Source: Rubrobacter calidifluminis (GTDB taxonomy: Bacteria; Actinomycetota; Rubrobacteria; Rubrobacterales; Rubrobacteraceae). From it: a stretch of DNA of 64,000 nucleotides. The notes beneath the pieces are model-generated. The model was not told the DNA's origin and did no database searches. It saw only the letters and a program-made list of their open reading frames with translations. This document shows, one piece after another, positions 1 through 64,000 of this stretch. The stretch spans positions 1 to 64,000 of the forward strand of contig NZ_JAQKGV010000013.1 in assembly GCF_028617075.1 (NCBI RefSeq), in the 5' to 3' direction. The position numbers and the translations under genes are program-made. Position 1 is the stretch's first letter. Each line of letters opens with the position of its first letter.

Positions 1-1
1 G

Positions 2-1009
2 CTCGGGCGGGCGGGCTGGGAGGTGGAGCTGCGCGACGGGCTCGAGATCATGAGCCCGGTGCCGGCGGAACGGCTCGGCGGGATGTACGTGGGGCAGGTG
101 CGACACCTGCCGCGTCCTCTGGCGCTGCTCCTGTGGACGATCTCCTTCCGGGGGACCGCGGACCTGGTCAGGGTCTCGGTCGGGGCACTCTTCGGGGGTA
201 GATTGCTCGAGGTGGTCCGTACTACGTCTCCCGACCTCATCGTCTCTACCTACCCGCTCGTCACGGCGGCGCTCGGGCACCTGCGGCGGCGTGGCAGGAT
301 CACGGTGCCGGTCGCAGCACTCGTGACCGACTACGGGGTGCACCCGATGTGGGTCTCGCCCGCGCTGGACGTCCACCTCGTAGCCTCGGAGGTCTCGGCC
401 GGGATGGTCGAGCGGGCGGGGGGGAAGGCGACCGTGGTGAGGATGCCGCTCCGGGAGGGTTTCCGGCGACCTCTCTCGCGGGAGGAGGCCCGGCGGACGC
501 TCGGCCTGCCGCTGCGGGTTCCGGTCGCGCTCGTCGTCGGTGGAGCGTGGGGGATAGGGGATCTCGCGGGTTGCGTGCGCACCGTCGCGGGGACACGGGC
601 GTGCCACGTCGTGGCGGTGACCGGGCGCAACGAGGTGCTGAGGAGACGCCTGCAGCACGAGTACGCGGGGAGGGACGACGTACGGATCGTCGGGTGGACG
701 GAGGAGATGCCGCTACTCATGTCCGCGGCCGACTTCCTCGTCCAGAACGCTGGGGGCGTCACCTGTTTGGAGGCGGCCGCCCTTGGGCTCCCCGTACTCC
801 TCTACCGGCCCATACCCGGCCACGGCGCCATAAACGCCCGCGCCATGGAGCGGGCCGGCGTCGCCCTCTGGGCGCGGTCGGCCGGTGAGCTGGAGGCGAT
901 CATCCGTGGGCGCACCTTCGAGAGGGCCGTGCATCCTCCTTCCGTGGAGTGGCTCACGGCGGCACCGGACGTTCTCAGCGCACTCCGCGCGAACCGGCGG
1001 AGATGGTGA
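2..1009 (+). CDS. MGDG synthase-type glycosyltransferase (5' truncated by window edge)
   Basis: The reading frame is open from base 2 and the first residues (LGRAGWEVELRDG) align with about residue 30 onward of the related gene at 1826-2920, so the true start lies before the window. Only the N-terminal nucleotide-fold segment with the GGGH-type motif is missing. The C-terminal half has the GT28/MurG-like donor-sugar domain: GGAWGIGDL, then DFLVQNAGGVTCLEAAALG and a P.PGHGAINAR loop. The family transfers a sugar from a nucleotide donor to a lipid acceptor at the membrane; donor and acceptor cannot be read here. Its 3' end overlaps the convergent DMT transporter gene by 35 nt. Confidence 0.85.
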   Translation, partial: LGRAGWEVELRDGLEIMSPVPAERLGGMYVGQVRHLPRPLALLLWTISFRGTADLVRVSVGALFGGRLLEVVRTTSPDLIVSTYPLVTAALGHLRRRGRITVPVAALVTDYGVHPMWVSPALDVHLVASEVSAGMVERAGGKATVVRMPLREGFRRPLSREEARRTLGLPLRVPVALVVGGAWGIGDLAGCVRTVAGTRACHVVAVTGRNEVLRRRLQHEYAGRDDVRIVGWTEEMPLLMSAADFLVQNAGGVTCLEAAALGLPVLLYRPIPGHGAINARAMERAGVALWARSAGELEAIIRGRTFERAVHPPSVEWLTAAPDVLSALRANRRRW

Positions 1010-1829
1010 GCGCCCCGGCGACGGTGAGGACGATCCCGGCTCCGAGTATGGTTTGAGGGATGGTCCCCGAGGGCCAGGCCTCCCCGAAGAACGCAGGAGC
1101 CACGGCCACGGGGAGCACCGTGTGCAGGGCGAGTATCACCGGGGCGGCGATCGAAGCCTCCATCTCGCGCAGGGTTCTGAGCTGGGCGTCGAACGCCGCG
1201 GCGCTCGCCGCTATGAGCCCGGCGAGGAGGAGGGCTGAGCCGATCAGATGTGGGGGCAGGAGGTCTCCCAGGCCTGCGTTCTGGGGCAGGAGGTCGATCA
1301 GGCCCTTGGTGAGGATTCCGGTGAGGGCGTAACAGACGCCGGAGGATATCGCGAACAGGAGCGGGCGCGCCGGAGCCCGTCTGCCGCGCAGCGCGTAAGG
1401 AACTGCGGTCACGGCGCCGGCGGACGCGACGAGCGCGGCCCACTCCCAGGGTGTGGGAGAGGCGCTACCGTAGGATGGAGGGAAGACGCCGGCTGCCGAG
1501 AGCCCGGCGACCAGGAGCACCGCCCCTGCGAGCTTGGCCTTCCCGAGCGGTTCTTTCAGGGCGAGGCTGGAGAGAAGCAGCAGGAATCCCAGCCCGGCCG
1601 CACTCACGATGCGGGCGAGCGTCAGCGGGATGAAGGTCAGAGAGGCGGCTTCGAACACCCAGCCCGCGACGTCCAGCGCTATCCCGGCGATGCCCGAGGA
1701 GCGTTTGCCCGCGGAGACCGCGAGCGAGGCACCGCCCCCGCGGCTCCTGCGGGCGGCGAGGGCGAGCAGGATCACGGAGGCGTTGTAGGCGAGCGTCGAG
1801 GCGACGATGAGCACGATGCCGGCTATCAT
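975..1829 (-). CDS. EamA/DMT-family membrane transporter
   Basis: This 284-aa protein is almost entirely hydrophobic, with about ten predicted membrane segments in two EamA-like halves. It begins MIAGIVLIVASTLAYNASV and has typical small-residue helices such as GAVLLVAGLSAAGVF. The ATG at 1829 overlaps the stop of the upstream glycosyltransferase (ATGA), so the two are probably translationally coupled. A role in moving a lipid precursor or metabolite for the neighbouring glycosyltransferases is conceivable but not shown. The substrate is unknown. Confidence 0.8.
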   Translation of the reverse strand: MIAGIVLIVASTLAYNASVILLALAARRSRGGGASLAVSAGKRSSGIAGIALDVAGWVFEAASLTFIPLTLARIVSAAGLGFLLLLSSLALKEPLGKAKLAGAVLLVAGLSAAGVFPPSYGSASPTPWEWAALVASAGAVTAVPYALRGRRAPARPLLFAISSGVCYALTGILTKGLIDLLPQNAGLGDLLPPHLIGSALLLAGLIAASAAAFDAQLRTLREMEASIAAPVILALHTVLPVAVAPAFFGEAWPSGTIPQTILGAGIVLTVAGALTISAGSRGVR

Positions 1830-2920
1830 CGGCTGCGGACCAGGAGGTTTTCGAGGGCTTCGACAGCGGAGGGCAGGCCCTCTTCGCGCCGCGGGGCGGG
1901 GGGACGTCCGGCGGTGAGTATCTCTTCGAGAGCCCTCGCGTCGCGCGCCCAGAGCGCCACCCCAGCCTCCTCCATGATCCTGGCGTTGTACTCGCCGTGG
2001 CCGGCTATGGGGTCGAAGGAGACGAGCGGCACGCCGAGGTCTATCGCCTCCAGGGCCGTCATCCCGCCGGCGTTCTGGATCAGACAGTCCGCGGCCGCCA
2101 TCACCCGCGCCATGTCTTTGCGCCAGCCAAGGATGAGCACGCGTTCCTCGCCCCCCAGCAGATCCCGCAGGCGTCTCATCAGTGACTCGTTTCCGCCGGT
2201 CGCCACGATCGCATGCCAGCCGCACCCAAGCACTGTGCGGGTCGTCTCCCCCAGGTTCCCGGCTCCCCAGGCTCCACCCGAGATCAGGGCGACGGACGCC
2301 CCTTCCTGCGGGACGCCCAGGTCTTTTCTCGCCTTTCGCCGGTCCACTCTGGCGTGCGACGCGCGTGTGGGGATGCGTACCGCCAGGGCCTTGCCTCCCG
2401 CCCGCTCGACCAGACCGGCCGAGATGAGCGAGGGGACGAGGTTGAGGTCCACGCCCGAGGCGACCCACAGAGGGTGCGCCCCGTAATCCGTGATGAGCGC
2501 CGCGACGGGGCAGGAAAGCTCCCCACTGCGGCGCAGACGCCCCACGGCCGCGCTCACGAGCGGGTAGGTCGAGACCACGAGGTCGGGGGCGGACGAGCGC
2601 AGAAGGGCCCGCAGCTCTTTCGTGAAAGCCGGGCTGCTCGTCAGACGGTGGATCATGCGCGACCCGTACCGGTTGGAGGTGACCTTGAAGGCCATCCCCC
2701 ACGAGGTCGGGAGCCAACCGGTCGAGCCCCGGCTCGTGAGGCCCTTCCGGTAGGAGCTTACGGCGAGCCGTTCGATCCACCCGGACATGAGGTTCAGGCC
2801 GTCCTCGACGAGGACGTGGTGCCCAGCTGAGGCGAGCTCGCCGGAGAGGGCCTCGCCGGCGGCCTTGTGCCCTCCTCCCGCCCCGGCGGTGAGTATAAGT
2901 ATGTGGTGTCCTTGGGTCAT
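1826..2920 (-). CDS. MGDG synthase-type glycosyltransferase (GT28-like)
   Basis: Protein of 364 aa beginning MTQGHHILILTAGAGGGHKA, the N-terminal GGGHxxA motif of MGDG synthase/MurG-like transferases. This is the reason for choosing the ATG at 2920 (GAGAGGA upstream) rather than longer in-frame starts. The C-terminal domain has ISGGAWGAGNL and the donor-binding stretch IQNAGGMTALEA followed by PIAGHGEYNAR. It is a clear paralogue of the truncated gene at 2-1009. The likely role is glycosylation of a membrane lipid such as diacylglycerol; the product is not predictable. The gene overlaps the downstream transporter start by 4 nt. Confidence 0.88.
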   Translation of the reverse strand: MTQGHHILILTAGAGGGHKAAGEALSGELASAGHHVLVEDGLNLMSGWIERLAVSSYRKGLTSRGSTGWLPTSWGMAFKVTSNRYGSRMIHRLTSSPAFTKELRALLRSSAPDLVVSTYPLVSAAVGRLRRSGELSCPVAALITDYGAHPLWVASGVDLNLVPSLISAGLVERAGGKALAVRIPTRASHARVDRRKARKDLGVPQEGASVALISGGAWGAGNLGETTRTVLGCGWHAIVATGGNESLMRRLRDLLGGEERVLILGWRKDMARVMAAADCLIQNAGGMTALEAIDLGVPLVSFDPIAGHGEYNARIMEEAGVALWARDARALEEILTAGRPPAPRREEGLPSAVEALENLLVRSR

Positions 2921-3163
2921 CGGGCGGGTCCGGGTTCCTCTCGCGCAGCGCTCTTGCCGGGCGTTTACACGTGTCCGCAAGGAATAATAGGATATCCGGG
3001 AGGTGTGAGAGGCACGTGAGAGCGGCCGGGTTCGGGCCGAGGTCCACGGTGGAGCATAGAAGTCGGGAGCACTCCCGGCGATGGAAGCGCTTTCTCGCCC
3101 TTCGTTCCGTCTTCTTGAGCGTACTCTCATCCACCTCTTACTCCTCTCTGATAGCCTGAGAGG

Positions 3164-3856
3164 ATGAACCCGAAGGGAGCGGGCGGCAGAGGTGGGTCGC
3201 GGCATACCAGCCGCGGAGGGCGTGATGCGCGGGGTGCCTCCTGCCTGGGGGTCTCGGCCCTCCTTCTACTCGCCGCGTTCGCCGCACTCGCCTACGCCGT
3301 CTCCCGCGGTGTGACCCGTTCTCTCGACGTCGCCGTCATGATGGAGGTGCACGGGGTATTCTCTCCCTCCATCGAGGGGCTCATGGTCGCAGCGACCACG
3401 CTCGGGTATTACTCGGTGGTCACGGTGTTGCTCGCGGTCTGCGTCGTCCTCTTCTATCTGCGGGGTCTGCGGTGGCATGCCCTCTACATGCCGGTGTGCA
3501 CCGTCGGGGACATGGTTCTCACCACCATCGTCAAGGACACCGTGGAGAGGATCAGACCGCACCTCTTCCACTTCCCCGGATATCCGATCCCGCACTCCTT
3601 CTCCTTCCCCAGCGGGCACGCCGACATGGCCGTGGCCTTCTACGGGGTGCTCGCGCTCCTGCTCGCCCGACTACTCTCCGGCGGCTGGAGGTGGCTCGTG
3701 CTGGCGGCCGGGTTGTTGCTGGTCCTCATCATCGGCTTCAGCAGGATCTACCTGGGGGTTCACTACCCCTCTGACGTGCTCGGCGGCTACCTGCTAGCCG
3801 GATTCTGGGCCTCGCTGACAGGGAGTGCCTTCGTGCTCCTGCAGGAGCGCTTCTAG
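3164..3856 (+). CDS. PAP2-family phosphatase, membrane-bound
   Basis: Protein of 230 aa with six hydrophobic segments and the three PAP2 signatures in order: KDTVERIRPH (KX6RP), PSGHADM and SRIYLGVHYPSD (SRX5HX3D). These supply the catalytic histidines for dephosphorylation of lipid phosphates such as phosphatidate, lysophosphatidate or polyprenyl diphosphate. The first 25 residues are Gly/Arg-rich and cytoplasmic. It is divergent from the glycosyltransferase at 1826-2920 across about 240 bp, and its stop overlaps the convergent substrate-binding protein stop through a shared CTAG. Substrate choice is open. Confidence 0.92.
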   Translation: MNPKGAGGRGGSRHTSRGGRDARGASCLGVSALLLLAAFAALAYAVSRGVTRSLDVAVMMEVHGVFSPSIEGLMVAATTLGYYSVVTVLLAVCVVLFYLRGLRWHALYMPVCTVGDMVLTTIVKDTVERIRPHLFHFPGYPIPHSFSFPSGHADMAVAFYGVLALLLARLLSGGWRWLVLAAGLLLVLIIGFSRIYLGVHYPSDVLGGYLLAGFWASLTGSAFVLLQERF

Positions 3857-4893
3857 CACTGGGCCTTGTAGAGGTATTTCGACACGTTGGGGTCGTTCAT
3901 GTTGCCTCTGGTGACGACGGTGAAGCCGGTCGTGACGTTCTTTTTCTGCGGCTTCTTCTTGGTGTCGAGATACTCTACGGCCATCTTGACGCCCAGCCTT
4001 CCTATATCCCCGGGATGCTGGGCGATCAGACCATCCACGCTTCCCTTCTTGAGGTCCTTGACCTCTGTGGGGGAGGCGTCAAACTCTATGACCTTCACCT
4101 GCCCCTTCTTGCCTGCCTGACGCACGCCGGTGGCTGCTCCCTCCCCGGCGTAGATGTTGGTGCCGAAGATTCCCGCGAGATCGGGGTTCTTCTGCAGTAC
4201 GGCCGAGGTTATGGAGGCTGCCTTGGTGGGATCGTCGTTGTCGTACTGGGCCCCGAGGTATTGGATGTTCGGGTACTTCTTTATGGCGGCTTCGAAACCC
4301 TTCTGGCGAGCGTCGGTCGTGGATATACCCGGCTTGACGTTGACCACGAAGACCTTACCCTTCTTGTTTACTGCCTTCGCGAGAGCGTCTCCTGCGACCT
4401 GCCCACCTTTGAAGTTGTCCGAACCTATGTGGGCCAGAAGAATGTCCGTCTTGTTTATCGTCGTGTCCACGGCTATGACGGGGATGCCCTGGTTCACCGC
4501 GCTCTGTATCGGAGCGATCATGGCGGTTTTGTCCGTCGGCGCGATGAGTATGGCATCCGGACTCGACTGGATGGCGGCGTTCAGGATAGGGGTCTGCTCG
4601 CTGGGGTCGAAGTCCTTAGGTCCCTGTATCTTGAGATCCACCCCAAGTTTGTTCGCCTCCGCTGAAGCTCCGCAGCCCATCGTGGTATAGAACTCGTCCC
4701 CGAGGACGCCCACGATGAGGACGATCCTGTAGTTCTTTTTGGCTTTGGACTGTCCACTACCTGTACTGCTCGTTGCTCCGCTGCTTGACCCTCCTCCGCA
4801 ACCGCCGAGCAGCATCGCTCCGAAGCCGCCCGCGGCCGCCACGCCGAGGAATTCCCGCCGACTGAAGGCTCTCCTACCGCTCTGGCGTTCCAT
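3853..4893 (-). CDS. Sugar ABC transporter substrate-binding lipoprotein (RbsB-like)
   Basis: Protein of 346 aa from the ATG at 4893 (AGAAAGGA site upstream). The N terminus carries a Tat motif (SRREFLG), a hydrophobic stretch and the lipobox LLGGC, then a Gly/Ser linker, so it is a membrane-anchored lipoprotein. The mature part is a periplasmic-binding-protein type 4 fold: RIVLIVGVLGDEFY, DAILIAPTDKTAMIAPI, GIPVIAVDTT, IGSDNFKGG. It is the last gene of the ATPase-permease-binding protein operon and probably binds a monosaccharide. The upstream mannosidase makes mannose a reasonable guess only. Confidence 0.92.
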   Translation of the reverse strand: MERQSGRRAFSRREFLGVAAAGGFGAMLLGGCGGGSSSGATSSTGSGQSKAKKNYRIVLIVGVLGDEFYTTMGCGASAEANKLGVDLKIQGPKDFDPSEQTPILNAAIQSSPDAILIAPTDKTAMIAPIQSAVNQGIPVIAVDTTINKTDILLAHIGSDNFKGGQVAGDALAKAVNKKGKVFVVNVKPGISTTDARQKGFEAAIKKYPNIQYLGAQYDNDDPTKAASITSAVLQKNPDLAGIFGTNIYAGEGAATGVRQAGKKGQVKVIEFDASPTEVKDLKKGSVDGLIAQHPGDIGRLGVKMAVEYLDTKKKPQKKNVTTGFTVVTRGNMNDPNVSKYLYKAQC

Positions 4894-4912
4894 CGCTTTC
4901 CTTTCTCCCTCT

Positions 4913-5959
4913 TTATGAACGTTCTTCTGCACTCTTACGTCTCTGGTCTATGTAGACCGCGAGGATGAGGATCACCCCAATGGTGGCCTGCTGCCAGAAA
5001 GCCTGGACACCTTCTATGATGAATCCGTTCTGCAGGACCGCGGGTATGAAGGTGCCGACCACCGAGCCCAGGATGCTCCCGATCCCGCCGAAGAGGCTTG
5101 CTCCTCCTATAACCACGGCAGAGATTACATTTAGATTGTCAAGGGTATGCGTCCCCGGAGATGCGGTATTGAACCGGGCGAGGTCTATTATCCCGGCGAG
5201 CCCGGAGAGGAAGCCGGAGAGTACGTATACCTTGAGTAGGTGACGCTCGACGTTTATCCCCACCTTGCGTGCCGCCTCCGTGCTGGAGCCGATGGTGTAC
5301 GTGTAGCGCCCGAAGCGGGTCTGCCGCAGAGCGAGAGCGGCTATCACGACGACGACGATGGCGACCGCGATCGGGACCGGCAGCACCCCGAACAGATCGC
5401 GCGTGCCGATCTGGGACTGGATCGCCGGTGGTACGTAGGGAACGTTCACCCCACCAGAGAGTATCTGGGCCGTGCCCAGGAAGAGTCCCAGCGTGCCGAG
5501 CGTTGCTATGAACGGCGTCAGCTTGAGGCGCGTGATCACGAGCCCGTTTATGAGCCCACAGACCACGCCGACAGCGAGCCCGACGAGTATGCCCACCGGT
5601 ATAGCGACATTTTGGTGCGGGTAGATGTGGTGGTGCACCTGCTGCGGAGTGCCGGAGAGCGCAACCATGGTGTTGGCGGCGACCACGCTAGAGAGCACGA
5701 GGGTTGCACCGACCGAGAGATCTATGCCGGCGGTTATGATGACGAACGTCATCCCGACGGCCATGAGCAGGAGCTCCGAGGCGTCAACGGCTATGTTCAT
5801 GAAGTTCTTGCCGCTCAGGAACGCTCCGCCCTCCAGGATGGAGAAGATGACGATCAGTGCGAGCAGAATCAGGAATATGAACGCCGATGAGATGCCAAAA
5901 CGCCGCAGACTCTGCTCTCCAACCTCCTTACTTGTCAACCTGGCTTTCAGCTTCACCAT
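4913..5959 (-). CDS. Sugar ABC transporter permease (RbsC/BPD_transp_2 family)
   Basis: Protein of 348 aa from the ATG at 5959 (GGAAAGG upstream; a longer start at 5977 would overlap the ATPase gene). It has eight to ten membrane segments and the family marker ITAGIDLSVGATLVLSSVVA. Near the end are GGASLFGGIGSILG and the usual terminal helix before KSAEERS. It forms the membrane channel with the ATPase encoded one base upstream and the lipoprotein encoded 19 bases downstream. A single permease gene implies a homodimer. Confidence 0.92.
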   Translation of the reverse strand: MVKLKARLTSKEVGEQSLRRFGISSAFIFLILLALIVIFSILEGGAFLSGKNFMNIAVDASELLLMAVGMTFVIITAGIDLSVGATLVLSSVVAANTMVALSGTPQQVHHHIYPHQNVAIPVGILVGLAVGVVCGLINGLVITRLKLTPFIATLGTLGLFLGTAQILSGGVNVPYVPPAIQSQIGTRDLFGVLPVPIAVAIVVVVIAALALRQTRFGRYTYTIGSSTEAARKVGINVERHLLKVYVLSGFLSGLAGIIDLARFNTASPGTHTLDNLNVISAVVIGGASLFGGIGSILGSVVGTFIPAVLQNGFIIEGVQAFWQQATIGVILILAVYIDQRRKSAEERS

Positions 5960-5960
5960 C

Positions 5961-6764
5961 TCAGGCCACCTTTCCACCGCCAGCCGAACCGGTCATGGCC
6001 GCAACCACATCGTCCATGGAGCACGAGGCAGGGTCTAGCTCGGCCGCCACCTGCCCGAGTCGCAATACGACAATGCGGTCGGCTACCTCGAAAACCTCGG
6101 GTAGGCTGTGGCTGATGAAGATGACCGGTATCCCGGAGTCCCTCACTTTGCGGATTATGTCCAGAACCACCCTCACCTGGTTGACACCTAGTGCGGCCGT
6201 GGGCTCGTCCATCACGATGAGCTTGCTCGCCCACATCGCTGCCCGGGCCACCACCACGCCCTTGCGCATCCCCCCGGAGAAGGTGCTCACCGGCTTTCGC
6301 ATGTCCTGTACCCGAATTTTGAGGCGTTCCAGTTGCTCCTCGGCTTCCTTTCTCATCGCCTTGTGATCTAGGAACCCGAGCCGTCCCAAAATCCCTTTCC
6401 TGTACTTCTCACGCCCTAGAAACATATTTGCGACCGCATCGAGATGCGGGGCGGCGGCAAGATCCTGATAAACTGTTTCTATGCCCCGCTCGCGTGCGTC
6501 CTGCGGCGTGGAAAACTCAACTCGCTCGCCTTGGAAGAAGATCTCCCCAGAATCCGGTGGAAAGACCCCCGTGATGATGTTTATGAGCGTGGACTTTCCC
6601 GCCCCGTTGTCGCCGCATAGGGCTACGACTTCGTCTGGATAGACCTCGAAATCTACATCCCTCAATGCCTGTACGGCACCGAAAGACTTGCTTACCCTGC
6701 GAACCTGGAGAACTGGTTCCTTAGCAATTCCTGCAGGATCTTTTTCTGGGTTGCCACCCGTCAC
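5961..6764 (-). CDS. Sugar ABC transporter ATP-binding protein (single-domain, FrcA-like)
   Basis: Protein of 267 aa starting at a GTG preceded by a near-perfect GGAGGTG site, which rules out the longer ATG at 6815. Walker A is GDNGAGKST, the Q-loop region is ETVYQDLA and Walker B is LIVMDEPTAALG with an ISHSLPEV switch histidine. The ABC signature reads FSGGMRKG instead of the usual LSGGQ. Unlike RbsA or XylG it has one nucleotide-binding domain, as in FrcA-type fructose importers, so it must dimerise. It is first in the ABC operon, 101 bp after the LacI gene. Confidence 0.92.
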   Translation of the reverse strand: MTGGNPEKDPAGIAKEPVLQVRRVSKSFGAVQALRDVDFEVYPDEVVALCGDNGAGKSTLINIITGVFPPDSGEIFFQGERVEFSTPQDARERGIETVYQDLAAAPHLDAVANMFLGREKYRKGILGRLGFLDHKAMRKEAEEQLERLKIRVQDMRKPVSTFSGGMRKGVVVARAAMWASKLIVMDEPTAALGVNQVRVVLDIIRKVRDSGIPVIFISHSLPEVFEVADRIVVLRLGQVAAELDPASCSMDDVVAAMTGSAGGGKVA

Positions 6765-6829
6765 GGCCCACCTCCGTCGCTCGTCGCACGTTCCCTTTCT
6801 CCACCATGCTGACAACCTTGTCGAAGGAC

Positions 6830-6858
6830 ACGGTATCCCAACCTGACGTACGTGTCAA
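6830..6858 (-). promoter_or_regulatory. Probable promoter of the ABC importer operon with overlapping inverted repeat
   Basis: On the minus strand a perfect TTGACA -35 (6858-6853) is followed after 17 nt by TACCGT (6835-6830). It lies just inside the gap after the LacI stop and about 66 nt before the GTG of the ATPase. The inverted repeat TGAC-N6-GTCA (6844-6857) overlaps the -35 box and is a candidate repressor site. The -10 match is only 3/6. Confidence 0.5.
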
Positions 6859-6865
6859 GCTCGGA

Positions 6866-7894
6866 TCAGGAAGGTGCGCAGCCACAGGACTCACGCACGA
6901 TGAGGCGGGTGGGAAGGATGATCCGGCTTGGAGAAGAGGATTTCTCTCCCTCGAGCCGATCGAAGAGAAGCTCAGCGGCTTTACGTCCCAGTTCGTCGAC
7001 TGGCTGTCGCACCAGGGTGAGGCGGGGCCGGAGGGCAGAGGCGAGGGGAAAATCATCGAAGCCGGCGAAGGCGATATCGTAGGGGATGCGTAGTCCGGCA
7101 CGGGCGATGGCTTCGAGGACACCGGTCGAGATCAGGTTGTTCCCCGCGAAGATGGCGGTGGGATGGTCGGGAGCTTCGAGCAGCTCGAGCATTGCTTCCT
7201 CTGCTGCAGAAGTGGTGCTGCAGCCTAGCCGAAAACATTCCCGCAATCCTGTGGCTCTCGTGGCTTCAAGGTAGCCTTGCAGCCGCTTGCGGGTCGTGTG
7301 GAGGCGTTTGTCGTCTCCAATGAAGGCTATATGCCGGTGGCCGTGGGAGATCAGGTGCTCCACGGCTTTCCTGGTGCCGGCTGCGTTCTGGACCATCACC
7401 GTGTCGGTGCGGATGCCCTCTGCCGGGCGATCGATCGCGACCATGGGTAGGCCTGCCTCCTGCTCCCTGCGCAGGTGGCTGCCGTCGCCGGGTGCCGGGA
7501 CGAAAAGAAGCCCGTCAACCCGTCGCCCGGAGAGCACCTCGACGTACTCACGCTCTATCTCCGGATCCTCTGAGGAGGCGCACAGGATCATCGTGTACCC
7601 GCGAGAACGGGCTACCTCCTCGACCGCTCGCGCCAGCGCTGCGTAGAAGGGGTTGGAGATGTCGGCGATCATGAGCCCAATCGTACGTGTGCGGCGACCC
7701 TTGAGGCTGCGGGCAAGCTCGTTTGGACGATAACCTAGCTTGGCCGCCACCTCAGACACCCTCGCCGCCGTCTCCGGATTGACCTCGCGCTCGCCGTTGA
7801 TCACGCGGGAGACCGTCTTGATCGAAACCCCAGCCTCCTGCGCCACGTCGCGCAGCGTCACCCGTCCCGGGTTCCTGAAGGGTTCTCTCTCCAT
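6866..7894 (-). CDS. LacI-family transcriptional regulator
   Basis: Protein of 342 aa. The N-terminal helix-turn-helix is VTLRDVAQEAGVSIKTVSRV with hinge-region residues NELARSLKGRRTRTIGLM, followed by a periplasmic-binding-protein-like effector domain (ADISNPFYAAL, FAGFDDFPLAS, TLVRQPVDELGRKAAELL). I prefer the ATG at 7894; upstream in-frame starts at 7915 and 7972 add non-conserved residues and none has a good ribosome site. Lying between the GH92 enzyme and the ABC importer on the same strand, it is the likely sugar-responsive repressor of both. Confidence 0.92.
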   Translation of the reverse strand: MEREPFRNPGRVTLRDVAQEAGVSIKTVSRVINGEREVNPETAARVSEVAAKLGYRPNELARSLKGRRTRTIGLMIADISNPFYAALARAVEEVARSRGYTMILCASSEDPEIEREYVEVLSGRRVDGLLFVPAPGDGSHLRREQEAGLPMVAIDRPAEGIRTDTVMVQNAAGTRKAVEHLISHGHRHIAFIGDDKRLHTTRKRLQGYLEATRATGLRECFRLGCSTTSAAEEAMLELLEAPDHPTAIFAGNNLISTGVLEAIARAGLRIPYDIAFAGFDDFPLASALRPRLTLVRQPVDELGRKAAELLFDRLEGEKSSSPSRIILPTRLIVRESCGCAPS

Positions 7895-7950
7895 GGCTGC
7901 CGACAAGCTTATCATCAGCGCAAGAGCAAGGCTCGCGATCCCGTCTCGGA

Positions 7951-7994
7951 CCGGGTCCGGTGGCGGTCGCATTGTCGACCGCCACCGGACCCGG
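7951..7994 (-). terminator. Perfect 19-bp hairpin after the GH92 gene
   Basis: Two exactly complementary 19-nt arms (7951-7969 and 7976-7994) enclose a 6-nt loop, 22 nt after the mannosidase stop. There is no T-run, so it may be a non-canonical terminator or an mRNA-stabilising stem separating the GH92 message from the LacI/ABC genes. Confidence 0.6.
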
Positions 7995-8016
7995 ACGGAG
8001 GATAGGTTGTCTCTCG

Positions 8017-11000
8017 CTACTTCACCGAGACGGCGAAGACATGCAGTGTCCCTTGATCCACTGAGGAGGGAAGCGTGACGCTCTTCGGCTGCTTGCCCTG
8101 CTCGAGAGGTATCGGCCGGGAGGCGAAGACGTAGGTCGTCACCTGGTCCCTGTTTCCCGAGGTGGAGTTGCGGTAGGGCATCTTCGCCGCCACCACGTTT
8201 CCGAACGAGGGGCTGCTGCTCCCGGCGTTGAGCGTCCAGTCGCTGAAACCCAGCGTCGCCGTCTGGGTCGAGCCATCCGTGTATGTGATCTTGACCTCTC
8301 CCTGCGAAGGACCATTGGTCGCGCTGCCGAGGAAGGCCAGTTCGCTGGCCCCCGCTGGGACATCGGAGAGGTTGATGGTCTGGCCATCTGCGGCGATGTT
8401 GTCCGGCTCGCCGGCCGGGACGTTGGGCCAGACGAACTCCATACCTCCTGCGCTCACCGTCCCCCCAGGCTTCACGCCCGCCGTGGCGAGCGCCTGCTCG
8501 GAGTAGCTGTAGCCGACGCCGTCGTAGTTGGCTGACGAGGGGTCGTCGTCGCTCGAGATACCGGTATTGTTGAAGAGGGCGAGCAGGCTTCCCGGCTTCG
8601 CGACCACGACCGTGATGGCCACATCCTGCAACCTCGAGCCATCCTGCCTCTGGAGCGTCACCGGTATCCGATAGTAACCCTCCGGGGTGTCAGAAGCGGC
8701 GGATACTTTCACCTGGACCGTGCCTTTGCTGCCGGCCGGAACCATGAAGCTGCCCGAGGAAGGGTCTGTGCTGAGCCCGGACGGAGGGTTCGCGCTCCAG
8801 CTCACTGTGGTCGAGCCCCCGCTTATGCTCTGCGCGCCTATCGTCGCCGTTGTCGATCCGCCGGGCTCCACGACCACCCGTGAGGGGCTGGCGTAGGTCT
8901 GGTAGGGAACCTCACCCTGCCTGAAGGAGGGCGGAGCGTCCTCCCTGGCGCTGCCCCAGGACTCGTCGGGGGTCGTCGAGAGCGTGTAGTCGAGCGTCCC
9001 GCCCTTCCTGACGAACGACGCGGGAAGCCATGGCTTCGTGCTCGGCCTGCCGTCGACCTTCAGGCTCTTCACGTAGTAGGTGTCAGTGGAGGCCTGCGGG
9101 GCGTTTATCCGGATCGTCTGTCCTCCTGGGCTGTGGATGACGATTCTGGGGAACAGCGGGCTCGCGAGCACCAGTTCCGCGCGCCCCGGCACCTCCGGGT
9201 ACATCCCCATCGCCGCCCACACGTACCACGAGGACATCTCTCCCAGGTCGTCGTTGCCGACGTACCCGCCCGCGGTGGGTCTGTAGAGGGTGTTCACCGC
9301 CTCGCGGACCACCTGCTGCGTCTTGTACGGCGCGCCTGCGTAGTCGTACTCCCACGGGGTCTCGAGGGTGGGCTCGTTGCCCAAAAACGCGTATGGTTCC
9401 TGCGGGCCGGCGTTGAGCTTGGTGAAGAACTCGTCCAGCCGCGAGACGACCTTCTCGTCGCCGCCCATCGCGTTGAACAGCCCGTGCAGGTTGTACGGGA
9501 CCATCCAGGTGTACTGGGCCCCGTTGCCCTCGACGTAGTTGTCCATGCTCGACGGGTCGAAGGGGGAAACGAAAGAACCGTCGCGGTTTCTAGGCTGGAT
9601 GTATCCGCTATCTGGGTTGAAGAGGTTCTCCCAGTACTGCGCCCGTTGCATGAAGGTGTGGTAGATGCCCTCGTCGCCCAGGGACTTCGCAAGCTGGGCG
9701 ATACCGAAGTCGGCGGTTGTGTATTCGAGCGTGGTCGCCGCCGGCCCCCAGACGTCCTGGGCCCCGACAGGGACGTAGCCGAGCTTCTTATAGTCCTCGA
9801 GGCCCGGTCGCTCCACGTAGCCCTGCGTCGGCTTCGTCGCTCCCTTGACCATGAACCTGAGCGCCTCTCTGGCATCGAAGCCGCGTGCGCCGAAGGCGTA
9901 GGTGCTCGCCACTATAGAATGGTACGGGTCTCCGACCATCACGCCGGTGTAGTCGTTGGCAACCGTCCAGCGGTCCCAGGATCCCCCCTGTCTGGCGAAG
10001 TCGACCATCGTCTGGGCTATGTCTGAAGCCTCCTTGGGGGCGAGCAGCGCGAGGAGCTGCGTCTCCGAGCGGTAGATGTCCCAGCCGGAGAAGTTAGTGT
10101 AGGCTGCGTGACCTTTCCTGACACTGTGCACCCGGCCGTCGAAGCCGACGTACTGGCCGTTCGCGTCGGAGAAGACGTTGGGCTGCAGAAACGCGTGGTA
10201 GAGCGCGGTGTAGAAGTTCGTACGCTCGTCCGGGGTGCCGCCCTTTATCCTTATCTCCGCGAGCCTGCTGTTCCACTCCTCTCGGGCGTGGTCCCGGATC
10301 TTCGCGAAGCTCCCGTGGCTCTCCACTGCTACGTTGCCTTTCGCATTCTTCACGCTGACAAAGGAGACTCCGATCCTCACGGTGATCGGCCTGCCGTCGT
10401 TCCTGAACGTCACGTACGCACCCGAGCCTGGACCGGAGACGGTGGTCTTCGGGTGTCCTTTCGCAGGTGTTTTTCGCGCTCCTCTTGTTCCCATCTTGGT
10501 CGCACGGGCGTTGAAGGCCTTTATGGCGAGCTGCTCGGGGCTTCCGCCGCGGGCGGTCCTCTCGCCCGGCTTTACGGAACCGTTGTGCCAGGTGCCGAAG
10601 CTCCGGAAGGGCTCGCTGAACTTGGCCCAGAAGTGGACCCGATAGGTGTCCCCGGCGCCGCAGAAGTTGCCGCTCGTCGCCCACCCTGAGACGGTGTCGC
10701 GGCCCACGGTGACGCTCGCATCTCGGACCCCCGTTGCGGACCCCGAGACGTTGATGAGCATGGTGGCCGGCTTGCCCTTCGGATAGGTGAACCGCCCCAT
10801 ACCCGTACGCTTGGTGACCGTGAGCTCGGTCTTCACCCCGTTGTCCAGCCTGACCCGGTAGTAGCCGGGGGAAGCAGCCTCCCGGTCGTGCGAGAACCTG
10901 GCGACGTAGCGGTCCGGGTTCGTGGCGGGGGACTCGGTCACTTTGCCAACATAGGGCATGAACGGTATGTCCTCGTACGTATAGCAGCCTGCGCCGGAGA

Positions 11001-11328
11001 GATGGGTGAGGCTGAAGCCTTTGATCCTGTCGTCCGGGTAGTAGTACCCTCCGGGCTGGGCCTGTACGGTGTCCGGACTCCACTGCACCATTCCGAAGGG
11101 AACATCAGCCCCCGGGAAGTTGTTGCCGGCGCCTCCACCAGTGCCATAATCCGTCGCTCCCGGTGCGGTTCCCACGAAAGGGTTGACATAGCGCGCGAGG
11201 TCGGGGGTCTTCCCTCCCTCCTGGTTCCTCGCCAAGGTCCTGCCCGGTATAAGCACCGAGATGGCAACCACCGCCACGACGCACAACATCAATCCCAAAC
11301 CTGTCAAACGGTGATCGCGTTTACCCAA
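8017..11328 (-). CDS. Secreted GH92 alpha-mannosidase-like glycosidase with NEW3 and C-terminal accessory domains
   Basis: Protein of 1103 aa starting at TTG 11328, chosen because AAAGGAGG lies 6 nt upstream; the longer frame has no such site. A signal peptide/anchor (about residues 8-33) precedes the GH92 region, which opens YVNPFVGTAPGATDYGTGGG. Family catalytic motifs are visible: VEGNGAQYTWMVP (Glu about 600, general acid) and GNDDLGEMSSWYVW (Asp about 693-694). GH92 enzymes are Ca2+-dependent exo-alpha-mannosidases. After the catalytic part come a NEW3-like beta domain (GLSTDPSSGSF, about 830-930) and a C-terminal module (about 940-1103) common in actinobacterial GH92s. It probably trims mannosides outside the cell for the importer encoded downstream. 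Confidence 0.92.
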   Translation of the reverse strand: MGKRDHRLTGLGLMLCVVAVVAISVLIPGRTLARNQEGGKTPDLARYVNPFVGTAPGATDYGTGGGAGNNFPGADVPFGMVQWSPDTVQAQPGGYYYPDDRIKGFSLTHLSGAGCYTYEDIPFMPYVGKVTESPATNPDRYVARFSHDREAASPGYYRVRLDNGVKTELTVTKRTGMGRFTYPKGKPATMLINVSGSATGVRDASVTVGRDTVSGWATSGNFCGAGDTYRVHFWAKFSEPFRSFGTWHNGSVKPGERTARGGSPEQLAIKAFNARATKMGTRGARKTPAKGHPKTTVSGPGSGAYVTFRNDGRPITVRIGVSFVSVKNAKGNVAVESHGSFAKIRDHAREEWNSRLAEIRIKGGTPDERTNFYTALYHAFLQPNVFSDANGQYVGFDGRVHSVRKGHAAYTNFSGWDIYRSETQLLALLAPKEASDIAQTMVDFARQGGSWDRWTVANDYTGVMVGDPYHSIVASTYAFGARGFDAREALRFMVKGATKPTQGYVERPGLEDYKKLGYVPVGAQDVWGPAATTLEYTTADFGIAQLAKSLGDEGIYHTFMQRAQYWENLFNPDSGYIQPRNRDGSFVSPFDPSSMDNYVEGNGAQYTWMVPYNLHGLFNAMGGDEKVVSRLDEFFTKLNAGPQEPYAFLGNEPTLETPWEYDYAGAPYKTQQVVREAVNTLYRPTAGGYVGNDDLGEMSSWYVWAAMGMYPEVPGRAELVLASPLFPRIVIHSPGGQTIRINAPQASTDTYYVKSLKVDGRPSTKPWLPASFVRKGGTLDYTLSTTPDESWGSAREDAPPSFRQGEVPYQTYASPSRVVVEPGGSTTATIGAQSISGGSTTVSWSANPPSGLSTDPSSGSFMVPAGSKGTVQVKVSAASDTPEGYYRIPVTLQRQDGSRLQDVAITVVVAKPGSLLALFNNTGISSDDDPSSANYDGVGYSYSEQALATAGVKPGGTVSAGGMEFVWPNVPAGEPDNIAADGQTINLSDVPAGASELAFLGSATNGPSQGEVKITYTDGSTQTATLGFSDWTLNAGSSSPSFGNVVAAKMPYRNSTSGNRDQVTTYVFASRPIPLEQGKQPKSVTLPSSVDQGTLHVFAVSVK

Positions 11329-11752
11329 TGACCATCCTCCTTTCCCTGCTTGCCCGGCTGGCTTTATATGCTCCGCTCCGGATGCCAGAGACCAGTGCCG
11401 AAATGGTTCGTGATCACGCACTCCACCGTGCAAGTAGATAGACGGTCGACAACCTTAACCTTCCATTCCCGGACCCCTCTCCCCGACATTGTTGTCGTCA
11501 ACGTTATCACAAACCTCAGCAACGCTCAAGTGTTCGCTCGAAGCGGAAAATTTTGTGTGTAATTGTGCATAAATCAGGGAGCTCACCTTGCGATGCCGGA
11601 CTGTAGCGGAGGTTGCCCTGGGGGAATGACCAAGGGGACGTCTCGGTGTGAGACTTCGAACGATCTTCTGCTTTGAAACGGGATTTTGGTGCTATCCTCT
11701 CCGCCTTGTGGAGAGGTTTAAACAGAGACCTGGTGGGGGGCAGGAACGTACC
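11329..11752. other. 424-bp intergenic region between GH92 and GDPD genes
   Basis: No convincing gene. It is less GC-rich than its surroundings and must hold divergent promoters for the mannosidase and the phosphodiesterase. The one recognisable element is a LacI-type palindrome at 11496-11509. An open frame crosses it on the minus strand but has no ribosome site or family signal. Confidence 0.6.
11496..11509. promoter_or_regulatory. Candidate LacI-family operator
   Basis: On the minus strand this reads TGATAACGTTGACG, close to the LacI-family consensus TGATAACGTTATCA with the central CG. It lies about 170 bp upstream of the GH92 start, so the regulator at 6866-7894 is the obvious candidate. 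No second copy was found. Confidence 0.4.
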
Positions 11753-12424
11753 GTGCGGATGGAGTTTCCCTTCGGTTCGACGGTTGCTGTTGCCCACAGG
11801 GGGGCGCACGGGGAAGGGCGACCGGAGAACTCTCTCTCGGCAGTGGAGCGCACCGCGGAGATAGGCGCGCGGGCGGTGGAGTTCGACGTCGTGGCCCTCC
11901 GGGACGGAAGGCTCGTCGTCTCGCACGATGAGCCTACAGGAGAGAGAGCCGAAAGCCTGCCGGACATGGAGCAGTTCCTCAGGGTGGTCGCCGGCTCGGA
12001 CATGATCCTCAACCTCGACTGGAAGAGGCGCGGGGGGGAGGACCGGGCCTGCGAAATGCTGCGCCGGTACGGGCTTCTGGAGAGGACGCTCGTCAGCTCC
12101 ACGGACCGCCGGGTGATCACCCGTTTCAAGCAGGAGGCGCCGGGGGTCGCGACCGGTATCTCGCTCGCGCAGAGAGGGACGTCTGCGGCGGAGGTCGCCC
12201 GTGAGGTGAGCCGGGTGGTGCGGGAGAGCAGGGCGGATGCGGCGATGCTGGAGTACAGGGGTGCTTCGGAGGAGACCGTGAGGGTTCTGCGCGGTGCCGG
12301 GGTGGGGGTGTTCCTCTGGACGGCCCCCGACCAGAAGACCTACTCGGAGCTCGCCTCTCTCGAGCCCGACGGTATCGCGACGGACGCGATCGAGCAGCAG
12401 CTCGACCGGCAGCGCAGCCTGTAG
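11753..12424 (+). CDS. Glycerophosphodiester phosphodiesterase family protein
   Basis: Protein of 223 aa. The GTG at 11753 (AGGA 7 nt upstream) is preferred to the ATG at 11759. GDPD-family residues are in order: [35 protein letters not shown] (metal-binding Glu/Asp and catalytic His), LNLDWK, and the C-terminal [15 protein letters not shown] with DGIATD. The family hydrolyses glycerophosphodiesters to glycerol-3-phosphate and an alcohol. No signal peptide is seen, so it is probably cytoplasmic. It stands alone. Confidence 0.88.
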
Positions 12425-12540
12425 CAGGCCCGGCGGCGCATCCGGATTCTCGCGGGCTTTACCGCTATGATATCGGCGGTCCGCGCGGGTCGCCGTGCGG
12501 GTGCGGGAGATGTGTGGCGCTGCCCTTACGGAGGGGAGAG

Positions 12541-13305
12541 ATGCAGACAAGAGATGGTGTGTTCATCGTTACCGGTGGGGGATCCGGGCTCGGGGCTGCC
12601 ACGGCGCGCATGCTGGTCGGTGAGGGGGCGGGCGTGGTGATCGCCGAGATAAACGAGGAGGCCGGGGAAAAGATGGCCTCGGAGTTCGGTGGGCGGGCAA
12701 CCTTCGTCCGCACCGACGTCACCGACGAGAAGAGCGTGAAGGCGGCCGTCGAGGCGGCACGGCGGATGGGGACGCTGCGCGGGCTCATCAACTGTGCGGG
12801 GATAGGCCCCGCAGCACGGGTGGTGAGCCGCAAGGGCGTGCACGGCCTGGGGTTGTTCACCCGCACGATACAGGTCAACCTGATCGGCACCTTCAACGCC
12901 ATCCGACTCGCAGGGGCGGTGATGGCCGAGAACGAGCCCACCCGGGACGGGGAACGCGGGGTCATCGTCAACACCGCCTCCGTCGCAGCTTTCGAGGGAC
13001 AGATCGGGCAGGCCGCCTACTCGGCCTCCAAGGGAGGGGTGGTCTCGATGACGCTCCCCATAGCCCGCGAGTTCGCCCGCTACGGCATCCGCGTCGTCTC
13101 GATCGCGCCGGGCATCTTCGACACTCCGATGCTCGCGGCGCTCCCCGAAGATGCCCGCGAGTCGCTCGGCCGGCAGGTGCCGTTCCCCGCGCGCCTCGGC
13201 AGACCGGAGGAGTACGCGGCTCTGGCGAAGCACATAATCGAGAACCAGATGCTCAACGGCGAGGTCATCCGGCTCGACGGCGCGATCAGGATGGCCCCCA
13301 GGTAG
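12541..13305 (+). CDS. SDR-family 3-hydroxyacyl-CoA dehydrogenase-like oxidoreductase
   Basis: Protein of 254 aa from the ATG at 12541 (GGAGGGGAG just upstream). Rossmann motif [16 protein letters not shown], then the NCAG strand and the active site Ser ([14 protein letters not shown]) with YSASKGG (Tyr-X3-Lys). The insertion after the NAG motif and the ending [18 protein letters not shown] resemble type-2 3-hydroxyacyl-CoA dehydrogenase (HSD17B10-like) members. It probably oxidises a 3-hydroxyacyl-CoA with NAD+. The exact substrate is not predictable. Confidence 0.88.
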
Positions 13306-13448
13306 GCCGAGAGGGGTTGTGAAGGGGTTCGGGTCCGTCGAACATCCTCTGGATGGGCGATACCTTTCCCCAGCGGAGGATGTAGAGTCGGAGAGGGGCG
13401 GCCCAAGACCATCGGCGGAGGTGCGAGATAGAGATCCCGGCGCGTAGC

Positions 13449-13655
13449 TTGAGGCGGATCGTCGCCCTCGGGGCGGTGCAGGAGGAGCTCGAAGCCCTCG
13501 CCCGCGAGGTGAGGGACTTCGGTCCGGAATATGCCCGGCTCGCCGAGCGTCTGCTCGAGGATGCCGCGATGGCCGAGGTTGGGATGTGCCGCGGGGAAGC
13601 CGCCATGCCCCAGCCGCTCACCTGCGAGGATTTCATCGCGGACACGAAGCCCTGA
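13449..13655 (+). CDS. Small hypothetical acidic helical protein
   Basis: Not recognised. The only start in this frame after the upstream stop (13383) is TTG 13449, giving 68 aa. The protein is helical and charged (EELEALAREVRDFGPEYARLAERLLEDA) and ends in a Pro-Leu-Thr segment. The regular heptad-like pattern and synonymous GC bias favour a real gene, but there is no clear ribosome site. It may be a small conserved unknown of this lineage. Confidence 0.4.
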   Translation: MRRIVALGAVQEELEALAREVRDFGPEYARLAERLLEDAAMAEVGMCRGEAAMPQPLTCEDFIADTKP

Positions 13656-13756
13656 GCGGGTGTGCCCGCGGGTTTAAGTTTCCCCGTCCGCCACCCGATA
13701 ATATGGGCGTGGTTTCTTGAAGAAGAGAAGCGTGATCTTCCTGGAGGGGGGAGTAC

Positions 13757-14740
13757 ATGGGACGTCTCGCACGTTTTTGGGCTGCCGCCGTCACCCCGGC
13801 CTTCTTTTTCTGTCTCCTTTCGGGCGTGGCCCTCGCCGCCTCTTACTCTCAGGTCGTGGACAACGCGACTCCTGACCGGTTCCAGGCGTCAGGCTCATGG
13901 GGAACGAGCTCCTACAGCCCGCAGAAGTACGGGACGAACTACCGGTTCGCCACCCCGAAGGCGGTCTCCGACGCCGCTGCCTTCAGGGTCAGGATACCGG
14001 CTTCCGGCAGCTACAGGGTCTACGCTCGATGGCCCGCGAGCCCGGGCTACAATCCTTCTGCCCCCGTGGGGATAAAGACCGCCTCGGGTATGGAGTGGGT
14101 GCGGGTGGACGAGACCAGAAACGGCGGGCGCTGGGTGTTGCTCGGCACCTTCAGGATGAACGCGGGGGATCGCTACAGCATCCTGTTCTCGCGCTGGACC
14201 GGATCTCCTGGATACATCGTCGCGGACGCCGTGAAGGTCGTCTCCGACGATGGATCAGGCGCCGACGGGGGCTCCGTCACCGGGCAGGACGTGCTGGCCG
14301 AGGCGAAGACCTGGCTGGGAGTGCCGTACCTCTACGGTGGGGCCTCGCGGCAGGGCGTCGATTGCTCGGGGCTGACGATGGAGGTCTACGCCCACTTCGG
14401 CATCTACCTGCCCCACTCCGCCGCCGCGCAGTACTCCTACGGAACCGCGGTCTCGAGCCCCGGCCCCGGGGATCTCGTCTTCGGTGACTTCAACGGCAAC
14501 GGCACTATAGGCCATGTCGGGATAGCCACGGGCGACGGGCGTATGATCGACGCTCCCTATCCCGGCACCGTCGTGCGCTACGATCCCATCTACCCACAGT
14601 ACACCGTAGGGTACAAACGCCTGGTTCCAGTCGGAGCCTCCATCGCCCAGAAGGGAACCCTCCACGCCAGCTCCCACGGCGGGACCCCGGCCCGGCTACC
14701 GGTGGACGAGGAGACCGCCGCGGTACGCCCCGCCAGGTAG
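13757..14740 (+). CDS. Secreted NlpC/P60 peptidase with golvesin-type N-terminal domain
   Basis: Protein of 327 aa (GGAGGGGGG before the ATG). It has a signal peptide to about residue 27 (GVALAA). Residues 28-165 form a beta-sandwich like the golvesin/xanthan lyase C-terminal domain (DRFQASGSWGTS, SYRVYARWPA, YIVADAVKVV). Residues 178-295 are NlpC/P60: YLYGGASRQGVDCSGL with the nucleophile Cys, and TIGHVGIATGDGRMIDAP with the His. The family cuts gamma-D-Glu-meso-DAP or similar peptidoglycan peptide bonds outside the membrane. The golvesin-like domain probably binds wall carbohydrate. Confidence 0.9.
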   Translation: MGRLARFWAAAVTPAFFFCLLSGVALAASYSQVVDNATPDRFQASGSWGTSSYSPQKYGTNYRFATPKAVSDAAAFRVRIPASGSYRVYARWPASPGYNPSAPVGIKTASGMEWVRVDETRNGGRWVLLGTFRMNAGDRYSILFSRWTGSPGYIVADAVKVVSDDGSGADGGSVTGQDVLAEAKTWLGVPYLYGGASRQGVDCSGLTMEVYAHFGIYLPHSAAAQYSYGTAVSSPGPGDLVFGDFNGNGTIGHVGIATGDGRMIDAPYPGTVVRYDPIYPQYTVGYKRLVPVGASIAQKGTLHASSHGGTPARLPVDEETAAVRPAR

Positions 14741-14864
14741 GAGTGCTGATCGGGAGACAGAAGGCCAGACAAACATTACACTGTGTGTCAGAGTAGTGTG
14801 AGAGGGTGACCCCGGCGGTGGAGTGGGAAAGGCTCCGCACCGGAAAAGCCAGGAGGGAGGTTTC

Positions 14865-15314
14865 TTGAGGCTCGAGCTATCGAGCGAGGGACGCTACGGA
14901 CTCCGGGCGCTCGTATATCTCGCATGGCACGACGAGGGTACTCTGATCACGGCGGACACCATCTCGAGGGAGGCGAGGATCCCCCGCCGCCTGCTCGCCA
15001 GAATCCTGGCGAAGCTCTCCCACGGCGGTATCGTCACCAGCAGGGAAGGGAGGCGGGGGGGCTCGCGTCTGGCTCGCCCCCCGGAAGAGATCACGCTGGC
15101 CGATGCCGTGAACGCCATCGAGGGCCCTTTCGAGATGACCCGCTGTATCATGGAGGAGCGGGCCTGCGGCGAAGGCAGGCCCTGCGCCCTGCACGATGCC
15201 TGGGAGGAGGGACAGGAGGCGATCCTGGGCTACCTCGCCTCCCAGACCCTCGCAGACTTTATCTCCGACCCCACCAACCTGCAGACCTCCGACAGCCCGA
15301 CCAAGCCACAGTGA
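14865..15314 (+). CDS. Rrf2-family regulator with three putative Fe-S cysteines
   Basis: Protein of 149 aa from TTG 14865 (AGGAGGGAGG 5 nt upstream). Rrf2 winged helix: LELSSEGRYGLRALVYLA, RIPRRLLARILAKLSHGGIV, REGRRGGSRLARPPEEITLADA. Three cysteines follow as C-X6-C-X5-C (RCIMEERACGEGRPCALHDAW), close to the IscR/NsrR cluster-binding spacing, so it may sense redox state or NO through an Fe-S cluster. The next gene is separated by an AT-rich palindrome that may be its operator. Confidence 0.88.
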   Translation: MRLELSSEGRYGLRALVYLAWHDEGTLITADTISREARIPRRLLARILAKLSHGGIVTSREGRRGGSRLARPPEEITLADAVNAIEGPFEMTRCIMEERACGEGRPCALHDAWEEGQEAILGYLASQTLADFISDPTNLQTSDSPTKPQ

Positions 15315-15332
15315 TCCCGACCACATAACCCT

Positions 15333-15361
15333 TTGTTTATTATTACATTTTTGGTAATATT
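15333..15361 (+). promoter_or_regulatory. AT-rich promoter with TATTAC/GTAATA inverted repeat
   Basis: In a very GC-rich neighbourhood this stretch is nearly all A/T. TTGTTT (15333) and AATATT (15356) are spaced by 17 nt, and the inverted repeat TATTAC-N7-GTAATA (15341-15359) lies between and over them. It precedes the membrane protein gene at 15410 and follows the Rrf2 gene, so it is a candidate Rrf2-controlled promoter. Confidence 0.45.
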
Positions 15362-15409
15362 GTATGTGATGGGTGGACGTGTCGAGATTTCGGGAGGTAG
15401 GTCGCGCTG

Positions 15410-15886
15410 ATGTTGGATGCGGTGACTCACACGGTGCATGTGCTGCTGGCCGGGGTGTGGCTCGGTGGGGTGGTGTTTACCACGACGGTCGTCTCGCCGG
15501 CGCTCAAGGCGATGAAGTGGCCTGATGCCGAGCGCATCGGCGTGCGCTCGGTAATCGGGGGGTATTACGCGAGGGTCGGGACGTTGAATCTGCTGCTTTT
15601 GCTGTTCTTCGCGGTCCTGGATGGGATTTTCGGCGGCTTTGGAGGGTTTCTGTACGCGGAGTATGCGCTCCTCGTCATCCTGTTCTTCCTGGTTGTCTCC
15701 CACGGGGCGTATTTCGGTCGGCGTCTGCGCGAGCTGGCCGAGGCCGAGGAGAAGGCGGATGACCGGCGGGAGGCCGCGGAGATCTCGGGGAGGCGGCGCT
15801 CGCTGCAGAGGCTCTCGTTCGCCGTCTCTGTGGCCGACATACTGGTCAGCGTGATCGTGGTAATCCTCTCGGTCAACGCGCTCTGA
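15410..15886 (+). CDS. Four-helix membrane protein (DUF4149/CopD-like)
   Basis: Protein of 158 aa with four membrane segments. The first contains HTVHVLLAGVWLGGVVFTTTVVSP, the His-X3-His plus LAGVWLGG pattern of DUF4149/CopD-like membrane proteins. A charged loop (RRLRELAEAEEKADDRREAAEISGRRR) separates helices 3 and 4. Function unknown. Its position 95 bp behind an Rrf2 regulator suggests redox- or NO-linked expression. Confidence 0.7.
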   Translation: MLDAVTHTVHVLLAGVWLGGVVFTTTVVSPALKAMKWPDAERIGVRSVIGGYYARVGTLNLLLLLFFAVLDGIFGGFGGFLYAEYALLVILFFLVVSHGAYFGRRLRELAEAEEKADDRREAAEISGRRRSLQRLSFAVSVADILVSVIVVILSVNAL

Positions 15887-16855
15887 GGCTCTTCTATGCT
15901 GCGGGTTTTGCCTGCGGGGGTGTCTCCGGCGTGGTAAGTGAGATGTAGCGCGTGCCAACGCATCAAGGCGCGGAGTACGGTTGAAGGAGCCTGGCGGTCT
16001 CTTGCTCCCCCGGCTGCCGACGGCGGCGCCGGCTTCGACCATGGCGCTCGTGATCTTCCTGATGGCGGCGGGTTACGTCCGGGACGGCGTGATGCCCCAC
16101 GCGCTGCGGATGCTAACGGGAGCTTTCTGGTGGGGAGCCGGGGCGCAGGAACCTCTGTGATGAACCAGATTTGCGGGTTTCCCGGCGACCGCATGAGAGC
16201 GAGACCCCGCGTGAACTGGACGATCCTGCTCTCCACCGTGGCGGCACAATCCGTCGTGATCGTCTTTTTACAGGCCGGATCCCCACGGAGGCCCACGTGT
16301 GCTGCTCGCTGGTCTCGGCTGGCTCGGGGTTCTCCTCTGCGTGGTGGGCGTGGCGCTATACCACGCCGGGAACTGGCGGCGGGTGGGGTCGCATCGGCTG
16401 CTGGAACAACTCCAACTGCATCCTGCACGAGGCGATGTCTGTAACCGGGTCGCGGCGGTGCTCAAACCCTCCGTGCCGCTGGACTTTACGGTGCTCGTGC
16501 GGGTCTGGGTTCTGGCCGTGTTCTTGTTGGTCGAAGTTCTGCGGGTGGCGAGGAGGGTCTCCGGCATCGGGTGGAGGGAGTGCGTCCTTTCGTATCACGT
16601 CTCCCCTCTACACACCTTTACCGTGTATCTTCAGGCCTCCCTGCTCCCAGGCCCCTTTCTGCGTGATGTGTACCACACAATAGTCTCTATCGGCCAGTGC
16701 CGTTATCGCGGTGCTCGCTGTCGAGGTCGGCCTGTTCGTCTCCGAATGTTTCACGATCACGTAGTTTTCAGCCCTCCGGGGGAGGGTAATTAATTGTCTA
16801 GAAGTTTTTCCCGCAGCAGCAACCGCGGTTCGCCAGGAGGCAGGAGGTGGCCTCG
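15887..16855. other. 969-bp region without a confident gene; decayed membrane-protein-like fragments
   Basis: Several short hydrophobic stretches appear in changing frames: VNWTILLSTVAAQSVVIVFL near 16210-16272, VLLAGLGWLGVLLCVVGVAL from 16299, and FTVLVRVWVLAVFLLVEVL near 16485-16542. None forms a complete gene with a ribosome site, and the frame from 16299 runs into unlikely sequence. Together with the frameshifted pseudogene that follows, this looks like a decaying stretch. Confidence 0.5.
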
Positions 16856-17105
16856 ATGATGAAAACAGAAGCCAGCGTAGAGCTCTGGGAATGGGCGGAG
16901 TACTACTGCCCGTGGTGCTACATCGCGGCCGTGCGCCTGCACGGGAGCTGGTGTCCGAGTATGAAGGACGGATGAAGGAGTTGGAGAGGCCTTCCCGCTG
17001 GAGGACCACCGGGTGGTGGGGGTGTGGCCTCTTCCCTGCTGCGTCGAGAGATGTCTTGAAGAGACCAGAAAGCTCTTCGAGGAAGCCGCGGCGGCGGTAG
17101 AGTGA
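16856..17105 (+). pseudogene. DsbA/FrnE-family thioredoxin-fold oxidoreductase, frameshifted remnant
   Basis: The beginning is intact: AGGAGGTGG ribosome site, then MMKTEASVELWEWAEYYCPW and the CPWC active site followed by YIAAVRLH. The frame then stops after about 40 codons. The continuation ELVSEYEGRMKELE lies in a second frame, and AFPLEDHRVVGVWPLP...EEAAAAVE in a third, ending at TGA 17103-17105. About 80 residues remain against the usual 200 or so, so there are at least two frameshifts plus an internal deletion. It sits directly before the AhpD-like gene. Confidence 0.75.
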
Positions 17106-17120
17106 AGAAGGAGGTGGTGT

Positions 17121-17591
17121 GTGCAGATGAGGATAGACTACACCAGGGTTGCACCGGGGGCCGTGGAGGCCATGGGTGGTCTGGAGAGCTGCGTGCGCGG
17201 GAGCGGAATCGAGGACTCTCTGCTCGAGCTGGTGAGGCTGAGAGCCTCGCAGATCAACGGCTGCGCCTACTGCATAGACATGCATAACAAGGACGCCCGG
17301 GCCGCCGGAGAGAGCGAGCAGCGGCTCTACGCCCTGGATGCCTGGCGCGAGACGCCCTTCTACACCGGGAGGGAGCGGGCGGCGCTCGAGTGGACCGAGG
17401 CGGTGACGAAGGTCTCCGAGGGACACGTCCCGGATGAAGTCTACCGGCGGGTGCGGGAGCACTTCGACGAGGAGGAGCTCGTCGCTCTCACGATGGCCGT
17501 CGTCGCGATAAACGGCTGGAACCGGCTCGCGATCAGCATGCGGGCCGTTCCCGGGAGCTACCAGCCGCGTCCTGTGGAGGTCCGGGCATGA
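17121..17591 (+). CDS. Carboxymuconolactone decarboxylase family (AhpD-like) protein
   Basis: Protein of 156 aa, GTG start 5 nt after GGAGG. Core motif ELVRLRASQINGCAYCIDMH with the CXXC-X3-His arrangement of AhpD-like peroxidase/disulfide reductases. The following ALDAWRETPFYTGRERAALEWTEAV is typical of the YciW/AhpD subgroup. Probably a cytoplasmic peroxidase or disulfide relay protein. It overlaps the MmgE/PrpD gene by 4 nt (ATGA), so the two are co-translated. Confidence 0.9.
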   Translation: MQMRIDYTRVAPGAVEAMGGLESCVRGSGIEDSLLELVRLRASQINGCAYCIDMHNKDARAAGESEQRLYALDAWRETPFYTGRERAALEWTEAVTKVSEGHVPDEVYRRVREHFDEEELVALTMAVVAINGWNRLAISMRAVPGSYQPRPVEVRA

Positions 17592-18955
17592 CCCAGGTGG
17601 AGGAGCTCGCCCGGTTCGTCGAGGGGGCCTCCTACGAGGATCTCTCGCAGGAGGCGGTAAGGGAGCTCAAGGTACGCATCCTTGATGCTCTGGGGTGCGC
17701 GATAGGCGCCCTCGACGGCGAGCCGGTGAGGAAGATCCGCGCGGAGATAGAGGAGTTCGGCGGCAACCCGCTCGCGACCATGATAGGGGGTGGCAGGACC
17801 GCCCCCGACCGGGCCGCCTTCTACAACGGGGCGCTCGTCCGCTACCTGGACTACAACGACTCGTTTCTCGCCCCCGGCGAGACCTGCCACCCGTCTGACA
17901 ACCTCGGCGCGGTGCTCTCCGCCGCCGAGTACGCCGGGAGGACGGGGAGGGACCTCCTGGTCGCGCTCGCGGTCGCCTACCAGGTGCAGTGCCGCCTCTC
18001 GGAGGTCGCGCCCGTGCGGGCCAGGGGCTTCGACCACACCACCCAGGGGGCCTACGCCGCCGCGGCGGGCGTGGCGAAGGCGCTCGGCCTCGACGCAAAG
18101 AGGATAGCCAACGCCGTAGCCATAAGCGGCACCGCGAACAACGCCCTGCGCGTGACCCGCACCGGGGCGCTCTCCAACTGGAAGGGCCTCGCCTACCCGA
18201 ACACCGGGTTCATGGCCGCGCACGCGGCCTTCCTCGCCGCGCGCGGGATCACCGGGCCGCCGGAGGTCTTCGAGGGCAACAAGGGGTTCATGGACGCGAT
18301 CGCCGGTCGCTTCGACGCCGGGTGGGCGGATCAGGACCTCGAGCTCGTACGCCGCACGATCGTCAAGAAGTACAACGCCGAGATCCACTCCCAGTCCGCC
18401 CTGGAGGGCATCCTGGAGCTCAGGGAGGAGCACGGCATAGACGCCGGGGACGTCGAGTCGGTCGAGCTCGAGACCTTCGACGTCGCCTACAACATCATCG
18501 GTGGGGGGGAGGAGGGAGAGAAGAAGACCGTCCGCACCAAGGAGGAGGCCGACCACAGCCTGCCCTACCTCCTCGCGGTCGCCCTCCTCGACGGCGAGGT
18601 CTACCCGGCCCAGTACCGGCCCGAGCGCATCGTCGCGAAGGACGTACAGGATCTCCTTAAGAGGGTCGAGGTGCGGCCGGCGGACGACCTGAGCGCCCGC
18701 TTCCCCGGGGAGATGCCCGCACGGCTCAGGGTGCGCCTCCGGGGTGGGAAGGTCCTCGAGAAGGAGAAGTCCGACTACGAGGGGTTCTTCACCCGGCCGA
18801 TCTCCTGGGAGCGGGCGCAGGAGAAATTCGAGCGCCTCGCGGAGCCGCACGCGGACTCGAGGCTCAGGGAGGAGATCTCCGAGGTCGTACGGCGCCTGGA
18901 GGATATCGAGGTCGGGGAGCTCGCGAGGCTCCTCGCCCGCACGGGAAAACTGTAA
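17588..18955 (+). CDS. MmgE/PrpD-family protein (2-methylcitrate dehydratase-like)
   Basis: Protein of 455 aa, the normal family length. It begins with the helical segment SQEAVRELKVRILDALGCAIGAL. Conserved parts include FYNGALVRYLDYNDSFLA, HPSDNLGAVLSAAEYAG, RGFDHTTQGAYAAAAGVAKALGL and a C-terminal R.GE MPARLRVRL region. The family dehydrates 2-methylcitrate or isomerises related polycarboxylates. No methylcitrate synthase or lyase lies nearby. It sits between an AhpD-like gene and a ComA-like gene, so it may serve a different hydroxy-acid pathway. Confidence 0.9.
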   Translation: MTQVEELARFVEGASYEDLSQEAVRELKVRILDALGCAIGALDGEPVRKIRAEIEEFGGNPLATMIGGGRTAPDRAAFYNGALVRYLDYNDSFLAPGETCHPSDNLGAVLSAAEYAGRTGRDLLVALAVAYQVQCRLSEVAPVRARGFDHTTQGAYAAAAGVAKALGLDAKRIANAVAISGTANNALRVTRTGALSNWKGLAYPNTGFMAAHAAFLAARGITGPPEVFEGNKGFMDAIAGRFDAGWADQDLELVRRTIVKKYNAEIHSQSALEGILELREEHGIDAGDVESVELETFDVAYNIIGGGEEGEKKTVRTKEEADHSLPYLLAVALLDGEVYPAQYRPERIVAKDVQDLLKRVEVRPADDLSARFPGEMPARLRVRLRGGKVLEKEKSDYEGFFTRPISWERAQEKFERLAEPHADSRLREEISEVVRRLEDIEVGELARLLARTGKL

Positions 18956-18972
18956 GGAAGGAGGACGAAACG

Positions 18973-19815
18973 ATGAGCGAGACCGTTGCTTCGGCCAAGG
19001 GGAGCGCTTTTGGCTTCCTGCGGATGAACGAGCGCGAGGAGAAGCCTCGCACCCGCGGGATCACCGAGATTCGGGGGCCCTACTACGCGGCGATGGGCAA
19101 GCGCTACCTCTCCGACGTCTTCGAGACGATGGGCCAGTACATAGACTCGGTGAAGTTCGCCGGTGGGGCGTTCACCCTGATGCCCGAGCAGGCTCTCCGG
19201 GAGATCATAGAGACCGCCCACGAGCACGACGTGATGGTCTCGACCGGCGGGTTCATGGAGACCGTCCTCACCCAGGGATACGATGCGGTCGAGAAGTACA
19301 TCCAGACCTGCAAGGACGTCGGCTTCGACATCATCGAGATTTCGGGGGGCTTCATCACCATCCCGACCGACGACTGGCTGCGGGTGGTGGACAAGGTACA
19401 GAAGGCGGGCCTGAAGGCCAAGCCGGAGGTCGGAATCCAGTTCGGCGCCGGCGGTACCACGACCGCCGAGGAGCTCGAGGCCGAGGGTACCCAGGACCCG
19501 GGCTGGATGATCGCCCAGGCGAAGCGCTTCATCGACGCGGGGGCTTACCTGATCATGATAGAGTCCGAGGGCATCACCGAGAGCGTGAAGACCTGGCGCA
19601 CCGACGTCCCCGCCGAGGTCATAAACACTTTGGGGCTCGAGAAGGTGATGTTCGAGGCGGCCGACCCCGAGGTCTTCGAGTGGTACATCAAGAACTACGG
19701 CCCGGAGGTCAACCTCTTCGTGGACCACTCCCAGATAGTCCAGCTCGAGGTCTTGAGGCGTGGCCTGTGGGGCACGAAGAGCACCTGGGGACGCGTCCTC
19801 ACCTACAAGGGCTAG
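18973..19815 (+). CDS. Phosphosulfolactate synthase (ComA)-like TIM-barrel protein
   Basis: Protein of 280 aa (AAGGAGG before the ATG). Barrel motifs of the ComA family are visible: SDVFETMGQYIDSVKFAGGA, VSTGGFMETVL, GFDIIEISGGFITIP, and KPEVGIQFGAGG, with EADPEVFEW and VNLFVDHSQIVQLE later. In methanogens ComA adds sulfite to phosphoenolpyruvate to make phosphosulfolactate for coenzyme M. Homologues with other or unknown roles occur in bacteria and plants (HSA32). No other CoM genes are near, so the name marks the family, not the reaction. Its stop overlaps the convergent idi gene. Confidence 0.85.
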   Translation: MSETVASAKGSAFGFLRMNEREEKPRTRGITEIRGPYYAAMGKRYLSDVFETMGQYIDSVKFAGGAFTLMPEQALREIIETAHEHDVMVSTGGFMETVLTQGYDAVEKYIQTCKDVGFDIIEISGGFITIPTDDWLRVVDKVQKAGLKAKPEVGIQFGAGGTTTAEELEAEGTQDPGWMIAQAKRFIDAGAYLIMIESEGITESVKTWRTDVPAEVINTLGLEKVMFEAADPEVFEWYIKNYGPEVNLFVDHSQIVQLEVLRRGLWGTKSTWGRVLTYKG

Positions 19816-20387
19816 CGGACGGAGGCATCCCCGTCCCGGAGGGGCTGGCCGACCGCCGGCCCCTCTTCTACTACCCTTCCGGCGACGATCCTGAACCACG
19901 GCGTGTAAGAGGCGGGGTTCTTCTTCAGGTCCTCGAGCACCGCCTGCGGCTCTTCCCACCGCCACGCGCCGATCTCCTCGGGGTTCGGATCGGGCTCGCC
20001 GTCGAAGCGTCCGTAGAAGACGTGGTCGAACTCGTGCTCGGTGAGCCCGCTCTCCTCGTCTGAGGCCCGGTAGACGAAGCTGAAGGCCTCCTCGAGCCCG
20101 GTGTCGAAGCCGAACTCTTCCTTCAGCCTCCTGTGGGCGGCCTCCTCCAGTCCCTCGCCCCAGCGGGGATGTCCGCAGCAGGCGTTGGTCCACAGCCCGG
20201 CGAAGTGGTACTTCCCCGCCGCCCGGCGCTGCAGCAGCATCCTCCCTTCGCGGTCGAAGATGAAGATCGAGAAGGCCCGGTGCAGCCTCCCCCTGCCCTC
20301 GTGCGCCCGCAGCTTGCTCTCCGGGCCGAGCGGCTCGTCGTTCTCGTCGACCAGTATGATCTCTTCGGCACCCTCCGCCGGATCCAT
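19812..20387 (-). CDS. idi: Isopentenyl-diphosphate delta-isomerase type I (Nudix fold)
   Basis: Protein of 191 aa from the ATG at 20387 (GGAGAGGAGAGG upstream). It has the type I Idi signature WTNACCGHPRWGE with the active-site Cys, an LLQRRAAGKYHFAGLW strand, a Nudix-like helix (EAAHRRLKEEFGF) and EHEFDHVFYGRF, equivalent to the family's metal/catalytic Glu region. It interconverts IPP and DMAPP for isoprenoid synthesis. The divergent methyltransferase gene starts 75 bp away. The C terminus is slightly long (VEEGPAVGQPLRDG). Confidence 0.93.
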   Translation of the reverse strand: MDPAEGAEEIILVDENDEPLGPESKLRAHEGRGRLHRAFSIFIFDREGRMLLQRRAAGKYHFAGLWTNACCGHPRWGEGLEEAAHRRLKEEFGFDTGLEEAFSFVYRASDEESGLTEHEFDHVFYGRFDGEPDPNPEEIGAWRWEEPQAVLEDLKKNPASYTPWFRIVAGRVVEEGPAVGQPLRDGDASVR

Positions 20388-20462
20388 CCTCTCCTCTCCT
20401 GCTTCGTGGTGCGATCCCGTGATGTTAGCACGCCCGGAGCGCTTTTCTGCTATATTCCCCTC

Positions 20463-21044
20463 GTGGAGCGCAGGCACCCACGCAAGTTCGATCCCTCCCG
20501 GGCGGGCAACCTCGACCGGCCCGAGCGCCAGCGCTTCCTGCCCAACGACCGGGTGCTCGACCTGCTCGACCTCGCCGGAGACGAGACCGTCGTGGACTAC
20601 GGCGCCGGGACGGGGACGCTCACCATCCCCCTGGCCCACAGGCTCCCCCGCGGCACCGTCCACGCCATAGACGAGAACCCCCAGATGATCGAACGCCTCC
20701 GCGAGCGGCTCGCCGCCGAACACCTCCCCAACGTCTCGGTGCACCACATCTCAGACGATGCCGTCCCCCTCCCTGACGGCTCCGCCGACCGCATCCTCGC
20801 CGTCAACCTCCTGCACGAGCTCGAAGAGAAGGCTCTGCGCGAGATGCGACGCCTGCTCACCCCCAGCGGCTTCCTCCTCGTCGTCGACTGGAACGCCGAC
20901 GTCGAGCGCGACGCCGGCCCCCCCGCCGACGAGGCCCTCTCGCCGGAGCAGGGCCGCGCCTTCCTCGCCTCGGCCGGATTCTCCTGCCAGACCCTCGATG
21001 CGGGCTTCCCCTACCACTTCGTCTTCCGTTGCCCCCGACCCTAG
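20463..21044 (+). CDS. Class I SAM-dependent methyltransferase
   Basis: Protein of 193 aa from GTG 20463, beginning VERRHPRKFDPSRAGNLDRPER, a frequent N terminus of this family. Motif I is VVDYGAGTGTLTIPLA, followed by acidic VHAIDENPQMIERL, VSVHHISDDAVPLPDGSADRILAVNLLHEL and LTPSGFLLVVDW. The Met11/UbiE-like fold binds S-adenosylmethionine. The methyl acceptor is unknown. Codons upstream belong to an accidental extension over the divergent idi gene. Confidence 0.85.
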   Translation: MERRHPRKFDPSRAGNLDRPERQRFLPNDRVLDLLDLAGDETVVDYGAGTGTLTIPLAHRLPRGTVHAIDENPQMIERLRERLAAEHLPNVSVHHISDDAVPLPDGSADRILAVNLLHELEEKALREMRRLLTPSGFLLVVDWNADVERDAGPPADEALSPEQGRAFLASAGFSCQTLDAGFPYHFVFRCPRP

Positions 21045-21053
21045 AGATTTTTG

Positions 21054-21081
21054 TTCGACATATAGGGTGGGGGGGTATAGT
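21054..21081 (+). promoter_or_regulatory. copA promoter with G-tract CsoR-type operator in the spacer
   Basis: TTCGAC (21054-21059) and TATAGT (21076-21081) are 16 nt apart. The spacer is filled by ATAGGGTGGGGGGGTA (21062-21077), whose complement starts TACCCCC like known CsoR half-sites. It lies 35 nt before the copA start. The csoR gene in the same operon makes copper-relieved repression the expected control. Confidence 0.6.
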
Positions 21082-21115
21082 ATATGAGTAGAGGCTCCGA
21101 TCTGAAAGGAGTTCT

Positions 21116-23599
21116 ATGAGCGAGACCAAAGAGCGGAAGATGTTGGTTCTTCCGGTGAGGGGGATGAGTTGTGCCTCGTGTGTCCGGAGGGTCGAGAAGA
21201 CGCTCTCCGGGGTCTCCGGGGTTGATTCTACGAGCGTCAACCTGGCAACGGGCACGGCCCGGGTCGAGTATGGGGAGGGGGCCCCTGATCCCCGGGCGCT
21301 GGTCGAGGCCGTGCAGGGGGCGGGCTACGAGGTGCCGGTCGAGCGGGTCGACTTCGAGGTCCGGGGGATGACGTGTGCCAGCTGCGTCCGCAGGGTCGAG
21401 CGGGCGTTGGAGGGAGTTTCCGGGGTTTTGGGGGCCAACGTCAACCTGGCGACCGGCAGGGCTACGGTGGAGTATCTGCCCGGAGAAACCGGGAGAGAAG
21501 ACTTCGAGCGGGCCGTCACGGGAGCCGGCTACGAGGTGGTCTTCGATGCGGAGGATGGCGGCTCTGCCGAGCCGGAAGATCGTAAAGAGCAGTCCATATT
21601 GAAGAAGGATTTCCTCGGGGCGGCCGCACTCACGCTCCTCGTAGTGCTCGGGAGCATCCCACACATGTTCGGTTTCAGACCGCCGGTTCCCGGGCAGCTG
21701 TGGAACGTTGGGCTGCTGATCCTGGCGACGCCGGTCCAGTTCTGGTTCGGGCGGCGCTTCTATCGGGGAGCCTGGGGGGCCCTCAGGCACCTGCAGGCCG
21801 ACATGAACACGCTGGTCGCGCTCGGGACGAGCGTCGCCTACCTCTACAGCGCGGTGGCGACCTTCGCACCGGGGCTCTTCGCCGGCAGGGCGGACGTATA
21901 TTTCGACACCTCCACCCTGATCATCACCCTCATCCTGCTCGGCAGGTTGCTCGAAGCCCGGGCCAGGGGGCGGGCCAGCGACGCGATAAAGAAGCTCGCC
22001 GGGCTGCAGGCGAAGACGGCGCGCCTCGTGCGCGACGGTGAAGAGGTCGACGTGCCCGTCGAAGAAGTCGCTGTCGGGGACGTCGTGGTGGTGAGGCCCG
22101 GAGAGAAGATCCCGGTCGACGGCGTCGTGATCTCCGGGGAGTCCGCGGTGGACGAGGCCATGATCACCGGTGAGTCCCTGCCCGTCACCAAGCGGGAGGG
22201 GGACGAGGTGATCGGGGCGACCATCAACAAGAGCGGGTCCTTCAGGATGCGGGCCACGAAAGTTGGGCGCGATACCGCTCTCGCCAGGATCATGAGGATG
22301 GTCGAGGAGGCGCAGGGTTCCAAAGCCCCGATCCAGCGGTTGGCCGACAGGATCAGCGCCGTGTTCGTGCCGGCCGTGATACTGGTCGCGGTCTTCACCT
22401 TCTTCGTCTGGCTCATCGTCGGTCCGCAGCCCGCCTTCACCCACGCGCTGCTCAACGCGGTCGCCGTCCTGATCATCGCCTGCCCGTGCGCGATGGGGCT
22501 TGCGACCCCGACCTCCATCATGGTCGGCACCGGCCGGGGGGCCGAGCGAGGGATACTGATCAAAGGCGGCGAGGTGCTGGAGAACGCCCGCCGGGTGGAC
22601 ACGGTCGTCTTCGACAAGACCGGCACGCTCACCCGGGGGGAGCCCGTTCTGACGGACGTGATCGCGGGCGACGGCTTCACGGAAGAAGAGCTTTTGCGTC
22701 TCGCCGCCGCCGCGGAGCGCGACAGCGAGCATCCGCTCGGAGAAGCGATAGTGAGGGGGGCCGAGGAGAGAGGGATCTCGCCGGAGTCCCCCACCTCGTT
22801 CGAGGCCCCGACCGGTCGCGGTGTCAGGGCCGGGGTCGACGGTCACGAGGTGCTCGTGGGCAACCTCAGGCTCATGCAGGAGGCCGGTGTCCCCGTGGAC
22901 GGGCTCGCGCCGCGGCTGGACGACCTCTCCGCCGACGGGAAGACGCCCGTTCTCGTCGCGGTGGACGGGAACCCCGCAGGGATCCTCGCCGTCGCCGACG
23001 TGGTGCGCGAGGAATCCAAAGAGGCGATCGAAGAGCTGCACCGGATGGGGCTCGAGGTTGCCATGATCACCGGCGACAACCGCTGCACGGCAGAGGCCGT
23101 CGGCCGGGAGCTCGGCTTGGACCGCGTCCTCGCCGAGGTCCTGCCGGAGGGCAAGGAAGAGGAGATCCGGAAGCTCCAGAAGGAGGGCAGACGCGTCGCG
23201 ATGGTCGGGGACGGCATAAACGACGCCCCGGCGCTCGCCCGGGCAGACCTCGGTATCGCCATCGGCACGGGGACCGACGTGGCGATGGAGGCCGGGGACA
23301 TCACCCTGATCTCGGGCGACGTTCGCGGGGTCGCGCGGGCGATCCGTCTCTCCAGGGCCACCGTGCGCAACATAAAACAGAACCTCTTCTGGGCCTTCGC
23401 CTACAACGTCGTCCTGATACCGGTGGCGGCCGGCGTACTCTACCCGGTCTTCAGCGGCGGAGGAACGCCCGGGGTGCTGCACCCGTTCCTCGGTCAGTAC
23501 GGGTTCCTGAACCCGGCCCTCGCGGCTCTGGCGATGGCGCTATCCTCTGTGACGGTGGTGAGCAACGCGCTTCGCTTGCGCAGAGAGGAGATCGGCTGA
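21116..23599 (+). CDS. copA: Copper-translocating P1B-type ATPase, two N-terminal HMA domains
   Basis: Protein of 827 aa. Two heavy-metal-associated domains each carry a CxxC site: GMSCASC (about residues 18-24) and GMTCASC (about 84-90). Then come the eight-helix membrane domain with the IACPCAMG (CPC) transport site, TGES actuator loop, phosphorylation site [16 protein letters not shown] dipeptide loop (DSEHPLGEA) and hinge [20 protein letters not shown]. The CPC plus downstream YN and MxxSS elements ([25 protein letters not shown]) indicate Cu(I) export. First gene of copA-csoR-copZ. Confidence 0.97.
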
Positions 23600-23602
23600 C
23601 GG

Positions 23603-23914
23603 ATGGAGAGCGCGAAGAGCCAGGAGGCCCACGGCTACATCAAGGCTCAGGACAAGGAGAAGATCCTGGCCCGCCTGAAGAGGATCGAGGGACAGGTGCG
23701 GGGCGTGCAGCGCATGGTCGAGAACGACGAGTACTGCGTCGACGTCCTCACCCAGATCTCGAGCTTCATCTCCGCCTCGGAGAAGGTGGCCCTGTTGTTG
23801 CTCAGGGACCACACCGACCACTGCGTGCGCAGGGCGATCGAGAGCGGAGGCCGGGAAGCGGACGAGAAGGTCGATGAGCTGCTCGAAGCCGTAGAGCGGT
23901 TCATGAGAGTGTAG
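23603..23914 (+). CDS. csoR: CsoR-type copper-sensing repressor (DUF156)
   Basis: Protein of 103 aa, all-helical. It contains KEKILARLKRIEGQVRGVQRMVENDEYCVDVLTQI (helix with the first Cys) and DHTDHCVRRAIESG (His and second Cys), giving the Cys-His-Cys Cu(I) triad of CsoR. Copper binding releases the tetramer from G/C-rich operators. It starts 3 nt after copA. The G-rich element in the copA promoter and its near copy before nuoA are plausible targets. Confidence 0.95.
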   Translation: MESAKSQEAHGYIKAQDKEKILARLKRIEGQVRGVQRMVENDEYCVDVLTQISSFISASEKVALLLLRDHTDHCVRRAIESGGREADEKVDELLEAVERFMRV

Positions 23915-23941
23915 GAGATCGACGGGAAAGGAGAAGACGCT

Positions 23942-24151
23942 ATGGTCGAGCGAACCCTGAACGTGGAGGGAATGAGCTGCGCTCACTGCAAGGCCGCCGT
24001 CGAGGGCGAGCTGAACAAGCTCGATGGCGTCGAGCACTCCGACGCGGACTTCGAGAAGGGCACCGTCGAGGTGCGCTACGACGAAAGCCGGGTGACCGAT
24101 GACGACCTGAGGGCCGCTATCGAGGAGGCCGGCTACACCCTGGTCGCCTGA
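23942..24151 (+). CDS. copZ: Copper chaperone CopZ (HMA domain)
   Basis: Protein of 69 aa consisting of one ferredoxin-like HMA domain: VEGMSCAHCKAAVEGELNKL with the CxxC, then VEVRYDESRVTDDDLRAAIEEAGYTLV. It carries Cu(I) in the cytoplasm and delivers it to CopA. AAAGGAGAAG precedes the ATG. Third gene of the copper operon and followed by a hairpin terminator. Confidence 0.95.
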   Translation: MVERTLNVEGMSCAHCKAAVEGELNKLDGVEHSDADFEKGTVEVRYDESRVTDDDLRAAIEEAGYTLVA

Positions 24152-24163
24152 TCCCCAAAAATG

Positions 24164-24200
24164 GCGGGGAGATTCGGTTGTACGCTCCGGATCTCCCCGC
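24164..24200 (+). terminator. Hairpin terminator after copZ
   Basis: A 14-bp stem with one G-T wobble (24164-24177 pairing with 24187-24200) and a 9-nt loop, 12 nt past the copZ stop. No T-tract follows. It separates the copper operon from the nuo-like operon. Confidence 0.65.
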
Positions 24201-24225
24201 TCAGTGCCTGGGAGATGTTTCGTGG

Positions 24226-24241
24226 ATAGGGGTAGGGGGTA
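24226..24241 (+). promoter_or_regulatory. G-rich element matching the copA promoter box (candidate second CsoR site)
   Basis: ATAGGGGTAGGGGGTA is identical at 13 of 16 positions to 21062-21077 in the copA promoter. Its complement TACCCCCTACCCCTAT starts with a CsoR-like half-site. It is 91 nt before the nuoA start and just after the copZ terminator. No clear -35/-10 pair was identified around it. Confidence 0.5.
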
Positions 24242-24287
24242 AGTGTACGGAACCCTTCGATCCGAAACCGGGAAGGAGACGAGAGCC

Positions 24288-24320
24288 GTGGACGATCTGA
24301 AGCCTGAAGAGACTTCATGA
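24288..24320 (+). CDS. Ten-codon leader ORF overlapping the nuoA start
   Basis: GTG start, ten codons (MDDLKPEETS) and TGA, behind a good GGAAGGAGA site. The stop region TCATGATG contains the nuoA start, which has only a weak site of its own. This arrangement suggests that ribosomes finishing the leader restart on nuoA. Whether it is translated is unproven. Confidence 0.4.
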   Translation: MDDLKPEETS

Positions 24321-24682
24321 TGAGCCCTCTCGAACAGTACGCGTTGCTCCTGGGGATGATCGCGGGTACGGCCGGGCTCGTGGGGTGTGTGTACCTGATC
24401 GGGCGCTCCTTCGGGAAGCCCCGGCGGGAGGAGGGCAAGGATGTCCCCGCCTCTTCCGGAAGGCTCTCCTCCGAGCCGGTCTGGGTACGCTACCACGTCC
24501 GGTATTACGGTCTCGCCCTGCTTTTCCTGGCCTTCGACATGGAGATGGCCTTCATGTACCCCTGGGCCGTCGTCTACAGGAAGGTGGGGCTGGAGGCCCT
24601 GCTGGACATGGGGGTGTTCCTCGCGATCCTGTTCCTGGGGCTGCTCTACGGCTGGAGCCAGGGGGCGCTGAAGCGCAGGTGA
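24317..24682 (+). CDS. nuoA: Complex I-like subunit A (NuoA)
   Basis: Protein of 121 aa with three membrane helices. The NuoA signature is recognisable: VRYHVRYYGLALLFLAFDME followed by MAFMYPWAV. The loop usually reading YECG is SSEPVW here, so that conserved Cys is lost. It starts an eight-gene operon in the canonical order A-B-D-H-J-K-L-M-N, with C, E, F, G and I missing. In complex I this subunit holds the quinone-cavity loop next to NuoH and NuoD. Confidence 0.88.
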   Translation: MMSPLEQYALLLGMIAGTAGLVGCVYLIGRSFGKPRREEGKDVPASSGRLSSEPVWVRYHVRYYGLALLFLAFDMEMAFMYPWAVVYRKVGLEALLDMGVFLAILFLGLLYGWSQGALKRR

Positions 24683-26337
24683 TCACCGGGGCGCGCAAGG
24701 GGGAGACGTCCTGGCTCAGGCGGCTGGCCGCCCGCGCCTCGTCGAAGGAGCTCGCGGCGTTCGTCGTGCCCGGCCCCGAGGTCGCGCGTGCCTTCGGCCT
24801 CGATCTCGGGGCGGCTGGGCTTCGGGTGGTTCCATCCCCCCGTCACGCCAGCGTGCTCGTGGTCGTAGGCGGGCTGCCAGAAGGACTGCGGGACGCAGCC
24901 TCGGTGATCTATGCCCAGATGATGCGGCCCAGGGCCGTTCTCGTCCTGGGTTCCGATACTGCCTCCCCGCTACCCGGGCCGGACGTTTCGGCCCCCATGG
25001 ATCAGGAATCGCTCTCGGCCGCGGTGGCGAGGCTGCGCCGGGCGTTCGCCGAGGGGGCCTGGGACCCGGGGGTGGAGGATTACGCACCGGAGGCGGCGGC
25101 GACCGAGACCCGCTACACCTGCCCCATGCACCCCGAAGTCGTGCAGAAGGAGCCCGGCGCTTGTCCCAAGTGTGGTATGGACCTGGTGCCGCGCGAAGTC
25201 TCCTCCGGAGAGAGTGACGGAGAGGAGGAGGAAGAAGAGGCCGGCGAACTGCACCACGGTTCGATGGACCATGGAGAGCACGGCTCCGGAGGCCACGAGC
25301 ACATGGACCACACAGACATGGGGTTCATGTCGATGGTCGAGATGACCAGAGACCTGCAGCCCAGCGGCGACGGCCTCAGGATGGAGTGGGTGGAGGTTCC
25401 TTTCGGTCCGCTCTTCCCCGGGCTTCCCGGCGGGCTCGCACTCACCTTCACGCTCGACGGCGATACGGTGGCCTGCGTTCAGAGCGGGTCGGCGGTAGGG
25501 AGAGGGGGGGGATGTCTGCAGGGAGTTCCGGTGGACGATCTGTTGGAGCATCTGGGCCGGATCGACCCGCTCTCCCCGGTCGCCTACCGGGTGCTCGCCC
25601 TCAGGGCCGTCGAGAACGCGGCCGGGGTGGAACCCGCGCGGGCTACCGCGTACCTCGGGGCGCTGGAGCACGAGCGGGTGGTGAGCCACCTGGGATGGCT
25701 CTCAAGCTTCGGGTACCTGATAGGGTACGAGTGGTTGCATCGGCGGGCCGCTGGTCTGCAGCTCGCCCTGCTGCGCGACGATACCGGTGAGGGAGAGACG
25801 CTGTGGGGTGACCTGTCGGATCTCCTGCAGAGGCTGCGGGGTGCCACGCTCTTGCGGCGCAGGCTGGAGGGCGTCGGACGTCTGCGTACGGCGCGGGCCG
25901 CAGAGTACCCGGGGCCGGTCTCCCGCGCCGCAGGGCTTCCCTACGATGTCCGCTCGGAAGAGAAAGCTTACCAGGATCTGGGCTTCGAGCCGGCCGTGCA
26001 GGAGGGGAACGACGCATACTCTCGTCTGATGTTGCACCTCGACGAGATGGAGCGGAGCCAGGAGATCGTCCAGGCCGTGGGTTCCGTCTCGGCGCCGGAC
26101 GATCTGGGGGTGCAGGATGGCATCTCGGGAGAAGGTGACGCCACGGTGGAGACCCCACGCGGTCCGGCGAGGCTCCGCGTGCGGATCGAGGACGGGATGG
26201 TACGCTCCGCGGAGCTCGAGACTCCCTCCGGGCGGCACGCGCAGCTCGTAGAGGATGTGGCCCTCGAGCACGAGGTCGCGGACGCGTTGGCCGGGGTTGC
26301 CTCGCTCGACCTCTCGCCGTGGGGGATGACGCGATGA
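24679..26337 (+). CDS. NuoB-like / heavy-metal-binding / NuoD-like fusion protein without redox-site residues
   Basis: Protein of 552 aa; GTG overlaps the nuoA stop. Residues about 15-135 align with NuoB (VVPSPRHASVLVVVGGLPEG, IYAQMMRPRAVLVLGSD) but contain no cysteine, so no N2 cluster can form. Residues 146-172 are a heavy-metal-binding domain (YTCPMHPEVV...GACPKCGMDLVP) as in CopA/CusB-type proteins, followed by an acidic run and a His/Met-rich linker (HHGSMDHGEHGSGGHEHMDH). Residues 235-552 resemble NuoD: GPLFPGLPGG replaces GPQHPATHG, then SHLGWL, GPVSRAAGLPYD and a final DALAGVASLDLSPWGMTR. The quinone-site His motif is gone. Possibly a metal-responsive structural or regulatory plug on the membrane arm; function is inferred. 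Confidence 0.85.
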   Translation: MITGARKGETSWLRRLAARASSKELAAFVVPGPEVARAFGLDLGAAGLRVVPSPRHASVLVVVGGLPEGLRDAASVIYAQMMRPRAVLVLGSDTASPLPGPDVSAPMDQESLSAAVARLRRAFAEGAWDPGVEDYAPEAAATETRYTCPMHPEVVQKEPGACPKCGMDLVPREVSSGESDGEEEEEEAGELHHGSMDHGEHGSGGHEHMDHTDMGFMSMVEMTRDLQPSGDGLRMEWVEVPFGPLFPGLPGGLALTFTLDGDTVACVQSGSAVGRGGGCLQGVPVDDLLEHLGRIDPLSPVAYRVLALRAVENAAGVEPARATAYLGALEHERVVSHLGWLSSFGYLIGYEWLHRRAAGLQLALLRDDTGEGETLWGDLSDLLQRLRGATLLRRRLEGVGRLRTARAAEYPGPVSRAAGLPYDVRSEEKAYQDLGFEPAVQEGNDAYSRLMLHLDEMERSQEIVQAVGSVSAPDDLGVQDGISGEGDATVETPRGPARLRVRIEDGMVRSAELETPSGRHAQLVEDVALEHEVADALAGVASLDLSPWGMTR

Positions 26338-27233
26338 CGGTGTTCCTCGTGCTGGTGATGCTCTTCGCCGGGGCGTACCTCGTCGCCGTGCTCGAGGGAT
26401 GGACTTCGACCGGACGCCTCAGGTTCGCCGGCCCGTTCTGGGCCGCCGTTGCACTCCTGGGACGCGAGTCGATCGTACCCCGCAAGCCGGACCGCGTCCT
26501 CTACGAGACCGCCCCCGTTCTGCTCCTCGTCTCGGCGGTGCTGGCGGCGGCGGTGCTCCCGCTCGGGCCGCACCTCGTCATCGCCGACCTCGCCACCGGC
26601 GCTCTGGCCGTCAACGCCGCGCTCGCTTACGTCATGGTGGCGCTCGTCATGGCCGGCTGGGGGCCGGACGGGGCGTACGCGATGGTCGCCGGCTGGCGCT
26701 TCCTCGGGCAGCTGGTCGCCTACTCCATGCTCATCGTCATGCCCATAACCGCGGTGGCGATGCGTGCCGGCTCACTCGTCACGACCACCATCGTCGAGTC
26801 GCAGGCCGGGATCTGGAACGCGCTCACCCAGCCGCTCGGGTTCGTGCTTTTCTTCCTGGCGGCGATGGCGGTCTGCTTCTTGCCGCCGTTCGACCTGCCC
26901 ACCGCGCCGGGCGAGCTGGCGGGTGGGATCGAGGCCGAGTACGCAGGACCGCGGCTCGCGGTGGTGCGTCTGGCGCGCATGGTGCTCGTGGTGAGTCTCT
27001 CGCTCGCCGTCACGGTCTTCTTCCTCGGCGGGTGGCTCGGGCCTTTCCTGCCTGGCTGGGCGTGGACCTCCTTGAAGACGCTCGTGGTGGCGGCAACCAT
27101 GCTCACGGCCGGGCGGTACGTCCCGAGGCTGCGCGGCGAGCACGTCATGGAGTGGGGCTGGAAGCTCGGCATACCGCTCGCGCTGGTCAACATATTCTGG
27201 GTCGGCATAACCCTGGTCCTGAGGAGCATGTGA
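26334..27233 (+). CDS. nuoH: Complex I-like subunit H (NuoH)
   Basis: Protein of 299 aa, somewhat short for NuoH. It has about eight helices: ATG overlaps the fusion gene stop, GPFWAAVALLGRESIVPRKPDR at the N-terminal loop, then FLPPFDLPTAPGELAGGIEAEYAG, the NuoH cavity loop that normally reads PFDLPEAE.ELV.G...EYS. One glutamate of that loop is replaced. NuoH joins the Q-site to the antiporter-like subunits in complex I. Confidence 0.88.
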   Translation: MTVFLVLVMLFAGAYLVAVLEGWTSTGRLRFAGPFWAAVALLGRESIVPRKPDRVLYETAPVLLLVSAVLAAAVLPLGPHLVIADLATGALAVNAALAYVMVALVMAGWGPDGAYAMVAGWRFLGQLVAYSMLIVMPITAVAMRAGSLVTTTIVESQAGIWNALTQPLGFVLFFLAAMAVCFLPPFDLPTAPGELAGGIEAEYAGPRLAVVRLARMVLVVSLSLAVTVFFLGGWLGPFLPGWAWTSLKTLVVAATMLTAGRYVPRLRGEHVMEWGWKLGIPLALVNIFWVGITLVLRSM

Positions 27234-27730
27234 TGGCGCAGGCTTTCTTCACCGGTTTCTTCGGGCTCGCGGCGATCTGGTTCGGCGTGGTGGTCTTCCG
27301 CACCTCCTCGATGGTCCGCTCGGCGCTCGCGCTACTGTTCTCGCAGGCCGCCATCGGCGCGATGTTCCTCGCGATGCAGACCGAATTTTTGGGGGTGCTG
27401 CAGATCATGATGATGGCGACCGAGATGGCGATCATGGCGATCTTCATGGTCATGTACATGATGGACCCGGGTGGACTCGGCGGGATGGACATGACGCACC
27501 AGAAGCGCCTCTCGATAGCCGCGGGCATCTTTGGTGGGGCCGCCGCGGTCGCCGTCTCGTTGCTCGGCGGGTGGGGGACGGTCGGCCCGTCCACCATGCC
27601 GGAGGCTCAGGTCGCCGCGCTCGGGGAGGAACTCCTGGGACGCTCGATGCTCGTCTTCGAGACCGCGGGGATCACCATCCTGACGGCGATGATCGCCGCG
27701 ACGGCGGTAGCCATAGAGAGGAGGCGATGA
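27233..27730 (+). CDS. nuoJ: Complex I-like subunit J (NuoJ), Met-rich
   Basis: Protein of 165 aa with about five helices; ATG overlaps the nuoH stop. Family alignment rests on SALALLFSQAAIGAMFLAMQ and the third helix, with operon position. It contains 18 methionines (11 percent), 11 of them in the segment IMMMATEMAIMAIFMVMYMM plus GGMDM. Such density is unusual for NuoJ and suggests soft-metal contacts or simply hydrophobic substitution. Confidence 0.82.
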   Translation: MAQAFFTGFFGLAAIWFGVVVFRTSSMVRSALALLFSQAAIGAMFLAMQTEFLGVLQIMMMATEMAIMAIFMVMYMMDPGGLGGMDMTHQKRLSIAAGIFGGAAAVAVSLLGGWGTVGPSTMPEAQVAALGEELLGRSMLVFETAGITILTAMIAATAVAIERRR

Positions 27731-28038
27731 TGGCTACGCTGCTGGTCGCTCTGGTCGCCGGGGCGGTGCTCTTCGGGATCGGGCTCTACGGCGCCCTCTC
27801 CCAGACGAACCTGGTCATGATCATGATGGGCGTCGAGCTGATGCTTGGGGCGGCGATGGTCAACCTGGTGGCTTTCTGGCGCTTTTTGCACCCCGCAGCC
27901 TACTCCGGGCAGATGTTCGTCCTCATCGTGATGACCGTGATGGCGCTCGAGATGGCGGTGGGCTTCGGCGTGGGCACGGCCCGCTTCCGCTCCAGAGGGT
28001 CGGTGGAGATGGAGGAGGCGGAGGATCTCAAGGGATGA
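27727..28038 (+). CDS. nuoK: Complex I-like subunit K (NuoK), Met-rich
   Basis: Protein of 103 aa with three helices. Both key membrane glutamates of the family are present: GVELMLGAAMVNL (E36-equivalent) and LIVMTVMALEMAVG (E72-equivalent). Twelve residues are Met. It overlaps nuoJ and nuoL by 4 nt each. In complex I NuoK forms part of the fourth proton half-channel, and the retained glutamates imply that ion transfer is conserved. Confidence 0.92.
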   Translation: MMATLLVALVAGAVLFGIGLYGALSQTNLVMIMMGVELMLGAAMVNLVAFWRFLHPAAYSGQMFVLIVMTVMALEMAVGFGVGTARFRSRGSVEMEEAEDLKG

Positions 28039-29780
28039 CGGTAGCCGCCCTCACCATCCTGGGCCCCCTCGCCGCGCTCGTCGCGATCCTTCTCTTCCGA
28101 CGTGCCCCGGCCGCACTGGCCCTGCTCGGGGCCGGGGTGGAGGTGGTCTCCGCCGCGGTCACGCTGGTCCGGGTGGCTGGTGGAGCGAATTTCTCCGCGG
28201 CGCTGCCCGGGCTTCCGGGTTTCCCGCTCAGGATCGTGGTCGAGCCGCTCACGGCGGTGCTCGCCGTGCTCGTCGCGGTAGTGAGCGTGCTGGTGATGGT
28301 CTACGCGGTGGGTTACATGGAGGGAGCGCGCGGCAGGGTGCGCTTCTTCGCCAAGATGTCCTTCTTCGCCGCCATGATGCAGACGCTCGTCGTGGCCGGC
28401 GACTGGGTCCTGCTTTTGGCGGCGTGGGAGCTCATCGGTCTGGCCTCCTACCTCCTGATCGGATTCTCCCACGAGAAAGGGAGGACGGGGTCTGCGGCCA
28501 CCCGTGCCTTCCTCTACACCCGCACCGCAGACCTGGGGCTCTACGTGGCGGTCTTCGTCCTGATCTCGCGCTCCGGCACGAGCGAGATCTCCGGGACTTT
28601 CGGTGTCGGTGGTCCGGCCGCCTTCGCCGCGGGGATCTTGCTCCTGCTCGCCGCGGCGGGCAAGTCGGCGCAGGTCCCGCTCCAGGGCTGGCTGCAGGAC
28701 GCGATGGTCGCGCCCACCCCCGTCACCGCCTTCCTCCACTCGGCCACCCTGGTGGCGGCGGGGGCGATACTCCTGATCCGGACCTTCCCGCTGCTTTCGC
28801 CCGGGGTGCTCCTCGTCGTCGGGCTCCTCGGCGGCGTGACCGCCGTGGCGACCGGCGTGACCGCGGTGGCCGAGCGCGACCTCAAGCGCCTTTTGGCGGC
28901 CTCGACCTCCAGCCAGTACGGGTTCATGCTGCTCGCTCTCGGGGCGGGCTTCCCGGCGGCCGCGCTCTTTCACCTCGCCGCCCATGCTGCGATGAAGAGC
29001 GCCCTGTTCGCCGGCTCGGGCATCTTCCAGCGCGCCCGGGGCTCGACATCCTTCTCCGATCTCGGAGGAAGCGGGCGCGAGCGACCCCTCGTCTTCACCG
29101 CCTTCACGGTCGCCGGGCTCGCGCTCGCCGCCGTCCCGCCGCTCGCCGGGTACTTCTCCAAGGACGCTATCGTCGCCGCCGCCTACGAGTCCGGCTACGG
29201 CTTCGTTCTCCTCCCGCTCGCGCTCGCCGGGGCTCTTCTGACCGGAGCGTACGTCGCACGCGCTCTGAGGCTCCTGTGGCGGGGCGAGAAGAGAGAGGAG
29301 CCCGTCGCCGGTATGCGGTGGATGTGGGCTGGGCTCGCCTCTCTCACCGTGCTGGCCGTCTTCGTGGGGTTCCTGAAAGGAGCTCTCTCCGGGCTGATCG
29401 GGGAGGAGATACCGGACGAGCTGGTGACCACGGTCGTCGGTACCGCCGCCGCCTTCCTCGGGTTGTTTCTGGGATGGACCTTCACCGCAGATCGTTTGCT
29501 CGGCCCGCTGCGCGCGGCCGCAGAGAACGGGTTCCGCCTCGCGGGCGGAGTGGACGCGCTGGTGGCGAAACCGGCGCTCGCGCTCGCCGAAGCGGTGCGG
29601 GTCGCCGACGAGCGTGGGATCGACGGTGTGATCTTCGCGCTCGTACGTGGCGCCCGCGGTCTCGGTGAGCGTGTCCGCGCGCTGCAGAGCGGGCTGGTGC
29701 ACAGGGAGCTCGCGCTCGCGGCGGGCGGGATGGCGCTGTTGCTGGTGTTCCTCGCGGTCGAAGCCATGAGAGGCCTGTAG
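28035..29780 (+). CDS. nuoL: Complex I-like antiporter subunit L (NuoL)
   Basis: Protein of 581 aa. Mrp/NuoL features: AAWELIGLASYLLIGFS (helix 5 Glu), AAGKSAQVPLQGWLQDAMVA then PTPVTAFLHSATLVAAG (helix 7 Lys and the helix 8 His), and PPLAGYFSKDAIVAAA (helix 12 Lys). A long C-terminal tail from about residue 480 ends in a last helix, consistent with the lateral helix. The ion-pump residues are therefore intact. Confidence 0.94.
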   Translation: MTVAALTILGPLAALVAILLFRRAPAALALLGAGVEVVSAAVTLVRVAGGANFSAALPGLPGFPLRIVVEPLTAVLAVLVAVVSVLVMVYAVGYMEGARGRVRFFAKMSFFAAMMQTLVVAGDWVLLLAAWELIGLASYLLIGFSHEKGRTGSAATRAFLYTRTADLGLYVAVFVLISRSGTSEISGTFGVGGPAAFAAGILLLLAAAGKSAQVPLQGWLQDAMVAPTPVTAFLHSATLVAAGAILLIRTFPLLSPGVLLVVGLLGGVTAVATGVTAVAERDLKRLLAASTSSQYGFMLLALGAGFPAAALFHLAAHAAMKSALFAGSGIFQRARGSTSFSDLGGSGRERPLVFTAFTVAGLALAAVPPLAGYFSKDAIVAAAYESGYGFVLLPLALAGALLTGAYVARALRLLWRGEKREEPVAGMRWMWAGLASLTVLAVFVGFLKGALSGLIGEEIPDELVTTVVGTAAAFLGLFLGWTFTADRLLGPLRAAAENGFRLAGGVDALVAKPALALAEAVRVADERGIDGVIFALVRGARGLGERVRALQSGLVHRELALAAGGMALLLVFLAVEAMRGL

Positions 29781-29792
29781 GAGGAGGTTTTG

Positions 29793-31265
29793 GTGTTCCC
29801 GGTCGTCTCCGTGACCCTGTTCGTCCCGCTTCTGGGAGCGGCGCTCTTGGTCGTGCTGCGCAAGATCCCGCCGCGCGGCGCGCACGCCATCGGTCTCGTC
29901 TCTTCCGGGCTTGCGCTGGCCGGGTCGGGGTTGATGTGGGTGCGCGGCGTCTCGGGGGCGGGGTTCTCCCAGGTCGAGGAGGCCTCCTGGATGCCCTCGA
30001 TAGGGGTGGCCTACCGTGTGGGTGTGGACGGGATAAGCCTGCCGCTCGTGCTGTTGACAGCGGTGCTGTTCTTCCTGGCCCTGGTCTTCTCCGTCGGGGT
30101 CGAGAGGGACGCCCGCTCCTACGTGGCGCTGTTTTTGCTGCTGGAGACGGCGTGCATCGGGGTCTTCGTCGCTCTGGATACGATCCTCTTCTACGTCTTC
30201 TTCGAGGTCACGCTGGTCGCGATGTACTTCATCATCTACGGCTGGGGTTACGAGGAGCGCCGGCGCGCCGCGATCACGTTCTTCCTCTACACCCTGCTCG
30301 GGAGCCTGCCCTTGCTGCTCGCGATCCTCGTCCTCTACGCCGGGAGCAGCCCGCACACCTTCGACGTGCAGAAGCTCGTGGCCTCACCGCCCCTGACGGG
30401 GCTTGCGGCCGCGTTCGCCTTTCTCGCCATGCTGGTCACGTTCGCGATCAAAAGCCCCATCTTCCCGGTGCACACCTGGCTGCCGCTGGCGCACACCGAG
30501 GCCCCGACCGCGGGCAGCGTCATACTGGCGGGTGTCCTGCTGAAGATCGGGACATACGGTCTGATCCGGTTCGCCCTGCAGATGACCCCCGACGCCTTCC
30601 GGGTCGCGGCCCCCTACGTGGCGGGGATCGCGGTTGTCAGCGCTCTCTGGGGGGCTTTCGCCGCCCTGGCCCAGAAGGACCTCAAACGGCTCGTCGCCTA
30701 CACGAGCGTCAACCACATGGGCTACGTCTTCCTGGCCGTCGCGGCGGCCGCTGCGGCAACGAGCGCGCAGGTGAGGACGCTCGCGCTCGACGGGGCCGTG
30801 CTGCAGATGGTGAGCCACGGGCTCGTGACCGGCGCGTTGTTTTTAGTGGTCGGTGCGTTGCAAGAACGGGCACACACGCGCGAGATGGGCGCCTTCGGCG
30901 GGCTGTTGCGGGTCACGCCGGCGCTGGGGTGGTTCTTCGTCCTCTTCTCCTTCGCCTCGCTCGGGCTGCCGGGGCTCGCCCACTTCCCGGCGGAGTTCCA
31001 GATCTTTCTCGGCTCGTTCCGGGTGTACCCGGTCGCGGCGGCGGTCGCGCTGGTGGGGATCGCCGTGACCGCCGGGCTGTACCTGCGCGCGATACGGGTC
31101 TCCTTCTTCGGCAGGCCCGACGGGTGGCTGCAGGGGATGAGGGATCTCGGGGTGCGAGAGGTCCTGGCGACGGCGCCGCTCCTTGCTCTGACCATCGTGG
31201 TCGGGGTCTACCCGGCCCTGATCCTCGGCGTCGTACACCATACGACGAAGGCGATGGGGTTGTGA
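29793..31265 (+). CDS. nuoM: Complex I-like antiporter subunit M (NuoM)
   Basis: Protein of 490 aa from GTG 29793 (GGAGG 5 nt upstream; TTG 29790 is too close). Conserved pump residues: YVFFEVTLVAMYFIIYGWG (Glu), AIKSPIFPVHTWLPLAHTEA (Lys) with GSVILAGVLLKIGTYGLIRF (second Lys), and HFPAEFQIFLGSF (helix 12 Glu in place of Lys, as in other NuoM). It is the middle antiporter-like module and overlaps nuoN by one base. Confidence 0.94.
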   Translation: MFPVVSVTLFVPLLGAALLVVLRKIPPRGAHAIGLVSSGLALAGSGLMWVRGVSGAGFSQVEEASWMPSIGVAYRVGVDGISLPLVLLTAVLFFLALVFSVGVERDARSYVALFLLLETACIGVFVALDTILFYVFFEVTLVAMYFIIYGWGYEERRRAAITFFLYTLLGSLPLLLAILVLYAGSSPHTFDVQKLVASPPLTGLAAAFAFLAMLVTFAIKSPIFPVHTWLPLAHTEAPTAGSVILAGVLLKIGTYGLIRFALQMTPDAFRVAAPYVAGIAVVSALWGAFAALAQKDLKRLVAYTSVNHMGYVFLAVAAAAAATSAQVRTLALDGAVLQMVSHGLVTGALFLVVGALQERAHTREMGAFGGLLRVTPALGWFFVLFSFASLGLPGLAHFPAEFQIFLGSFRVYPVAAAVALVGIAVTAGLYLRAIRVSFFGRPDGWLQGMRDLGVREVLATAPLLALTIVVGVYPALILGVVHHTTKAMGL

Positions 31266-32641
31266 TGTCGCTCGCCCGGATGGCGCACGATCTCACGCTG
31301 CTCGCGCCTCAGCTCGCGGTGCTTTGGGCGGCGGTGGGCGCGCTCGCCTTCGAGATGCTACGTCTGCCGAAGGTGGCGCTCGTCTACACGGTGGTCGGGC
31401 TCTTCTCGGCGGCGGGTCTGGCCGTGGCGTTCCTGGGGACGCAGACGAGCGTCTTTACCGGGACCTACCGGGTGGACTCCCTGAGCCTGTGGGCCGTGAT
31501 CGTGCTCTCGAGCGCGACGGCTTTCGTCGCGGTGCTCGCCCGCCGCGAGGTCAGGGGCACCGACCGCGAGGGTACGGTCTACGCACTGCTCGCCTTCACG
31601 TTGCTGGGGGCGATCATGCTCGCCGGAGCGGGGGATGTGATGTTCCTGGTGCTGGGCGTGCTGCTCTCCAGCCTGGGGTCCTTCGCCCTGGTGGCCTACC
31701 CCAGGGACGACCGGGCGACCGAGGCGGCGATGAAATACTTCGTCTTCGGATCGGTCTCCGAGGCGGTCATGATCTTCGGCCTCACCTACTGGTATGGAGC
31801 TGTAGGCTCGACTTTGCTCTCCGAGCTCCCTTCACTCAAGGGATACCCGCTCGCGGCGGCGTTCGGGCTGGTCGCTGTCCTGGTGGGGCTCGGGTACAAG
31901 GCGTCCTACGTCCCGTTTCACTTCTGGGCACCCGATGCCTACGAGGGCGCTCCGGTCTCGATCGCGGCGTTCCTGTCGATAGTGCCGAAGGTCGGAGCGA
32001 TCTTCGCTCTCGCCCAGGTCGTGCACGACCTGCCGGAGGGGCTCGTCGCCTGGCAGTTGGTGGTGGCGGTCCTCGCCGCCTTCTCGATGACCTACGGCAA
32101 CCTGGCGGCGCTCGTGCAGGAGAGGATCGTGCGACTTCTCGCCTACTCCTCGATAGCGCAGGCCGGGTACTTCCTGCTCGGCATCGTGGACGTGGGGCAG
32201 GGAGCACTGGCCCCGCGCTCCCTCGTCGTATTCGCCGCCGCCTACGCCGCGATGAACCTCGGGGCCTTCGCCGTGGTCCTGCAGGCGGGGAGGCGCATCG
32301 GAGACTTCACCGGGTTGTGGAGGACCTCGCCGTGGGCGGCCGGGGCGATGGTGGTGTTTTTGTTCTCTCTCGTCGGGGTGCCGCCGCTCGCGGGGTTCGT
32401 CGGAAAGTTCCTCCTGTTCGGGGCGGCGATAGACGCCGGGTATACGTGGCTCGCGGTGGTGGCGATCCTCAACAGCGTGCTCTCTTTGGGGGTCTACCTG
32501 CGGGTCGTCGTCCCCATGTTCCGGGAGCCCAAGAAGGCCCCCGCTTCTCCGCCGCTGGTCGTCGCGGTCTGGGGGGTGGCCTTCTTCGCCACCGCAGCCA
32601 TCGGGATCGCGGCGCAGGTCCTGCTGGGACGGGTGGTATAG
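31265..32641 (+). CDS. nuoN: Complex I-like antiporter subunit N (NuoN)
   Basis: Protein of 458 aa with about fourteen helices. Pump residues seen: FGSVSEAVMIFGLTYWYG (helix 5 Glu), GLGYKASYVPFHFWAPDAYE (helix 7 Lys), then GAPVSIAAFLSIVPKVGA (second Lys), and PPLAGFVGKFLLFGAAI (helix 12 Lys). Last gene of the nuo-like operon; an Lgt-like gene follows after 53 bp. Confidence 0.94.
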   Translation: MSLARMAHDLTLLAPQLAVLWAAVGALAFEMLRLPKVALVYTVVGLFSAAGLAVAFLGTQTSVFTGTYRVDSLSLWAVIVLSSATAFVAVLARREVRGTDREGTVYALLAFTLLGAIMLAGAGDVMFLVLGVLLSSLGSFALVAYPRDDRATEAAMKYFVFGSVSEAVMIFGLTYWYGAVGSTLLSELPSLKGYPLAAAFGLVAVLVGLGYKASYVPFHFWAPDAYEGAPVSIAAFLSIVPKVGAIFALAQVVHDLPEGLVAWQLVVAVLAAFSMTYGNLAALVQERIVRLLAYSSIAQAGYFLLGIVDVGQGALAPRSLVVFAAAYAAMNLGAFAVVLQAGRRIGDFTGLWRTSPWAAGAMVVFLFSLVGVPPLAGFVGKFLLFGAAIDAGYTWLAVVAILNSVLSLGVYLRVVVPMFREPKKAPASPPLVVAVWGVAFFATAAIGIAAQVLLGRVV

Positions 32642-32694
32642 ACTCAGGGAGTAGTAGTGAACACGCAGCAAGGTTTAGGCCAGGAGGCCCGTAG

Positions 32695-33516
32695 ATGATA
32701 GAGATACCTTTCCCTCCAGAACTCCGGCTCGGGCCGCTCAGCATCAGCTGGCATAGCATAGCCATCCTCATCGGGTTCCTTGTCGGGTGGTTCCTCTTCG
32801 AGCGGCTAGCCAGAAGGAGAGGATATCCAGAGGCGTTTCTGGAGTGGGCTCCGATCGTGGCACTCCTGGTCGGGATCGTCGGGGCTAGGCTTTATTACGT
32901 GGCTCAGAGCAACCCCATGGAATACCTCCGCAACCCGGTGAGGATCCTGGAGGTGTGGCGGGGAGGGCTCGCCTTTTACGGCACGGTTGCTCTCGTCCCA
33001 TTGGCATTCCTGTGGCTCACCCGCCGTTACAGGGTGCCGTTCTGGTCGTTTGCTGATTTGATGGCGCTGGTCGGGGCTTTGGGGATGGCTATAGGCAGGA
33101 TCGGTGACGTAATAATCGGCGAACATTATGGCCCACCAACTTCTCTACCGTGGGGTGTCGTTTACTCCGTGGGAGGCTTGGAGAGACCAACTCCAGGTAT
33201 CGCGGTGCAGTCGGGAGCACTTTACGAGGTGGGGATAGACCTCTTGATCTTTGCCGCCGCCTGGTTTTTGAAAGACCTCTTGACAAAGAGGCCTGGGTTG
33301 CTGTTCGCCTTTGTGCTGGGGACGTTTGCTTTGAGCCGCGTAGTCATCTTTTCGGTGGTGCGCGACGTACCAGAGGTGGCTTTTGGGATGAACAATGCTC
33401 AACTAACCAGCATCTTCGCCCTGGTGGTTAGCCTCATGATCGCTGCGTGGAGGCGGAAACCAAAGACAGTGGAACCAGAGGTCTCGACGGGTGAGCGAGC
33501 GGGGTCGTTGAGATGA
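32695..33516 (+). CDS. Lgt-like prolipoprotein diacylglyceryl transferase family protein
   Basis: Protein of 273 aa with seven helices. Lgt motifs: ISWHSIAILIGFLVGW, ARLYYV, VWRGGLAFYG and GRIGDVIIGEHYG. The Arg and Glu of the last motif match E. coli R143 and E151, but the asparagines of GNFING are changed and the position of E. coli H103 is Tyr95. Lgt moves diacylglyceryl to the lipobox Cys. Given the altered residues and the metal-island context it may be an Lgt paralogue of different or reduced activity. Base composition is slightly lower in GC than its neighbours. Confidence 0.8.
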   Translation: MIEIPFPPELRLGPLSISWHSIAILIGFLVGWFLFERLARRRGYPEAFLEWAPIVALLVGIVGARLYYVAQSNPMEYLRNPVRILEVWRGGLAFYGTVALVPLAFLWLTRRYRVPFWSFADLMALVGALGMAIGRIGDVIIGEHYGPPTSLPWGVVYSVGGLERPTPGIAVQSGALYEVGIDLLIFAAAWFLKDLLTKRPGLLFAFVLGTFALSRVVIFSVVRDVPEVAFGMNNAQLTSIFALVVSLMIAAWRRKPKTVEPEVSTGERAGSLR

Positions 33517-33977
33517 GTCGGATGGAGGTCTTCTCGGATCTGAGGAACTGGCAGGCGCGGCGCTACGCCGTCGCCGCGCTCGCGGGTCTCGTCTGGCTGG
33601 TGGTCTCCGGTGTTCCCACCGGCCTGATAAGCACCCCGATCTACCACCGGATGATACCGGCCACGTGGTGGGACTACACGTTCTGGGTGGCCGGGGCGGT
33701 GCTGGGGGGGTTGCTGCTGGCGACCTACGTGAACCCCGCGCCCGTCTCCGGACGGTCCGGCACCGAAGGGGGACTGCTCGGCGGTATCTTCTCGGTGTTC
33801 GCCATAGGATGTCCTGTGTGCAACAAGCTCGTCGTGCTGGCCCTCGGGGCGAGCGGGGCGCTCACCTACTTCGCTCCGATCCAGCCGCTGCTCGGTTTCT
33901 TCTCCGTGGGGATGTTGCTCTATGCCCTCTATCGCCGGCTCGAGGGCGAGCGTGCCTGTCCGGTCGGCAGGGGGTAG
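33513..33977 (+). CDS. Membrane protein with conserved CPVC motif in a helix
   Basis: Protein of 154 aa with four helices; ATG overlaps the Lgt-like stop. The third helix starts FAIGCPVCNKLVVLALGASGA, placing a CXXC at the membrane surface; a further Cys lies near the C terminus (RACPVGRG). I do not recognise a named family. Thiol-disulfide or soft-metal handling is plausible from the motif and from the copper-related neighbours. Confidence 0.75.
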   Translation: MSRMEVFSDLRNWQARRYAVAALAGLVWLVVSGVPTGLISTPIYHRMIPATWWDYTFWVAGAVLGGLLLATYVNPAPVSGRSGTEGGLLGGIFSVFAIGCPVCNKLVVLALGASGALTYFAPIQPLLGFFSVGMLLYALYRRLEGERACPVGRG

Positions 33978-33992
33978 AGCGAGGCTCCGCCC

Positions 33993-34676
33993 ATGGGCGT
34001 CAGGGTGCTGGTGGTGGAGGACGAGAGGAGCCTGGTGAGGCTCCTGCGGGCCTACCTGGAGCGGGAAGGCTTCGAGGTGTACGAGGCTTTCGACGGCAGG
34101 GCCGGGCTGGATATCGCGGGTGAAGTCCGGCCCGATGTCGTCGTCCTCGACTGGATGTTGCCGGAGCTGGACGGCCTGGAGGTGCTGCGCAGGCTGCGGC
34201 GTTTCTCGGATGCCTACGTGATCCTGCTCACTGCGCGCGTCGAGGAGACGGACCGTATCGTCGGTCTCTCGGCCGGAGCGGACGACTACCTGCCCAAACC
34301 TTTCTCTCCGGGTGAGCTGGTCGCCCGCGTGAGGGCCATGCTGCGCAGGCCGCGTTCCGGGACGGGACCGGAGGAGGAGCCTCTGCGCGTCGGTGAGCTC
34401 AGCATCGACCCTTCCAGGCGCGAGGTGCGTCTTGGGGGTAGGGAGATCGCACTCACCGCGATAGAGTTCGATCTCTTGGCGGCGCTCGCCTCCCGTCCCG
34501 GGCTGGTCTTCTCCCGCGCGCAGCTTCTGGAACGGGTGTGGGGCGAGGGGTATTTCGGGGATGATCACGTGGTGGACGTGCACATCGCCAACGTGCGCAA
34601 GAAGCTGGGGGAGGACGCTGCGCATCCGCGTTACATAGAGACGGTGCGCGGCGTGGGTTACAGGATGAGGAGATGA
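33993..34676 (+). CDS. OmpR-family response regulator
   Basis: Protein of 227 aa. Receiver domain: VVEDERS acidic pair, phospho-acceptor Asp53 in VVVLDWMLPELDG, LLTAR Thr and DDYLPKPFSPGEL Lys. C-terminal winged helix: EIALTAIEFDLLAALASRPG, LLERVWG, VVDVHIANVRKKLG, RYIETVRGVGYRM. It overlaps the histidine kinase gene by 4 nt. The island context points to copper or envelope metal stress as the signal. Confidence 0.95.
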   Translation: MGVRVLVVEDERSLVRLLRAYLEREGFEVYEAFDGRAGLDIAGEVRPDVVVLDWMLPELDGLEVLRRLRRFSDAYVILLTARVEETDRIVGLSAGADDYLPKPFSPGELVARVRAMLRRPRSGTGPEEEPLRVGELSIDPSRREVRLGGREIALTAIEFDLLAALASRPGLVFSRAQLLERVWGEGYFGDDHVVDVHIANVRKKLGEDAAHPRYIETVRGVGYRMRR

Positions 34677-35809
34677 GATGTCCCTCCCGGATGGGGTTCC
34701 GGGGTCTGCTGCCCAGGCTCTTCGCCTCGCACCTGGTCGTGGCCCTGGTGGGGACGCTGACCTTCCTGGTCGCGGTCTCTGTCGTGGCGCCGTTGCTCTT
34801 CGGCAACCTCATGCAGGGTCCGATGGGTCCCTCACACATGATGAGCATGGGCCAGATGATGGACTCCGTCTTTAGGGCCTTCGCGCGTACGCTCCTCTAC
34901 TCGCTCGCCGTCGCGGCGGTCGCCGCGATAGCGGTCGCCGCAGTGACGGGGATGTTCGTTGCGCGCAGGATCGTCGGTCCCCTGCGGGCGATGAGCCGGG
35001 CGACACGCCGCATAGCGGCCGGACGTTACGACGAACGCGTACCCGTGCGCGGCGACGACGAGCTCGGTGAGCTCGCCGAGAGCCTCAACGCGATGGCCCG
35101 GACCCTCCAGGCCACCGAACAGCGCCGGCTCGACCTCATCTCCGACGTTTCCCACGAGCTGAGGACTCCTCTGACGGTGATCGAGGGGTACATGGACGGG
35201 CTGATCGACGGTGTGGTCGAACCCTCGGAGGAGACCTGGTCTCTAGTGCGCGCCGAGGCCGGCCGTCTGCACCGTCTGGTGGACGAGATGCAGGAGCTCT
35301 CCCGGGCGGAGGCCGGCGGAATCCCCCTGCACCTGCGGGAAGTCTCGCCAAGGGAGGTCGTGGAGCAGGCCGCCGGTCTCCTCGGGCCGCTCTTCGCGGA
35401 GAAGGGCGTGAGGATGGAGGTCTCCGTCCCTGAGGATCTACCGCCGGTGCTCGCCGACCGGGACCGGGTCGTGCAGGTCCTGGACAACCTGCTCTCCAAC
35501 GCGCTGAAGTACACGCCGTCCGGAGGCGAGGTCTCCCTGTCGGCGCGTCGGGCGAAGGACGAGGTGTCTTTCCGGGTCACCGATTCCGGGGAGGGCATAG
35601 CACCCGAACATCTGCCGCACCTCTTCGAGCGGTTCTACCGGGTGGAGGGTTCCCGATCGCGCGAGAATGGCGGGGTCGGGGTGGGGCTCACCATCTGCCG
35701 GACGCTCGTCGAAGCGATGGGCGGCAGGATACACGCCGAGAGCGCCGGTCCTGGCAGGGGGGCGGCTTTCGAGTTCACCCTGCCCGTGGCTCCCCGGAGA
35801 GAATCTTGA
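34673..35809 (+). CDS. Sensor histidine kinase with Met-rich extracytoplasmic loop
   Basis: Protein of 378 aa. Two membrane helices (about 15-42 and 72-97) bracket a short loop with seven methionines and a His (M47, M51, H55-M56-M57, M59, M62-M63). Then HAMP (RRIVGPLRAMSRATRRIAAG), the H-box DVSHELRTPLT, N-box NLLSNALKYTP, and G boxes DSGEGIAPEHL and GGVGVGLTIC. It is complete. The loop resembles Cu(I)/Ag(I)-binding sequence, suggesting direct sensing of a soft metal outside the membrane. Confidence 0.94.
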   Translation: MRCPSRMGFRGLLPRLFASHLVVALVGTLTFLVAVSVVAPLLFGNLMQGPMGPSHMMSMGQMMDSVFRAFARTLLYSLAVAAVAAIAVAAVTGMFVARRIVGPLRAMSRATRRIAAGRYDERVPVRGDDELGELAESLNAMARTLQATEQRRLDLISDVSHELRTPLTVIEGYMDGLIDGVVEPSEETWSLVRAEAGRLHRLVDEMQELSRAEAGGIPLHLREVSPREVVEQAAGLLGPLFAEKGVRMEVSVPEDLPPVLADRDRVVQVLDNLLSNALKYTPSGGEVSLSARRAKDEVSFRVTDSGEGIAPEHLPHLFERFYRVEGSRSRENGGVGVGLTICRTLVEAMGGRIHAESAGPGRGAAFEFTLPVAPRRES

Positions 35810-35900
35810 TCCAGGCTTGATCTTTTCTCGAGCGGTGCTTGATCTGCGCGTACTACATTCTCTTCGTGAGACGAAAACGACAAACGGAGGTACGACAATC

Positions 35901-36140
35901 ATGATGGGCGGGTTCGGATTCGTGTGGATGATCGTCCCGGCGTTGCTCCTGATAGGCGTCATAGCTCTCGTAGTATGGGCCTTGGCCAGGGCCTTCCCGG
36001 TCTCGCGTGACGGGGATTACCCGCGGAGGGACAGAGCGGAAGAGATCCTGGAGGAGCGCTTCGCCCGCGGCGAGATCACTACTGAAGAGTACAGGGATTC
36101 GCTGAGGGTGCTGAGGGAGAAGTCCGGGAAGAGGGTCTGA
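35901..36140 (+). CDS. Small membrane protein with SHOCT domain
   Basis: Protein of 79 aa (GGAGG before ATG 35901). One N-terminal helix (FVWMIVPALLLIGVIALVVW) is followed by a charged stretch and the SHOCT motif EEILEERFARGEITTEEYRDSLRVLRE. Such proteins are common beside multicopper oxidases and two-component systems; the domain is thought to mediate oligomerisation. It sits between the kinase and the oxidase. Confidence 0.85.
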   Translation: MMGGFGFVWMIVPALLLIGVIALVVWALARAFPVSRDGDYPRRDRAEEILEERFARGEITTEEYRDSLRVLREKSGKRV

Positions 36141-36173
36141 TGACGAACGGGGACTGGAAGGAAAGAGTGGTGT

Positions 36174-37709
36174 GTGAAGATGGCTAAGCTGAGCCGCCGG
36201 GAGTTCTTCGGGCTTGCGGGGTTGGGGACGGGGGCCCTCGTCCTGGGTGCCTGCGGGAGATCTTCGGGTTCCGGAGCGGGCGCCGGCACCTCCCGCACTA
36301 CCCCTGCTCCGTCCGGCACCAGAGAGTACGCGCTCGATGTCTCGCCGGCACAGGTCAGGATCGGCGGGCGCCGGGTGAAGACCTGGACCTACGGGGGAAA
36401 CCTGCCGGGGCCCGAGATCCGGGTAAAAGAGGGAGAGCGGCTTCGGGTGAAGGTGAAGAACGCTCTGCCGGAGGGTACGACGGTACACTGGCACGGGCTC
36501 CCCATCCCCAACGGGATGGACGGTGTCCCGTACGTCACCCAGAAGCCGATAAAGCCGGGGGGGGAGTTCGTCTACGAGTTCACGGTCCCCGTCTCCGGCA
36601 CCTACTTCTACCACAGCCACGTCGGGCTCCAGCTCGACCGCGCCCTCTACGGTCCGCTCGTCATCGAGCCCAAAAAGGAATCGCTCTCCTACGACCGCGA
36701 GTACACGCTCATGCTCGACGACTGGCTCGACGGGGTGCGGGGTACTCCCGAGGACGCGATGAAGCGCCTCAAGTCCGGAGGGAGCGCGATGATCGGGATG
36801 GGCAGTATGGGAGGCATGGGAGGTATGGGAGGTATGGGAGGCATGGGTGGGGGCATGCGCGGTATGTCCGGGATGGGGGGCGGGAGCGAACCCCGCCAGT
36901 GGACGCCGGATATCGTCTACCCCTACTACCTGATCAACGGCAAACCCCCGGATTCTCCCGAGGAGCTCATGGTGAAGCGCGGGGAGCGACTCCGGCTGCG
37001 CTTCATCAACCCGGCGAGCGCGACGATCTTCAGGGTGGCCCTTGCCGGTCATCGCATGACCGTGACACACACCGATGGGCAGCCGGTCGAGCCGGTAGAC
37101 GTCGACGCTCTGCGGATCGGACCGGGTGAGCGTTACGATGTGATCGTCGAGGCGAACAACCCGGGTGTCTGGCAGCTCGCGGCACAGGCCGAGGGGACGG
37201 AGAAGATGGGACGTGCGATCCTGCGCTACCGGGGAAGCTCGGGCTCCGCTCCACCGGCAGGCCAGAAGCCGCCCGAGTTGGGAAAGAAGCTCCTCCTGTA
37301 CGGTATGCTCAGGGCAGCCTCTGGGGTCGACCTGCCTTCCGGGAGCCCGGATCAGGTGACACCCGTCACCCTCTCCGGGAACGAGCGGCGCTACGTCTGG
37401 AGGATCAACGGGAAGTCCTTCCATCCGGGACCCAACGCCACACCGGACCCGATCACGGCCGGAAGGAACAAGCATATCCGCTTCGAGTTCATGAACATGT
37501 CCATGATGCCCCACCCGATGCACCTGCACGGACACTCCTTCCAGGTGGACAACGGTACAGGAAGGGGACCGTTGAAGGACACCGCCATCGTCGACCCGAT
37601 GCAGAGGTTCGCCGTCGACTGGTACGCGGACAACCCCGGAGACTGGGCCTTCCACTGCCACCACCTCTACCACATGGAGGCCGGCATGATGCGGGTGGTC
37701 AGGGTGTAA
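36174..37709 (+). CDS. Multicopper oxidase, Tat-exported lipoprotein, Met/Gly-rich insert
   Basis: Protein of 511 aa. N terminus LSRREFFGLAGLGTGALVLGAC has a Tat motif and lipobox Cys. Copper sites: HWHGLPIPNGMDG, YFYHSHVG, HPMHLHGHSFQV and AFHCHHLYHMEAGMM with the Cys and axial Met of the type 1 site; all three cupredoxin domains are present. A Gly-Met insert (36807-36851) lies in the second domain. Likely periplasm-side cuprous oxidase of the CueO type. GTG 36174 or ATG 36180 are both possible starts; the ribosome site favours the former. Confidence 0.93.
   Translation: MKMAKLSRREFFGLAGLGTGALVLGACGRSSGSGAGAGTSRTTPAPSGTREYALDVSPAQVRIGGRRVKTWTYGGNLPGPEIRVKEGERLRVKVKNALPEGTTVHWHGLPIPNGMDGVPYVTQKPIKPGGEFVYEFTVPVSGTYFYHSHVGLQLDRALYGPLVIEPKKESLSYDREYTLMLDDWLDGVRGTPEDAMKRLKSGGSAMIGMGSMGGMGGMGGMGGMGGGMRGMSGMGGGSEPRQWTPDIVYPYYLINGKPPDSPEELMVKRGERLRLRFINPASATIFRVALAGHRMTVTHTDGQPVEPVDVDALRIGPGERYDVIVEANNPGVWQLAAQAEGTEKMGRAILRYRGSSGSAPPAGQKPPELGKKLLLYGMLRAASGVDLPSGSPDQVTPVTLSGNERRYVWRINGKSFHPGPNATPDPITAGRNKHIRFEFMNMSMMPHPMHLHGHSFQVDNGTGRGPLKDTAIVDPMQRFAVDWYADNPGDWAFHCHHLYHMEAGMMRVVRV
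36807..36851 (+). repeat. Five 9-bp tandem repeats encoding Met-Gly-Gly
   Basis: ATGGGAGGC/T units repeated five times within the multicopper oxidase gene give (MGG)n in the protein. The insert recalls the Met-rich segment of CueO that binds Cu(I). The unit number may vary by slippage. Confidence 0.9.
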
Positions 37710-37738
37710 GAATCCCTCGAGCCCGCCTCCCGTGGCGC

Positions 37739-37776
37739 TTGCCCGGATATATCTACATTTGTTAGAATGTAGATAT
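37739..37776 (+). promoter_or_regulatory. Promoter and 11-bp palindromic operator of the first ArsR-type gene
   Basis: A perfect inverted repeat ATATCTACATT-N6-AATGTAGATAT spans 37749-37776 and runs into the start codon at 37775. TTGCCC (37739) and TAGAAT (37763-37768) form an 18-nt-spaced promoter whose expected start site coincides with the ATG, implying a leaderless mRNA. The palindrome has the size of ArsR/SmtB operators. Confidence 0.75.
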
Positions 37777-38128
37777 GAATGATGACAGGTGCGAACTGCT
37801 TTGCGTGGATGCTCCGAGGGCGGAGGCGATTCGCGAGAAGCTACTGACGGAGAAGAGGGCGCAGGAGGCCGCCGGGAGGGCCAGGGCTCTCTCGGACCCG
37901 ACGCGGCTCACGCTGGCTGCGGCGCTCGGGGAGGCCGGGGAGCTCTGCGTGTGCGATCTGTCCTGGATAGCGGGGCGCGGGCAGGGGTTGGTCTCGCACC
38001 ACCTTCGGGTGCTGCGTTCGCTGGGGTTGGTACGCTCCAGGCGTGAGGGGAAGATGGTCATGTACTCGCTCACGGAGCGCGGGGCTTCGCTGCTCTCGGC
38101 TGTGCTTGGTGAGGAGATCGGGGTGTGA
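37775..38128 (+). CDS. ArsR/SmtB-family metal-responsive repressor (CadC/CmtR-like)
   Basis: Protein of 117 aa. Winged helix: RARALSDPTRLTLAAALGEA, then GQGLVSHHLRVLRSLGLVRSRREGKMVMYSL. Metal-type cysteines: two at the N terminus (RCELLC) and two in the recognition region (ELCVCDLS), matching the four-thiolate Cd/Pb site of CadC. It likely represses itself and the CDF-type gene it overlaps by 4 nt, and is released by Cd, Pb or Zn. Confidence 0.9.
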   Translation: MNDDRCELLCVDAPRAEAIREKLLTEKRAQEAAGRARALSDPTRLTLAAALGEAGELCVCDLSWIAGRGQGLVSHHLRVLRSLGLVRSRREGKMVMYSLTERGASLLSAVLGEEIGV

Positions 38129-38826
38129 GCGGGCGGCCGGTCCGGGTGGGGCGAGGGCCCCTGCAGGGGGTAGAGGAGCGGATGCGTCTGGTGAAGAGAG
38201 CCAGGCTTTTGGCCCGGCTGGGGCTCGTCTGGCACGGGATAGAGGCCGGCGTGGCCATAGGGGCGGGGATCGTGGCGGGATCCATAGCCCTGATCGGCTT
38301 TGGAGCCGATTCGCTGATCGAGGCGGCCGCCGGGATCGTCATCCTCTGGAGGTTCGCTTCCGGGAGGATCTCGTCGGAGGGTGCCGAGAGGCGGGCGCAG
38401 AGGATGATCGGGCTCAGCTACTTCCTGCTCGCGGCTTACGTCGGGATCGAGTCCGGAAGGACGCTCTTGCTGCAGGAGCATCCGGCGACGAGCTGGGTAG
38501 GGATGGGGTTGTCCGTCGTTACGCTGCTCACCATGCCGCCGCTTGCCCGGGCGAAGGCTCGAGTCGGTGAGGAACTCGGATCGGCGGCGGTCAAGGGCGA
38601 GGGCACCCAGAACATGCTCTGTGCCTACCTCTCCGCCGCGTTGTTGATCGGGCTCGGAGCCAACGCCCTGTTTGGGTGGTGGTGGGCCGATCCTCTGGCG
38701 GCGCTCGTGATCGCGGGGGTTGCGGTGAGGGAGGGGCTGGAGTCCTGGCGTGGGGAGCAGTGCGGCTGCTACGCCGGGGAAGAGCCTGATCGCCGCGAGG
38801 ATGGCCGCACTCGTCGAGCGCGATGA
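38125..38826 (+). CDS. CDF-like cation transporter, ArsR-associated
   Basis: Protein of 233 aa with six helices; GTG overlaps the repressor stop. Recognisable CDF elements: GSIALIGFGADSLIEAAAGIVIL and GWWWADPLAALVIAGVAVREG. The helix-5 metal pair usual in CDF proteins is replaced by QNMLCAYLSA, and the cytoplasmic C-terminal domain is missing; instead the tail ends RGEQCGCYAG. It probably exports the metal sensed by the adjacent repressor. Confidence 0.82.
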   Translation: MSGRPVRVGRGPLQGVEERMRLVKRARLLARLGLVWHGIEAGVAIGAGIVAGSIALIGFGADSLIEAAAGIVILWRFASGRISSEGAERRAQRMIGLSYFLLAAYVGIESGRTLLLQEHPATSWVGMGLSVVTLLTMPPLARAKARVGEELGSAAVKGEGTQNMLCAYLSAALLIGLGANALFGWWWADPLAALVIAGVAVREGLESWRGEQCGCYAGEEPDRREDGRTRRAR

Positions 38827-38889
38827 CCGAAATCTGGTGCACAAGGGGTTACGTCTCGGGTGGTTTCGTGCGACCGGCGCTTTGTTGTT

Positions 38890-38907
38890 TTCGAAGAATT
38901 TTTGAAG
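38890..38907. promoter_or_regulatory. GAAGAATT box before the Cys-rich membrane protein gene
   Basis: TTCGAAGAATTTTTGAAG shares GAAGAATT and flanks with the operator at 40011-40028 before the second ArsR gene. It may be a weaker site for the same repressor. It lies 55 nt before the gene at 38962. Confidence 0.3.
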
Positions 38908-38961
38908 AAGCGCGCGGCGGCGAAGCAAGGTGGTTCGTGGGATAATCCATAAGGTTTGACT

Positions 38962-39249
38962 TTGCGCCGCACATACGCCGTCGTGCTGGCGGCCCTGCTG
39001 GTCGTCTTCGTGTCGTTCCACCCGCAGTCGGCGGGTGGAGGATGCGGTCCGGACGGATGCCAGCAGCCACCACACGCGTCTTCCGCCGCCTGTCCGGCTT
39101 CCTGCGCTGCGGCGATCCTCGCCGCCTCCGTCGTGGCTTTCGCCTTCGCCGCATTCTGCGGGAGGCGGCCAGCAGATCAGAGGCCACCCGCAGAGTTTTA
39201 CCTCGCCCCAGATCCGCTCCCTCCCTGGAACCTCCTCACAACTGTCTAA
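38962..39249 (+). CDS. Small Cys-rich membrane protein, unknown
   Basis: Protein of 95 aa from TTG 38962 (AAGG 7 nt upstream). An N-terminal hydrophobic helix (YAVVLAALLVVFVSF) is followed by a loop with HPQSAGGGCGPDGCQQPPH and SAACPASC, then a second helix (AAAILAASVVAFAFAAF) and a proline-rich tail. Four to five cysteines in the loop suggest metal or disulfide chemistry on the outer face. No family recognised. Confidence 0.55.
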   Translation: MRRTYAVVLAALLVVFVSFHPQSAGGGCGPDGCQQPPHASSAACPASCAAAILAASVVAFAFAAFCGRRPADQRPPAEFYLAPDPLPPWNLLTTV

Positions 39250-39329
39250 GAGAGACGATTGCAATACACCCGCAGGCGAGCGTCGCCTGCGAGTGCGAGG
39301 TGGTTCCACGATCCCAAGAGGAGAAAAAC

Positions 39330-39968
39330 TTGAGCAGGAACGACAGCCGGGGCCGGAACCGCGGTACGGGTGAGCGTGCTTCGGTAAAACGCAGGAACCC
39401 GAACGGAACCAGATCGATCGGGCTCGGAACGGTAGCGGTGGTCGTGGTTATCGTCGTCGCGGCGATGGTCGGCGCTCTGGCCTGGCTCTCACGCCCCAAC
39501 CCCTACGAGCCTCAGGCTAACTTCAATAGCAACGGGGGCACAGGCCAGCCCATAGACGGGATAAAGTGCGCAACCAGCGAGCAGCTCCTCTTCCACATCC
39601 ACGCCCACCTCGACATCTTCGCCAACGGCAGGAAGGTCAGGGTGCCCTCCCAGATAGGCATCCCCGGAAAGTGCATCTACTGGCTGCACACCCACGACTC
39701 CAGCGGCATAATCCACGTCGAATCCCCGGTCCAGCGCACCTACACCCTGGGCGACTTCTTCGATATCTGGGGTGCTCCGCTCTCCAGGAACAAAGTTCTC
39801 TCGTTCGATGTTAGCCGCTCAGAGCCGCTCCGCGTCTACGTCGACGGCAAACTTTACAAGGGGGATCCTCGCAAGGTCCCGATCAAAGAACACGAGGAGA
39901 TAGCGCTGGTAATCGGCAAGATGAAGGGCAAGCCTCCCGCGTCTTACGAGTTCCCGCCCGGCGACTAG
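39330..39968 (+). CDS. Single-pass membrane protein with conserved His motifs
   Basis: Protein of 212 aa from TTG 39330 (AAGAGGAGA upstream). A basic N terminus, one helix (VAVVVVIVVAAMVGALAWL), then an extracytoplasmic domain containing CATSEQLLFHIHAHLDIFANG and CIYWLHTHDSSGIIHVESP. The repeated His-X-His pattern and two cysteines look like a metal site. I do not know the family name. Context between two ArsR/CDF pairs supports a role in metal handling. Confidence 0.75.
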   Translation: MSRNDSRGRNRGTGERASVKRRNPNGTRSIGLGTVAVVVVIVVAAMVGALAWLSRPNPYEPQANFNSNGGTGQPIDGIKCATSEQLLFHIHAHLDIFANGRKVRVPSQIGIPGKCIYWLHTHDSSGIIHVESPVQRTYTLGDFFDIWGAPLSRNKVLSFDVSRSEPLRVYVDGKLYKGDPRKVPIKEHEEIALVIGKMKGKPPASYEFPPGD

Positions 39969-39976
39969 TCCAGGGT

Positions 39977-40002
39977 GGAGGCAGGGTCGAAACCCTGCCT
40001 CC
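39977..40002 (+). terminator. Hairpin terminator after the His-motif protein
   Basis: A perfect 11-bp stem (39977-39987 with 39992-40002) and a CGAA loop start 9 nt after the stop; TATCATATTTG follows. Confidence 0.75.
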
Positions 40003-40010
40003 GTATCATA

Positions 40011-40046
40011 TTTGAAGAATTCTTCAGATGTGAGAGAATCATTCTC
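40011..40046 (+). promoter_or_regulatory. Two palindromes before the second ArsR-type gene
   Basis: TGAAGAATTCTTCA (40013-40026) is a perfect 14-bp palindrome and GAGAATCATTCTC (40034-40046) is a second, ending just before the ATG. TATCAT at 40004 is a possible -10 box. They are likely autoregulatory sites of the ArsR protein. Confidence 0.6.
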
Positions 40047-40427
40047 ATGACGCACTTCAGGGAAGCTTCGCCGGGGGAGCGGCTGCTTGAGCCGCGGGAC
40101 GTCTTGAGCGGGGAGATGGGTCGGGTGGACGAGAGGATCGCGGGCCTGATGGGGGCGCTCTCCGGCCCGACGCGGGTGAGGGCGCTCTTCGCGTTGCTGG
40201 AGCACGGCGAGCTCACGGCGGGAGAGCTGGCGAAGGTGGTCGGGATGAGCGGGTCCGCGACGAGCCATCAGCTCAGGGTGCTCAGGGACCTCGGGCTGGT
40301 GCGGCGGCGCAGGGAGGGCAAGAGGGCCTTCTACGCGCTCGCCGACGACCACCTCGGGGTACTGCTCCGGGAGGCGCTCTATCACGTGGACCACGCGCGG
40401 CTGTTCGAGCCGGGGAGGCGCCGTTGA
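40047..40427 (+). CDS. ArsR/SmtB-family repressor
   Basis: Protein of 126 aa from ATG 40047. Winged helix: ALSGPTRVRALFALLEHGEL, VVGMSGSATSHQLRVLRDLGLVRRRREGKRAFYAL, and the C-terminal helix DDHLGVLLREALYHVDHARLF, whose Asp/His/His pattern matches the alpha-5 Zn site of SmtB/CzrA. It probably senses Zn or Co and controls the downstream CDF gene, which it overlaps by 4 nt. Confidence 0.92.
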   Translation: MTHFREASPGERLLEPRDVLSGEMGRVDERIAGLMGALSGPTRVRALFALLEHGELTAGELAKVVGMSGSATSHQLRVLRDLGLVRRRREGKRAFYALADDHLGVLLREALYHVDHARLFEPGRRR

Positions 40428-41386
40428 GCGGCCGCGAGCACGGAGGCATCGTGCACCTGCTCTCGCATCTTCTTCCGTTCGGGCACGCGCACGAGAGCCA
40501 CGAAGGCGTGGACGAGGCGCTCGAGGCGAGTGAGGAGGGCATAAGGGCGCTCAAGATATCGCTGGTGGGGCTCATGCTCACCGCGCTCTTGCAGCTTTTG
40601 GTGGTCGTCTTCTCGGGCTCGGTCGCGCTGCTCGCCGACACCATCCACAACTTCGGGGATTCGCTCACCTCGCTGCCGCTGTGGCTCGCGTTCGCGCTCG
40701 GTAAGAAAGCGGCTGACCGTGCACACACCTACGGCTACGGGAGGGCCGAGGATCTTGCGGGGGTGGCGATCGTCGCGGTGATCTTCTTCAGCGCGTGCGT
40801 AGCCGCCTACGAGTCTATTGAGCGTCTGATCCACGGCTCCGAGGTCTCGAACGTCGGGTGGGTCGCGCTCGCCGCCGTGATCGGCTTTCTCGGCAACGAG
40901 TTAGTGGCGCAGTTTCGCATCGGGGTGGGGAAGAAGATCGGGAGCGCCGCGATGGTCGCCGACGGGCAGCACGCCCGCGTGGACGGGTTCACCTCGCTCG
41001 CGGTGCTCGTCGGGGCCGGGGGAGTCTGGCTCGGGTACCCGGTCGTGGATCCCATCGTGGGCATCCTCATCACCATCGCCATCCTGTTCATCGTCAGGGA
41101 TTCGGCGCTCTCGATGTGGCGCCGGATGATGGACGCCATAGAGCCGGAGATCCCCGAGACGATAGGCCGGGTCTGCGGGAGGGTGCCCGGCGTCGAGGGT
41201 GTGGAGAGTGTCCGGGCCCGCTGGGTCGGGCATCGGGTCCATTCGGAGGTGTGCGTGTTGCTGCCGCCGGCGATGACGCTGGAAGAGGCGCGCGAGGTGG
41301 AGCGGCGGTTGCGGGAGGCCGTCCGGGAGGCGATGCCGAAGCTCGGGCGGCTGGTCGTCGAGATCGCGCCCGCGCGGAGGAGGTGA
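40424..41386 (+). CDS. CDF-family cation efflux protein (CzcD-like)
   Basis: Protein of 320 aa from TTG 40424 (GGGAGG upstream). N terminus has a His cluster (GHAHESHEG). Six helices with GSVALLADTIHNFGDSLTSLPL (His/Asp site A half), YGYGRAEDLAG, and DGQHARVDGFTSLAVLVGA (HX3D), then GYPVVDPIVGILI, and a C-terminal cytoplasmic ferredoxin-like domain. Exchanges Zn or a similar divalent ion for protons, outward. Confidence 0.94.
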   Translation: MSGREHGGIVHLLSHLLPFGHAHESHEGVDEALEASEEGIRALKISLVGLMLTALLQLLVVVFSGSVALLADTIHNFGDSLTSLPLWLAFALGKKAADRAHTYGYGRAEDLAGVAIVAVIFFSACVAAYESIERLIHGSEVSNVGWVALAAVIGFLGNELVAQFRIGVGKKIGSAAMVADGQHARVDGFTSLAVLVGAGGVWLGYPVVDPIVGILITIAILFIVRDSALSMWRRMMDAIEPEIPETIGRVCGRVPGVEGVESVRARWVGHRVHSEVCVLLPPAMTLEEAREVERRLREAVREAMPKLGRLVVEIAPARRR

Positions 41387-41387
41387 G

Positions 41388-41891
41388 GTGCTCGTGGAGC
41401 TCGTTACGCCGAGGCTCGTTCTCAGGGAGTTCTCGCCGCAGGAGCTGGATACGCTCGCGCGCCTCGATGCCGAGGAGACGACCCGCGGTTTCGGTTGGGC
41501 GGGGGGCGTTGATCGCGACGGCGTGGCGGCGGCCCTCGAGAGGTGGCTGGGTCTCTATCCTCGCGGTCTCGGGCAGCTCGCGATGGTCCACCGCGAGGAC
41601 GGCGCGCTCATCGGGCACTGCGGGCTCGAACCGGCGGACGGCGGGCGTATCCTGCTCTCTTACGCGCTCTCGAAGGAGTACTGGTGCATGGGCCTCGCCC
41701 CCGAGGCCTGCCGGGAGGTGCTGCGATACGGCTTCGAAGAGCTCGGGCTCGAGGAGATCTGGAGCCACACCGGTGCGCGCCGGCGTGCCTGGAGGGGGAT
41801 GATGGAGCGGCTCGGGATGGAGCTGCGCGAGGAGTTCGGGGGGATGGTCCGGTACGCCGTGCTTCGGGAACGTTTCCGGGAGGCATCGTAA
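41388..41891 (+). CDS. GNAT-family N-acetyltransferase (RimJ/RimL type)
   Basis: Protein of 167 aa from GTG 41388 (GGAGGAGGTG). RimJ-like pattern: TPRLVLREFSPQELDTLARL, GHCGLEPADGGRILLSYAL, then the acetyl-CoA loop YWCMGLAPEACREVLRYGFEEL and a final LERLGM-like turn (MERLGMELRE). It starts directly after the CDF gene. Acceptor unknown. Confidence 0.88.
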   Translation: MLVELVTPRLVLREFSPQELDTLARLDAEETTRGFGWAGGVDRDGVAAALERWLGLYPRGLGQLAMVHREDGALIGHCGLEPADGGRILLSYALSKEYWCMGLAPEACREVLRYGFEELGLEEIWSHTGARRRAWRGMMERLGMELREEFGGMVRYAVLRERFREAS

Positions 41892-41944
41892 TCTTCCCCG
41901 TGAGACGCCTGTCCCGTCGGCCTGGTTGTGGCAATATCTCGGTG

Positions 41945-42760
41945 ATGGGATTGGAGGAGAGCAGACCGGGGTCCGAGAGCGCGGCCTTCGCCGGGAAGGT
42001 AGGGGGTAGGTTCTGGGATGTCGACGTGGTGCGGGGGATCGCCATGGTCCTGGTCGCCACCTACCATTTCGTCTACGATCTGGACTTCCTCGCCGGCTAT
42101 CCCGTGAACGCGGTGGGCATGTTCTGGGGCAACTTCGCAGATACGAGCGCCTTCATGTTCGTGTTTCTGGCCGGGCTCTCGCTCGCCTTGAGCCACCAGA
42201 GGGCGCGCATGAAGGTGGGACCGGAGGCGAACCTCTTCCCGAAGTATCTGCGGCGGGGCCTGAGGATCTTCGGCTACGGCATGGGCATAACGGTGGTCTT
42301 CTGGGTGCTGAAAGCAGGGGTCGTCATCTTCGGCATCCTGCACATGCTCGGGGTCTCTATCATCTTGGCCTATCCCTTTCTGCGGCGGCGCTGGACGAAC
42401 CTGTTCTTCGGGCTCTCGGTGGTCGCGGCTGGAGCCTTCATACAGGCCGACCAGAACTCTTTCGTACTGCCGGGGGTCTGGGGGTTTCTGCTCGCCCCCT
42501 TCGGGGTCTTCCCCGCCGGGGTGTACATGGCAGATTACAGGGCGCTGCTGCCGTGGTTCGGGGTGGTGTTGCTCGGGCTTTTCGTCGGCAACACGTTCTA
42601 CCTGCGGCGGCGAGACGTGAAGCCTCTCGGGCAGGCGCCGCGTCCGATGCGCCCGCTCGCCTTTGTCGGGCGGCACACCCTTTTTATCTACCTGATCCAC
42701 CAGCCAATACTCATAGCTTTGCTGTGGGCTTTCGGGGTCGTGAACCCGTCCGCTCTGTAA
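41945..42760 (+). CDS. DUF1624 / heparan-alpha-glucosaminide N-acetyltransferase-like membrane protein
   Basis: Protein of 271 aa with about eight helices. Family start FWDVDVVRGIAMVLVATYHFVYDLDF, with catalytic-type His in TYHF, followed by FMFVFLAGLSLALSH, FGILHMLGVSIILAYPFL and the terminal RHTLFIYLIHQPILIALLW. Related proteins transfer acyl groups across the membrane to sugars. The bacterial substrate is not known. Confidence 0.88.
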   Translation: MGLEESRPGSESAAFAGKVGGRFWDVDVVRGIAMVLVATYHFVYDLDFLAGYPVNAVGMFWGNFADTSAFMFVFLAGLSLALSHQRARMKVGPEANLFPKYLRRGLRIFGYGMGITVVFWVLKAGVVIFGILHMLGVSIILAYPFLRRRWTNLFFGLSVVAAGAFIQADQNSFVLPGVWGFLLAPFGVFPAGVYMADYRALLPWFGVVLLGLFVGNTFYLRRRDVKPLGQAPRPMRPLAFVGRHTLFIYLIHQPILIALLWAFGVVNPSAL

Positions 42761-42835
42761 AAAGGCGCCGGCGTGAGCGGCTGGTGAGGTAAACTTTTGA
42801 TGTGATGGCGGCTCTCGTGACATTTCCGGGAGGCG

Positions 42836-43237
42836 GTGAGTCTTAAGATGCCCTCGCCGAGGCTCACCGGGGCCGGGCTGCTGTTTATCCTGATCGCCGG
42901 ACTGAGCTGCCTGTTTGGTGTCTTCCCACAGGTGGTTCGCCCCGGGGACGGGATCTACCAGGCCTCAGGCCAGCAGGCCTCGGCGCACGTTCAGGACCAC
43001 GCCAGGCTCGGTGTGGTTCGGGGGGAGGAGCCTGGCGAACAGGGGCTGCTGCAGAACCTTGGGTTGCTCGCGACGCTGCTCTCGCTCTCCTTCTGCACCG
43101 CGCTGAGCCTACTGCTGGGGAGGGTGATCAGGTGCGCCTGCCCCGCGCGAGCGCCGGTCCGTGCTTGCCCCCCGACCCTCAGAGCTTCCCCCGCCTGCGG
43201 GCCGTCGCTGCCATCTCTCCAGGTGTTCAGGCTGTAA
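42836..43237 (+). CDS. Hypothetical two-helix membrane protein in the sortase operon
   Basis: Protein of 133 aa from GTG 42836 (GGGAGG upstream). Helix 1 is LTGAGLLFILIAGLSCLFGVF, helix 2 NLGLLATLLSLSFCTALSLLLG; the tail is Cys/Pro-rich (RCACPARAPVRACPP). No family recognised. It lies 56 bp before the plus-strand sortase and may be its partner or substrate, though no LPXTG-like motif is seen. Confidence 0.55.
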   Translation: MSLKMPSPRLTGAGLLFILIAGLSCLFGVFPQVVRPGDGIYQASGQQASAHVQDHARLGVVRGEEPGEQGLLQNLGLLATLLSLSFCTALSLLLGRVIRCACPARAPVRACPPTLRASPACGPSLPSLQVFRL

Positions 43238-43293
43238 CTCCCAACCCTCGAAGGGAGGGTTTCCTGGCACCTGGACAGATGGAGGTGTACCCG

Positions 43294-43965
43294 ATGAGCA
43301 TCAAGAGAATAGTACTGCAGGCCTTGAGCGTGGTGCTGATCCTGGCCGGCGTGGGATTGCTCGGTTTCAATTTCTTCGGGACGCAGGTCACCGCCGGAGG
43401 GGTGGTCGAACAGCACCGCGGGGGCCACTTCAGCATACCGCTGGTGCGCCCGAAGGACAGACCATCCGGCGGCACGCTTCCCGGCATCAGGGTGCCTGAA
43501 GACAAGACCTTGCACCTGACGATCCCAGCGATGAGCCGGGTGAGGGACGCAGTGGTGCCCACGGCGCGCAGCACCAATGGACAGGCCCTGAACAACCACG
43601 TGGCCATCCACATAAAGGGGACGGGCTTCCCCTGGCAGAAGGGGGCCAACGTCTACATCGCTGGCCACCGCCTCGGCTACGTGGGCACAAGGAGCCTGCT
43701 CGCCTTCTACGACCTGAACAACCTGAAGAAGGGCGACATAGTCTACGTGACCGATGCCAACGGCAACAGGTACATCTACAGGGTCTACAGGAAGTTCGCC
43801 GTCTATCCCACCGAGACCTGGGTCACCCGGCCCGTCAGGGGAAAGAGCATACTCACCCTGCAGAGCTGTACTCTCCCCAACTATACTGAGCGTCTGATCG
43901 TTCGGGCGCAGCTTATCCGGACGGTAAGGTCCCAGGATACCCACGCGGAAGACAGCGCCGCCTGA
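43294..43965 (+). CDS. Class D/E-type sortase
   Basis: Protein of 223 aa from ATG 43294 (GGAGGTG 6 nt upstream). One N-terminal helix (VLQALSVVLILAGVGLLGF), then the sortase beta-barrel: LHLTIPAM, ANVYIAGHRLGYVGT with the catalytic His, KKGDIVYV, and SILTLQSCTLPNYTERLIVRAQL with Cys and Arg. Sortases join sorting-signal proteins to the cell wall. It is convergent with a second sortase 13 bp away. Confidence 0.92.
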   Translation: MSIKRIVLQALSVVLILAGVGLLGFNFFGTQVTAGGVVEQHRGGHFSIPLVRPKDRPSGGTLPGIRVPEDKTLHLTIPAMSRVRDAVVPTARSTNGQALNNHVAIHIKGTGFPWQKGANVYIAGHRLGYVGTRSLLAFYDLNNLKKGDIVYVTDANGNRYIYRVYRKFAVYPTETWVTRPVRGKSILTLQSCTLPNYTERLIVRAQLIRTVRSQDTHAEDSAA

Positions 43966-43978
43966 TGGCGTCACTCGA

Positions 43979-44881
43979 TCATGAGGAGCCCGGTTCTATC
44001 GCCACCCGCTCACCCTGCACCAGCAGGCGGTCCAGGTTCGGCGAGTCATTGTACATCTCCGGGCCTATCGACCACCAGTCGTTGAGCGAGGTGATGCAGG
44101 TCTGCAGCGTTACCAGGTTCTTTCCGGAGACAGGGTAGGTATAGCGGGTGTCGTAGGGGCCGACGGCGAAGACGCGCGTCACCCGGTAGATGTAGCGGGT
44201 GCCGTTGGAATCGGTGAGGATGATCTCATCCCCCGGCTGCATGGAGGGAAGGTTGTAGAACTGGTAGTAGCTCTGGGTCCCGGCATAACCGAGCCTGTGT
44301 CCGATTATGTAGGTGTTGGCGCACGGTTGCCAGGGGAACCCCGTGGGGGGCAGCTTTATGGCTCCCTGGTTCAGTGCCGCCGCGGAGTTGCTGTTCGTCA
44401 CGGTGTCCCCGTAGATCCCCAGCTTCGGGACTGTCAGGTAGAGGGCGTCGTTCGGGGGCTTGGGCGGCGTGGGACCACAGGCGGAACGCCGTGGCGTCCG
44501 GGCCTCTTTCCTGTCGGTATGCTGGGAGTGGTTTTTGCCGGATCTCTTGCTTGCTCCCTGTTTGTTTGTTCCGACTTTTTCTCCGGTCTTTTTTAACCGG
44601 GTTCCAGAGGTCTTGGCGGGTGGGTTGGCTCTGGCGCCCTCCTCCCGCACGGTGCTGGAGTGAGACCGGCTCGCGTCCTTACCGGTGGTTTTGGCGTCTG
44701 CGCCACTACCGCGGGCCACCTGCAGGGAAGATCCTGCCCCGCCGCGATCCGGTGCGTTCAGACCGAAGGCGACGACCCCGGCGGCCGCGATGATGATCAG
44801 AACCAACAACAGGCCGAGGGCTGTCCTGCGGTGTCGCCTTCTCCCGGTAAAGATGCGACGCTCTCTCCTTCTACCATGCAT
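43979..44881 (-). CDS. Class D/E-type sortase with long low-complexity stalk
   Basis: Protein of 300 aa. Basic N terminus, one helix ([21 protein letters not shown]), then a Lys/Ser/Thr/Gly-rich linker of about 95 residues. The catalytic barrel follows: [26 protein letters not shown] (His), [24 protein letters not shown] (Cys) and [11 protein letters not shown] (Arg). The start ATG 44881 lacks a clear ribosome site. The long stalk would place the enzyme far from the membrane. Confidence 0.9.
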
Positions 44882-45068
44882 GCAAAAAATTCTATCCCGA
44901 CCGGCGAAGCGACTGCAAGCCGGCTCCCGGGGATCAGGTTCGGAAAGAAGATCACATCCGGGTGCCTGCCTGCGGCATAAAATGTCCTCCGGCGCGGGCC
45001 GTGGCGTTCCGCGCTGGTGGATTTTCACCGGATATTTGTTGGACTTGGCGTACAGAAGGAGCGAGGCT

Positions 45069-46139
45069 TTGAGCAGTCTGTTTTCACCACTCGAGATAAG
45101 AGGGGTCCGCTTCGTAAACAGGATATTCGTCTCCCCGATGTGCCAGTATTCGGCGGAGGACGGGATGCCGGGAGAGTGGCATCTCGTGCACCTGGGGTCG
45201 CGGGCCGTGGGGGGCGCGGCGCTGGTGATCGCAGAGGCCACGGCCGTGAGCCCGGAGGGTCGTATAAGCCCGTGGGATACGGGGATGTGGTCCGACGAGC
45301 ACGCGCGCTCCTTCTCCCGCATAACCCGCTTCATCTCCGAGCAAGGTGCTGTTCCCGGGATACAGCTCGGACACGCCGGGCGCAAGGCCTCAACCGAGAC
45401 TCCATGGCGGGGTGGATGCCCCATCCCACAGGAGGAGGGTGGATGGCAGCCCGTGGCGCCGAGCCCTCTGCCCTTCGCGGAGGGTTATCCGGTGCCGCGG
45501 GAGATGACGCGGGAGGACATCGAGCGCATCGTGGAGTCATTCGCACTCGCGGCCAGGTGGAGCCTGCAGGCGGGTTTCAGGGTCGTGGAGCTACACATGG
45601 CGCACGGCTACCTGCTGCACCAGTTCCTCTCCCCGCTCACCAACCGTCGCGAGGACGGGTACGGAGGGTCTTTCGAGAACAGGGTCCGGCTGCCGCTCGA
45701 GGTGGCTGAGGCAGTGCGAGAGGTCTGGCCGGATGAGTTGCCGCTCTTCGTGCGCATCTCGGCTACAGACTGGGTCGAGGGTGGCTGGAGCCTGGAGGAT
45801 TCCGTCAAACTCTCCCGCAGGCTCAAGGAGATTGGGGTTGACCTCGTGGACTGTTCCTCCGGGGGTGTCGTGCCGAACGCGAAGATCGAGGTTCGGCCCG
45901 GTTACCAGGTGCCATTTGCCGAGGTGGTGCGTCGGGAGACGGGCGTGATGACCGGGGCTGTCGGTCTGATAACCGAGCCAGAGCAGGCCGAGGAGATCGT
46001 CGCGGGCGGCAGGGCCGACGCGGTGCTGCTCGCCCGTCAGCTTCTGCGTGACCCCTACTGGCCCCTGCACGCGGCCCGCGCACTCGGCGCCGACGTCCCG
46101 TGGCCTCCCCAGTACGAGCGGGCGAAGCCCCGCGGGTAG
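45069..46139 (+). CDS. NADH:flavin oxidoreductase, old yellow enzyme (YqjM-like)
   Basis: Protein of 356 aa from TTG 45069 (AGAAGGAG 8 nt upstream). FMN barrel motifs: [19 protein letters not shown] with the YqjM-type Cys, [56 protein letters not shown] and [17 protein letters not shown]. Reduces activated C=C bonds of enones or nitro compounds with NAD(P)H. Physiological substrate unknown. Confidence 0.94.
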
Positions 46140-46207
46140 CGTATGACCGCACCGGGTGCGACAATCCCGACGTAATGAATGGGATCTCGAATCAGGAGAG
46201 GCTGCAG

Positions 46208-46516
46208 GTGGGTGGAGACGTGGAGCAGAGGAGCGTCCCAGCGTCCGAAAGACGCTTCCTCCCGGCGATCAAGGGTGTGGGTGCGGGTCCGGCCGGGAGG
46301 ATGCTCGTTGCAGGTGCTGCTCTCGCCGCCGGGTTGGCCGTACACAGGCTCGTCGGAAGCTCGGGCAGTACTTCGGCCGCACGTTCAAGGGAGAACACCC
46401 CCCTTAGATGGGCCGGTAAGCCCGATCTTCTCTGGATCAGAGTGGAGGAACACCTCGAGGCCGGGCGTCTGAGTCGCACCGTGGAAGCCCTCGTCGGCTC
46501 CCGTCGTATCCGGTAG
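46208..46516 (+). CDS. Hypothetical small membrane-anchored protein
   Basis: About 102 aa from GTG 46208 (AGGAGAGG 6 nt upstream); ATG 46175 would add 11 residues. One possible helix (GRMLVAGAALAAGLAVHRLV) sits between charged segments; the C terminus is basic (VEALVGSRRIR). Not recognised. Confidence 0.45.
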   Translation: MGGDVEQRSVPASERRFLPAIKGVGAGPAGRMLVAGAALAAGLAVHRLVGSSGSTSAARSRENTPLRWAGKPDLLWIRVEEHLEAGRLSRTVEALVGSRRIR

Positions 46517-46602
46517 ACAGGCCGCGCAGTCCTGCTTGCGTCTCCCGCTGGTTTGTTGCAGAATGAACGACCGGTGGCTGATCAGGCAGGGGGTGTCACG
46601 GG

Positions 46603-48567
46603 ATGATGGGTCTGGTCCGGCGCAGGGCTCCTCTGCGCCTTTTATGCGTGATCTTCGCTGTTGTCGCGGGGGGATGCGTCGTCGGGGGGCTTGCCGGGGC
46701 GCGCCCGGCTGGCACTGGCTACAGGGCCAAAAACGTCTTGATCTTCGTCGCCGACGGCCTGCGCCACGGGTCTGTCAATCCCAAAGACGCCCCAATACTC
46801 TACAGGATACGTCATGAGGGCGTCAATTTCGAGAACAGCCACTCTCTCTTTCCAACCTTCACCACCGCCAACGCCTCGGTCATAGCCACCGGACACTATC
46901 TGGGGGACACCGGGGACTTCAGCAACACCATCTACGCCGGTTTTCCGGTTCCGGGCGCCGGATACAGCGTGTTTCCTTTCCTGGAGAGCGACCCTGTGCT
47001 CGCTGACATGGACCAGCGGTACTCGGGGAATTATCTGAACGAAGAGACACTGCTCGCTGCTGCCCGGAGGGCCGGCTACAGCACGGCGGCGGTCGGCAAG
47101 CTGGGACCAACGCTGATACAGGACGTAACCCAGGGCAATCGCAGGGATGGCAGGGTGCCTCCTCCACGGACCATCGTCGTAGACGACAGCACGGGGCATG
47201 AAGGTGGCGTGCCCCTTTCCTCCCCAGCCCGACGTGCACTCAGGCGGGCGGGCCTTCCGCTCTCTGCTCCGGGACGCGGGGCCAACGGCGATCCGGGCGA
47301 CTACGACACGCCCGGCACGAAGGTGCCCAACACCGCCCAGCAACGCTACTTCGTGGCTGCGACGACCCGGGCGATCCTGCCTCTCTTCAAGCGGCGGGGT
47401 AGGCCGTTCGTGATCGTCTACTGGTCGCGTGATCCCGATGGTACCCAGCACAATCAAGGCGACAGCCTCAACCGGATCAGCCCCGGGATAAACGGCCCGA
47501 CATCCAGGGCTGCCGTCAGAGACGCAGACCATAACTTGCAGCGGATCCTCGACGCACTCCGTAAGCAGGGGCTCGCCCGGAGCACGGACGTCATGGTCAC
47601 CTCGGACCACGGTTTCTCCACGATAAGCCGCTCGGTTGTCGGTCGCGGGGGCGGACGGGTGAAGGATTATGCTTCTTCGCTACTCTATCCCGACGTGAGG
47701 AAAGGCTTTCTCCCTCCGGGCTTTCTCGCCATAGACCTCGCGCACAGGTTCAGGATGCCTCTCTACGACCCGGACCAGGCCAGCTCTGCCCTCGGAGGAA
47801 AGATCATAACCTACGGTCGGGTGCGTCCCGCACTCGGCGATCATCCCGAGTTTGGGAACGGGCTCATCGGGGGGACCGGACGCGCCGTCGGAGGTAGGGT
47901 CGACGCCCGGTTCATGGTCGCAGCGAACGGTGGTTCTGACCTGATCTACGTTCAGTACAGGGACCGGTTGCTTTTGCGCAGGATGGTCGACTTCCTGAGC
48001 CGGCAGGACTACGTGAGCGGCCTCTTCGTCAACGAGCGGGTCTTCGGGCGGGTGCCCGGTGCGCTGCCGCTCGGAGCGATAGGGCTCCAGGGGGCGGCAC
48101 TCACCCCGACGCCTTCGATCGTGGTCAACTTCAGGAGCTTCCTCGCCGGCGGCCGGCCAGATTATCTGGGACAGGTGGAGATCGCGGACACCACCCTGCA
48201 GCAGGGGCAGGGTATGCACGGCTCTTTCGGGCGAGCCGATACCTACAACAACATGGAAGCCATAGGGCCCGATTTTCGGCGGGGGTATGTGGACCGCCTG
48301 CCCGTCTCCAATGCTGATGTCGTCCCCACCGCAGCCCGGATTCTCGGCCTCGATCTCCCGAGCGGGGACGGATCCCTCACCGGCCGGGTGATGCAGGAGG
48401 CCTTCCGGGAGCGTGTGACCCACGCCCCGTACCGGGTCGTGAGGAGGGTTCTGAGGTCCTCCCCGGCTGTGAACGGCGAGAGGACGGTGCTCCGTTACCA
48501 GAGGCTGGGGCGCGTCCGCTACTTCGATGTGGCTGGTTTCCCAGGGAGGACTGTGGGGTTGAGATAG
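46603..48567 (+). CDS. Alkaline phosphatase superfamily protein (phosphodiesterase/sulfatase-like), exported
   Basis: Protein of 654 aa. N-terminal signal peptide/lipobox-like stretch (LLCVIFAVVAGGC). Metal-binding superfamily motifs in order: NVLIFVADGLRHG (Asp), LFPTFTTANASVIATGHYLG with the Thr nucleophile, IVYWSRDPDGTQHNQG (Asp, His), DVMVTSDHGFS (Asp-His) and a late GMHGSFG (His). Such enzymes hydrolyse phosphodiesters, pyrophosphates or phosphonates. Substrate unknown. Confidence 0.88.
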   Translation: MMGLVRRRAPLRLLCVIFAVVAGGCVVGGLAGARPAGTGYRAKNVLIFVADGLRHGSVNPKDAPILYRIRHEGVNFENSHSLFPTFTTANASVIATGHYLGDTGDFSNTIYAGFPVPGAGYSVFPFLESDPVLADMDQRYSGNYLNEETLLAAARRAGYSTAAVGKLGPTLIQDVTQGNRRDGRVPPPRTIVVDDSTGHEGGVPLSSPARRALRRAGLPLSAPGRGANGDPGDYDTPGTKVPNTAQQRYFVAATTRAILPLFKRRGRPFVIVYWSRDPDGTQHNQGDSLNRISPGINGPTSRAAVRDADHNLQRILDALRKQGLARSTDVMVTSDHGFSTISRSVVGRGGGRVKDYASSLLYPDVRKGFLPPGFLAIDLAHRFRMPLYDPDQASSALGGKIITYGRVRPALGDHPEFGNGLIGGTGRAVGGRVDARFMVAANGGSDLIYVQYRDRLLLRRMVDFLSRQDYVSGLFVNERVFGRVPGALPLGAIGLQGAALTPTPSIVVNFRSFLAGGRPDYLGQVEIADTTLQQGQGMHGSFGRADTYNNMEAIGPDFRRGYVDRLPVSNADVVPTAARILGLDLPSGDGSLTGRVMQEAFRERVTHAPYRVVRRVLRSSPAVNGERTVLRYQRLGRVRYFDVAGFPGRTVGLR

Positions 48568-48661
48568 TCATTCAAGGGGTGAAAGGGAGATCAACCGCGG
48601 TCTTCCCGCAGCCTTCTGGTAAGCTCTGCGCAGATGGAGGCGCAGGCGAGGTGATGTTTGG

Positions 48662-49327
48662 ATGTGTGGGAGATACACGCTCAAGACGCCGGTCGAGACG
48701 TTGGTCAGAAGATTCGACCTCTCCGGTCCACTGCCCGGTCTATCACCGAGCTACAACATAGCGCCGTCCCGCAAGGTGGCTGCAGTGGTGCTGCAGGAGG
48801 GTCAGAGACGGCTCGAGATGCTGCGGTGGGGGCTCGTTCCTTCCTGGGCCGATGATCCAGGGATAGGAAACCGTATGATCAACGCCCGCGCGGAGAGCGT
48901 TGCGGAGAAGCCCTCCTATCGCGGCGCTTTCAGGAGCCGCCGTTGCCTCATCCTCGCGGATGGCTTCTACGAGTGGAAGAGAGAGAACAACGGCAGGCAG
49001 CCCTACCACATAAGGATGCGCGACGGCTCCCCGTTTGCCTTCGCCGGGCTGTGGGAGTCTTGGAGCGGCAGAGAGGGCGAGATCCGTTCCTGCACCATCA
49101 TAACCACCGACCCGAACGATCTCCTCGCTCCGATCCATAACCGCATGCCGGTGATACTGGACCCGCAAGACTACGACCTGTGGCTCGATATTTCCGTGCG
49201 CGACCCCGAAGTGCTTCTGCCGCTGCTGGCACCGTATGAGGGTGCGAATCTCGAGGCCTACCCGGTGAGCCGGCTGGTTAACAGCCCGACGAACGACGAC
49301 CCCGCCTGCGTGGAGCCGGTAGGGTAG
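48662..49327 (+). CDS. SOS response-associated peptidase YedK/HMCES family
   Basis: Protein of 221 aa. It begins MCGRYTL with the catalytic Cys2 that forms a thiazolidine crosslink with abasic sites. It retains NIAPSR, MLRWGLVPSWA, MINARAESVAEKPSYRGAF, CLILADGFYEWK and HNRMPVIL with the Glu and His of the family. It protects abasic sites in single-stranded DNA. Length is standard. Confidence 0.95.
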   Translation: MCGRYTLKTPVETLVRRFDLSGPLPGLSPSYNIAPSRKVAAVVLQEGQRRLEMLRWGLVPSWADDPGIGNRMINARAESVAEKPSYRGAFRSRRCLILADGFYEWKRENNGRQPYHIRMRDGSPFAFAGLWESWSGREGEIRSCTIITTDPNDLLAPIHNRMPVILDPQDYDLWLDISVRDPEVLLPLLAPYEGANLEAYPVSRLVNSPTNDDPACVEPVG

Positions 49328-49331
49328 GGTG

Positions 49332-49793
49332 ATGGGTGGGTTCGTAGAGGCTGTCTACGTGGCCCCGCGCGGCAGCGCCCCGATGCGGCGTCTGGCGGAG
49401 GTCCGGGCGATGGCTGGCCGGGGGCTAGCCGGGGACCGCTATTGCGAGGGAAACGGCTACTGGAGCCGTTTCCCGGGCGGCGTTTGCGAGGTCACCCTGA
49501 TCGAGGCTGAGGCCCTGGAAGAGATAGAGCGTGAGTTTGAGATCTCCGTCATGGGGGGCGAGCATCGTCGTAACATCGTGACCCGCGGTATCAGGCTCCT
49601 GGATCTCCGTCGTCGACGCTTCCGGGTGGGGGAGGTGCTGCTCGAGTACGACCGCACACGGCCACCGTGCCGCCACGTGCAGGAGCTCACCGAACCAGGC
49701 ATGACCCGCGCCTTGCGCAGCCGCGGTGGCATCGGTGCCCGCATCCTGGAGGGCGGCGTGATCCGGCAGGGTGATGTCGTAATCCCCCTCTAA
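49332..49793 (+). CDS. MOSC domain protein
   Basis: Protein of 153 aa from ATG 49332 (AGGG 7 nt upstream). MOSC features: VEAVYVAPRGSAPM, AMAGRGLAGDRYCEGNG, EVTLIEAEALEEIE, EHRRNIVTRGIRLLDL and RPPCRHVQELTEPGM with the conserved Cys that may bind molybdenum-cofactor sulfur. It is convergent with an MFS gene, overlapping by 4 nt. Confidence 0.92.
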   Translation: MGGFVEAVYVAPRGSAPMRRLAEVRAMAGRGLAGDRYCEGNGYWSRFPGGVCEVTLIEAEALEEIEREFEISVMGGEHRRNIVTRGIRLLDLRRRRFRVGEVLLEYDRTRPPCRHVQELTEPGMTRALRSRGGIGARILEGGVIRQGDVVIPL

Positions 49794-50986
49794 CCTCCGC
49801 GACTGAGCCTCAGGGAGGCCAACATAAGGAAGAGGGCTGTCACCAGCATCGGGAGTACGATGCCGTAGGCGGCTGATATGCCGGTGTGATCGGAGATGGC
49901 GCCGAGGGCGAAAGGGGCGAGCAGGATCGCTCCGCTGGCTCCCAGGGATAGACGCGCGGTCGTCCGATCGGATTCACCGGGGACGGAGGAGACGCCCGCC
50001 GAGACCGAAAGTGGATATACGCTGCCCATTCCGAGTCCGGTTATGGCCAGACCGGCTAGTGTGGCGGGCCTGCTCCCCGAGAGCCAGAAGAGTGGAAAGC
50101 CCGCGAGCGCCACCGTCAGGGTGATCATGAGCAGGGCCACCACCGGCAGGAAGCGCGCCAGAGCACTTCCGAGGAGCCTTCCGGCTAGCATAGCCGCGGG
50201 GAATACACTCAGAGCCTCCGCCGCCCCCGCGCTGGAGAGTCCGAGCCCGGCTTTCAGGAACGTTGCTCCCCAGTAGGTTATGCACCACTCGATGGCCACG
50301 CCCAGGGAGAGTACCCCCCAACAGGCCCAGAAACGGATTGGTAGGCGGGATCTGCGCTCCCCCGATCGGCGGTGGACCGCACCCCGTTCCCGCGGCGCCC
50401 TCAGCCGGACGCCGGGTGAGAGCAGGACCAGGGCGAGGAGCGGGGGCAGGAACGCCGCCCGCCAGCCGAGTCCCGCGGCTGAGAACACCCCGACCGAGAG
50501 CGAGGCGGCTATCGCGCAGGCACTGGCCGCGGCGTTCGACTCGGTAAGCGCGACCGCCCCGTTGACGGGACCGTGACTGTCGGAAAGTATGGCCTGGGTC
50601 GTGATCAGGAGCAGAGACCCTGAAGTCCCCATCAGGAGGGCCCCGAGTATCGTTCCCGCGGTGGCGGGGCTCGACGCCAGAAGGATGGCACCGACCGCCA
50701 TCCCCGCTCCGCCGCCCCAGAGGCTTGCCCGGCGCCCCCACCACCCGATCGCACGCTCACCGAGCAGACCGATCAGCACCCCACCAGAGGCGAAGGCGCT
50801 GAAGTGCAGGCTGGCCACCGTGTAGCTGAAACCGCGCTCGGTTTTCAGGAACGGCATGATGGGGCCGAGGGAGGTTTCGAGGTAGGCAAAGTATCCCACG
50901 AGGGCGTAGACGACCCACGTCAACCGGTTCCTGACGAAGCCACTCTCCGCCCCTGTCTCTTCTTTCCCTTCTTGGTGTCTTTCCAC
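49790..50986 (-). CDS. MFS transporter
   Basis: Protein of 398 aa with twelve helices; GTG start 50986. MFS loop 2-3 motif GLLGERAIGWWGRRASLWGG, helix 4-5 LLMGTSGSLLLITTQAIL, and second-half SVFPAAMLAGRLLGSALARF. The annotation GxGMGSVYPLSVS is typical of a proton-coupled exporter or sugar-type carrier. Substrate unknown. It is divergent from the VOC gene. Confidence 0.88.
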   Translation of the reverse strand: MERHQEGKEETGAESGFVRNRLTWVVYALVGYFAYLETSLGPIMPFLKTERGFSYTVASLHFSAFASGGVLIGLLGERAIGWWGRRASLWGGGAGMAVGAILLASSPATAGTILGALLMGTSGSLLLITTQAILSDSHGPVNGAVALTESNAAASACAIAASLSVGVFSAAGLGWRAAFLPPLLALVLLSPGVRLRAPRERGAVHRRSGERRSRLPIRFWACWGVLSLGVAIEWCITYWGATFLKAGLGLSSAGAAEALSVFPAAMLAGRLLGSALARFLPVVALLMITLTVALAGFPLFWLSGSRPATLAGLAITGLGMGSVYPLSVSAGVSSVPGESDRTTARLSLGASGAILLAPFALGAISDHTGISAAYGIVLPMLVTALFLMLASLRLSRGG

Positions 50987-51083
50987 GGCGTTAGTGTAGC
51001 CTTATATGGATATGGAAGGAGATATCGCTGCGCGTTCTTTGCCCTGCGCATCAGGGAACTCCGGACGTGTGGAAAGGAGGACG

Positions 51084-51578
51084 ATGGGAGCGAGAGGTCT
51101 TACACACGTGAGCGTCGGAGCGTGCGACCTGGATGCTTCATCGCGGTTCTACCGGGAGCTCTTCGGTATGGAGGAGATCCCCTCCCCCAACTTCCCATTA
51201 CCGGTGCGCTGGCTACGGCTGGGCGATCTCCAGCTGCACCTCTTCCAGACCGACGATCCGCCCCCTCGCGCCTATCACTTCGGGATAGACGTGGACGACT
51301 TCGAGAAGGTCTACGAGAGGTCGCGCGAGCTGGGTGTACGGGTGGAAGAAGGCTACTACTCGAAGGTCTACGAACTGCCGGATGGCGCCGTTCAGCTCTA
51401 CCTGCGCGACCCTGCGGGCAATCTGGTCGAGGTGAACCACCCAGACTCCTCCTCCCTCGATCACTCGGTCGTCTCCGATCTCCAGCCACTGCCAGCTCCC
51501 CAGACCAGAAGCACAGCCTCCGCTCGACTCTATCAGGCACGAAGCGGCAGACCGGACGGCCCCAGTCTGAAGGGATGA
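51084..51578 (+). CDS. VOC-family (glyoxalase/dioxygenase fold) protein
   Basis: Protein of 164 aa from ATG 51084 (GGAAAGGAGG). One full VOC domain: LTHVSVGACDLDASSRFYRELFGM with His, AYHFGIDVDDFEKVYERSRE with His, and AVQLYLRDPAGNLVEVNHPD with Glu, giving a 2-His-1-Glu metal site. The last 30 residues are low-complexity and Ser/Arg-rich. Reaction unknown (lyase, dioxygenase or resistance protein). Confidence 0.85.
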   Translation: MGARGLTHVSVGACDLDASSRFYRELFGMEEIPSPNFPLPVRWLRLGDLQLHLFQTDDPPPRAYHFGIDVDDFEKVYERSRELGVRVEEGYYSKVYELPDGAVQLYLRDPAGNLVEVNHPDSSSLDHSVVSDLQPLPAPQTRSTASARLYQARSGRPDGPSLKG

Positions 51579-51702
51579 CTCGCCACCTCTGATCCATTTG
51601 CCAGCTACAGCACAACATGTTATCGTGCAAAGACGCTGCAACTTCGGCCCAGAGTCGGCGCGGCCGCATCCCGGGCCGGGAGTTCGGATAGGAAGGAGCG
51701 CT

Positions 51703-52386
51703 TTGTCGCAGGCGGAGTTGAGGAGGGAGGTGCTCGAGATCGTCCACAGGATGGACGGGTTGGGGTTCACGGCGGGCACCTTCGGAAGCGTCAGCGCCAG
51801 AGTCTCGGCGAGCTCCATGCTGATCACCCCGGATGGGGACGGGCGGGAGGAGAGCCTCCTGCTCGCAGATTACCGGGGCGAGGTGTTGGAGGGAGACCTG
51901 GCACCTCCCGCCGAGGTACTCGTGCACGCCCGCGTCTATCTCGCGCTGCCCGCCGTCGAAGCCGTGGTCTGCGCTCAGCCACCGTATGCCACGGTGCTGG
52001 CGTGCCTCGGGTGGGAGATCCCCCCGCTGCATCCCATGCTCACGATCCTCTCGGAGGACGGTCACGTGCCGGTCACGCGGCGCGCTCCCTACGGAACGGA
52101 GCAGTTCGCCCTCAGCGTGGAGGGGGAGCTCTCTGAAGGGCGGCGGGCGTGCCTGGTGCGGAGCAGCGGGGCGGTCGTCCTGGGGGAGCATCCAGAGGAT
52201 GCCCTCTCGAACCTCTTCCTGCTGGAAGAAGCCTCCAGGCTGTACTATCGCGCCATGCTCGCTGGGGAGCCAGAGATCCTCGGGCAGGATGAGATCCTGG
52301 AGGCGGCGAGGAGGATCACCGCGGCCCCCAGGATCGGTGGGGGACCCTCGCCCGGCCTGGACACCGCCGATCCGCCGCTCTGCTAG
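51703..52386 (+). CDS. Class II aldolase/adducin-like protein lacking metal histidines
   Basis: Protein of 227 aa from TTG 51703 (GGAAGGAG upstream). Fold markers: LRREVLEIVHRMDGLGFTAGTFGSVSARV, SSMLITPDG, APPAEVLVHARVYLALPAVEAVV, SEGRRACLVRSSGAVVLGEHPEDAL. The family's HTHP metal motif reads CAQPPYATVL here, and the third His region is GEHPEDA. The Zn site is thus probably lost or changed, making an ordinary aldolase activity doubtful. HPr and a lipid kinase gene follow. Confidence 0.8.
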   Translation: MSQAELRREVLEIVHRMDGLGFTAGTFGSVSARVSASSMLITPDGDGREESLLLADYRGEVLEGDLAPPAEVLVHARVYLALPAVEAVVCAQPPYATVLACLGWEIPPLHPMLTILSEDGHVPVTRRAPYGTEQFALSVEGELSEGRRACLVRSSGAVVLGEHPEDALSNLFLLEEASRLYYRAMLAGEPEILGQDEILEAARRITAAPRIGGGPSPGLDTADPPLC

Positions 52387-52446
52387 ACTTCATCCGCACG
52401 CGTTCGCATAGATGGAGGGTAGTTTCGTGCGAGAGGAGCTTTCGGA

Positions 52447-52707
52447 GTGGTAGAGAGACAGACCACCGTGGGGCCGGCCGAGGGGTTGCACGCCAGACCC
52501 GCGGCCCGGTTCGTCAGGACCGCCCGGCAGTTCGTCTCCGACATAAAAGTCATAAAGGACGGCAAGGAGGCCAACGCCAAGAGCCCGCTCTCGCTCATGA
52601 CGCTCGCCGCGAAGAAAGGACATCAGATCACCATACGAGCCGAAGGCGCGGACGAGCAGGCGGCCGTGGACGCTCTGGTCGAACTGATCTCCCGCGAGGA
52701 AGAGTAA
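52447..52707 (+). CDS. ptsH: HPr-family phosphocarrier protein
   Basis: Protein of 86 aa from GTG 52447 (GAGGAG upstream). Active-site His in GLHARPAARFV and regulatory-site Ser in KSPLSLMTLAAKKG. It accepts phosphate from enzyme I in the phosphotransferase system. No EI, EII or DHA-kinase genes are in the window, so the partner is elsewhere. Confidence 0.93.
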   Translation: MVERQTTVGPAEGLHARPAARFVRTARQFVSDIKVIKDGKEANAKSPLSLMTLAAKKGHQITIRAEGADEQAAVDALVELISREEE

Positions 52708-52777
52708 GGGCGAGAGGCGCCGGAGGGCGTCCGGCACGTGGTGCCGGACGTACCTGGGGCCTGCATTGGAGGAGCCG

Positions 52778-53706
52778 GTGGGTAACGAATTCGACCCGGA
52801 GAGGGTTGCTCTGGTCGTGAACACCCGCTCGCGAGATGGCGAGCGGGCTTTCTTCAGGGCGCTGGAGGTGTTGGAGGAGATGGGCCTCAGGGTGGAGAAG
52901 ACCCACCCACTGCAAGACCCCGCTCGTCTGCCCGAGACGGTGCGCGAGCTGGTCGAGGAGGGGTGCGAGCTGCTCATCCTGGGCGGCGGCGACGGTACGG
53001 TCAGCTCGGTCGTGGACTTTCTGGCCGGCAGGGAGACCGTGCTCGGGCTGCTGCCTCTCGGGACCGCGAACGACTTCGCCCGCACCCTTGAGATTCCTGC
53101 CGACATGGAGGATGCCTGCAGGGTCATTGTGCACGGGGAGGTGGTCGATGTGGACCTCGGGGTCGCCGGTGACGACTACTTCGTCAACGTCGCCTCGGTC
53201 GGGATGGGAGTCGAGGTGACGAGGGCGCTCTCTCCGCAGCTCAAGAAGCGGACCGGGGCCCTGGCCTACCCGATCGCCGCGATACGGGCGTTCCTGCGCC
53301 ACGAGCCGTTCTCCGCCCGGCTCACCTTCCCCGGCGGGGACCACGAACCCGTCGAGCTGGAGCGGCTCCTTCAGGTGGCGGTGGGCAACGGGAGGTTCTA
53401 TGGTGGTGGGCTCGTCGTCGCCCCCGACTCCGAAATAGACGACGAGACCCTGGACGTCTACGCCATCGAGATGACGCGGCACCGGAACCTGATCGGAATA
53501 GCCAGGTACCTCAGGAGCGGGGACTTCATCCGCGAGGAGGGGGTCAGCCACTTCAAGACTACGGAGGTTCACCTCGAGACCTACCCCGTCCAGCGGATAA
53601 ACATCGACGGTGAGATAGGTCCCTCAACCCCCGAGATCTTCCGGGTGGAGCGCAACGCGCTCAACGTCCTCGTGCCTCCGGGAACGGATGCGGCCCGGCG
53701 CGACCG

Positions 53707-53710
<4 letters not shown>
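52778..53710 (+). CDS. Diacylglycerol/lipid kinase (YegS/DgkB family)
   Basis: Protein of 310 aa from GTG 52778 (GGAGGAG just upstream). Motifs: VALVVNTRSRDG, LLILGGGDGTVSSVVDFLAG, LPLGTANDFARTL, FVNVASVGMGVEVTR and GGGLVVAPDSEIDDETLDVY. ATP-dependent phosphorylation of a lipid such as diacylglycerol at the membrane face. The stop overlaps the convergent synthetase gene through a shared CTAG. Confidence 0.93.
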
Positions 53711-55677
<1,967 letters not shown>

Positions 55678-55755
55678 GGTATCCCTTTCCCTCTCTTTTC
55701 TTCCGGCGCCCATGTTACATCCCCCCCGGAAGCTGTCAACGAAGGTTCCAATCTC

Positions 55756-57867
55756 CTACCCGCTCTTTTCAGGTTTGGAGGGCCACCAGAACCTCTTCCC
55801 GGCGTCCATCACGATCGCCGGTACCAGGACCGAGCGTACCACCAGGGTGTCCAGCAGCACCCCGAAGGCGACGATGAACCCGATCTCGGTGAGCACGACG
55901 AGCGGGAGCACCCCGAGCACCGAGAAGGTCGCGGCGAGCACGATCCCGGCGGAGGTGATGACCCCGCCGGTGACGGCGAGCGCCCGGAGCATGCCCTCCC
56001 GGGTGCCGTGTCGCCCGGCCTCCTCACGCGCCCGGGCGACGAGGAAGATGTTGTAGTCCACCCCGAGCGCGACGAGGAAGACGAACGCCAGGAGCGGCAG
56101 CGAGGGGTCTATCCCCGGAAAGCCGAAGAGGGACTCGAAGACGACCACGCTCACCCCGAGCGCCGCGGCGAACGAGAGGATCACCGTGGCTATGAGGATT
56201 ACGGGGGCGACGACCGAGCGCAGCAGGAGGCCGAGTATTACGAGCACGACGAGCAGGACGAGCGGCACGATCACCTCGCTGTCCCGCGCGGCTGCCTGCC
56301 GGGTATCGAGTTGCTGGGCGGTCGTGCCGCCGACGTAGGCCTCGACCCCGTTTATCTTGCCGAGTTTCTCCCGCAGCTCCTTTACCGCTCCGAAGGATTT
56401 TTGCGAGTAGGGCCCGGACGCGAGCGTGACGTCGAAGCGGGCGACGCCGCCTCTCTTCTCTATCGGCCCGATCCGCGAGATGTCCCCGACCTTCCGCGCC
56501 GCCTCACGCACCTCCCGTGCCCTGTCCGCCGGGCGCACCACGACGGTCGCCGGGGCGCTCGCACCCGCAGGGTAGCTCTTTGCCAGAAGCTTCTGACCCT
56601 CTACAGAGTCGACTTTGCCCCGGAAGCCCTGCTGCGGGGTGAGGCCGGTGTCTAACCTGACGAGCCCGAACGCGAGGATCGCGAGCACGACGGCGGTCGT
56701 CACCCACACGAACCTCTTCCTCGCGGAGATTGTGCGCCCGAGCCTGAAGAACACCCCCGCCTCTTCGCGCGAGGGTGTCCCGTAGCGCGGGACGTACGGC
56801 CAGAAGACCCCCCGCCCGAGCACGAGCAGCAGCGCCGGCAGGGCCGTGAGCATCGCGAGCAGCGCCAGGAGCACCGCCGCGGCCCCGACCGGACCGAGCC
56901 CCCGGTTGTTGTTGAGTTCGGAGGCGAGCAGGCACAGAAGCCCTATCGTCACCGTGCCGGCGGAGGCGAGGATGGCCGGACCGGCCTGCCTGAGTGCGTA
57001 GGCCATGGCCTCGTGCCGGTCCTCGTGCCGGCGCAGCTCCTCCCGGTAGCGGGCGACGAGCAACAGCGCGTAGTCGGTCCCGGCGCCGAACAGGAGCACC
57101 GTGGCGAGCCCGGCCGTCTGCCCGCTGATGGTGACCCCTGCACCGGCCAGCCCGTAGTAGACGGCCTGTGAGACTCCCTCGGCGAGCCCGACCGAGACGA
57201 GCGGCAGAAGCCACAGAAACGGGCTGCGGTAGGTGAGGAGCAGGAGCGCCGCGACCACGAGCGCCGTCGCGAAGAGCAGCTTGGTGTCTATCCCCCCGAA
57301 GACCTCCACGAGATCGGAGGTGAACCCAGCCGGGCCGGTCACCGCGACCGCGAGCCCTCCGGTATCCTTCTCGACGGTCCGGCGGATTGCCGAGACCGCG
57401 TTCTGCAGCACCGACGGATCGTCGCTCGATGCTTTTACTGGTACGGTGAAGAGCAGCGCCTTGCCGTCCCTGGAGGGTACGGGCGGGGAGGGGGCTCCGA
57501 TCCCCCTGGTGCCGAGCTTCGCCACCGCCTGGCGATCTTGCGTGACTTTCCTGTAGTCGGAGCGCGTCAGCCCATCCGCCCGGCGGAAGACGACCACCGC
57601 CGGTATCGGCTGGTTCTTCCCGAAGAATCGCTTCTGCAACTCCAGCGCCTGCGTCGACTGGGCACTCGCCGGCAGGAAGCTCGACTGGTCGTTCTTCTCC
57701 ACCGAGGGGAGCCTGCCCCCGAAAGGCCCGGTGATGCCGGCCACGATCACCCAGACCGCCAGCACGAGCCACTTCGTCCGCCGTCCGGCGGCGAACGAGA
57801 TCAGAGCCCCAAACCCTCCTCGTCCACCGCCCGACGTCGCACGCCCTCGAGGTCCCATGGCGCTCAC
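55756..57867 (-). CDS. MMPL-family RND transporter
   Basis: Protein of 703 aa from GTG 57867, overlapping the upstream PPOX-TspO stop (GTGA); ATG 57858 is an alternative. Two MMPL halves, each an extracytoplasmic domain plus six helices, with GTDYALLLVARYREEL in the first and GVDYNIFLVARAREEAGRHG in the second, the latter two being the proton-relay helix signature. It probably exports a lipid or hydrophobic compound. Confidence 0.93.
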   Translation of the reverse strand: MSAMGPRGRATSGGGRGGFGALISFAAGRRTKWLVLAVWVIVAGITGPFGGRLPSVEKNDQSSFLPASAQSTQALELQKRFFGKNQPIPAVVVFRRADGLTRSDYRKVTQDRQAVAKLGTRGIGAPSPPVPSRDGKALLFTVPVKASSDDPSVLQNAVSAIRRTVEKDTGGLAVAVTGPAGFTSDLVEVFGGIDTKLLFATALVVAALLLLTYRSPFLWLLPLVSVGLAEGVSQAVYYGLAGAGVTISGQTAGLATVLLFGAGTDYALLLVARYREELRRHEDRHEAMAYALRQAGPAILASAGTVTIGLLCLLASELNNNRGLGPVGAAAVLLALLAMLTALPALLLVLGRGVFWPYVPRYGTPSREEAGVFFRLGRTISARKRFVWVTTAVVLAILAFGLVRLDTGLTPQQGFRGKVDSVEGQKLLAKSYPAGASAPATVVVRPADRAREVREAARKVGDISRIGPIEKRGGVARFDVTLASGPYSQKSFGAVKELREKLGKINGVEAYVGGTTAQQLDTRQAAARDSEVIVPLVLLVVLVILGLLLRSVVAPVILIATVILSFAAALGVSVVVFESLFGFPGIDPSLPLLAFVFLVALGVDYNIFLVARAREEAGRHGTREGMLRALAVTGGVITSAGIVLAATFSVLGVLPLVVLTEIGFIVAFGVLLDTLVVRSVLVPAIVMDAGKRFWWPSKPEKSG

Positions 57868-58844
57868 CGGCCGAAGGGCGGCTCCGGCAGTGGCGCCGGG
57901 GTGCCGAAGAGGGGGTCGGGGTTGTACAGGGCCTGGTAAGCCGCGGTGGGCGTTGCGATGGAGAGCCAGATCAGGATCGGGACCTGTGAGGCCGCGAAGC
58001 GGCGGTCGACCCGAAGACCGAGGAGCGTGCTGCCGAGGGTGAGGGCGTGAAAGGCCGAGGTCCATCCGAGCGCGAGCAGGGGACTTCGCTTCCTGAAGTA
58101 CGCCCAGGTGAAGGTGGCGTAGAGCGCCCAGCTCGCGCCCTGCAGGGCGAGCAGCGGACGGCGGTTGTGTGTGCCTTCGGGCAGGTTCAGGAGCCTGAGG
58201 TCGCCCCAGAGCTGGCTTATGTTGTTTATCGTCCAGGCCGGCCCGAAGACCCACCCGGGCGGGGCGAAGGGTGCCTGGCGCAGCTCCTCGTACTGCCGCC
58301 GCTCTCCGTCATCAGGGCGGGAGAGCGAGGCCGAGACCGCGTTCACCGCGAGCCCGAAGGCGGCGGCGTGGTACCAGCGGTAGCGTGCTGACCTCGGCGC
58401 CCGTCCCGGGGCGCTCCGCTCCGCGAGGCGCTCGTTTACGGGGTCGTCCGGCGGGGCCGGGGTGATCTCGAGGTACACCCGCGCCCCACTCCTCCCGAAC
58501 AGCCGCTGCGCGCCGCGGAAGAGACGCATCTGAGCCCCGTACTTCTCCCTCAGGAGACGCTCGGGATGCGCGCTCTCCTCCGCCGCGAGCAGGCGGGCCA
58601 CGCCCGCAACCTCCGGACCGAGCGGCCTCCCACGCCGGTCGCACGGCCCGACGATCACGCCCCCGTGGTTGCGGATCCTTTTTGCCTTCCCGCTTGCGCG
58701 CCCCGTGTATACGTAGAGTTTCTCCCCGTCCTTCGCGAACCACACCGGCGTCCGAACAGGCTCCCCGCTCCTCCGGAACGTCGTCAGGTTCATGTAGTCG
58801 TGCCCTTCCAGGATACTGAAGTGACCGCGCATGCCGTCGCTCAT
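57864..58844 (-). CDS. PPOX-class (F420-type) split-barrel / TspO-MBR fusion protein
   Basis: About 326 aa from ATG 58844 (GTG 58865 also possible). Residues 1-130 are a PPOX/pyridoxamine-oxidase-like split barrel of the deazaflavin type: LEGHDYMNLTTFRRSGEPV then TPVWFAKDGEKLYVYT. Residues about 150-326 are a TspO/MBR (Trp-rich sensory) five-helix domain: APFAPPGWVFGPAWTINN, then LWGDLRLLNL and WALYATFTWAYF. I know each domain separately, not this fusion. It starts an operon with the MMPL gene. A role in tetrapyrrole or flavin-linked redox sensing is only a guess. Confidence 0.85.
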   Translation of the reverse strand: MSDGMRGHFSILEGHDYMNLTTFRRSGEPVRTPVWFAKDGEKLYVYTGRASGKAKRIRNHGGVIVGPCDRRGRPLGPEVAGVARLLAAEESAHPERLLREKYGAQMRLFRGAQRLFGRSGARVYLEITPAPPDDPVNERLAERSAPGRAPRSARYRWYHAAAFGLAVNAVSASLSRPDDGERRQYEELRQAPFAPPGWVFGPAWTINNISQLWGDLRLLNLPEGTHNRRPLLALQGASWALYATFTWAYFRKRSPLLALGWTSAFHALTLGSTLLGLRVDRRFAASQVPILIWLSIATPTAAYQALYNPDPLFGTPAPLPEPPFGR

Positions 58845-58920
58845 CTTCCAGACCGCCTTCCTCACTCCGTTTCCAGGGGTATTTTGCTCGATAAAAAAGA
58901 AAAATAAACATGGAGATATA

Positions 58921-58949
58921 TTGCGGGTTCAGGTGGCTGCTGCTGTTAA
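58921..58949 (+). promoter_or_regulatory. Possible promoter of the acyl-CoA operon
   Basis: TTGCGG (58921-58926) and TGTTAA (58944-58949) are 17 nt apart, 38 nt before the dehydrogenase start. They lie in an unusually A/T-rich divergent gap (58870-58950). Confidence 0.3.
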
Positions 58950-58987
58950 ACTCATGAATGGAGAGTGAGACGAGAGTGGAGGGGATG

Positions 58988-60181
58988 ATGGACTTCGATC
59001 CGACACCTGAGCAGCGGGCCTGGAGGGAGAAGGCGCGGGAGTTTGCGGATGGGGTCGTAAAGCCGCGGGCGGCGGCGTTGGATCGGGAGGGGCGCTTCCC
59101 GTACGACATCGTCGGCCAGATGGCCGAGGAGGGGTTTCTCGGGCTGACGATACCCGAGGAGTACGGGGGGAGCGGGGGGGATTTCGTAGCGTACAACATG
59201 GTCCTGGAGGAGATCAGCCGGGCCGATACCTCGGTCGGGATCACGCTGGAGGCGCACATCTCGCTCGGCTGTTCCCCTTTCGTCGCCTACGGGACGAAGG
59301 AGCAGAAGGAGCACTATCTGGGTGAGGTCATCCAGGGCGGCCGGAGGCTCTGGGCGTTCGGGCTCACCGAGGAGGAGGCCGGGACCGACGCCGGCGGGAC
59401 GAGGACGACCGCCAGGCTCGAGGATGGGCACTGGGTCGTAAACGGATCGAAGAAGTGGATCACCAACTCCGGCACCGACATCACCGGAGGCGTCACGATC
59501 ATCGCCCGCACCGGGACCCGCGAGGACGGACGCCCGGAGCTCACCGCGATCATAGTGCCTCAGGACACACCCGGGTACACCCGCGGGCCTTCCTACGAGA
59601 AGACCGGCTGGCGCGCCGCCGACCAGCACCCCCTCTACTTCGAAGACTGCCGGGTCCCCGAGGAGAACACCCTGGGTGAACGCGGACGCGGATTTCGCCA
59701 GTTCCTCGCCACCCTCGACGGCGGGCGGGTCGCCGTCGGTGCCCTCTCCGTCGGGCTCGCGCAGGCCTGTTTCGATGAAGCGATACAAAGAGCCAGAGAG
59801 AGGAAGCAGTTCGGGCGTTCGATCTCCGAGTTTCAGGCCATCCAGTTCAAGCTCGCGGACATGGCGATGGAGATAGAGCTCGCCCGCAACATGGTTCTCA
59901 AGGCCGCCTGGCTCAAGGACCGGGGGCGGCCGTTCTCGCGCGAAGCCAGCATGGCCAAAGTCTTCGCCTCCGAGACGGCCAAAAGAGCCGCTGATCAGGC
60001 GGTCCAGATCTGGGGCGGCGAGGGCTTCATGGAGACGAGCGCCGTCGCCCGCTACTGGCGACAGGTCAAGATCAACGAGATCGGAGAGGGAACCTCCGAG
60101 ATAAACCGGCAGATCATCGCCCGCAGCCTGCTGCGGGCGGAGGGTGTAGAGAGCGGGAAGGAGAGGATGGTCGCACAGTGA
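58988..60181 (+). CDS. Acyl-CoA dehydrogenase
   Basis: Protein of 397 aa from ATG 58988 (GGAGG 5 nt upstream; ATG 58958 is less likely). Order: helical N-domain (FDPTPEQRAWREKAREFADG), FAD/substrate loop FGLTEEEAGTDAGGTRTTA, middle barrel WITNSGTDITGGVTIIART, then helical C-domain RKQFGRSISEFQAIQFKLAD and VQIWGGEGFMETSAVARYWR with INEIGEGTSEINRQIIAR. Oxidises an acyl-CoA, passing electrons to ETF. The partner carboxylase suggests a branched-chain substrate. Confidence 0.94.
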   Translation: MDFDPTPEQRAWREKAREFADGVVKPRAAALDREGRFPYDIVGQMAEEGFLGLTIPEEYGGSGGDFVAYNMVLEEISRADTSVGITLEAHISLGCSPFVAYGTKEQKEHYLGEVIQGGRRLWAFGLTEEEAGTDAGGTRTTARLEDGHWVVNGSKKWITNSGTDITGGVTIIARTGTREDGRPELTAIIVPQDTPGYTRGPSYEKTGWRAADQHPLYFEDCRVPEENTLGERGRGFRQFLATLDGGRVAVGALSVGLAQACFDEAIQRARERKQFGRSISEFQAIQFKLADMAMEIELARNMVLKAAWLKDRGRPFSREASMAKVFASETAKRAADQAVQIWGGEGFMETSAVARYWRQVKINEIGEGTSEINRQIIARSLLRAEGVESGKERMVAQ

Positions 60182-60525
60182 GTTTTTACGCCCTAAACCT
60201 CTTCGATCTGGCGGACAACGACCTCTATCTGCGGTACTCTCGTCGGTCGGTGGCGGCGGTGGAGAAACAGGGCGGGAAGGTCGTCGCGCTCGGGAAGCTC
60301 GACGGCGGGCTTGACGGCTCGGACGTCCGGCCGCGACGGGTCATGATCCTGGTCGAGTGGCCCTCGAAAGAGGCTTTCCAGGCGTTCCTCGACGATCCGG
60401 AGAACGAAGATCTGCACCCGCTGCGCGAGGGCGGGACCGAGAACTACCTCTGGTGGACCTACGAGAAGCTCGACGATCTGCGTCCCGTGTTCCGGGAGGC
60501 TCGCTCCGCGGGAGAGGAGCGGTGA
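60178..60525 (+). CDS. DUF1330 family protein
   Basis: Protein of 115 aa, GTG overlapping the dehydrogenase stop. Ferredoxin-like dimer fold of DUF1330: YLRYSRRSVAAVEKQGGKVVALG, MILVEWPSKEAFQAFLDDPE. Overlaps the acyl-CoA synthetase start. Role unknown; likely a small accessory protein of the operon. Confidence 0.8.
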   Translation: MSFYALNLFDLADNDLYLRYSRRSVAAVEKQGGKVVALGKLDGGLDGSDVRPRRVMILVEWPSKEAFQAFLDDPENEDLHPLREGGTENYLWWTYEKLDDLRPVFREARSAGEER

Positions 60526-62189
60526 TCCACGAGGACTTCTTCGGGCGGCTCTCCTCCCGGATACCGCGCAGAACGTCCTACGAGGAGCTTCGCCGCTCGT
60601 TCGCGTGGGCCCTTCCGGAGACGTACAACATCGGGGTGGACGCCTGCGACCGGCACGCCTGGGATGCGGGCAGGATCGCCATAATCCACGACCGGGAGGA
60701 CGGGACGGCCGAGAAGTGGACCTTCCGGGAGCTCAAGGAGGCCTCAGACCGGTTCGCGAACGCGCTCGGGGGGCTCGGGGTCGAGAGGGGGGAGAGGGTC
60801 GCGGTGCTGCTCTCGCAGAGGCCCGAGCTCGCCGTCGCCCACATCGCCGCCTACAAGATGGGCGCGGTCGCTGTGCCGCTCTTCGCGCTCTTCGGGGAGG
60901 ACGCGCTGCGCTACCGCCTCGCCGACAGCGGGGCCAGGGTCGTCGTCACCGACGAGGCGCACCTCGAGGTCGCATCCGATTTGCGCCGGGAGCTCCCCGC
61001 CCTCGAGCACGTCGTGCTCGTCGACGGGGAGGGAGCCGGAGCGGAGCGCTTCGACGACCTCCTCGCGCGGGCCTCCCGCCGCTTCGAGCCGGTCGCGACC
61101 GCGCCGGATGATCCCGCGATCATCATCTACACCTCCGGGACCACGGGGCCGCCCAAAGGCGCCCTGCACGGGCACAGGATCCTCCCCGGGCACCTGCCGG
61201 GGGTGAGCCTGCCGCACGAGCTCGCCCCCCGGCCGGGGGACATGTTCTGGACGCCGGCGGACTGGGCCTGGATCGGGGGGCTCTTCGACGTTCTGTTCCC
61301 CGCGCTGCACTGGGGGCTCCCGGTGCTCTCCTGCCGGATGGGGCGTTTCGATCCCGAGCGAGCCTTCGACCTCATGGAACGCTGGGGGGTGAAGAACGTC
61401 TTCCTGCCGCCGACGGCGCTCAAGATGATGCGCGCCGTCGAGCATCCCCGCGAGCGGTGGGACATCGAGCTGGAGAGCCTCGCCTGCGGCGGGGAGCCGC
61501 TCGGGGAGGAGACCCTCGAGTGGGGACGTGAGGAGCTCGGCCTCACGATAAACGAGTTCTACGGGCAGACCGAGTGCAACCTCATCGTCTCCAACTGCTC
61601 CTCCGTGATGGAGGTGAAGCCCGGTTCGATGGGACGCGCCGTCCCCGGGCACGAGGTCGCCGTGATCGACGCGTGCGGGGACGTTCTCGGTCCCGGCGAG
61701 GTGGGGGAAGTCGCGGTGAGGCGCCCCGATCCGGCGATGATGATCGGCTACTGGAACAACGAGGAGGCGACGGAGGAGAAGTTCGCCGGCGGGTGGATGA
61801 AGACCGGAGATCTCGCCTCGATGGACGAGGAGGGTTACTTCCGCTTCGTCGGCCGGGAGGACGACGTGATCAACTCCTCCGGCTACCGGATCGGACCGAC
61901 CGAGATCGAGGAGACACTCGTGCGCCACCCGCGGGTGTTGATGGCCGCGGCGGTCGGGAAACCGGACGAGGTGCGCGGGCAGGTGGTCAAGGCGTTCGTG
62001 GTGACCAGGGGCGGCGGGGGCGACGAGAGCCTGGCGGAGGAGCTGAAAGAGCTCGTGCGCGGGAAACTCGGGGCCCACGAGTACCCGCGCGAGGTGGAGT
62101 TCGTCTCCGAGCTGCCGCTCACCACCACCGGCAAGATCCGGCGCAACGTCCTGCGGGAGCGCGAGAGCGAGAAGAAGAGCGTGAGGTGA
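60522..62189 (+). CDS. AMP-forming acyl-CoA synthetase (medium-chain type)
   Basis: Protein of 555 aa from GTG 60522. Motifs: [109 protein letters not shown] and C-terminal [16 protein letters not shown] with the Lys. Activates a carboxylate for the neighbouring beta-oxidation or branched-chain pathway. Confidence 0.93.
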
Positions 62190-62190
62190 G

Positions 62191-63798
62191 ATGGGAGAGC
62201 TGAAGAGTTTCGCGGATACGCAGACCGGGGAGTTCGAGGACAACCGGGGCGCCTTCGAGGCGCTCGTCGAAGAGCTGCACGCGAGGACCGCAGAGGTGCG
62301 CCGCGGCGGGAGCGAACGGGCCCGAAAGAGGCACACCGGGCGCGGCAAGCTGCTCGTACGCGAGCGCATCGAGCGGCTCCTCGACCCGGGGACGGCCTTT
62401 CTCGAGCTCTCTCCGCTCGCGGCCTGGGGGATGTACGGTGGGGAGGTCCCTTCGGCCGGGATCGTCACCGGTATCGGGCGGGTCGAGGGGACCGAGTGCG
62501 TCATCGTCGCCAACGACGCCACCGTCAAGGGCGGCACTTACTATCCCATGACGGTCAAGAAGCACCTGCGGGCGCAGGAGGTCGCCGGGCAGAACCACCT
62601 GCCGTGCATCTACCTGGTCGACTCCGGCGGGGCGTACCTGCCGATGCAGGACGAGGTCTTCCCCGACCGCGACCACTTCGGGCGCATCTTCTACAACCAG
62701 GCCAGGATGAGCGCGAAGGGGATCCCCCAGATCGCCGCCGTGATGGGCAGCTGCACCGCCGGTGGGGCCTACGTCCCGGCGATGAGCGACGAGGTCGTCA
62801 TCGTGCGCGAACAGGGGACGATCTTCCTCGGCGGCCCTCCGCTGGTCAAGGCGGCGACCGGCGAGGAGGTCACAGCCGAGGAGCTCGGCGGGGGCGACGT
62901 CCACGCCCGCATCTCCGGCGTCGCCGACTACCTGGCCGAGAACGACGAGCACGCGCTCGCGCTGGTGCGTCAGATCGTCTCGAACCTCAACCGCAAGAAG
63001 AGCTTCCCGTGGGAGGTGGCGGACCCCGAGGAGCCTCTCTACGATCCACAGGAGCTCTACGGGATCGTCCCGCAGGACTACCGCAGGAGCTACGACGTCC
63101 GGGAGGTCATAGCCCGCATCGTCGACGCGAGCCGCTTCGACGAGTTCAAGCCGCTCTACGGCGAGACGCTGGTGTGCGGCTTCGCCCGTATCTTCGGCCA
63201 CCCGGTCGGCATCCTCGCCAACAACGGCATCCTCTTCTCCGAGAGCGCGCTCAAAGGGGCGCACTTCATCGAGCTGTGCTCCTCGCGCCACGTCCCGCTC
63301 GTCTTCCTGCAGAACATAACCGGCTTCATGGTCGGGAAACAGTACGAGAATGGCGGGATCGCCAAGGACGGGGCCAAGCTGGTCATGGCCGTCGCCTGCG
63401 CCTCGGTGCCAAAGTTCACCGTGATCATCGGCGGCTCCTTCGGGGCGGGCAACTACGGGATGTGCGGCAGGGCCTACTCGCCGCGTTTTTTGTGGATGTG
63501 GCCCAACGCCCGCATCAGCGTGATGGGCGGCGAGCAGGCGGCGAACGTGCTCGCCACCGTGCGGGAGGACGGGCTGCGGCGCGAGGGCAGGACGATGACC
63601 GACGAGGAGCGCGAGGAGTTCCGCCGGCCCATCCTCGAGAAGTACGAGCGGGAGGGCAACCCCTACTACTCGACCGCCCGCCTCTGGGACGACGGCGTGA
63701 TAGACCCCGCCGAGACCCGGACGTACCTCGGGCTCGGCCTCTCGGCCGCGGCGAACGCCCCCATCGGAGAGACGACCTTCGGCGTCTTCAGGATGTAG
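62191..63798 (+). CDS. Biotin-dependent acyl-CoA carboxylase, carboxyltransferase subunit (methylcrotonyl-CoA type)
   Basis: Protein of 535 aa. Two crotonase-fold halves: [73 protein letters not shown] and, later, [61 protein letters not shown]. The QDEVFPD and GMCGRA features suit the methylcrotonyl/geranyl-CoA subfamily. The biotin carboxylase/carrier subunit is not in the window. Confidence 0.93.
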
Positions 63799-63801
63799 GC
63801 G

Positions 63802-64000
63802 ATGCTGCGGGTGGAGTTCCTCGGGACGGGAGGTGCGATCACCACGCCGCGTCCCCTGTGCCGCTGCCGGGTGTGCGAGGAGGCGCGGAGGAGGGGCATC
63901 CCCTACAGCAGGATGGGCCCCGCGCTCTACCTGCACGGTCCCGACCTGCTCGTCGACACGCCCGAAGAGATAAAGCTCGAGCTCGAGCGCTCGCGCGTCG
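63802..64000 (+). CDS. MBL-fold metallohydrolase (3' truncated by window edge)
   Basis: Starts ATG 63802, 3 nt after the carboxylase. The first 66 residues include VEFLGTGGAITTPRPLCRCRVCEEARRRG, a CxCxxC zinc motif and GTGGA start typical of PhnP/RNase Z-like MBL hydrolases, and YLHGPDLLVDTPEEIKLELE. The HxHxDH site lies beyond the window. Confidence 0.8.
   Translation, partial: MLRVEFLGTGGAITTPRPLCRCRVCEEARRRGIPYSRMGPALYLHGPDLLVDTPEEIKLELERSRV

Follow-up and report, generated by a model that had tools for sequence, protein, structure and literature searches.

A G-rich putative CsoR operator shared by copA and a complex I-like operon in Rubrobacter calidifluminis

In Rubrobacter calidifluminis, a Cu(I) P-type ATPase gene (copA) and a downstream nuo-like operon are each preceded by a G-rich box, and shared copper control of the two appears well supported by comparison with related genomes. 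An earlier sequence-only reading had proposed that control of this kind would tie the nuo-like complex to copper; the comparison supports that tie, with binding of CsoR to the boxes remaining an inference. Our full proposal, that both boxes are CsoR operators, that the nuo-like operon is derepressed together with the copper genes, and that it encodes a non-redox, copper-handling proton machine, is given a probability of roughly 0.7. Control of the box before nuoA by CsoR is likewise likely but unproven, as there are no binding data.

Two G-rich boxes in a copper island

The whole stretch of DNA analysed, 64,000 nucleotides long and hereafter called the window, carries a copper island with the following features (gene assignments from Pfam).

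21,055–21,083, + strand: promoter-like element around the copA G-box, TCGACA-17-TAGTAT (9/12 match)
21,062–21,077, + strand: copA G-box ATAGGGTGGGGGGGTA, TAG-X9-GTA, putative CsoR operator (copA-promoter model and conservation)
21,116–23,599, + strand: copA, Cu(I) P-type ATPase with two HMA domains
23,603–23,914, + strand: csoR, CsoR/RcnR-family repressor (PF02583, E = 1e-29)
23,942–24,151, + strand: copZ, HMA copper chaperone
24,162–24,203, + strand: strong RNA hairpin in the copZ–nuoA gap (RNA folding)
24,226–24,241, + strand: nuoA G-box ATAGGGGTAGGGGGTA, TAG-X9-GTA, shifted variant, putative CsoR operator (pattern search and 16-mer recurrence)
33,993–35,809, + strand: two-component system (response regulator and histidine kinase) 3' of the nuo-like operon
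36,174–37,709, + strand: multicopper oxidase, part of this copper island

A 154-aa membrane protein without a Pfam match, conserved in the genus, is encoded at 33,513–33,977 between lgt and the two-component system.

The two boxes ATAGGGTGGGGGGGTA and ATAGGGGTAGGGGGTA agree at 13 of 16 positions when read directly from the sequence, and each has a GGGGGTA 3' end, so that TACCCCC stands on the complement of both, just as the sequence-only reading had it. This half-site alone is common in the GC-rich window and not enriched (10 copies versus 7.3 expected, with 10 or more in 20 of 100 shuffles); the full box is rare. Exact matches to ATAGGGNNNNGGGGTA in the 3.09-Mb genome are confined to the copA box and the nuoA box, and the same pair gives the only two exact matches to ATAGGGNNNGGGGGTA in 3,090,495 bases, with none at one mismatch. 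ATAGGGNNNGGGGGTA was made from the window pair itself, so its uniqueness in the genome is no independent test; more independent are the search with ATAGGGNNNNGGGGTA over 39 family genomes and a sequence-only model trained on 13 copA-promoter sites, all from other genera.

Across those 39 Rubrobacteraceae genomes, ATAGGGNNNNGGGGTA yielded 41 matches versus 5 for a reversed control, and at least 37 of the 41 sit within copper clusters. The following gene is copA in 25 cases, csoR in 2–3, nuoA in 5 and another copper-cluster gene in 6 (either a gene for a His-rich membrane protein or a membrane gene that adjoins multicopper oxidase, csoR or nuo), and 1–3 matches have no explanation. The copA-trained model returned the copA box as its top and only match in this genome (E = 4e-4), matched all 14 CsoR-bearing family genomes searched, and matched none of 9 genomes without a close CsoR (3 family members and 6 outgroups). 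In the relatives' loci that were fetched (n = 16, each 12–20 kb), the gene order copA-csoR-copZ-nuoA-nuoBD-HJKLM is kept wherever it is covered, with extra genes inserted in some. The copA promoter contains TATAGGGTAGGGGGGTAT or a near variant in every relative checked, and the box lies about 50–80 bp upstream of copA in all relatives examined. Lack of conservation had been named as a result that would refute the idea; the box instead proved conserved at copA in all relatives examined and before nuoA in several.

In four loci the same G-box was also seen 5' of a gene for a small, His-rich membrane protein, and in three of them a DUF305 gene follows; this suggests that DUF305 proteins may belong to the CsoR regulon.

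The copA box does lie between a putative -35 and -10, as had been read from the letters, since the promoter-like hexamer pair at 21,055–21,083 encloses it, and two promoter-like elements were found in this region versus 0.3 expected. At the nuoA box, which ends 75 bp upstream of nuoA, the promoter scan found no promoter-like hexamers and no good -10 is visible; promoter activity there, like CsoR binding and copper induction, is inferred. Under a core matrix from copA promoters of other genera only, the copA box scored 27.0 and the next best position in the window 9.7, with the nuoA box at 7.6 (rank 8 among about 128,000 positions), a score expected by chance with a probability of about 1–2% inside the copZ–nuoA gap. 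The nuoA box reads TA-G4-TA-G5-TA and the usual copA form TA-G3-TA-G6-TA, and this shift explains both the low matrix score and the failure of the copA-trained model to detect the box at E < 10. Taken alone, the box at 24,226 is suggestive; it becomes convincing only together with the comparative evidence.

That weak score (7.6 versus 27.0) and the missing -10 would suit a chance G-rich resemblance at 24,226, with read-through out of copA-csoR-copZ as the sole tie of nuoA to copper. An arrangement of that sort does exist, since nuoA adjoins copZ with no box between them in three of the relatives' loci, and the absence of a box from loci in which nuoA begins no more than about 180 bp after copZ fits a single transcript from copA. 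Chance nevertheless accounts poorly for the exact nuoA-box 16-mer, of which there are five copies in the 39 family genomes, in copper clusters every time: three precede nuoA in genomes of this genus that are close relatives of one another, and those in G021 and G060 lie upstream of copper-cluster membrane genes. Boxes also stand before nuoA in four of the relatives' loci (L045, L047, L050 and L054). Among the four genomes of other genera with a box before a nuoA that is apart from copZ, G009 has the perfect copA consensus, G023 and G011 the shifted form and G004 TAC-X9-GTA; the copA-trained model picks up the G009 box, which was absent from its training set, and in G011 nuo and copA are on different contigs, which counts against read-through. 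G005, G006 and the G021 chromosome showed no box before nuoA, though nuoA is apart from copZ there. In the window, both the box and a strong hairpin (in a region that folds at -42 kcal/mol, z -3.2) part copZ from nuoA; the hairpin, which emerged from folding after a short terminator scan of the gap gave nothing useful, has no U-run and is possibly a terminator or attenuator. We regard chance resemblance with read-through as unlikely, though not negligible.

A complex I-like operon linked to copper

The operon behind the nuoA box encodes the following proteins, the pump residues named being those well established for E. coli complex I.

24,317–24,682, + strand: NuoA-like subunit (Oxidored_q4; Pfam)
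24,679–26,337, + strand: fusion of NuoB-like part, HMBD, His/Met-rich linker and NuoD-like part, 552 aa (Pfam Complex1_49kDa and HMBD, hhalign, PDB profile, Foldseek)
25,114–25,191, + strand: HMBD within the fusion, residues 146–171, CPMHPEV..CPKCGMDL (PF19335, E = 1.4e-13)
25,192–25,347, + strand: His/Met-rich acidic linker within the fusion, ending in invariant FMSM (alignments)
26,319–27,233, + strand: NuoH-like subunit, with S and T where E. coli NuoH has E157 and E216 (Pfam, PDB alignment)
27,230–27,730, + strand: NuoJ-like subunit (Pfam)
27,724–28,038, + strand: NuoK-like subunit, both membrane Glu retained (Pfam, alignment)
28,035–29,780, + strand: NuoL-like subunit, pump Glu and Lys retained (Pfam, alignment)
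29,790–31,265, + strand: NuoM-like subunit, pump Glu and Lys retained (Pfam, alignment)
31,265–32,641, + strand: NuoN-like subunit, Lys retained and TM5 Glu replaced by Leu (Pfam, alignment)

The fusion, labelled in RefSeq only as a "heavy metal-binding domain-containing protein", aligns by hhalign with the genome's canonical NuoB over residues 41–97 and with its canonical NuoD over the C-terminal 300 residues. In the PDB profile comparison MbhL ranked first (E = 6e-25), other parts of the fusion matched MbhJ and the CopA N-terminus, and the HMBD reaches 51.0 bits against the curated PF19335 profile (cut-off 23.6). Foldseek returned the complex I 49-kDa subunit and MbhL; because confidence in the AlphaFold2 model was low (pLDDT 56.6, below 50 in the NuoB part), this result was used in support of the NuoD-like part only. 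Homologues of the fusion carry 0 to 4 HMBD copies (two have none, one gammaproteobacterial fusion has four), and their His/Met-rich linkers vary greatly in length with a constant FMSM end.

An ordinary redox proton pump, related to complex I or group 4 hydrogenases and copper-induced by happenstance, could for example maintain the proton gradient during copper stress, and the conserved pump Lys and Glu of the membrane-arm subunits K, L and M, which meet what is expected of antiporter-like complex I subunits, would agree with it. The redox apparatus, however, is missing. The operon (A, the B/D fusion, H and J–N) contains no NuoC, E, F, G or I; the NuoB-like part lacks the four Cys ligands of cluster N2, there being no Cys in fusion residues 1–146, whereas the genome's canonical NuoB has them; the quinone-site loop GPQHPSMHG (GPQHPSxHG) of NuoD reads GPLFPGLPGG, with both histidines gone; and NuoH has lost E157 and E216. 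The two NiFe-binding CxxC pairs expected in the large subunit of a group 4 hydrogenase were not found either, as the fusion alignment has no conserved Cys outside the HMBD, and the fusion thus appears to have neither NiFe nor Fe-S ligands. Moreover, the same genome has a canonical nuo operon, NuoC and NuoI included, at another place. A redox pump induced by coincidence is accordingly improbable, and the HMBD and His/Met linker, the loss of redox sites and the retention of pump residues together suggest the preferred reading, a copper-binding, non-redox, proton-coupled machine.

The same genome also holds a third complex I-like cluster, of the formate hydrogenlyase type, with NuoH-like, antiporter-like and NuoD-like proteins.

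Homologous operons occur beyond Actinomycetota in Gammaproteobacteria, Alphaproteobacteria and Chloroflexia, and on plasmids of Sulfitobacter, Paracoccus, Roseovarius, Thioclava, Nitratireductor and Rubrobacter. Genes beside them encode, among others, CusA, CopB, multicopper oxidase, SCO, heavy-metal P-type ATPase and MerR regulators; an exception is the Thioclava plasmid, whose copy is accompanied by no copper gene within 16 kb. These neighbours across phyla and plasmids, the joining of copZ and nuoA in one operon in other genomes and the HMBD within the NuoB/D fusion support a copper link in addition to the boxes. NuoH of the window is 63–68% identical to copper-linked copies elsewhere and 29% identical to the genome's own canonical NuoH; for NuoH and NuoM together, identities are 57–68% to copper-linked copies of Pseudomonadota and Chloroflexota and 29–38% to the genome's own canonical subunits. 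With high identity among themselves and low identity to canonical subunits, the copper-linked operons look like one distinct, horizontally moved kind, a reading made without a phylogenetic tree. We found no description of a copper-linked complex I-like operon in the open-licence literature; a subscription paper may exist.

IS elements flank the operon on several plasmids of Roseobacter and Paracoccus, one of which was typed as conjugative.

CsoR as the putative regulator

The presence of a CsoR gene at 23,603–23,914, between the two boxes, was confirmed by Pfam PF02583, and its translation contains a Cys-His-Cys copper site (C45, H70, C74) and an RLXR motif (R24-L-K-R27). The spacing of these ligands was compared with that of C36, H61 and C65 in Mycobacterium tuberculosis CsoR.

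Published type-2 operators of CsoR in Streptomyces lividans, Bacillus subtilis and Listeria have the form TAC-X9-GTA with G-tracts, and binding of S. lividans CsoR was abolished by changes in the TAC/GTA dyad (PMC3902906). Both window boxes meet the type-2 spacing (TA-X11-TA, with 11 bp between the outer TA steps and G/C tracts inside) and occupy a conserved position in promoters of copper genes, the TAG-X9-GTA of the nuoA box being located at -90 of nuoA. Neither meets the inverted TAC/GTA dyad, as the left half is TAG. The exact TAC-X9-GTA form occurs at the same place before copA in four relatives' loci (L047, L048, L049 and L051), at csoR in two (L052 and L054), and at csoR/copA in a Chloroflexia cluster of the same gene order. 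The simplest reading, for which binding data are lacking, is that Rubrobacteraceae CsoR may accept a G-rich operator variant.

That another copper regulator of the island binds the box, for example the response regulator at 33,993–34,676, is very doubtful, for although a two-component system lies downstream of the nuo-like operon and the TAG half-site deviates from the CsoR consensus, the box follows the presence of close CsoR genes, canonical CsoR sites stand at the same position in relatives, csoR is in nearly every cluster, and no such response regulator is seen by most copies within the 20 kb fetched.

Under the CsoR reading, the CsoR encoded between the boxes would use both as operators, with apo-CsoR occupying the TA-G(3-5)-NN-G(5-6)-TA box over the promoter. 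On binding Cu(I), CsoR would leave the box, and copA-csoR-copZ and, via the nuoA box, the nuo-like operon would be derepressed together. The machine so regulated would most likely belong to the complex I superfamily and translocate protons, but have no redox sites. The cytoplasmic stub predicted for it (NuoB-like part, HMBD, His/Met-rich linker, NuoD-like part) may bind copper, from which we infer cytosolic copper handling coupled to proton movement via HJKLMN; the direction and substrate of the proposed machine are likewise inferences.

What emerges is a copper regulon in Rubrobacteraceae that can be put to the test, marked by a G-rich form of the CsoR operator, together with signs of a complex I relative that is associated with copper and seemingly has no redox centre. 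If the machine works, a complex I membrane arm would be driven by, or would drive, something besides electron transfer, and it would be an unexpected addition to bacterial copper resistance, mobile plasmids included.

Comparison with known systems

Like CsoR type-2 operators, the window boxes have G-tracts between TA-rich ends, lie in copA/csoR promoters and carry the right half GGGGTA; unlike them, they have a left dyad of TAG rather than TAC, which makes the G-tract run on one strand, and a central dinucleotide that splits this tract at a position shifting between sites. The operon resembles the membrane arm of respiratory complex I in possessing all seven of its subunits (NuoA, H, J, K, L, M and N) with K, L and M retaining their pump residues, and differs in its changed NuoH E157/E216 and NuoN TM5 Glu and in having no NADH module. 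Matches of the fusion to MbhL and of its NuoB part to MbhJ of Pyrococcus furiosus bring it close to the group 4 membrane-bound hydrogenase and MBS, but here a single polypeptide joins the two subunits, with metal-binding domains between them. Finally, the fusion shares the CPMHPEV..CPKCGM motif (PF19335) with the HMBD of copper P-type ATPases and CusB-type adaptors, whereas its HMBD is inserted between NuoB-like and NuoD-like domains, sometimes in 2–4 copies.
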